In this document: in pieces, positions 1-24,827 of the stretch
Layout of the letters: the number at the start of each line of letters is the position of its first letter
Numbering within the stretch: the stretch's first letter is position 1
From: a virus
Strand: one strand, 5' to 3'
Length of the DNA stretch: 24,827 nt
Virus record (IMG/VR): IMGVR_UViG_3300050821_005158
Coordinates: 1 to 24,827 of that record
Program-made: the position numbers and the translations under genes
The notes under the pieces: generated by a model
The model's database searches: none
What the model was told of the DNA's origin: nothing
Seen by the model: the letters and a program-made list of their open reading frames with translations, nothing else

Positions 1-572
1 CTGCCGGGGAGCTTCTCACCAGTGCCGAGGGTCATCCAATGGCGAGCGATCTTCAACTGTGTCGATGACATGGGGAGGAAACTCATCCTCATCTCTCGAT
101 CCAGATTGAAGCCGAAGAATTGCGCCGTCTCTTGGACTAGGTTCCCATCTTGAGTTATGGGGCGCTTGCGATCATCCATGCCGCACTCTGCGAGGATGTC
201 ATCCGTCTGATGGATCTTAACGATCCCTCGCCCAGCGTCGCGCGGCGCCCACTCGATCCAGACCTTGTTGTAATGGGCCAGTAGAAAGTGGAGCTTGTCG
301 CCGATGATGTCCTTGAGGCCAACGTCCGCAATGTCCCCCTCTTTGGCTCCCTCGATATACTGAGGCTTGTTCCTCTTGAGTTGAGGGCTGAGGGTCTGCA
401 TGATTGCGAGACGGGGAATAAGAACGTCGCGCGCCCCAACGTTCTCAAATCCGACACCAGCACTCCGCTCAAAGTCATCCAGCAGGTCTGCGGAGGGGAG
501 GTTTGAGCGAGCTTCCCGGGGCGGTGCCTTCGGACGCTCGGCAGGCGCGTTGCGCGTTGTGGTCTTGGCCAT
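1..572 (-). CDS. Conserved phage protein, 3' part cut by window edge
   Basis: The 190 visible codons are open from an ATG at 572, which has AGGAGAG five bases upstream. The N-terminal 25 residues are basic, Pro/Ala-rich and probably disordered. A folded part then begins with an acidic stretch (DDFERSAGVGFENV) and the segment IPRLAIMQTLSPQLKR at about residues 55-70. I recognise this arrangement from uncharacterised phage proteins that often sit near replication genes, some labelled possible single-stranded DNA binding, but no catalytic motif is visible and I do not assign a function. The gene lies downstream of the helicase and of a small basic protein on the same strand, which suggests DNA metabolism by context only. 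The C-terminus is outside the window. Confidence 0.85.
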   Translation of the reverse strand, partial: MAKTTTRNAPAERPKAPPREARSNLPSADLLDDFERSAGVGFENVGARDVLIPRLAIMQTLSPQLKRNKPQYIEGAKEGDIADVGLKDIIGDKLHFLLAHYNKVWIEWAPRDAGRGIVKIHQTDDILAECGMDDRKRPITQDGNLVQETAQFFGFNLDREMRMSFLPMSSTQLKIARHWMTLGTGEKLPG

Positions 573-597
573 CTGTACTCTCCTGCGGGACTGGTCG

Positions 598-616
598 CAA
601 CAGGACCATCCTGTTG
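598..616 (-). other. Perfect 8-bp hairpin in leader of the left-edge gene
   Basis: CAACAGGA, loop CCA, TCCTGTTG form a perfect inverted repeat in the 97-base spacer between the stop at 670 and the ATG at 572. No U-tract follows on either strand, so it is not a standard terminator. It lies just upstream of the ribosome binding site, so an RNA-processing or translation-control role is possible. Confidence 0.5.
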
Positions 617-669
617 ACCTCTAGCCCACAAGGAAGTATCCTCCCCTGGCAATGGAAAGAAAAGCCCCA

Positions 670-999
670 CTACTGTTTGCGCCGTGTTACGATATACGCA
701 GCCTTGTTTCCCATCCCATTCGTGACTGGCCTCCCCCTTTTGATTGGCGCATCGCGAACGAAGATGAACGGTCCCGCCATTTGCGTCTTAACAGCTAGGT
801 GTCGGACGTTCGCGATCATCGACTTGTTCCTCCAATAGAAGGCTTCATCTGTTCGGTCTAGATCGGTGACGATAGCCGCTGTGATTTCTTCTACTGGGAT
901 GATGTGCTCTCCCTTCTTCTTCCCGATCATTTTGTCAACCGCACTGAAGATTGCCTCCTCAATGGGCGTGAATCTAATTCCTGTCTCGTTGATAGACAT
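670..999 (-). CDS. Small basic protein, possible winged-helix DNA-binding
   Basis: A 109-residue protein begins at the ATG at 999, preceded by AAGGGAAGGGCT. The longer open frame starting at 1047 would overlap the helicase gene and lacks a ribosome site, so it is rejected. The stretch from about residue 10 to 70 is helical and charged (IEEAIFSAVDKMIGKKKG, then IPVEEITAAIVTDLDR). The C-terminus is basic (RGRPVTNGMGNKAAYIVTRRK). Helices followed by a basic beta-like end are compatible with a winged helix, but this is inference. It starts 13 bases after the helicase stop in the same operon. The family is not recognised. Confidence 0.75.
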   Translation of the reverse strand: MSINETGIRFTPIEEAIFSAVDKMIGKKKGEHIIPVEEITAAIVTDLDRTDEAFYWRNKSMIANVRHLAVKTQMAGPFIFVRDAPIKRGRPVTNGMGNKAAYIVTRRKQ

Positions 1000-1012
1000 A
1001 GCCCTTCCCTTT

Positions 1013-2671
1013 CTATTGTGCAAAGTCAAAGTCCTCATACCCCTCACCGCTGACTACCTTCTTCATCTCCTTGATTGCTAAGTCCTGAATGTTCTTCTTC
1101 CGACGGAGATTGGCGAGGATGCCAGTGTCCTTCGTTTTGTTCGCTATCAGATCAGTAAACTCGGCAGGCCCCAGCTGCCCCATTCGACTGATCCGTCCCT
1201 CCGATTGCCAACGCTCACGTGCCTTGTAAGAGTTTGTGTAGTAGAAGCCATGTCGACATTTACCCTGTAGGTTGAGACCTACTCCCCCTGACCCTGGCGT
1301 CCCATAGAAGAAACGAATGCCTGAGTCTGGATCAAGCCACGCTTGCTTGCGCTTCTCTCTCTCGTCATCGTCAACGCGACCAGAATACTCTACACCCTCA
1401 TTACCGACGATCTCACGGATGCGGTCTAGGTCATAATGGAAGCGCGCCCAGATGAGAGCCTTCTCTGGCTTCTTGGCTTCGATCAATTGCTCAAGGTTCT
1501 CAGCCCTTGGGTTCTCTCCGATGTCGTGCGTCTTGCCATCGTCATCGACGGTGAAGCCAGAGCATATTTGCTGCATGGCCATGAGCTTATTGCCGATCCG
1601 CGAATTGCGCGACCAACTCCGATCCTTTAGATCAATCTCCAATTCCTTCTTGATCTTGTCATAGAGCACGCGTTGCTTCGGACCCAACTCAAACTTCCAG
1701 CGATGATACTCCGGGGGAAGGACACCCATCTCTTCACGGGTCACTGAGAAGATATGAGGTTGGATCGCTCGATGGAACCGCTCTGTGTCGCGATAGCCAA
1801 CGACATCCCGGTTCATAAAGCCACCCATGATACAAAACTCGCGTCTGAAGGTGGTGACGTATTCGATCCCGAGGATGTCTGGGTTCAACCAGCGCAATTC
1901 GCTCCATAGGTCTTGGAGCTTGCTGGGAACGGGGGAGCCAGTCATCTCAACGCGGAAGCGGCAATCGTCTCTAAACTCCATCGCAGCGACCGTCCGTCCG
2001 GCCTTGTAGTTTTTAATCAGGTCCGCTTCGTCGATGCCGCACATCACCTTGCCCTTGTGCTTGTCGATGAAGGCAGTGACGGCGGCAAAGCCCTTCTTGG
2101 TATCAAGCGCATCAATGTGGATCGAAAGGATGTCCAATCTCCCGGGGCGAGGTTCGGCCAACTCTCGCGCAACGCTCTCATTCTTTCGCCAAACGGTCCC
2201 GTACCATTTGACTTTCTTCGACATGTGCTCCGGAATTTGCTCGTGGATCCATTGGTAGTTGACGCCTTTGGGAGAGATGATTACCGCTCCCGTAATGAGC
2301 TTGTTGACGTATCGAAGCCCCATCAGATAGATGAACATGTAGGACTTCCCTGTCCCAACGTCCATGAAGAAAGCAAAGTGTTGCTGCTTTAGAGACTTCT
2401 TGAGACCCTCCCATTGCTTCTTCTTCGGCTTGCGCCTAGGCTCATATGGGACAGTGTAGGCTATGGGAGCTTCCTCCCCCTCAGGTTCTCGGTTGTCGAA
2501 GATTTCAAACCCAAGCCCTTTGAAGAGATTGAGGTTGTGCGTCGTTGCCTCGAATTGAAGACCCTGAGGGGTCCACCGCTTGCGCCCCTCCAATCGGGGG
2601 AGGACATTGATGCTCACCGCGTCCATTGACACTGGGGCAACGGGACGGTCGGTGCTCACTACAATACGCAT
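1013..2671 (-). CDS. SNF2-like superfamily 2 helicase/ATPase
   Basis: A 552-residue DNA-dependent ATPase. Walker A is DVGTGKS at residues 104-110, the Walker B/DEAD box is IDEAD at 213-217, and motif III is TGS at 244-246. Motif V (GVGLNLQ) is at 463-469, and motif VI (GRISRMGQ, with candidate arginine fingers R493 and R496) is at 492-499. This is the motif order of SNF2/RapA-type SF2 enzymes, which phages commonly encode in replication or recombination modules. The first 90 residues are a phage-type N-terminal extension ending in a basic run (RRKPKKKQ). The start at 2671 has GAGGAG at good spacing. Substrate and polarity cannot be read from sequence. No nuclease domain is fused to it. Confidence 0.93.
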   Translation of the reverse strand: MRIVVSTDRPVAPVSMDAVSINVLPRLEGRKRWTPQGLQFEATTHNLNLFKGLGFEIFDNREPEGEEAPIAYTVPYEPRRKPKKKQWEGLKKSLKQQHFAFFMDVGTGKSYMFIYLMGLRYVNKLITGAVIISPKGVNYQWIHEQIPEHMSKKVKWYGTVWRKNESVARELAEPRPGRLDILSIHIDALDTKKGFAAVTAFIDKHKGKVMCGIDEADLIKNYKAGRTVAAMEFRDDCRFRVEMTGSPVPSKLQDLWSELRWLNPDILGIEYVTTFRREFCIMGGFMNRDVVGYRDTERFHRAIQPHIFSVTREEMGVLPPEYHRWKFELGPKQRVLYDKIKKELEIDLKDRSWSRNSRIGNKLMAMQQICSGFTVDDDGKTHDIGENPRAENLEQLIEAKKPEKALIWARFHYDLDRIREIVGNEGVEYSGRVDDDEREKRKQAWLDPDSGIRFFYGTPGSGGVGLNLQGKCRHGFYYTNSYKARERWQSEGRISRMGQLGPAEFTDLIANKTKDTGILANLRRKKNIQDLAIKEMKKVVSGEGYEDFDFAQ

Positions 2672-2694
2672 GATGGACTCCTCAGGGTTACTGT

Positions 2695-2823
2695 TCAGTC
2701 GAATGAGTCTAGGTCTTCATCCAAGTCAGTGGGCTCGGCGAGATAGCAGTGTAGCTGGAAGCCAACCAACCCGGCAGTAAGGACCCACCAAGACAAGATG
2801 TTTAACCAAATGTCTCTAGACAT
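2695..2823 (-). CDS. 42-residue membrane peptide with acidic tail
   Basis: A short frame runs between the DNA-binding protein and the helicase. Its ATG (2823) overlaps the upstream TAA as TAATG, so translation is probably coupled. The product starts MSRDIWLNILSWWVLTAGLV, giving one hydrophobic segment at about residues 5-24. It ends in a strongly acidic tail (DLDEDLDSFD). The stop lies 23 bases before the helicase start, so the frame fills the gap almost exactly. That fit, together with the clear split between membrane segment and acidic end, argues that it is real. The N-in/C-out or reverse orientation is unknown. No family is recognised. Confidence 0.68.
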   Translation of the reverse strand: MSRDIWLNILSWWVLTAGLVGFQLHCYLAEPTDLDEDLDSFD

Positions 2824-3155
2824 TACGCGATCCGCTTCTTGTGAAGAGAAACGACGTTGCCCTTATCCTCAACCCAGACACGACGCATACCCAGCGCGCG
2901 TCCTGCTGCCTCTAGGGTAGCGTTCTGCGGACGCTTCGTCTTGCCCTCAAACCAGGCCTTGACGCAGCTGCCCGACGGTCCGCCTTTCTCGTGGATGTCA
3001 TCGTAGTCCTCATGATTGAGGTTACGTTTTCCGAAGTGGTCTTGGGCCACCGTTCTGAACTCATCGATGGCTGGGTCCTTGTCTCTGAAGAGATAGGACT
3101 GGTACAGTTTAAAGCCACTACGCTTCGGACGCTTTGATGTCTTCTTCTTTGCCAT
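2823..3155 (-). CDS. HTH-containing DNA-binding protein
   Basis: A 110-residue basic protein starting at 3155, one base after the stop of the upstream gene (TAG T ATG), with GGGGAG upstream. The first 15 residues are highly basic (KKKTSKRPKRSG). Residues about 48-92 look like a Cro/CI-type helix-turn-helix: a turn at GGPSGSCVKAWF followed by GKTKRPQNATLEAAGRALGM. This matches a widespread class of small phage DNA-binding proteins whose recognition part reads WxxGKTxRPQNATL. The role could be transcriptional control or replication; the target is not known. It sits in the early operon immediately upstream of the membrane peptide and helicase. Confidence 0.82.
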   Translation of the reverse strand: MAKKKTSKRPKRSGFKLYQSYLFRDKDPAIDEFRTVAQDHFGKRNLNHEDYDDIHEKGGPSGSCVKAWFEGKTKRPQNATLEAAGRALGMRRVWVEDKGNVVSLHKKRIA

Positions 3156-3156
3156 A

Positions 3157-3510
3157 CTACTTACTCCCCATCAAACGATAGACCTTGGCGTGGCCCTTCG
3201 GCTTCTTATGCTTCGTCATCGCCCCTCTCTCAACAGCTTGATTGAGGATGTGACTATACGAGGTTGGAGACATACCCATTGCGACCATAATCTCGCGGGC
3301 AGGGCCAGCGGTAAGCTCTGTGAGCTTACGCTTCTTCATCTCGTTGACTAGCAACTCCGTGCTATCGGAAGCTGAGACCCTCAGCTTGCCGTTCTTTCGT
3401 CCCTCGACATTGGGCACAAACGCGTGCTCGATATTGAGGGCGACCCCGGTGAGACGCTTGAACGCCTCACCAAGGTTCTTGTCGTCCACAAAGAATGATA
3501 CCTTGAACAT
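3157..3510 (-). CDS. Phage protein with probable C-terminal winged helix
   Basis: A 117-residue protein starting at 3510 with AAAGGAACAA before the ATG. Residues 1-50 look like an alpha/beta domain (MFKVSFFVDDKNLGEAFKRL). Residues about 64-115 look like a winged-helix DNA-binding fold: helices AGPAREIMVAMG and SYSHILNQAVERGAMTK, then the basic wing KKPKGHAKVYRLMG. It is packed against the HTH gene with one intervening base. The two adjacent genes may encode cooperating DNA-binding proteins, which is inference. No enzymatic motif is visible and the family name is not known to me. Confidence 0.78.
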   Translation of the reverse strand: MFKVSFFVDDKNLGEAFKRLTGVALNIEHAFVPNVEGRKNGKLRVSASDSTELLVNEMKKRKLTELTAGPAREIMVAMGMSPTSYSHILNQAVERGAMTKHKKPKGHAKVYRLMGSK

Positions 3511-3549
3511 TTGTTCCTTTCTTTTCGCAGCCGGTTGTTTGACTAGTTG

Positions 3550-4632
3550 TTACTTGTCACCTCCCTTCCAATCCTTCCAATTCGGCCCCATCGTCGGAGC
3601 ATGGAAGCGAACCTTGTCCGCCTTGGGATAAGCGTTGCCGAAATGCTCGATGAACTTCTGCTCTTCGATCACCGTCGGAAACTTCTGTCCCTTCGACACG
3701 GGCGAAGGATCGCCTTTGGTGCCGATCAGAACGATGTCTTTGTTCCCCTCGGTGAAAGGATCGACGTGCTTGTTCTTCAAAGTGATCGTAACAAAGCTCT
3801 CAATCGCGTATCCCCCAGCCGTCATGATCTCCACAGCGCGTTGAATATCGTCCGGTCCGCACCTGAACATCCAGACACTGTCCTTCTTCCCGGGAGGGTC
3901 TGCGTCCCTGATCTCTTTGCCGAACGTATGAGCGCTGTAGACTAGATCGCCAAACGTCGCTGGCTTCTCATTCATAGGCTTCGGGGGAGCCTTGGGCTTT
4001 TCTGCATCTGCGCGAGCTTCCTTCAAAGCCTTCTTCTGTTCCTTCGGAGACAACTGAGCGATCTCAGCAGCAGGCTTCGCTCCGATCTCACCGTCAGAGA
4101 CCGCTTGCTTAAGCTCCTCAGTCCCCTTGGCTTCGACAGTACGTGTCCGTTCCAAGGTGGCCCGACCAATGCCGTGCTCCTCAGCAAGCTCAGAAGCAGA
4201 AGCAGTCCCTCCCGGGAGGGACTGATCTTTGGCTGGTATGCCATGCGCAGGATGCTTCTCAAACTTCGCCAAGATCATTCCGATCTGGGCAGGCTCCAGA
4301 TGGCGACGCTTCAGGTTCTTGGAGATTACGAAATGAAGAGCCTGGCTCTTTGTTCCCTTAAACCATTCGACCCCGGAACCATTCACGGGCGGGCGACCGA
4401 GCTCAACAATGGCTTTGTAGCGATGGTATCCCTCCAAGACCGCGCCTTCATAGAGGGTGATGCGATCCTTAAGCCCGTGCTCCTGAATGTCGTCTCTCAA
4501 AGCGTTGTATTGCTCCTCAGACATCGGAGGAATCATCTGTCCATACTCATGCTGAGGAAACTCCATCTCAACTCCCTTGACCGGCTTGCTGGTCTTAGCA
4601 GCAACCTTCGTCACCTTTGCTCGCTTGCTCAT
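3550..4632 (-). CDS. ParB-like N-terminal domain fused to a degenerate MT-A70-like domain
   Basis: A 360-residue protein. The ATG at 4632 is preferred over the in-frame TTG at 4647 because GGAGG lies five bases before the ATG. Residues about 28-85 are a ParB/sulfiredoxin-type domain: MSEEQYNALRDDIQEHG followed by LEGYHRYKA at 66-74. Residues 145-166 form a helix-turn-helix like the ParB spacer. After a Lys/Pro-rich linker (195-225), residues 252-358 follow the C-terminal half of MT-A70 adenine methyltransferases (SVWMFRCGPDD, DIVLIGTKGDP, and an NWKDW ending). The catalytic DPPW tetrad is absent: DPPG at 245-248 is misplaced and lacks the aromatic residue. ParB-methyltransferase fusions are known in phages. 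Here methylation is probably lost, leaving a DNA-binding or decoy function. Confidence 0.85.
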   Translation of the reverse strand: MSKRAKVTKVAAKTSKPVKGVEMEFPQHEYGQMIPPMSEEQYNALRDDIQEHGLKDRITLYEGAVLEGYHRYKAIVELGRPPVNGSGVEWFKGTKSQALHFVISKNLKRRHLEPAQIGMILAKFEKHPAHGIPAKDQSLPGGTASASELAEEHGIGRATLERTRTVEAKGTEELKQAVSDGEIGAKPAAEIAQLSPKEQKKALKEARADAEKPKAPPKPMNEKPATFGDLVYSAHTFGKEIRDADPPGKKDSVWMFRCGPDDIQRAVEIMTAGGYAIESFVTITLKNKHVDPFTEGNKDIVLIGTKGDPSPVSKGQKFPTVIEEQKFIEHFGNAYPKADKVRFHAPTMGPNWKDWKGGDK

Positions 4633-4670
4633 CTTGTCCTCCGTCAATTGAGGGACTATTCCCCCGTCCG

Positions 4671-4699
4671 ATTATCGCCCGGTCCGCCTGAAAAGAAAA
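4671..4699 (-). promoter_or_regulatory. Possible promoter for the ParB-helicase operon
   Basis: On the minus strand, GATAAT (4676-4671) could be a -10 element, with TTTTCT (4699-4694) 17 bases upstream as a poor -35. It lies just past the terminator at 4715-4749 and 39 bases before the ATG at 4632, where a new transcript would be expected. The -35 match is weak. Confidence 0.25.
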
Positions 4700-4714
4700 C
4701 CTTTTTTCCGAACC

Positions 4715-4749
4715 AAAAAAGGGGAAGGCTGTGGATGCCTTCCCCCTTT
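4715..4749 (-). terminator. Intrinsic terminator
   Basis: On the minus strand GGGGAAGGC, a seven-base loop and GCCTTCCCC form a perfect 9-bp stem followed directly by six T. The next bases (4700-4722) form an A/T hairpin of CCTTTTTT and AAAAAAGG. The structure starts ten bases after the stop at 4759 and separates the early small-gene run from the ParB-helicase run. Confidence 0.9.
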
Positions 4750-4758
4750 GACGCGGTT

Positions 4759-5373
4759 CTACTTCACTCCGACTTTGTCGCCGCTCAGGAACCAGCTGAG
4801 GAGCTTTCCATCGCCGCCTTTGGCGATGTAGTCTTCATATTTGATCCCTGTCTTGCCGGCATTGCTGATGATCACGAAGGCATTGTACCGGCTTGAGCCT
4901 TCCCTCCGTCCGCACTCAGCAGGACCGACCTTGGCGACGAACCTCTTGCCTGCGTGCTCGGATGGCCGTCCCCTCTGGCCGCCTCCATTCTCTCCGTTGG
5001 CTTCTGAAGACTTGCCCTTCTTGGTGGGCTTCTCCGCGACTTCTTCAGCTTCCTTGACTTTCTTCGCCATGTCTGGCTCCTTGAGTTGTAGTGCGGGCAA
5101 TCGCTTGATGGCAGCATTCCAGATCGCGATTGCCGCTTCGATCCGAGTGCTGATTTCCTCTGTGGACTGCCACTTGTAGACGGACCGCACGAGGGAATTG
5201 TAAACCTCAAACATGCCTTCGACAGACATGCGGCGAATATCTGAGGCGATACTCTCCGCACTAGGGTAGAGCATGAAGCTGTTTCCAAAGCCACGTGCGT
5301 CTTCCATCGTAGCAAATAGCACTACCTCAGGGGCATTCTTGCCCGTGAGTCGTATGCCTAGGACTTCACTCAT
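4759..5373 (-). CDS. Phage protein with recurring C-terminal SRYN..WF domain
   Basis: A 204-residue protein. Residues 1-100 are a mixed alpha/beta region with no recognised family. Residues 101-142 are a charged Lys/Glu/Gly-rich linker. Residues about 142-204 contain a domain found twice more in this phage, in the plus-strand genes at 7825 and 8138. The shared pattern is R-x3-GS-x-R-[YW], a hydrophobic run, AG-x2-G, E-[DT]-[YF], a Gly/Lys segment and WF, then a beta-like end (KVGVK here). The domain is probably small and possibly nucleic-acid or protein binding, but no function is known to me. The start at 5373 has GGGAGAAAGG upstream. It is the last gene before the terminator. Confidence 0.82.
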   Translation of the reverse strand: MSEVLGIRLTGKNAPEVVLFATMEDARGFGNSFMLYPSAESIASDIRRMSVEGMFEVYNSLVRSVYKWQSTEEISTRIEAAIAIWNAAIKRLPALQLKEPDMAKKVKEAEEVAEKPTKKGKSSEANGENGGGQRGRPSEHAGKRFVAKVGPAECGRREGSSRYNAFVIISNAGKTGIKYEDYIAKGGDGKLLSWFLSGDKVGVK

Positions 5374-5393
5374 TGCCTTTCTCCCTAGTAATG

Positions 5394-5786
5394 TTACCGT
5401 ACCTTCTTTTCATTGATTGCGGAAGCAATGTCACCGTATTTTGTCGATGAGCATTCTCCCAAGAACGCAAGACCGTGTGGCGTCTTAATTTGGATATACG
5501 CTCCCCCTGGCTCGCGCAAGAAGCGACAAGACACTTTGTCCTTGAGGATAGTCCCGAGCGCAATGAGTTGTTTGTCAGGAACCCCTGTCGGTATCGGGGA
5601 GAGGGACAAGCCCACGATACGAACCAGGACTGTTTGGTTAAGACGTATGGTCCGGGCATCAACAGCCCGGGCTGGAAGAGGCAAGGTGTCATCTGGACTC
5701 CCGGCAAACCCCTCGTCGCATTTGACGAGGGAGAGTGCCAGGCCCAGGCATGCACCGATGGCGATGTATCCCAGGGAGCGCCACAT
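5394..5786 (-). CDS. Membrane-anchored protein with degenerate SNase-like fold
   Basis: A 130-residue protein starting at the ATG at 5786, two bases after the upstream stop (TAG CG ATG). A GTG at 5816 would give ten more residues but has no ribosome site. Residues 4-22 are a hydrophobic signal or anchor segment (SLGYIAIGACLGLALSLV). The rest loosely follows a staphylococcal-nuclease OB-fold: VDARTIRLNQTVLVRIVGLS at 42-61, then LKDKVSCRFL and a GLAFLG strand. Where active SNases carry VDGDT and GIDAPE, this has VDART and GLSLSP, so the acidic catalytic and calcium-binding residues are missing. It is probably exported and non-nucleolytic, for example a host-envelope or superinfection factor. 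The SNase relation is tentative. Confidence 0.7.
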   Translation of the reverse strand: MWRSLGYIAIGACLGLALSLVKCDEGFAGSPDDTLPLPARAVDARTIRLNQTVLVRIVGLSLSPIPTGVPDKQLIALGTILKDKVSCRFLREPGGAYIQIKTPHGLAFLGECSSTKYGDIASAINEKKVR

Positions 5787-5788
5787 CG

Positions 5789-6094
5789 CTAGATGAGCGC
5801 CTTTGTCGCGACCCACTTGAGATCGAATACGCTAGGATCAAACTCTTGCCGCCAAGTATGGATACGGACGTACACCTTGCCGGGAGAGTTGATGTAGGTC
5901 GGAGCCTTGCCGCCCTCAACCGCGCAATTCTGATAGTTGCGGTTGCTTACGAAGTCTCCAACACAGACACGTTCCCTTGTCTTCTGATAGATGAGCGTCA
6001 TATGCTCATCATCAACGGTCTGAAAGACCTTCGCCTTGTCGCGTCGCGCGACATCGGTGTTCATGTCTTTCCGGATCGAATACTTACCACGCAT
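5789..6094 (-). CDS. Small phage protein of unknown function
   Basis: A 101-residue protein. The ATG at 6094 overlaps the upstream stop as TGATG, and GAGG sits eight bases upstream. A TTG at 6097 is also possible and would have tighter spacing to the same GAGG. The sequence is soluble-looking and mixed (VFQTVDDEHMTLIYQ, then YINSPGKVYVRIHTWRQ), consistent with a small beta-rich fold. It contains two cysteines but no metal-binding motif. It belongs to a chain of overlapping small genes from 7028 down to 5394. The family is not recognised. Confidence 0.72.
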   Translation of the reverse strand: MRGKYSIRKDMNTDVARRDKAKVFQTVDDEHMTLIYQKTRERVCVGDFVSNRNYQNCAVEGGKAPTYINSPGKVYVRIHTWRQEFDPSVFDLKWVATKALI

Positions 6095-6342
6095 CAATGT
6101 ATCCTCTTTGGGAACTCAACAACAGTTTCTTCTTGTGCCATTTTCTCAAGCTGTTTGTCGACGATGGCCATACCTGCCTCGGCATCAATCATGATATAGC
6201 CGCATCGCTTCGCAAACAGTCTCGCGGTTTCGATGTAGGTCCAGCTACCGGATAGTAGCATAAAGTGTCCGGTCGGAGACTCAACCCACAGTACATAATG
6301 TCCCTTCTCAAAGGGTACGACGAAGGCACAGAACCTGCTCAT
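6094..6342 (-). CDS. Small phage protein of unknown function
   Basis: An 82-residue protein. The ATG at 6342 overlaps the upstream stop as ATGA and is preceded by GGGAGGGG. The open frame extends to 6435, but that start would sit inside the neighbouring gene without a ribosome site. The sequence starts MSRFCAFVVPFEKGHYVLWV, continues with an alternating beta-like region, then a helix (YIETARLFAKRCGY), and ends in an acidic/basic tail. Both ends overlap neighbouring genes, so it is probably co-translated. No function can be assigned. Confidence 0.72.
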   Translation of the reverse strand: MSRFCAFVVPFEKGHYVLWVESPTGHFMLLSGSWTYIETARLFAKRCGYIMIDAEAGMAIVDKQLEKMAQEETVVEFPKRIH

Positions 6343-6539
6343 GTTAGGTCCCCTCCCATTCGTCGGTACAACCTCACCATCGAAGCTGCGAATGTCGGTT
6401 GGTGAAGTCGAACAAGAGTTGCGATCATGATCCAATCTCTCGCCTCCATCTCAATTTTTGAGATGGGTTCGTCTCCCAGGCAGGCAGCCGCGCAAAACGG
6501 TCGCGCGACCACCTTCCCATTTTTCAGAGTTATGATCAT
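6339..6539 (-). CDS. Small phage protein of unknown function
   Basis: A 66-residue protein starting MIITLKNGKVVARPFC. The start at 6539 follows GAGGAG, which lies at the end of the upstream gene. Its stop overlaps the next ATG. The N-terminal part looks like a beta hairpin, followed by a helical, arginine-containing C-terminus. There is no recognised motif. The overlap on the downstream side and the ribosome site on the upstream side are the main evidence that it is coding. Confidence 0.65.
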   Translation of the reverse strand: MIITLKNGKVVARPFCAAACLGDEPISKIEMEARDWIMIATLVRLHQPTFAASMVRLYRRMGGDLT

Positions 6540-6545
6540 ATGGCG

Positions 6546-6728
6546 CTACTCCTCAAACGTCAGAGTTGCGCTCATATGCTGACCTGGATGATCCGGATAC
6601 TTCTCCTTGGAGATGTAGAGAGTGTTGAGGCTCCCTCCCCCTTCCGGTCCGTACACCCAGTAGTTTTTGCTATCACGATTGTACGTGTAGCTGATTACCA
6701 AGTCCGCCTTTGCTTTGTCTTTAGCCAT
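6546..6728 (-). CDS. Small conserved phage protein
   Basis: A 60-residue protein starting at 6728 with GGAAAGGAAAAGTC before the ATG. The body (ISYTYNRDSKNYWVYG, then LNTLYISKEKYP) ends in a beta strand (MSATLTFEE). I recognise a class of short phage proteins with an initial YTY-R-[DE]-[ST]-K strand, an LYI-K segment and a terminal V/T-rich strand, so it is probably conserved. None of that class has a function I know. The gene is in the early operon between the zinc-ribbon gene and the 66-residue gene. Confidence 0.72.
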   Translation of the reverse strand: MAKDKAKADLVISYTYNRDSKNYWVYGPEGGGSLNTLYISKEKYPDHPGQHMSATLTFEE

Positions 6729-6746
6729 GACTTTTCCTTTCCGTTT

Positions 6747-7028
6747 CTAACCTGCCGTCTTCATCCAGAGGTTCGCGAGGGCACAGCCATCGCTACACTC
6801 TTTCTTTAGATCAAGCTTACAGTAGAGAGGGGACTCACATCCCTTCTGCTTCTTGTACTCCTGACCTAATCCCGTACCCAGCCCGCGTCCAACGGACGCG
6901 AAGCAACGCAGGCACATATTCGACCAAGGTCCCATTCGCGTTACGCCATCGACGAACGTATCCATTCGATCACTGGCGCAGACATCGCAGTGTTGTGGAG
7001 CGAACCCCACCCAATACTTAGCAGCCAT
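6747..7028 (-). CDS. Double zinc-ribbon phage protein
   Basis: A 93-residue protein starting at the ATG at 7028, with GAAAAGGAAAGCCA upstream. A TTG at 7088 would add 20 residues and has a possible GGGAG, but the internal ATG matches the leader style of the next gene. C14-x2-C17 and C39-x2-C42 form a classic zinc ribbon. A second set, C64, C70, C78 and C82, could bind another metal ion. Between them lies GPWSNMCLRCF and then GRGLGTGLGQEY, a combination I recognise from conserved phage zinc-ribbon proteins of unknown role. It is the first gene of the leftward run, so it is likely expressed early. Confidence 0.82.
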   Translation of the reverse strand: MAAKYWVGFAPQHCDVCASDRMDTFVDGVTRMGPWSNMCLRCFASVGRGLGTGLGQEYKKQKGCESPLYCKLDLKKECSDGCALANLWMKTAG

Positions 7029-7102
7029 TGGCTTTCCTTTTCGTTTCTGAACGATACATAGAGCAAGCCGGTAGAGAAACTCAACCAATACTCTCCCGGT
7101 CG

Positions 7103-7120
7103 GAAAGGATACCTCCTTTC
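7103..7120 (-). promoter_or_regulatory. Hairpin containing a strong ribosome-site sequence
   Basis: GAAAGGA, TACC, TCCTTTC is a perfect 7-bp inverted repeat. On the minus strand the stem and loop include AAAGGAGGT, a near-perfect anti-16S complement, yet no start codon lies at proper distance. It is in the leader of the gene at 7028, so it could act as a ribosome standby or sequestered site. Confidence 0.4.
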
Positions 7121-7149
7121 ACCCTACAAGGGAAGTGGGTATTCCGGTA

Positions 7150-7168
7150 TTCGCGTGAGGCACGCGAA
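7150..7168. other. Perfect 8-bp hairpin with 3-base loop
   Basis: TTCGCGTG, AGG, CACGCGAA pair exactly. There is no T-run on either side, so it is not a standard terminator. On the minus strand it would lie in the leader of the 7028 gene. Confidence 0.45.
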
Positions 7169-7201
7169 GTCCCGATCCCTCCGTTCCCCCTTTGTTCCGC
7201 C

Positions 7202-7220
7202 GCACGCTAGGCGTGCCTAG
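7202..7220. other. Two overlapping, mutually exclusive hairpins
   Basis: GCACGC-TAG-GCGTGC (7202-7216) and CTAGGC-GT-GCCTAG (7207-7220) share the same central bases, so only one can form at a time. No T-run follows. Confidence 0.4.
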
Positions 7221-7324
7221 AAACAGCAGGCATTTTGCAAGCTATACCCCTACCTTGCCCCTCCGCGACCCTGCTATGCCAGGCGGATTTCCCGGGGGCA
7301 AACGCCTGCCTTCCGGCCGGTCCG

Positions 7325-7345
7325 CTCCCCCTTCTCCCGGGGGAG
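7325..7345. other. G/C hairpin
   Basis: CTCCCCC, a seven-base loop, and GGGGGAG form a 7-bp inverted repeat in the gene-free region. It has no adjacent T-run and no known role. Confidence 0.35.
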
Positions 7346-7392
7346 GACTACCCAAAACTGCCCTTTTGTTCCGCTAATCGGAAATCAATAAC

Positions 7393-7442
7393 ACTCAGTA
7401 ATTACTGACTGAGTACCTCGTAATGCGTTGAAATCCCTGAGT
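7393..7442. promoter_or_regulatory. Palindromic operator-like site with repeated CTGAGT half-sites
   Basis: TCAGTAATTACTGA (7395-7408) is a perfect 14-bp palindrome. It is nested in ACTCAG (7393-7398) and CTGAGT (7409-7414), an inverted pair; CTGAGT recurs at 7437-7442. The block lies in the most A/T-rich part of the divergent spacer. This is the usual place and form of a repressor operator. Which of the phage's DNA-binding proteins would bind is unknown. Confidence 0.45.
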
Positions 7443-7763
7443 GATAAAAAGAGCTTTCCTTTTGTGTTTGGCGGGCCTATCTTCTTTGTACTGGGGACGG
7501 ACGGTCCGGCCCCTCGGAACGGAGAGAAATCGGAATCAGAGTTTTTTAGAAATCAGGTCATACCGGAAGGCACCTCAGGCTCCCCAAGCCCATCCGGAAA
7601 CGTCGCTAGGCAAGCCCAGTAACCAGTGGGTCCACACCCTGATCTGTTATGCCCTTAGCGCCGGTTTAGTCCCTCCGCTTTATCGCGAACACCACCTGTG
7701 GTCGATAGGAAATCGGGGAGGGATTGATTCGCACACAAGGTGATTTCTGAGGTTCGCTTCCCG

Positions 7764-7808
7764 GTCCGCTTCGGCGGACGGGGGAGCACTCCCCAGCAAT
7801 CATGCTGG
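7764..7808 (+). promoter_or_regulatory. Three adjacent hairpins in the leader of the gene at 7825
   Basis: GTCCGC-TTCG-GCGGAC (7764-7779, stable UUCG loop), GGGGAG-CA-CTCCCC (7781-7794) and CCAGCA-ATCA-TGCTGG (7793-7808) follow one another with perfect 6-bp stems. The second and third share bases 7793-7794, so full formation of one disturbs the other. The ribosome site GAAAGG (7813-7818) comes five bases later. Control of translation or RNA stability is plausible. Confidence 0.55.
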
Positions 7809-7824
7809 AATAGAAAGGCACAAA

Positions 7825-8025
7825 ATGATCAAGGTCAACAAGCTGTTCGCGAACGTCCTGAACTCTGACGAGTTTCGTATCGAGGGGAGCCAGCGTTGGT
7901 TCTCTTTGGAGCTCATTCGGAAGGCTGGCCCGATGGGCCTGTCGCCTGAGACGTTTCTCGCTCAGGGCGGTCAGTGGAAGTTCATCCCGTGGTTCCTGAA
8001 CCGCGCGGAAATTCGCGTTGCGTAA
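7825..8025 (+). CDS. Stand-alone copy of the recurring SRYN..WF domain
   Basis: A 66-residue protein starting at 7825 with GAAAGG seven bases... upstream of CACAAA and the ATG. Nearly the whole chain is the domain also seen at the C-termini of the proteins encoded at 5373 (minus) and 8138 (plus). It reads GSQRWFSLELIRKAG, then GLSPETFLAQGG, then FIPWFLNRAEIRV. This is the most divergent of the three, with R-W in place of R-Y-N. It has no extra basic region, so it represents the minimal domain. It heads the rightward island, opposite in direction to everything else in the window, and has an unusually structured leader. Function unknown. Confidence 0.8.
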   Translation: MIKVNKLFANVLNSDEFRIEGSQRWFSLELIRKAGPMGLSPETFLAQGGQWKFIPWFLNRAEIRVA

Positions 8026-8044
8026 TTCGGTGGTTTGTGGGTGA

Positions 8045-8104
8045 GGGGGAGGACAATCTTCCCCCGATCCTCCAACCCATTGGTTGGGCCGTCCGAACGG
8101 ACGG
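8045..8104 (+). promoter_or_regulatory. Three adjacent hairpins in the leader of the gene at 8138
   Basis: GGGGGAGGA-CAA-TCTTCCCCC (8045-8065, 9 bp with one G-U pair), CCAACC-CATT-GGTTGG (8072-8087) and CCGTCC-GAAC-GGACGG (8089-8104) are consecutive. None has a T-run, so they are not ordinary terminators. Their sequences differ from those of the 7764-7808 cluster, but the architecture, three stems then a GAAAGG site then a gene of the same domain family, is the same. Confidence 0.55.
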
Positions 8105-8137
8105 TTGATGTGGTGTAGAAACGAAAGGATAAACACC

Positions 8138-8500
8138 ATGAGTGCGAAGAAGAAGAAAGCCGCAGGCAAGACGCCTGCGCAGGGGGACGCTCCCAAGGCG
8201 CCAACCACAGCCAAGGGAATGAAGGCTTTAGAGAAAGCCTTGGACAAGGTCGACAAGACCAAGTCCGCTCCCAAGGCTCCCCCGGTCCGCGCGTCAACGC
8301 GCTACCAGGGTAAGACGTTGGTGTTGAGGACGCCACTGGATCAGTCCAGGCGCGTCAGCGGCTCCACTCGGTACAATTCCCTCAAGATCGTCGCGGATGC
8401 GGGACCGAAGGGGATCAAGGCTGAGGACTACCTCAAGGCGAAGGGCACCGCCAAGTACATCACTTGGTTCGCCAATCGCGAGCAAATCGAGATCAAGTAA
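8138..8500 (+). CDS. Basic protein with recurring C-terminal SRYN..WF domain
   Basis: A 120-residue protein starting at 8138 with GAAAGG upstream. The longer frame from 8084 would run through the leader hairpins and is rejected. Residues 1-50 are extremely Lys/Ala/Pro-rich, histone-tail-like and probably disordered. Residues about 57-120 form the recurring domain: QGKTLVLRTPLDQSRR, then GSTRYNSLKIVADAG, then GIKAEDYLKA, then YITWFANREQIEIK. Its closest relative in the window is the C-terminus of the 204-residue protein at 5373. The basic tail makes nucleic-acid binding likely, but that is inference. It is followed directly by a strong terminator. Confidence 0.85.
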   Translation: MSAKKKKAAGKTPAQGDAPKAPTTAKGMKALEKALDKVDKTKSAPKAPPVRASTRYQGKTLVLRTPLDQSRRVSGSTRYNSLKIVADAGPKGIKAEDYLKAKGTAKYITWFANREQIEIK

Positions 8501-8512
8501 TCTCGGACGGAG

Positions 8513-8545
8513 GGGAGAGGCGCAAGCCTCTCCCTTTCTTTTTTT
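8513..8545 (+). terminator. Intrinsic terminator with GCAA tetraloop
   Basis: GGGAGAGGC, loop GCAA, GCCTCTCCC form a perfect 9-bp stem followed by TTTCTTTTTTT. It starts 12 bases after the stop at 8500. The next gene's GGAGG lies directly after the T-run. Confidence 0.95.
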
Positions 8546-8554
8546 GGAGGCATC

Positions 8555-8738
8555 ATGAAGAAGCCAAAGCGCACCTATACGCGGGAAGAATACGCAGAGC
8601 TTCTAAAGTCTCATCGTATCACAGGCGCATACCTCTAATGAGGAACAGCACTGTCGAGACGGGAGCGAGTTTGCTTATTGGAAGCCAAATAAGGATACTA
8701 CCATCTACATCCGGATTTGGCCGAAGAAAGGGAAGTGA
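8555..8738 (+). pseudogene. Small gene interrupted by a frameshift
   Basis: An ATG at 8555 with GGAGG five bases upstream opens a frame of 27 codons (MKKPKRTYTREEYAELLKSH...), ending at TAA 8636-8638. The frame one base ahead is open from 8607 to a TGA at 8736-8738. It has protein-like sequence (EEQHCRDGSEFAYWKPNKD, then TTIYIRIWPKKGK) but no start codon of its own. Its stop overlaps the next ATG as TGATG, as expected for a real upstream partner. Joining the two by a single +1 shift between 8607 and 8638 gives about 60 residues. It may be a mutated gene, a sequencing error, or programmed frameshifting; sequence alone cannot decide. Function unknown. Confidence 0.55.
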
Positions 8739-8965
8739 TGTTCATGGAACGTCGGAAAGACGGCAAGTGGTACGACCCACTGTGGCGTCAAGGAAAGCGA
8801 TACCATCGCACCACCGAGACTTACGCCGCATGGTGTAGGGGTCAGTGGGCTGCGGAGCATCCGGACGGTCATCGCAACCGTCGGAACCCATACCCATCAG
8901 GTGTGAGGTCAATCGAGTTTGAACGTGGCCTAGCTGCGGGGCATCACAATGATGATCCGTACTAG
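8738..8965 (+). CDS. Small phage protein of unknown function
   Basis: A 75-residue protein. The ATG at 8738 overlaps the preceding TGA and is preceded by AAAGGGAAG. An ATG at 8744 is a close alternative, giving MERRKDGKWYDPLWRQGKR. The chain is rich in Arg, His, Trp and Tyr and ends in a flexible tail (AAGHHNDDPY). It could be nucleic-acid binding by composition only; no family is recognised. The end overlaps the start of the next gene by 17 bases, indicating co-translation within the rightward island. Confidence 0.65.
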   Translation: MFMERRKDGKWYDPLWRQGKRYHRTTETYAAWCRGQWAAEHPDGHRNRRNPYPSGVRSIEFERGLAAGHHNDDPY

Positions 8966-9176
8966 GATTTTGGGGGCGCTCATCGCCCCCATTCTTCTTC
9001 TCTCGGCAGGAGCACATGCCGAGACTTGGACGCAGGAGGATTGTCGCCTGCTGAAGCGAGACATGGACCGATACGCAGAAGCGATCATGAAGTCCACCCC
9101 ATCATGGAGAGACGTTGACAACTACAACATGATGCGCGGAGCATGGGAGAAAAATTGCGCGGTGAGGGGGAAATAG
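8949..9176 (+). CDS. Small exported protein with signal peptide
   Basis: A 75-residue protein with a clear signal peptide: positive start (MMIRTR), hydrophobic core (ILGALIAPILLLS) and an AHA cleavage site before ETW at about residue 25. The mature part is about 50 residues, helical and charged, with two cysteines about 37 residues apart that could form a disulfide in the periplasm. There are two adjacent ATG codons (8949 and 8952); either may start. The ribosome site is weak (GGGG). It overlaps the previous gene by 17 bases. Possible roles include envelope modification, lysis help or superinfection exclusion; none is demonstrated. Confidence 0.7.
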   Translation: MMIRTRILGALIAPILLLSAGAHAETWTQEDCRLLKRDMDRYAEAIMKSTPSWRDVDNYNMMRGAWEKNCAVRGK

Positions 9177-9185
9177 TCCCCCTCA
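9163..9185 (+). terminator. Perfect 9-bp hairpin over the stop codon, weak terminator
   Basis: TGAGGGGGA, loop AATAG, TCCCCCTCA is a perfect inverted repeat. The stop codon TAG of the exported-protein gene lies in the loop. Only three T follow on the plus strand. It lies between two convergent units (stops at 9176 plus and 9203 minus), so it may serve as a weak plus-strand terminator or an RNA 3'-end stabiliser. Confidence 0.55.
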
Positions 9186-9202
9186 TTTCGCACATGCGCG
9201 TT

Positions 9203-9661
9203 TCAGGCGATCCCCTCGGACGTTCCACTATCGTTGATGGTGAGTGCCATCATGCGTGGGGGAGAGAAGCTGAAGCCTAGGTGGGTCCATGAATCGTATT
9301 CATAGATGACTTGATCATACATGATCATATCCCGATTGTCCATGATGAGTTGACACACCTCATCGGCCCAGCCATAGTCGGGAATGGTGAAGTCGCAAGC
9401 TAGACCCTGGACGTGCGCAGACGTGTCAGATGATCCAATAGCCCTGTTGAGCTCAACACATCTGTAGCCTGACGAGACGATCAGAGGGACGTTCCCCGCG
9501 AGGGAGCGAACCATCTCAAGTCGGTCGCACAACATGGTTAGGTTCGCGACGATCTCATCGCTGGGCGTGTTGTCGATCCCTTGGCGAACGGCAGTGTCCG
9601 AATATATCATCTCGGCAAGGGTGAAGTTTGGAGTGAGATAGACGGTAGGCTTTGCGGGCAT
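9203..9661 (-). CDS. M15-family peptidase, probable endolysin
   Basis: A 152-residue zinc peptidase predicted to cut peptidoglycan cross-peptides during lysis. The zinc ligands are H83 and D90 in SAHVQGLACDF and H127 in SWTHLGF, the SxHxxGxAxDF...WxH pattern of the VanY-like M15 group. Before them lies SSGYRCVELNRAIG, also typical. The start at 9661 has GGAGGG five bases upstream. A longer frame to 9820 passes through a terminator stem and is rejected. There is no signal peptide, so it should need a holin for release. It is the last gene of the late operon and lies 22 bases beyond an intrinsic terminator, so it is transcribed by read-through or by its own promoter. Confidence 0.92.
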   Translation of the reverse strand: MPAKPTVYLTPNFTLAEMIYSDTAVRQGIDNTPSDEIVANLTMLCDRLEMVRSLAGNVPLIVSSGYRCVELNRAIGSSDTSAHVQGLACDFTIPDYGWADEVCQLIMDNRDMIMYDQVIYEYDSWTHLGFSFSPPRMMALTINDSGTSEGIA

Positions 9662-9682
9662 GATACCCTCCATGCGGTTGAG

Positions 9683-9715
9683 AAAAAAGGGAGAGGGCAC
9701 GCAAGTCCCTCTCCC
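9683..9715 (-). terminator. Intrinsic terminator before the endolysin gene
   Basis: On the minus strand GGGAGAGGG, a nine-base loop and CCCTCTCCC are followed at once by six T. It sits between the structural genes and the endolysin start at 9661. This placement would lower endolysin mRNA relative to tail mRNA unless an antiterminator acts. Confidence 0.88.
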
Positions 9716-9812
9716 TATCGCGCTTGGCCCCACATCAGTCCGCGTCTCGCTCTGGGGGAGACGGAGGATCGCGAACGATGAGCCCCCTCTGACTAAAGGG
9801 ACCAGCTGCCGA

Positions 9813-9893
9813 TCAGCCAAAGATTATAAAGAGGTACAGACACAACAAGAGAGACGCGAGTAGGCAAGCTGTGAGGACCGTCTCAAGTCTCAT
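9813..9893 (-). CDS. 26-residue membrane peptide, possible lysis protein
   Basis: The ATG at 9893 overlaps the stop of the beta-helix gene as ATGA. The frame encodes 26 residues beginning MRLETVLTACLLASLLLCLY and ending LFIIFG, so it is a single hydrophobic helix preceded by a short charged head (R2, E4). It has no convincing ribosome site and would be translated by coupling. Its position just upstream of the endolysin is where holins or other lysis membrane proteins often lie, and no other holin is visible in the window. It is shorter than known holins, so an unrelated leader or accessory peptide, or chance, is possible. Confidence 0.5.
   Translation of the reverse strand: MRLETVLTACLLASLLLCLYLFIIFG
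9823..9851 (-). promoter_or_regulatory. Possible promoter for the endolysin
   Basis: A perfect TATAAT (9828-9823, minus) has a poor -35 (CTCTTG, 9851-9846) 17 bases upstream. The transcript would still meet the terminator at 9683-9715 before the endolysin. The hexamer is also part of the membrane-peptide codons, so it may be chance. Confidence 0.22.
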
Positions 9894-10969
9894 CGACCGC
9901 GTGGCTTATTGGTCGTCTGCCCAGAGACGGACGCTCCCGCACCGTATGGCTTCAGGACGGCGCATGGCGGACCCTCACCATAACTCGCCATCGTGTTCAT
10001 CTGGTTGGGAACGTCTCCCTGTTGATTGTCGAGCAGATACTGGGCGATCTTGCCGACCTCAATCGGTTGACCGCTGGACCAATCTGTCGCAACGGTCTGC
10101 CCGTTGCTCGATCCCGAGTTGGACGAGACTTCTGATCCCCATCCAGCGTATGGGACGACAAAGACGGACTCACCCGTGTTCTCTCCATTACAGGCGGCGG
10201 CATAACGCAGACCGTCCGGCGCCACAACGCCACCCTCCGCGTTGAGAATGAAGCTGCCCATGAAGATGTTGGACGAATTTACCGATTTGATACCAGCACC
10301 CATATTGCGACTGGAGTTGGGGTGAATCAGCATGATGTTGGAGACGATGCCTTGATGCTCGCCCGGCGTATAGGTATGGGCCATCGCAATGCCATCACCT
10401 TGATGATTCTCGGAATGAATGTTCTCGCCCATCCCTTCGAACACCGCACCCTCAAATACAAGTCCGCGTCTACCATAGTTCATATAGATGTCACGCAGAG
10501 TGAACTTGTAGATTGAGCCTGGGTCCCCCTCTGGCGCAAGGAGCTTGAGGCAATCGCCCGCTGGCGCACCAGCATAGCCGTTCCCATACAGGTTGAGCTT
10601 CTCAATCACGAGGTTCCGATTGGCGACGCCTTTGACCCCGCGATAGATCAGCATGTCGTCTCCGACCGGACCGACCCAATTGATCTTGGCGTAGTTGCCA
10701 TTGACGCCCCACGGGCTGCCGTCGGCATTGGGCTGACTGATCGTGATCGTCCGATCAAGCTCAACAGCGGTTCGCGGATCGAGCATCCCAACATAGCGTT
10801 CATCTGCGAAGCCTTGGAGAGTTTGAGCAAGCTCATTTCCATTCCGCGGCCAAACGAATGGACTAGTATCGTTTGGAACAGTTGAGCGCGTATCTGGCCT
10901 TGGTCCCCTGTAGAACCGGGAAGTGCGCTCGCTGCCTGGAGCCGTCTTTTGATTTTGATTCAATGGCAT
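9890..10969 (-). CDS. Parallel beta-helix protein, candidate tailspike/depolymerase
   Basis: A 359-residue protein. Residues 1-40 are polar and flexible. From about residue 60 to 260 the sequence has the repeating short-strand, Asn/Gly-turn pattern of pectate-lyase-like right-handed beta-helices (NLVIEKLNLYGNGYAG, FTLRDIYMNYGRRGLVFEG, IVSNIMLIHPNSSRN, SNIFMGSFILNAEGGVV). Such folds are common in phage tailspikes that bind or cut host polysaccharide. No active-site set can be fixed from sequence alone. The C-terminal 90 residues are Ser/Gly/Gln-rich. It lies after the two collar-fibre genes, supporting a receptor role. The start at 10969 has GAAAGGAAAATGTT upstream. It may instead be a structural decoration without enzyme activity. 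Confidence 0.78.
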   Translation of the reverse strand: MPLNQNQKTAPGSERTSRFYRGPRPDTRSTVPNDTSPFVWPRNGNELAQTLQGFADERYVGMLDPRTAVELDRTITISQPNADGSPWGVNGNYAKINWVGPVGDDMLIYRGVKGVANRNLVIEKLNLYGNGYAGAPAGDCLKLLAPEGDPGSIYKFTLRDIYMNYGRRGLVFEGAVFEGMGENIHSENHQGDGIAMAHTYTPGEHQGIVSNIMLIHPNSSRNMGAGIKSVNSSNIFMGSFILNAEGGVVAPDGLRYAAACNGENTGESVFVVPYAGWGSEVSSNSGSSNGQTVATDWSSGQPIEVGKIAQYLLDNQQGDVPNQMNTMASYGEGPPCAVLKPYGAGASVSGQTTNKPRGR

Positions 10970-11035
10970 AACATTTTCCTTTCAGTATAGGGTAGCAAAA
11001 AGAGTATCGCCTAATGCACCTACCAAGGGAAGGCT

Positions 11036-11911
11036 TCAGGTCTTGATATAATAATCGAGCAGCAACGTTGGCTGAACATTCGTCACAATGCGCGACGTAC
11101 CATACCCTGAGCCCGTTCCCCCTCGGATATTACCAGCACCAGACGCATTACCGCTAATGCTAACTCCCAATCCGTCCGTCCTAACAACGTGCTGATGCCA
11201 GGAATAAGAATAATTGGGACTTCCGCCATCACCAGTCGTCACACCGTTGAATGATCCGTCAGTTGTCACATTTCCATTAACGCGACCAGACAAGCTCGCC
11301 CCATTAACTGTAACATCAACGGTACCACCCAAAGCGTTAATGTCAACAGTTACTTGCTCTTGCTGCTGACCGCCCCTACCACCCATCGTGTTCCCGTCAG
11401 GAGCCACAGTGAGTTGAGTAAGTCTCCCCGCTCCGATGTCTCGGCCAGCGGCAACGCGGCCACGCATGTCGGGGAGGGCAAATGTCGTTGTGCCATCACC
11501 AGGACCGAAGAGCACTCCAATCGCAGTAAACAAATCCTCATAATCATCTCGCCCAACAAGGCTCCCATCGCAAAGAAGATAGCCATCAGGCGCAGTAAGG
11601 CCACCATACAGAATGATCGCTCCCGGGGGATTGCCGGGATTGCGGACTAGGACAACTTGGATATCGCCAGTCACCGTATTGTAAGAAAGAAATGGGACAT
11701 CGCCCGCAGGGTCACCTAGATAGATCATGACGATCCAATTCTCGGGACCGCCATTGTCATTGATCCACGTCATGCCTGCGACTGCGTAAGGGGGACGGGC
11801 AGGTCCCCTGTGCATCGTGTACAATGAATCGCGCCATCTGTTGAGCGCGTTCGCTAATTGCTCACCGTCCCATACATATGGGTCGATTGTACCGAAATCA
11901 TATTGAGACAT
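11036..11911 (-). CDS. Tail-collar fibre protein (shorter paralogue)
   Basis: A 291-residue protein. Residues 1-55 (MSQYDFGTIDPYVWDG..., RWRDSLYTMHRGPARP, TWINDNGG) are an N-terminal module shared with the product of 12200-13450. Residues about 95-165 are a phage tail-collar domain: PPGAIILYGGLTAPDGYLLCDG, DYEDLFTAIG, FALPDMRGRVAAGRD. The rest is Gly/Asn/Thr-rich beta structure with one HQH, ending in TNVQPTLLLDYYIKT, the typical collar ending. Such proteins are distal fibres or receptor-binding tips. It lies downstream of J and the paralogue. The start at 11911 has GGAGATGG upstream. The shared N-terminus is probably the attachment point to the tail tip. Confidence 0.88.
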   Translation of the reverse strand: MSQYDFGTIDPYVWDGEQLANALNRWRDSLYTMHRGPARPPYAVAGMTWINDNGGPENWIVMIYLGDPAGDVPFLSYNTVTGDIQVVLVRNPGNPPGAIILYGGLTAPDGYLLCDGSLVGRDDYEDLFTAIGVLFGPGDGTTTFALPDMRGRVAAGRDIGAGRLTQLTVAPDGNTMGGRGGQQQEQVTVDINALGGTVDVTVNGASLSGRVNGNVTTDGSFNGVTTGDGGSPNYSYSWHQHVVRTDGLGVSISGNASGAGNIRGGTGSGYGTSRIVTNVQPTLLLDYYIKT

Positions 11912-11949
11912 AGACCATCTCCATTATGGCGCAGAAAAGTCAATCGTGA

Positions 11950-12192
11950 TTATTCATCTTCAACATCAACCGATCCTATCTTTCCGATTTGCGCATCAAG
12001 CATTTCTTGTGTCGGGCGCGGCGGGAGACGCGCGGTATACACAGCCATTTCCGCCGCCCGCTTCAATGCTTGCTCGATGTCCTCACCGTTCCAATGGATG
12101 GCACAAATTATCTCCTTGTCGCCAACACGGAAGCGCCCCTCTAAAAATCCAAGCCGGGCGCTGATGATTTCAAATTCGACTCGTTGGGTCAT
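11950..12192 (-). CDS. Small protein between the fibre genes
   Basis: An 80-residue acidic protein starting MTQRVEFEIISARLG at 12192, with TGAGG before the ATG. It lies seven bases after the stop of the longer collar gene. The helical central part (IEQALKRAAEMAVYTARLPP) and the short size resemble small fibre-assembly helpers found next to phage fibre genes, but there is no clear family match. It could alternatively be a structural accessory. Its position suggests co-regulation with both fibre proteins. Confidence 0.7.
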   Translation of the reverse strand: MTQRVEFEIISARLGFLEGRFRVGDKEIICAIHWNGEDIEQALKRAAEMAVYTARLPPRPTQEMLDAQIGKIGSVDVEDE

Positions 12193-12199
12193 TGTGGCC

Positions 12200-13450
12200 T
12201 CATGTCTTGATGATCTTGTTCATGATGATGGTCGGCTGCGTGTTCTGGTGCGCTAACCCGCTGCCCGACCCGCCCGTGTTGGGCGTATTAGGAACGCCGG
12301 TTGAGCCGCCAAGATCACCCGCAGCATCAGTGCTCCCGCTGGTGTAGCCGAGGTAGCCGTTTTGGTAGGGATTGCCCGGTGTAGACGAGTAACCCCAAGT
12401 GTTTCCGGCGTTCGCTAATAGAATGCTGTAGCCGCTAAGGACGCCATGAGCATGGCCGCCCGTGCTGACGCTGTGCCCGTGGCTCTGCATACTATGGACG
12501 TGCGATGCGACTTGCGTATCGAGCAGGACGTAGGTCTGCGCACCACCCGTCGCGCCCAGCACCGAGCCGTCGATGCCCGCGCCCGCCGTGGTCAAGCGCG
12601 TCGCCATTGCTTCTTTCCCCGCCGTCACGCGCCCGCCGAGATCGGGCACGTTGAAGTGCGTGCCATCGACCGAGCCGTAAGTCGTACCAATAGCGGTGAA
12701 CAAGGTTGGGTAATCAGCACGTAGCACAGACTGACCTTGGCAAAGAAGCCATCCCGGGGGAGCCGCAGCGCCAGCAAAGTCCATAACCATCCCAGAGATG
12801 AAGGAACCTGCTGACGCCAACGCTGCCGCAATCGCAGCATTGACCCAAGCAGTGTTCGGGATAGACGTATCATTATCCGCCACTGGCGGCGCAGTAACGG
12901 TCGGATTGCCCTGTAAGGCAACGTCTGCCTTCAAAGTCGGATTTGGATAGCTGCCGCTAAGATCGCCACCTGCTGCCCCACTCGGAGGGAAGGTTGAGGG
13001 GATAGAACCGGCCAGAGCGGCAACGGCATCATGAACGAATTTGGACGTCGCAATCGAGGTATCGCTATCCCCAACTGCTGGCGTTGGCGCCGTCGGATTA
13101 CCGGTGAGCGCAACGTCCACTTTGATCGTCGGATTTGGAAACGTCCCCGCTAGATCGCCGCCTGCTGGGCCAGACGGGGGAGCGGCATCCGGGATAAACG
13201 CCCCAGATGACATATCAAGACGATAGAGAAGAACATCTGGGATCGAATTGTCCGCAGTGATAACGTAATAGATGCCCCAGACAGGATCGTTTGCATCATC
13301 GATCCATTGCTGGCCCGGGACAACATAGGTCGGTCGGACCGGACCGCGATGCCAAGAGGCAACAGCATCTCGCCATTTGGTCAATTCATCCGCAAGCTCA
13401 ATGCCGCTGGTAGCGTGAGGGTCCATTACCCCAAAGTCATATTGAGACAT
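12200..13450 (-). CDS. Tail-collar fibre protein (longer paralogue, with repeats)
   Basis: A 416-residue protein. The N-terminal module (1-56: MSQYDFGVMDPHA, KWRDAVASWHRGPVRP, WIDDAND) is shared with the shorter paralogue. Two tandem repeats of about 58 residues (91-148 and 155-211) follow, each GGDL-[AS]-G-x-[FY]-PNPT-[IL]-K...DTSI. The collar domain is at about 219-285 (PPGWLLCQGQSVLRADYPTLF, FNVPDLGGRVTAGK). It is followed by His-rich HVH, HGH and HAH motifs, which in other phage fibres chelate metal ions between chains of a trimer. The end (TQPTIIMNKIIKT) is typical. The ATG overlaps the J stop as TAATG, with GGAGG upstream. It is probably a trimeric side fibre. Confidence 0.9.
   Translation of the reverse strand: MSQYDFGVMDPHATSGIELADELTKWRDAVASWHRGPVRPTYVVPGQQWIDDANDPVWGIYYVITADNSIPDVLLYRLDMSSGAFIPDAAPPSGPAGGDLAGTFPNPTIKVDVALTGNPTAPTPAVGDSDTSIATSKFVHDAVAALAGSIPSTFPPSGAAGGDLSGSYPNPTLKADVALQGNPTVTAPPVADNDTSIPNTAWVNAAIAAALASAGSFISGMVMDFAGAAAPPGWLLCQGQSVLRADYPTLFTAIGTTYGSVDGTHFNVPDLGGRVTAGKEAMATRLTTAGAGIDGSVLGATGGAQTYVLLDTQVASHVHSMQSHGHSVSTGGHAHGVLSGYSILLANAGNTWGYSSTPGNPYQNGYLGYTSGSTDAAGDLGGSTGVPNTPNTGGSGSGLAHQNTQPTIIMNKIIKT
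12818..13180 (-). repeat. Tandem repeat pair inside the longer fibre gene
   Basis: Codons 91-148 and 155-211 encode two copies of a module with GGDL, PNPT, DVAL-x-GNPT and DTSI at matching positions. The copies differ at many residues, so the duplication is old. It belongs to a class of linker repeats common in collar-type fibres. Confidence 0.8.
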
Positions 13451-16400
13451 TAACTATGTCCTCCATATCCTTGTACAAAGTAGTCGATGGTACCACCAGC
13501 GTGGACGGCGCCAAGATGGTCTCTACATTCGACCGTGAAATAATCCCTCGTGCTATCAAGTATGACAATATCTCCCCCGGGAGGAATATCCTCACGCACC
13601 GTCAATTGGACCGTCGGAGTAATATGGAACGGCGCAACGTAGGTTACGGTGAGATGACCTGTGTCGTCTAGCGGCACGTTATCCCCGTGCACGGAGCGCA
13701 GAGGTATATCGACAATCGCAGATGCCTCGATCACCCTGATCTCCGTTTGATGATCATAGATCAATCCGATCATCCGCCAACGAAAGGCTTGCGCCGTTAT
13801 GACGACGGACTTGAGCGGAACCCAATCTGTATAAGTCAAGCCATCGCTAGACGTTTGCATCTCGATATAAGCATCCCAATACGGAGAGTTAGACGCGGCC
13901 AGAGGCTTCGCAGACGCGAGGGGAACCCAGCTAATCATCGCATAAGCGAGTGATGGCGTTCCCGCAATCGGATCAATCTCAGCCATCGTCGGCCAGCTGT
14001 CGATATTAACAGGCGTTGCCTGGAACCGTCCCGAAGCCTCAACGTGAGCGGACATCGTAACTGTCGTCGGAATGCCAAGGTCTAAGTCGGTCGCAAAGTA
14101 ATACGTCCCCATCCATGTCGGCACACTATTGATCGCGGTCCCCCGGGGACCGGGCCAAATGTTGGGGTCTGGGGGGAGATAGTCAGGATAGGGTGGCCAC
14201 AACGACAACTCATTATCGGACGCGATGACTGTGAATGCTTCCTTAACTCCATCCCATTCTGGCTCCTCATGATTGTCTAGGACAGTGTGATCATCATTGC
14301 TTTGAGGAATGACCTCAACCTCTGCCCACTCGACACTCTCCTGTCCAAGACTGTCGATTGACTTAATCATATACGTCCCAGCAATGAACGGTGTGCTGAT
14401 CTGGACGGTTTTGTAGCTGATACGCGCAACGCTTGTCGTCGCGAGCGACCAGGCCTCATTGATGGTTCGTTTCGTAAATTTGATCCAATAATAGTCAACG
14501 TCAATCTCGCCTGTTGGCGTCCATTGGAGCGTCAAGAGGTTCCCCGATTGCGGCGAAGCATGGAAGTGTAGGGGAGGCAAAGGTCTTGCTGTCAAGCCAA
14601 TCGGAGTAAAGATGTAGACCAACGGTGGCGAACGTCTGCCAATTCCGTCAAAGGCACGGATGTAAACCGTCCATTCGCCCTGGGACATATCAGGTACGTC
14701 TTGTGAGACGCCAACAACTTGTCTGAAGATATGATAATCGCCGCGCGGTCCCGACATCTCCATTTGATAGTATTGAATGCGAGGATCGTTTGGAGCGGTC
14801 CAAGAAATGATGACGCCAAATTGGACTTTACCTGCCCCGTCTCGATAGATGTACTCAACCTTGCTCGGATTGGTTGGGGATGGGATCGGTCCGGACGGGA
14901 TGAGGCTAAACCGGGGGAGAGGGATCAGCCAACCATTGTCGATGTAGTCCCATTTCTCAATATGGTACTCAGTAGCCAAGACCTTGTATTGGCCAGTCTG
15001 TTGTTCTGTAACAGTATGGACGCGCCACAATGTCGGCTCAACTTGACCCGCGCGAGCGAGCCACATAGAGCCTGGCGTAATTCCTACTGGCTTATTACCA
15101 ATCACAATTTGATTGTTGGGAAGAATTTGATAGACGGGGCATTCAACTACGTATGGAGCTTCGCCTTCAGCCGCCGATCCAATCGTAATGAATACCCACC
15201 ATTGACCGGTCGCGAGAGGATCGACATCTTGGTCAAGGGTTATCGTATCTGTACCATTATCCTCCATAAGTCGCCCAGCCAACCTTGCCCCAGAGCGAGA
15301 CGGATCGTCAATCGCAATAAGCATCCCGGGGCGAACGTCCGCATTCTCAAGGCCAGTGACAAACGAGACAACCTCAGTCTCAAATTGGCTCGTATAAATC
15401 AGCCAACGTCCAACGCGGATCGCTTGTCCCCTAGACGTACAGCCAAAGGCAGTTATGCTTCCTTGGCGATAGCCGAATTGAGCGACAAGTTGAGGGTCTT
15501 GTACAAGCTCCACCGCTGGCTTGTAGTCGTCCAGTGGATCGTTCCAAGTAACAGCAACGGCTGTCCAGCGCGAGCGATAGTCAGCGCCAGTATAGTCAAA
15601 TAGTCCGCTCACAACATCTGCCGGTCCGAACAACCTCTCAGGATCAGTCAGCCGTCGGTCTTGGACAAGATGAATCGTTCCATTTGCAAAGTACAACGTC
15701 GCAAGCATCGCAGAGGCGACAGCGGTGAGAGTACTCCAAGCATCTTGCTGCGTATTGAGGACAGTGTTGATCGTCCAACGAACCTCCGTCCCTCCCTTTC
15801 CATCCGGAACGCCTTGGTCGCAAAATATGGCAGCCTCATAGAAGCCCCATTTGTCGACAATTGATGCATCAATCGCGTCCCCGATCCCATAGCGCGTATT
15901 CGTCAATAACGCATAAAGGATCCACGCTGGATTGTTAGTCCATTGCGTATAGAACGATCCATCCCAATCTCCATAGTATCCATGGTTCAAACCATTATAG
16001 TTGGTCGGTATCTGAACCATGATGCCATCGATTAGAAAAGCCCGTTGTGGTACGCTTTGAAAATCCCGAGCGTCAACAGCCATAGAAATAACGCAAGTGT
16101 CATCATAAGACAGAAGGTCGTCAAAAATTTCTGTATAAGATGACCAGTACAAATCGGACGGCGTATCAGATGTAGGAGGTGGCTGAATATTCTCCACACG
16201 TATCTGAATCGAAGAAGTAGCAGGAGGCAACGTAATGCGAACCGCGCGCTGATAAGGGGAGGTTGTCTTTCCGTAAATCTGTTCAGTGACGACATTGGTC
16301 CAGGTTCCCCCGTCAACGCTAATATCAAAAGCATAGGTCACGCTCGCGGCGACAACGTCACCATTAGACATGTTCGTGAACAATGCTGGGATTTGTAGAA

Positions 16401-16821
16401 CGTATCTGACTTCGTTGACCGTTGGCCCGCTAAGGTTCCGAACGACAGGGGTAAATGAGAAGCATTGCACGCCAACAGAAAAGACGGACTCAACGTCGGA
16501 GTATCCATACAATGGGTCTTGGAACGGATAGCCATATCTGAAGTCGCCATCCTTGATACCAAATTGAAAATTGCCAGCAGCATCTGCGATAGGTGTCCCA
16601 TCCAAGAAGATTGAATTCCAAAACGGTCCCCCTAGGGTCGTAGTGTGCATTCCATAGACAACACCCTCACTGATAACCTCCAAGATGCGAGCGGTTGCGA
16701 AGCTCCGAAGGGTATTTGGATAGTCAACAGGCGTGTGAGGTGTGGGCTGTGACGCGGACCCACCGCCTCCCTTGCCTCCGCCTTTGGAAGCAATACGCCT
16801 AACTTGGATAAAGTCTTCCAT
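13450..16821 (-). CDS. J: Tail tip attachment / host specificity protein J
   Basis: A 1123-residue protein of the lambda gpJ type, which forms the central fibre and baseplate hub and contacts the receptor. Residues 11-22 are a Gly-rich segment (GGGKGGGGS). They are followed by the conserved entry ATARILEVISEGVVYG at about 44-59, where gpJ proteins have LISEGEI-like text. The middle (about 250-640) carries hub features (AFLIDGIMVQIPTNYN, NPAWILYALLTNTRYGIG, VTWNDPLDDYK). Two fibronectin-III-like domains follow at about 650-740 and 747-830. The C-terminal 250 residues are probably receptor-facing and the most variable. It begins in the TAATG overlap with gene I and ends in the TAATG overlap with the fibre gene. 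Length is similar to lambda J (1132). Confidence 0.95.
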   Translation of the reverse strand: MEDFIQVRRIASKGGGKGGGGSASQPTPHTPVDYPNTLRSFATARILEVISEGVVYGMHTTTLGGPFWNSIFLDGTPIADAAGNFQFGIKDGDFRYGYPFQDPLYGYSDVESVFSVGVQCFSFTPVVRNLSGPTVNEVRYVLQIPALFTNMSNGDVVAASVTYAFDISVDGGTWTNVVTEQIYGKTTSPYQRAVRITLPPATSSIQIRVENIQPPPTSDTPSDLYWSSYTEIFDDLLSYDDTCVISMAVDARDFQSVPQRAFLIDGIMVQIPTNYNGLNHGYYGDWDGSFYTQWTNNPAWILYALLTNTRYGIGDAIDASIVDKWGFYEAAIFCDQGVPDGKGGTEVRWTINTVLNTQQDAWSTLTAVASAMLATLYFANGTIHLVQDRRLTDPERLFGPADVVSGLFDYTGADYRSRWTAVAVTWNDPLDDYKPAVELVQDPQLVAQFGYRQGSITAFGCTSRGQAIRVGRWLIYTSQFETEVVSFVTGLENADVRPGMLIAIDDPSRSGARLAGRLMEDNGTDTITLDQDVDPLATGQWWVFITIGSAAEGEAPYVVECPVYQILPNNQIVIGNKPVGITPGSMWLARAGQVEPTLWRVHTVTEQQTGQYKVLATEYHIEKWDYIDNGWLIPLPRFSLIPSGPIPSPTNPSKVEYIYRDGAGKVQFGVIISWTAPNDPRIQYYQMEMSGPRGDYHIFRQVVGVSQDVPDMSQGEWTVYIRAFDGIGRRSPPLVYIFTPIGLTARPLPPLHFHASPQSGNLLTLQWTPTGEIDVDYYWIKFTKRTINEAWSLATTSVARISYKTVQISTPFIAGTYMIKSIDSLGQESVEWAEVEVIPQSNDDHTVLDNHEEPEWDGVKEAFTVIASDNELSLWPPYPDYLPPDPNIWPGPRGTAINSVPTWMGTYYFATDLDLGIPTTVTMSAHVEASGRFQATPVNIDSWPTMAEIDPIAGTPSLAYAMISWVPLASAKPLAASNSPYWDAYIEMQTSSDGLTYTDWVPLKSVVITAQAFRWRMIGLIYDHQTEIRVIEASAIVDIPLRSVHGDNVPLDDTGHLTVTYVAPFHITPTVQLTVREDIPPGGDIVILDSTRDYFTVECRDHLGAVHAGGTIDYFVQGYGGHS

Positions 16822-17486
16822 TACATATCCTCTGCATTCAGCCCAGATGAAACGACAACTGAGCCGACTAGATGCGTTCCAATAACAATCGGGACCGGAG
16901 CGCCCTGCTGGCTATTGTTCACGACGCCATTGAATAGAAATGACGGCGCATCGCCAGCTGGCGCTCGCGCGGTCGGAGCGTCCTGGGCCTGAACAGACGG
17001 ATGCGACGCAAGGAGAGAAGCAACGCCAGTCAAAGCCATCGAGACACCTAAGGCTGCGACCGTACCATAAGAGATACCAATAGCGCCTACACCAATTCCA
17101 ACGCCAACGTCCGCCGATAGCGCAGCCGCTCCGAAGAAGGCAGCACCAGCAGGAGCAGCAAGGCCAGCAGTCACGACCATCGCGCCAACGAGCACAACGC
17201 CAGCGACAATCTTACCAACGCCATCGTCGCCTGCCGGTCTAGTCGCGGGAACGATATGGAGAGGCTGCGACCCAACGCGCATATTAAGTTGAGAGGCTTC
17301 AATTGAGTTATCGATGTGAGGCGGACCGACGATAAAGCGCCAATCGCCTTTGCGCAATTCAGAATACAATCCTGGCCTTAGCACGCACATCGCCCGGATC
17401 GTTTCTTGAGGTGAGGATACATCCAAACGATAATGCCGGCCGAAACGTCGGCCAACCTCCCCATATAGGTAGATGTCGCGGATCAT
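16821..17486 (-). CDS. I: Tail tip assembly protein I
   Basis: A 221-residue lambda gpI-type protein needed for tail-tip assembly and absent from the finished virion in lambda. Residues 1-95 are a ubiquitin-like region (IYLYGEVGRRFGRHYRL...). A long Gly/Ala hydrophobic part at about 108-165 (KIVAGVVLVGAMVVTAGLAA) follows. The ending is FLFNGVVNNSQQGAPVPIVIG followed by HLVGSVVVSSG, the conserved gpI C-terminal signature. The start overlaps the K stop as ATGA. The order K-I-J is as in lambda. Confidence 0.92.
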   Translation of the reverse strand: MIRDIYLYGEVGRRFGRHYRLDVSSPQETIRAMCVLRPGLYSELRKGDWRFIVGPPHIDNSIEASQLNMRVGSQPLHIVPATRPAGDDGVGKIVAGVVLVGAMVVTAGLAAPAGAAFFGAAALSADVGVGIGVGAIGISYGTVAALGVSMALTGVASLLASHPSVQAQDAPTARAPAGDAPSFLFNGVVNNSQQGAPVPIVIGTHLVGSVVVSSGLNAEDM

Positions 17487-18304
17487 TTATCGTACCTCAA
17501 TGTAACCATCACGTGCTGGTTATATCTCCCCCGGGGAACCTGGCAGGAGAGACGCGAGCGATCAAGCTCGCGTACCCCAGCTGCGTGGTGGAGCATCATG
17601 AATTGATCGATGATAAGGGCGGCATGCATCGGCACTCGATAATTCCACTGAAACAAAACGACATCACCAAAGGTTGCTTCATTAAACGGTATCTGGACAA
17701 AGCCTGATGCTTTGAAATTATCAAGGTACAGGTTCTGCTTCGTCTTACTCCACCACGACCATCCCCGGGGCGCGTGGGGGAAGGTAACGCCATGCTGGAC
17801 TTTGTACCAATCTCGGATCACCGTACAGCAATCATGAATACCGTGTCGAAAGGTTCTCCCTTCAATGGGCGCATCCTGTAGCATATCTCCCCAGCAGAAG
17901 ACATCGTATATTGGAAGGCACATGATGACGAACGGGATTCCCAGTTGCTGTTGATAGCGCATATCCATTTCGCTTGGGCAGGCTAAACCGTCGGGATGGC
18001 TATGGAAGAAGATGTCGGCTTGGGCCACCATCAAGAGTTGCTCGTCACTAAGCGCAATATCATTCTCAGGCGTCTTGCTCAGGTTCTCTAGTCGGATGTA
18101 CTCGCCACCTTTGACAATTGCGACAGCCTCTTTGGGATAGACTTCGTTACAATGAACCCAAGCCTCAAAGGCGATCTGCTGAGACCATTCTGCTGGGAAC
18201 GTCGGACACGATGGAGTTTTCTCATTCAGGATCGGCAAATGAGTCGGCAATGGCTCCTTGGCGCGGACCGGGATTGGCTGGCGTTGAGTAACTGGATAGA
18301 TCAT
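17483..18304 (-). CDS. K: Tail tip protein K: JAMM/MPN plus NlpC/P60 peptidase
   Basis: A 273-residue bifunctional protein of the lambda gpK type. The N-terminal half is a JAMM/MPN metalloprotease domain: E59 in PKEAVAI, then HSHP at 101-104 and S111-x2-D114, which completes the HxHP-x6-S-x2-D zinc site. The C-terminal half is an NlpC/P60 cysteine peptidase domain: DCC with C159 as likely nucleophile, FGDVVLF at 212-218, and H227 in MHAALI. These domains are thought to process tail-tip or cell-wall components during assembly or entry. All key residues appear intact. It overlaps L and I by four bases each (ATGA). Confidence 0.94.
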   Translation of the reverse strand: MIYPVTQRQPIPVRAKEPLPTHLPILNEKTPSCPTFPAEWSQQIAFEAWVHCNEVYPKEAVAIVKGGEYIRLENLSKTPENDIALSDEQLLMVAQADIFFHSHPDGLACPSEMDMRYQQQLGIPFVIMCLPIYDVFCWGDMLQDAPIEGRTFRHGIHDCCTVIRDWYKVQHGVTFPHAPRGWSWWSKTKQNLYLDNFKASGFVQIPFNEATFGDVVLFQWNYRVPMHAALIIDQFMMLHHAAGVRELDRSRLSCQVPRGRYNQHVMVTLRYDK

Positions 18305-18984
18305 GTCACCTTTCCTACTCCCGGGAAGAAGCGCGCAGGCAGGGCCTGATTTGGAAAGCGGAGCTTACAGCCTTGGACATTTCGCGAACAAAGATCATGC
18401 GGAGCGTCCGTTGGATAATTATTGTAGTCATAGAAGGCACCGCCGGAATACGGACAAGAGGCTTTGCTATAATCAAACCATCCGATGTCAGGGTTCCAAA
18501 CTCGATACTGATGAGAGCAAACATCGCGGAGGATCGTTCGTCGCGGGATCATCAAGCCTTGTTGATCAAGTATCGTCGCGAGTTTGAAGATAATCGCAAG
18601 CGCAGTATGGCTCGTCTTTTGCGCAACAGCGTATTTGTCTCTAGTGATATAAGCATTAGGGTCCGGTGTCGTTCCGTCATCAAGGAAACGCCGCAGGGTA
18701 ATGATACGGATCAAAAGTGCCCCAACCAATCCTTTGTAACTGTCAATCAAGAGATTGCCCGCACCATAAATGTTAGAGATGGTTACAGTAGGTTGAGCCG
18801 GTGCGCCTTTGGTAGACATCTCAAAGCCCTGCGCGTCCATCGGCAACGGCACATACTCTTGGCCTCCCAAGAAGATTGAAGTATCAAAGTCGGTCGCAGA
18901 TGAAAAGTAGAACATCTGTCCACCAAGCATGGTCGTATCGAGTTGGTACAGAACGATCAAACTGTCGGTTGAGAGTTGAGTCAT
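18301..18984 (-). CDS. L: Tail tip protein L with four-cysteine cluster
   Basis: A 227-residue lambda gpL-type tail-tip protein. The N-terminal 150 residues are a conserved beta-rich domain (LDTTMLGGQMFYFSS, GGQEYVPLPMDAQGFEMSTKG, AQPTVTISN). The C-terminal part has C156, C177, C199 and C206 in a spacing like that of lambda gpL, where four cysteines hold an iron-sulfur cluster. The intact set suggests the cluster is kept. Short four-base overlaps with M and K are seen. Confidence 0.94.
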   Translation of the reverse strand: MTQLSTDSLIVLYQLDTTMLGGQMFYFSSATDFDTSIFLGGQEYVPLPMDAQGFEMSTKGAPAQPTVTISNIYGAGNLLIDSYKGLVGALLIRIITLRRFLDDGTTPDPNAYITRDKYAVAQKTSHTALAIIFKLATILDQQGLMIPRRTILRDVCSHQYRVWNPDIGWFDYSKASCPYSGGAFYDYNNYPTDAPHDLCSRNVQGCKLRFPNQALPARFFPGVGKVT

Positions 18985-19364
18985 GGCGTTGGGTTCAACA
19001 GCTGCGGGTTAAAGGATTGCGCGAACGTAACATTGAGCAAACCGACGATACCATGCGTCTTGTTCTTATCTGAGATCGTCGCCGACCAAGTATCGACCGT
19101 CACGAATGCATCATTGATGTCATCCGGGGGAGTAAACCAAAATCCGTTACAAGCATTGGCCTTGAGGAATGCGTACATCTCCGTGATATCGTCCGTCCCG
19201 ACAAATGGGAATTGAAGTGTCCAAGAAGGACGGACCGGATTGAGTCCCCTCACGGCGCGATGATTGTAGCCGTCCCCATAGTTAGTTTGATCAACAGAAA
19301 GGTTCGCGGACCGCGCGGCCCCAGCCTGAGCGCACCACGGCCAATATGGAGTATTATGCGCCAT
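18981..19364 (-). CDS. M: Minor tail protein M
   Basis: A 127-residue lambda gpM-type tail-tip protein. Diagnostic text is QTNYGDGYNHRAVRGLN at about 26-42, RPSWTLQFPF at 45-54, and the segment around MYAFLKANACNGFWFTPP. The end (GIVGLLNVTFAQSF) is also typical. It sits between the tape measure and L, and its ATG overlaps the tape-measure stop as TAATG. Confidence 0.94.
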   Translation of the reverse strand: MAHNTPYWPWCAQAGAARSANLSVDQTNYGDGYNHRAVRGLNPVRPSWTLQFPFVGTDDITEMYAFLKANACNGFWFTPPDDINDAFVTVDTWSATISDKNKTHGIVGLLNVTFAQSFNPQLLNPTP

Positions 19365-21649
19365 TATCCCATCCTCGAATAGAGTGTACCGCCTGGGCGT
19401 TGCTCATTCTGAATAATATCCAACACCGCAGCCTTCATCTTTCGTCCGAAGGCCAGAGCCTGAGACGGATCGCCCGTTGCCCCTTGGACTTGTCCCATCG
19501 AGACGTTAACTGTGATATCGCCACCACCTGATCCATTTGGTTGAATCGTTCCTGCGACACCAGGGACGAAACGCTCCGGGCCATTCTCACCAACCAGATA
19601 TGATCCGTCCGGGGAGACGGGACCGCCAGACGCTTTGGGGATCAAAACGGTCCCTGCCGAAGTGACAGCAGCTTGCGCCGCCGCATTTCCAATTCCCGCG
19701 AGAGGATCGGTCGCCGTTGTGAGCGTTCCGAAGATGGCTTTAAAGACTTGAGACGCTGCGGCTTGGAGAGCGAGCTTTGCTAGCATTGTGGCGAAGTCCG
19801 CCGCGATCTGACCAAACGTCTTTGTAGAATTTCCAGCCAACGCATCCAATCCTTGGGACATTGCGTCTACCAATCCGGTGAACGCTTGCTGGCCAGTCGA
19901 GAAAGTATCATGCGCCTTCGCATAGGCGTTCGCAGCACTTTCGATACCGGCCTCAAAACCATCCATCCCACCCTTGATCCTGGCAATCTGTTCCTGTTGG
20001 GCGGCATATTGCTGATTGATATCATAAAGCGATTTGGCGTAGGCATCATTGCTAAGTCGTCCAGTCGCCATCTCCTTGTTGAGTTCATTAACCGCGAGCG
20101 CACGTTGCTTTGTTCCATCGCCAGCCGTCTTATCGCGGTTCTCTGCCGCTTGCGAATACTTCTCATATTGCTGAAGTGCGTTATTGGCGTCAACATAGGC
20201 AGTAGCTGTCGCAACAATCTCTGCGCGTCGCGCTTCCCCTGCTGGCGACTTCGTCAGTTGAGCGACCATATCGTCAATTTTCTTTTGGCGCTCTACCTCA
20301 TTCTTCAATTCGTCAAGGGGACGGTCCGTTTGATTGGCCATATCAGCAATGGCTTTATTCGCGGCAGCCGTGCTCTCCGTCAGGCGCTTGATTTGCTCTT
20401 CAATCCGATCCCGGGGAGCCGCGCCACCACCCTTTGCGCCTTTACCAGTAGCATCTGTCGCGGACGGTTGCGAGCCAGGCTTTGGATCGGGCAGCGTTGT
20501 AAAGAGGCCATAAGGGTCCGGCTGCCCCGGTCTGATCGTCCTAGCCTTTGCCTCCTCATCCGCAGCGGCGGCAGAATTGATCTGCTGCATCCGCGCGACA
20601 TAATCCTTCGCAGCAGCGACCTTGCGATTGAAACTATCAAGCGTCGCCTTATCTGCTCGATCACCAACAACCTTTAGATAGTTGTCGAGGGACGCCTGTG
20701 CTGACTCAAGCTCTTTGTTCGCACGATCAAGCGTCTCCCCGAATACCGCACCAGCGGCAGCCTGAGCGCCTGCCTGGAGCATACCCGCAGGGGAGAGTTT
20801 GTAGAGGATCGCCGCGAGCTTTGGAAGATCAAAATCGGCAATCGCCTTGCCCAAGGCACGAAAGTTGTCCGTGATATACGACAGACCGAGAGCCATCGCC
20901 TGAAGCGTTGACGATTTGACAAGGTTCCAGATCGCTGTGAAAAAGACATCGACCTTTTTGCCAGCCTCCTCAGAATTGATCGACATCTGCTGGATTGATT
21001 TGAGAGTATCCTCCGGAATGATTTGGTTCTTAAACTGATCTTGAAGTTGAGTAACAGGCGTAATCAGAGCAGTGAGCTTCTTCTCAAGGTCGGCCCCATA
21101 GTCTCCGAACGAAGCAAACTCAGCCCTAGCCCGCGCCACAGGGTCTTGTATCCGTAAGACGGCTGCCGCCATCTCCGCCAACGTCTCGCTTGGCCTCTTA
21201 ATGTTCCCATCAAGATCAACGAGAGTGATACCAAACTTGCTAAAGTTATCAATGACCTTTGAGCTGCCCTGAATGGCACTATCAAAGACGCTATTGAACT
21301 TCGTAATGGTAGAAAAGAATGAGCTGCTTTCGATCCCCGCGTGAAGCGCAGCAGCGGCATACGCTTGATAGGCGTCCGTCGTTAGCTTAACGGCATCGGC
21401 ATTTTTGATTACTTCAAGTGATGCCTTCTCCAAGCCCCTCACATATTCGGCCATCGCTTGGAAGGCTTCTTCGATGACCTTTACCCAAGCGGCGACAGAG
21501 GCAAAATCAAAAGCCTTCTTAACAACACTGCTAAAATCATCAAGGGATTTGTTGACTTGACCAAGCTGATCTTTTACGTCACTCATGCCCTTTTTAACGT
21601 CCGCGACATCCACGGACATTTTGATCATGACATCGCCAACAACGGCCAT
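19364..21649 (-). CDS. H: Tape measure protein
   Basis: A 761-residue tail-length ruler. The ATG at 21649 is chosen, with GGAGGATAGT upstream; an in-frame TTG at 21661 is less likely. Residues 5-70 are helical (VDVADVKKGMSDVKDQLGQV...). A conserved membrane-associated part lies near residues 240-300, and Gln/Ala/Lys-rich coiled-coil segments at about 430-560. The C-terminus has SGGPVSPDGSYLVGENGPER, a near-universal ending of lambda-type tape measures. If the usual rule of about 0.15 nm per residue holds, the tail is about 110 nm. It follows the G/T chaperones, as expected. Confidence 0.95.
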   Translation of the reverse strand: MAVVGDVMIKMSVDVADVKKGMSDVKDQLGQVNKSLDDFSSVVKKAFDFASVAAWVKVIEEAFQAMAEYVRGLEKASLEVIKNADAVKLTTDAYQAYAAAALHAGIESSSFFSTITKFNSVFDSAIQGSSKVIDNFSKFGITLVDLDGNIKRPSETLAEMAAAVLRIQDPVARARAEFASFGDYGADLEKKLTALITPVTQLQDQFKNQIIPEDTLKSIQQMSINSEEAGKKVDVFFTAIWNLVKSSTLQAMALGLSYITDNFRALGKAIADFDLPKLAAILYKLSPAGMLQAGAQAAAGAVFGETLDRANKELESAQASLDNYLKVVGDRADKATLDSFNRKVAAAKDYVARMQQINSAAAADEEAKARTIRPGQPDPYGLFTTLPDPKPGSQPSATDATGKGAKGGGAAPRDRIEEQIKRLTESTAAANKAIADMANQTDRPLDELKNEVERQKKIDDMVAQLTKSPAGEARRAEIVATATAYVDANNALQQYEKYSQAAENRDKTAGDGTKQRALAVNELNKEMATGRLSNDAYAKSLYDINQQYAAQQEQIARIKGGMDGFEAGIESAANAYAKAHDTFSTGQQAFTGLVDAMSQGLDALAGNSTKTFGQIAADFATMLAKLALQAAASQVFKAIFGTLTTATDPLAGIGNAAAQAAVTSAGTVLIPKASGGPVSPDGSYLVGENGPERFVPGVAGTIQPNGSGGGDITVNVSMGQVQGATGDPSQALAFGRKMKAAVLDIIQNEQRPGGTLYSRMG

Positions 21650-21650
21650 A

Positions 21651-21962
21651 CTATCCTCCAAACTGAGCGCGGAAGCGATGCGCCTCTATCACTTCCGGTT
21701 CATCCTTTGGCTTGACTCTCTCCCTCAATACCCTAAACTCATTCGTATCAACCGCTGGGGTATCGGCGGATCGTACAGAGTTGACCGCTATAGCGCATCG
21801 CATCGCGTTATGAATATCGCTCAGAACGTCCGGCAATGGCCATTCAGCGTCGAATAGTCTCCACCTAATCAATTCGTTCAACGATGCCCGACGTTCTAAT
21901 TCGGACACCGTCATTCCTAAAGCCAAAGCAAGTCGGTGAAGAAACAGCTGCTCTGGCGTTAG
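21651..21962 (-). CDS. T: Tail assembly chaperone T, probably read as G-T frameshift product
   Basis: This frame is -1 relative to gene G and opens just where G stops. Read from CTA at 21962 it encodes LTPEQLFLHRLALALGMTVS, then ELERRASLNELIRWRLFDAEWP, about 103 residues. The text is typical of lambda-style T-domain/tail-chaperone proteins. Independent initiation at TTG 21926 or ATG 21914 is possible, but there is no good ribosome site and the homologous-looking sequence begins earlier, at 21959. A G-T fusion of about 208 residues is therefore likely. It recruits the tube protein and tape measure during assembly in lambda. The stop is one base before the tape-measure ATG. Confidence 0.82.
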   Translation of the reverse strand, partial: LTPEQLFLHRLALALGMTVSELERRASLNELIRWRLFDAEWPLPDVLSDIHNAMRCAIAVNSVRSADTPAVDTNEFRVLRERVKPKDEPEVIEAHRFRAQFGG

Positions 21963-21968
21963 GGGGAA
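21959..21968 (-). other. Candidate -1 ribosomal frameshift site
   Basis: The G reading frame ends CCT TCC CCC TAA. A run of five C directly before UAA lets the proline tRNA in the P site move from CCC to CCC one base back while the stop codon waits in the A site. The next codon in the -1 frame is CTA, entering the T frame. A TAG in the T frame at about 21987 limits the slip to this short interval. It is not the standard lambda GGGAAAG heptamer. Confidence 0.55.
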
Positions 21969-22276
21969 GGGTCCAAGCTTTCTGGCGTATTGATCCTAAA
22001 TGCTTCCGCCCCCATCGCGACAAGCATCATGGACTTCTTTGCCGGGACGGAATCAATCTCATCCCGGTTCTTGAATACTTTCTTCCCATCCTCATAGTGC
22101 GCAGACAGCATGAGGATTTCCAAGAGGCTATCCTCACGGTTATCCTCCGCAATCTTTCTGATCCTGCGCATTTGGCCATAGCTGATCTCGTGATAGTACA
22201 CTGGTCTGTCGTTCCAGTAGTTGACTTCGATCTTTGGAGCCGTCGGCTCCGAAGCAACGGTTTGCCCTTCATCCAT
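21959..22276 (-). CDS. G: Tail assembly chaperone G
   Basis: A 105-residue protein starting at 22276 after TAGGAGAGCACG. The acidic N-terminus (MDEGQTVASEPTAPK) leads to a compact domain (VYYHEISYGQMRRIRKIAED, then DSLLEILMLSAHYEDGKKVF). The size, the place just before the tape measure, and the -1 T extension match lambda gpG. It would coat the tape measure and recruit tube subunits. The frame ends SLDPSP before UAA at the frameshift candidate. Sequence similarity to lambda G itself is not obvious by eye. Confidence 0.82.
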   Translation of the reverse strand: MDEGQTVASEPTAPKIEVNYWNDRPVYYHEISYGQMRRIRKIAEDNREDSLLEILMLSAHYEDGKKVFKNRDEIDSVPAKKSMMLVAMGAEAFRINTPESLDPSP

Positions 22277-22285
22277 CGTGCTCTC

Positions 22286-22594
22286 CTATGGTGCGGCGAC
22301 TAGATAGTCAACCGCATTTTGAACATCTTTACCCGCAGCAGCAACTTCTTCGACCCAGATCATATCGCCGTGACGATTGATTGCGTCAGCACAAAGTGCC
22401 TGAGCAGTATCTGGATCAAAAACATCAGTCGGAGGTTTCCCAGTCGCGACAAGCGCAAGCTTCATCGCGTCGATATATGTTGGGCCATCCTCTGCGAGCA
22501 TCATGATGAGGTTCATGTTCCCCATAATGTTGCGTATGTCCTTCATCGCGGTCGCGATCTTCTGGCCGTTATCAGTATCAATCGAAATGCCCAT
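22286..22594 (-). CDS. Unknown protein between tail tube and G
   Basis: A 102-residue protein starting at the ATG at 22594, with GGAGGGGATA upstream. A TTG at 22636 would begin inside a hairpin and is rejected. The chain is Met- and Ala-rich and helical (KIATAMKDIRNIMGNMNLIMML, then DPDTAQALCADAINRHG). It occupies a slot that lambda does not have between V and G. It may be an additional chaperone or tail accessory protein. No family is recognised. Confidence 0.7.
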   Translation of the reverse strand: MGISIDTDNGQKIATAMKDIRNIMGNMNLIMMLAEDGPTYIDAMKLALVATGKPPTDVFDPDTAQALCADAINRHGDMIWVEEVAAAGKDVQNAVDYLVAAP

Positions 22595-22609
22595 TATCCC
22601 CTCCATCAT

Positions 22610-22632
22610 GCCGGAGGAATAAATCCTCCGGC
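22610..22632 (-). promoter_or_regulatory. Hairpin between tail tube and downstream tail genes
   Basis: GCCGGAGGA, loop, TCCTCCGGC form a perfect 9-bp inverted repeat with five-base loop, 13 bases after the tube stop. No T-run follows, so it is not a complete terminator. It is well placed to protect or process the 3' end of the tube mRNA, which must be made in large amounts. Confidence 0.55.
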
Positions 22633-22645
22633 CCAATTGACGATC

Positions 22646-23311
22646 CTACGGGACGACAGGCGGCTCAAAGAACGCAACCTGTCCATCGACGTTGCCCGCG
22701 ATGTTCGTCCCGACAGCGGCATTGATGCCGAGCGTCACATCGTAGGTGTTGACGGTTCCCATGAAGACCAATCCCGACATATCCTTGAAGGTGATCTTGA
22801 AGGGGACAGTATCCCCGTCCCTGTAGTATTGGCGCGCGAGCTTCAGGGCGGTGTCTTGGTAATCATAGAAGCCATTGGCCGCCCAAGTATTGATCGCGGG
22901 CAAACCAGAGACGATGCGATGAGCTTCGTCGCAAAGCGTCGTCACATCGATTGTCGCTCCGGCCGGACCGGTCAGAGTGAAGGTGGAGCGGCAAAGCTCC
23001 AACATCGTCTGAACCTCAAGTGTCGCATCGACGCCAACCACCGTCGTCTCTTTAGTCGTGTCGCTATCGCCAAGCGTCACCACTTGGCCAGCGACAGCAA
23101 CGACGGGAAAGGCTTTCCCTTCAATTGAATTCCAACCAGTGTTTCGAGGGATAACAACGTCCCCGATAGCTGGCGGCGTCCCGGTGACGCCAATCGTCGC
23201 CTCAGCGGGCTTGGCGTTTGTGACCGTTGAGATCGCAAGCGGGGTTGCAGGAGGCGCAACAGTCTCATCTCCGATCTGGATGATAGCGCCTTGAGAAGAA
23301 ATACGAGCCAT
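22646..23311 (-). CDS. V: Major tail tube protein
   Basis: A 221-residue protein beginning MARISSQGAIIQIGDET at 23311, after AGGAGACCAAC. The beta-rich chain, with GTPPAIGDVVIP, VSGLPAINTWAANGFYD, and PFKITFKDMSGLVFMGTVNTYDVT, has the pattern of siphovirus tube proteins of the lambda gpV type. These stack as hexamers around the tape measure. It lies between the tail-completion genes and the chaperones, as expected. The lambda-type C-terminal Ig-like domain is not evident, consistent with the shorter length (lambda V is 246). Confidence 0.9.
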   Translation of the reverse strand: MARISSQGAIIQIGDETVAPPATPLAISTVTNAKPAEATIGVTGTPPAIGDVVIPRNTGWNSIEGKAFPVVAVAGQVVTLGDSDTTKETTVVGVDATLEVQTMLELCRSTFTLTGPAGATIDVTTLCDEAHRIVSGLPAINTWAANGFYDYQDTALKLARQYYRDGDTVPFKITFKDMSGLVFMGTVNTYDVTLGINAAVGTNIAGNVDGQVAFFEPPVVP

Positions 23312-23320
23312 GTTGGTCTC

Positions 23321-23866
23321 CTAAACTGTCTTTGGCATAGAGGCAATGGCCTCATCGGTCATTTCTTTCGCCACCTTGGCGAACGTATCAATCGCCTCTT
23401 GAGCGGTGGTTTCAAAAGCAGGAGCCAGCCAAGACCTGACTGGACCTGAGCCTCTGCTTGCTCCTGAGCTGGTACTTCTAGGATTGGTACCGCGCTCCAA
23501 AAACCTCCAATAGAAAGGCACGAATGCCTTTGGAGGCAGTTTGCCTGCCGCACGTGGCCGACGCGCCACAGACAGGAATGCGTTTTTAGTCAGGCGTATC
23601 GTCGCCTGAGGATTAGCCACAACAAATGAAACTAAGAAGTCTCCCGAGATATTGATTTGGGTTCGCACACCCATGCTCTGCTGGATCAATCCGGTTTGAC
23701 GTTCAAACGTCGTATAGGTTGAGGCCCTTGCTTTATCGTACATACGAAAGTTGCCAGCCCTCAAAGCCTTCCGGACAATCTTCGTGCGGAGCTTATCCTC
23801 AAGGGTGTCGAGGTTCTTCAGCGTCTCTTTGAGACCCTTCACTTCAACTTTGAATGCATCTGTCAT
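23321..23866 (-). CDS. Z: Tail completion protein, HK97 gp10/lambda Z type
   Basis: A 181-residue basic protein starting at 23866 in an ATGA overlap with the upstream gene. Residues 6-55 (VEVKGLKETLKNLDTLEDKL, RTKIVRKALRAGNFRMYDKA) match the conserved N-terminus of the HK97 gp10-like family. FYWRFLERGTNPRS at about 120 and RSWLAPAFETT at about 142 are also diagnostic. It acts in tail completion or head-tail joining. The C-terminus is helical. Gene order agrees with lambda Z before V. Confidence 0.9.
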   Translation of the reverse strand: MTDAFKVEVKGLKETLKNLDTLEDKLRTKIVRKALRAGNFRMYDKARASTYTTFERQTGLIQQSMGVRTQINISGDFLVSFVVANPQATIRLTKNAFLSVARRPRAAGKLPPKAFVPFYWRFLERGTNPRSTSSGASRGSGPVRSWLAPAFETTAQEAIDTFAKVAKEMTDEAIASMPKTV

Positions 23867-24312
23867 GGCGTTCCCGGGAAGCCTTCCCAGTCTCCAAATC
23901 CCGGCCCCGTCGCATCGCGACGTTCATAATAGGTGTACTGTGCCGTCAAGGCAAGTCTCCACCATTCTCCGTCGGCTTGCGGGTCAATATCGTGCGGTCC
24001 ATCGACTTCAGATATGCTGAGACCATCCTTTGCGTAACCATGGAAGGCATTACGGACTTCTCGGATTGCTCGATCAAGGTCCGCCTGTCCCTCTCCAGAT
24101 CGCGTAAAGAGCCCAATGAGGATCGTTCCCGTTGTATCAACCCACGGATTTGATCCAAACGTAACATCCGCTCGCTGATCCGGCTGGTCCATTGCCGAAG
24201 CCCATTGGTCTGGCAGATCGTCCGTCCGAACAACCTTATTGACTGATTCGACGTAGGGTATGGATATCCCCGCATTTTCCCACTGAGCCTCAAAAATCTC
24301 TATAACAGTCAC
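23863..24312 (-). CDS. Tail terminator protein, lambda U-like
   Basis: A 149-residue protein starting at 24312 in an ATGA overlap with the upstream gene. The text VIEIFEAQWENAGISIPYV, GTILIGLFTRSGEGQADLDR and LALTAQYTYYERRD fits the family of small phage tail terminators. These proteins cap the tube and set its end. It lies between the head-tail joining gene and the Z-like gene. In lambda the order is Z then U; here the U-like gene precedes the Z-like gene, an arrangement seen in other siphophages. Confidence 0.8.
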   Translation of the reverse strand: MTVIEIFEAQWENAGISIPYVESVNKVVRTDDLPDQWASAMDQPDQRADVTFGSNPWVDTTGTILIGLFTRSGEGQADLDRAIREVRNAFHGYAKDGLSISEVDGPHDIDPQADGEWWRLALTAQYTYYERRDATGPGFGDWEGFPGTP

Positions 24313-24662
24313 TGCTGTCCTCCCCTCAAGAGAAGCTTGAAGAAGACAGGCGCATCGTCATTTGGAGCGCCACGCCATTGCTCAACCGCATACGTCCCTT
24401 TGGTCGTCACAACGCGATCTAGCCGCATTGGTGTCGCGCGCGAGGGGAAAAAGGTCAGCCAGATGTTCGCGTCTAGGATCGCCACCTGGTCTTGCTGCAT
24501 GGCACCGGCAAACAAATCTTCTTCCTTCAATCCCCGAAGGAACATCTTCATTGTCGCTTCAGCCAGTTGGTTTGGCGGACCAAGACGATAGATCGCGTCC
24601 CTCCCAAACATGGCGAAGAATTGTTGCTGCGTTCCGCGAATGGTGTCAACGAGGTTGACCAT
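24309..24662 (-). CDS. Head-tail joining protein, lambda FII-like
   Basis: A 117-residue protein starting at the ATG at 24662 with AAGGAGG upstream. The length equals that of lambda FII. Features are MFGRDAIYRLGP near residue 18, a central loop (EEDLFAGAMQQDQVAILDAN), and MRLDRVVTTKGTYAVEQWRG. These fit the small beta-barrel head-closure proteins of the FII/HK97 gp7 type. It overlaps the upstream gene by 17 bases and the downstream gene by four, so the whole cluster is translationally coupled. Assigned by gene order plus weak sequence pattern. Confidence 0.72.
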   Translation of the reverse strand: MVNLVDTIRGTQQQFFAMFGRDAIYRLGPPNQLAEATMKMFLRGLKEEDLFAGAMQQDQVAILDANIWLTFFPSRATPMRLDRVVTTKGTYAVEQWRGAPNDDAPVFFKLLLRGGQQ

Positions 24663-24827
24663 CGACAACCTCCTTGATCTTGAACCTCAGCGGTGTCGGC
24701 TCAGGCATCGTCGTTATCGGACGGCCAAAAGCGGCAATGACGTTGCGGCGATCCTTATACGCGTCAAGTGTCGCAGTATAGGGACCCAGCAATGGATCAA
24801 GGGGAGTTTGCGACGTACCTGAACTGA
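24646..24827 (-). CDS. 3' end of a head-region protein, cut by window edge
   Basis: An open frame enters from the right edge and ends at the TGA at 24648-24646, inside the start of the FII-like gene. The visible 59 residues include PLDPLLGPYTATLDAYKDRR, then a basic-hydrophobic stretch (NVIAAFGRPITTMPEPTP), ending KIKEVVDGQPR. By position it may be a head-completion or packaging protein, but the visible part is too short to assign. The 17-base overlap with the next gene supports that it is coding. Confidence 0.7.
   Translation of the reverse strand, partial: SSGTSQTPLDPLLGPYTATLDAYKDRRNVIAAFGRPITTMPEPTPLRFKIKEVVDGQPR

Follow-up and report, generated by a model that had tools for sequence, protein, structure and literature searches.

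A winged-helix-like module in three diverged copies in one phage, with relatives among DNA-replication genes

Three genes and a common domain

The window (the whole 24,827-nucleotide stretch of viral DNA that was analyzed) contains three open reading frames that share a domain of approximately 50–65 amino acids, and the ORF list agrees with a preliminary description of this DNA as to their coordinates and strands. Protein A (204 residues; 4759..5373, minus strand) is made up of an N-terminal folded domain, a linker, and a C-terminal winged-helix-like module, as judged from the ORF and an AlphaFold model (mfb78f3b5f855). The module copy in A spans residues 141–204 (4762..4953, minus strand), based on the model and on a profile constructed without the window sequences. 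Protein B (66 residues; 7825..8025, plus strand) is the bare module according to its AlphaFold model and the same profile. Protein C (120 residues, ATG at 8138; 8138..8500, plus strand) carries the module at residues 57–120 (8306..8497, plus strand; BLASTP and the window-free profile) behind a Lys/Ala/Pro-rich tail. Just after C is a terminator-like hairpin (8509..8538, plus strand), a consensus match in which a T run follows a stem of 13 pairs.

The kinship of these proteins, which the preliminary description had proposed, is upheld by pairwise comparison. BLASTP aligns B with C at 8e-15 (42% identity over 48 positions), A with C at 9e-15 (30% over 107, a stretch that takes in the Lys-rich linkers), and A with B at 8e-11 (33% over 60). 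Smith-Waterman alignment of the domains only gives z values of 17.8 (A/B), 22.4 (A/C), and 23.0 (B/C) with 2000 shuffles each. A profile search had been set beforehand as a check, and a single profile made only from the copies of other phages retrieves all three proteins from the 589 ORFs of the window, A at 6.5e-11, C at 4.4e-6, and B at 3.4e-5. These matches score 19.2–37.5 bits, and the best of 3000 shuffles reaches 10.0 bits. There is no fourth copy in the window by this profile, because the next-best of the 589 ORFs scores only E 1.2. Proteins A, B, and C are thus confirmed as three diverged copies of one domain family.

The three copies form one clade in the tree (support 98/96) and thus have a single origin, by duplication within this lineage. 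The duplication left A in the leftward gene run and B and C in the rightward run. The diverged copies had been taken to suggest ongoing use of one module; the diverged copies stand, and lineage-specific duplication is the better term. In this lineage, a single phage has multiplied its own module.

The divergent gene runs are separated by a spacer of about 0.7 kb (7089–7824), and it had been suggested that these proteins regulate it. Ordinary transcription regulators of divergent early gene runs, with sites in the spacer, would be in keeping with the winged-helix-like fold, the layout of the two runs, and a small AT-rich palindrome at 7390–7417. However, the palindrome is unremarkable and not beyond chance, promoter-like sites in the spacer are no more common than in shuffles, and within a locus of the relatives the copies lie on one strand, with both strands used only in the window. 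Consequently, the suggestion finds no support, and such a role is considered very unlikely.

A widespread family in uncultivated phages

Iterated searches of IMG/VR recover 172 unique proteins, encoded at 223 loci. Each phage has one to four module copies, and many have two to four. The preliminary description had presented a three-member family of one phage; the three copies hold, but the family is not private to this phage and is widespread in IMG/VR. Across phages, the module recurs in the same three contexts: behind an N-terminal domain, behind a basic Lys/Ala/Pro tail, or bare. The family signature is NP[RK]R...G[IM]xYExY...GGRxxDLxWD. The window copies lack the NPRR and DLxWD signatures and have GRREGS, SRRVSGS, and FRIEGS and LSWF, ITWF, and IPWF in their place. 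These signatures are typical of the family and are not required by the profile, by which the window copies are classed as divergent family members.

Searches of Pfam, PHROGs, and NCBIfam matched the module no better than chance; phrog_7790 gives a weak match to a few members, partly over the linker. Nothing significant was found in isolate phages by short-query tblastn with several subfamily queries against INPHARED (50,697 records; no positive control there). Profile searches of eight phage records, namely YuA and seven chosen for a related SNF2 helicase, likewise gave no module. Because the isolate-phage searches had no positive control, the module is rare rather than absent among isolate phages. 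No module was found in plasmids. Two sets of candidates were rejected: an Aeromonas AsXd-1 tblastn match in INPHARED, from a query whose matches were only at chance level, and, from bacterial genomes, the four Bacteroidales loci L086–L089, which encode an outer-membrane-type protein of 840–880 residues with no profile match.

The relatives usually sit among phage DNA-replication genes. A UvrD-like helicase gene is directly upstream of the module gene in 62 loci, and neighbors include ThyX (70 loci), an SNF2 helicase (61), an AEP-type primase (47), a DnaQ-like exonuclease (41), and Pol III alpha (40). The window encodes an SNF2-type helicase (1013..2671, minus strand; PF00176, 5.2e-14) on the strand of A and further along its gene run, and its gene cluster is the one that neighbors the module in the 61 loci.

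Predicted fold, tethers, and possible roles

The AlphaFold models of the A module and of B (mean pLDDT 90.1, pTM 0.77) have the same order of elements, strand-helix-helix-helix-strand, with a short extended segment after the first helix and core pLDDT values of 93–97, as opposed to the different folds that structure modeling might have revealed. The elements are E144–147, H161–171, H179–184, H189–197, and E201–203 in A and E7–9, H23–37, H41–46, H51–59, and E63–65 in B. From the first helix on, their starts coincide after a shift of 138 (161/179/189/201 in A, 23/41/51/63 in B). The segment between GSxRY and AGxxG, previously described as a hydrophobic strand, is instead a predicted helix (161–171 in A, 23–37 in B). 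Both models contain the predicted three-helix core, helix-turn-helix pair, and C-terminal strand or wing of a winged helix, and are consistent with that fold.

The closest structural matches are winged-helix domains: that of RPC39 for both models (Z 7.8, rmsd 4.8, 73 residues aligned for A; Z 7.7, rmsd 3.6, 65 aligned for B); for A, the DNA-binding domain of CAP (Z 3.4, rmsd 2.0, 45 aligned); and, for B, the MetAP2 insert (Z 7.4, rmsd 2.5, 64 aligned) and PriA (Z 5.4, rmsd 3.1, 62 aligned). A Z below 8 can reflect no more than a common arrangement. Foldseek returned no PDB match for either model at E ≤ 0.001.

The N-terminal contexts are as previously described: folded in A, none in B, and Lys/Ala/Pro-rich in C. 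The N-terminal domain of A (residues ~1–95; 5089..5373, minus strand) is modeled at a pLDDT of ~90 over most of its length, with an alpha/beta start followed by a helix pair. The family motif of this domain is YN...KF.DR.tA..R, and the two-domain architecture recurs in 86 ORFs, A included. Of 34 A-type proteins, 24 are hit by the profile of phrog_4730 (function unknown), at an E of 1.1e-10 for the best. This likeness is limited to their N-terminal part, extending over the N-terminal domain and linker in L006 and leaving the C-terminal module unmatched, and protein A itself gives no match at E 0.01.

Linkers and tails in the family are basic (median pI 9.8). The 45 residues upstream of the module carry +0.13 charges per residue versus +0.02 (sd 0.09) in other conserved ORFs. 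The tail of C (residues 1–56; 8138..8305, plus strand), defined by composition, has a net charge of +11 and its module +7, and similar tails occur in relative loci L056, L060, L021, L079, and L082. Read from the sequence of A, an AT-hook-core-like RGRP (residues 134–137; 4963..4974, minus strand) lies just before the module. Among 95 proteins of A's arm, 21 have a related motif, [RK]GRx[SA], within the 45 residues before the module, versus 0.8 in shuffles; none of the 56 proteins of the other arm has it. The AT-hook was therefore rejected as a defining feature of the family.

Taken over the whole family, the module itself is neutral on average (median net charge 0, pI 7.1), with conserved acidic residues in its last helix (DLxWD). 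This neutrality counts against DNA binding, and the acidic DLxWD would be unusual in a helix that reads DNA. In the window copies, which are basic, these conserved acidic residues have been lost. Some relatives are fused to other HTH domains, with HTH_24 in L034 (8.8e-4, below Pfam's cut-off); L066 and L105 give weak matches to MarR and HTH_27.

Winged-helix domains typically, although not universally, bind DNA, and they also bind proteins and RNA. The winged-helix-like models, basic tails, replication neighborhood, and HTH fusions point to nucleic-acid binding as the likeliest role, one that the preliminary description had raised as a possibility. The favored reading, which we hold at roughly even confidence, is that of a DNA-binding winged-helix module carried on different tethers and acting on phage DNA. 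The modules of A, B, and C would bind DNA of the phage itself, or DNA engaged by its replication machinery, and act during replication or expression, with the N-terminal part determining the mode of action. In A, the folded N-terminal domain on its linker may tether or oligomerize the module; in C, the basic tail would add non-specific DNA affinity; and B, as the bare module, could compete with or modulate A and C.

Alternatively, the module may serve as a protein-protein adaptor, a less likely possibility in which the winged helix docks on a phage replication enzyme (the UvrD-like or SNF2 helicase or the polymerase being candidates) or on host RNA polymerase while the N-termini bring different cargoes. 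The neutral module with its conserved acidic and aromatic residues, the adjoining helicase genes, and the fact that RPC39 and the MetAP2 insert, the top structural matches, are not classical operator-reading domains would all suit an adaptor, whereas the basic tails and [RK]GRx[SA] motif beside the module, the HTH fusions, and the basic window copies argue against it.

Uncultivated phages encode well over a hundred distinct proteins with this module, next to their helicases, polymerase, and primase, and it is undescribed in the family libraries searched. Given the domain boundary, the confident model, the bare 66-residue version, and the tether variants, its function is directly testable, and knowledge of that function would allow many "hypothetical" phage genes to be named.

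Comparison with known systems

RPC39 (2yu3) and the MetAP2 insert are the best structural matches, but with Z values of 7–8, 8–20% identity, and unrelated functions, their likeness probably reflects a common arrangement rather than kinship. The best predicted viral structure match of B is Gp18 of the Alphaproteobacteria phage PhiJL001 (BFVD Q5DN87), with a probability of 0.99, a TM of 0.69 over 66 columns, and an rmsd of 2.8, at an E of only 0.051 and 18% identity. The Lsr2-type domain is probably a different one from the module. Phage-encoded Lsr2-type regulators make phage-borne nucleoid-type DNA binders an established idea (PMC8612146).

Rok, H-NS, MvaT, and Lsr2 each have an N-terminal domain, a flexible linker, and a C-terminal DNA-binding domain; the linker is basic in H-NS, MvaT, and Lsr2 and a neutral Q-linker in Rok, whose DNA-binding domain is a winged helix, and the group has paralogues and short derivatives (PMC6936261). 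The likeness to this group lies in the architecture of A only, with its predicted C-terminal winged helix after a linker. Phage chromatin or silencing-type proteins, in which A oligomerizes and bridges, C coats DNA, and B is a truncated antagonist, so that the three jointly organize phage DNA or counter host silencing, would fit this order of parts (PMC6936261) and the truncated modulators and paralogues typical of the H-NS/Lsr2/Rok group. We consider this distinctly unlikely, as sequence searches linked the module to no solved chain, the linkers are basic where Rok has its neutral Q-linker, and the N-terminal domain of A has no match to a known oligomerization domain in structural searches. 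Specifically, family profiles A4, A7, and A9 gave no significant match among solved chains, in searches run with no Rok positive control, and Rok is missing from the structural match lists of the A and B models, an absence compatible with kinship.

In contrast to the Rok/H-NS group, the module phages have one to four module genes each, in replication loci. This large, uncatalogued module family and its tethers might constitute a phage DNA-organizing kit tied to the replication machinery, a phage-specific counterpart of H-NS/Rok; although unlikely, this would mean several copies per phage, each on a different tether, so that full-length, tailed, and truncated forms come built in. By analogy, the module most likely works like the Rok/H-NS-type proteins and is not a member of that group.

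The three module proteins of the window

The preliminary description held that three members of one domain family are encoded on both strands of this phage, and could not name a function for the family. All three open reading frames are present within the 24,827 bases of this IMG/VR virus record: A (4759–5373, minus strand, 204 residues), B (7825–8025, plus strand, 66 residues) and C (8138–8500, plus strand, 120 residues). Each has an AAAGG-type purine-rich stretch ahead of its start codon, as read from the sequence. BLASTP pairs B with C at 8e-15, A with C at 9e-15 (the aligned part takes in the Lys-rich linkers) and A with B at 8e-11, and domain-only alignment scores of the three pairs lie 18–23 standard deviations over shuffles. 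Furthermore, a profile from which all window sequences were left out selects exactly A, B and C among the 589 ORFs of the window, with no other ORF below E 1. The likeness among the three proteins is real, and by this profile the window contains no fourth copy. The window copies are divergent members of their family: NPRR and DLxWD have been lost, but the spacing is retained, as are the residues R, G, G, E, G and W at their positions. The window modules are basic, with charges of +6 in A and +7 in C; B as a whole protein has +3.

AlphaFold models of A and B, run with family alignments, have mean pLDDT values of 82 for A (93–97 in the module) and 90 for B (pTM 0.77). The elements of the two models match at a constant 138-residue offset, with helices starting at A161/B23, A179/B41 and A189/B51 and the last strand at A201/B63; the two predictions are not wholly independent because their alignments have rows in common. 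Foldseek returned no match to the PDB at E ≤ 0.001 for either model. VIA-align places winged helices on top for both, including RPC39 (A: Z 7.8, 73 residues, 4.8 Å; B: Z 7.7, 65 residues, 3.6 Å), CAP for A (Z 3.4, 45 residues, 2.0 Å), and the MetAP2 insert (Z 7.4, 64 residues, 2.5 Å) and PriA (Z 5.4, 62 residues, 3.1 Å) for B. These values are modest; taken with the order of the elements, they make a winged helix the best reading of the predicted module. The top viral-model match of B is PhiJL001 Gp18 (probability 0.99, E 0.051).

The family in IMG/VR

A search of IMG/VR with A as the first query gave one relative. After its addition, iterated searching yielded five, 72, 78 and finally 79 loci, the last round comprising the best 80 of 118 passing candidates. 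HMM searches, iterated over every ORF of the loci, converged on 260 domain hits; these lie in 256 ORFs (172 unique proteins) from 223 loci, some of which overlap on one contig, so that contigs are fewer than loci. The canonical signature is NPRREGTxGxxSxxIIxxxPGIxYEDYIxxGGRxxDLxWDxxHxxVxV, and a second arm reads NPKRxGSxAxxRFALYxxGMTV. Among the records searched whole, phages carry one to four copies: three each in G004, G008, G009, G010, G011, G014 and G018, and four in G006. Placement of copies on both strands is rare, being seen in the window and in G018, and locus L048 has four module genes inside about 5 kb.

All three window contexts are found again in other phages. The N-terminal domain of A-type proteins (a YN...KF.DR.tA..R helix pair, followed by a linker and the C-terminal module) has its own HMM, which matches 86 ORFs; the module is present in 86/86, a set drawn from loci fetched by the module, in which module-less N-terminal domains would stay unseen. 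Most A-type proteins are matched by phrog_4730, window A itself being unmatched. Basic Lys/Ala/Pro-rich tails occur in L056, L060, L021, L079 and L082, and nearly bare modules in L127 (76 residues), L128, L132, L123 and L156. The module also stands beside other HTH domains, as in L034 (HTH_24, 8.8e-4, just under the Pfam cut-off) and, more weakly, in L066 and L105 (MarR and HTH_27 matches); L070 (3657–5723) encodes a 689-residue protein with two tandem modules.

The module has nothing above chance in Pfam or PHROGs, nor in NCBIfam with A-type members as queries. When several subfamily queries were run as translated searches against 50,697 phage records and against plasmids, nothing significant came up, and the sole lead in genome contigs proved false. 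Consequently, the family looks largely confined to uncultivated phages, with the reservation that short-query tblastn is insensitive and that the phage-record and plasmid collections contained no positive control. The outcome is a sizeable phage module family, absent from the libraries searched, whose predicted fold is clear.

Gene neighbourhood and likely action

Neighbours were counted in the first ~150 loci, many of them near-copies of one another, so the counts are not independent. The most frequent neighbour, with 77 loci, is a flavoprotein-like protein that Pfam does not match, and ThyX follows with 70. Two helicases come next, one UvrD-like and immediately upstream of the module gene (62 loci), the other of the SNF2 type and some 1.2 kb downstream (61). 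A PNKP-type phosphatase and a Pam3 gp34-like protein neighbour the module in 58 loci each, an AEP-type primase in 47, a DnaQ-like exonuclease in 41, Pol III alpha in 40 and a DUF932 protein in 35. The window likewise encodes an SNF2 helicase (1013–2671) on the strand of A (minus). These frequent neighbours and the window helicase indicate that the module is part of a DNA-metabolism region.

Other minus-strand genes of the window encode a 359–365-residue protein adjoining A downstream (3550–4647; ParB-type N-terminal domain by eye, LEGYHRYKA, no Pfam match), a Peptidase M15 family protein, probably an endolysin (9203–9820; PF08291, 2.7e-20), two paralogous tail-type proteins in one BLAST cluster (11036–11911 and 12200–13450; both start MSQYDFG and have a collar-like C-terminal part in common) and a lambda gpJ-type tail tip protein (13450–16821; PF24801, 4.1e-32; PF13550, 2e-20). 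Overlapping AT-rich palindromes (CAGTAATTACTG, 7390–7417) in the spacer that separates the divergent gene runs are not beyond chance.

The region upstream of the module is basic (+0.13 per residue vs +0.02 in other conserved ORFs), and one arm carries an RGRx[SA] motif in 21/95 cases (0.8 in shuffles; none in the other arm), window A having RGRP. Together with the HTH fusions and the replication setting, these features favour DNA binding. Across the family, however, the module is neutral on average (median net charge 0, pI 7.1) and its acidic residues are conserved, which calls for caution and would suit the main rival, a winged helix that docks on protein instead of DNA. On balance, there is about an even chance that the module binds DNA in roles that depend on its tether. 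The preliminary observation is confirmed, and its interpretation, which included possible nucleic-acid binding, is right in part.

Origin of the copies and comparison with H-NS-like proteins

The window's three copies fall into one clade (support 98/96) of a tree built from 83 domains, with B on a long branch; the alignment, at 69 columns, is short, and the majority of inner forks are open, this clade being among the few starred. Copies from other phages show no such grouping: in L065, L103 and L104 the short proteins cluster across phages and stand apart from those phages' long proteins. Consequently, some multi-copy phages hold old subfamilies, whereas the window lineage gained its copies by duplicating the one it had.

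In a review of H-NS-like proteins, the C-terminal domain of Rok is a winged helix, basic linkers are described for H-NS, MvaT and Lsr2, and the modulators of the group include paralogues and short derivatives (PMC6936261). The order of parts in A is similar. Since no sequence kinship with H-NS-like proteins was found for the module and the neutral linker of Rok is absent in A, the comparison is a working analogy, not membership, and bridging by A is putative. Lsr2-type proteins carried by phages are already known (PMC8612146).
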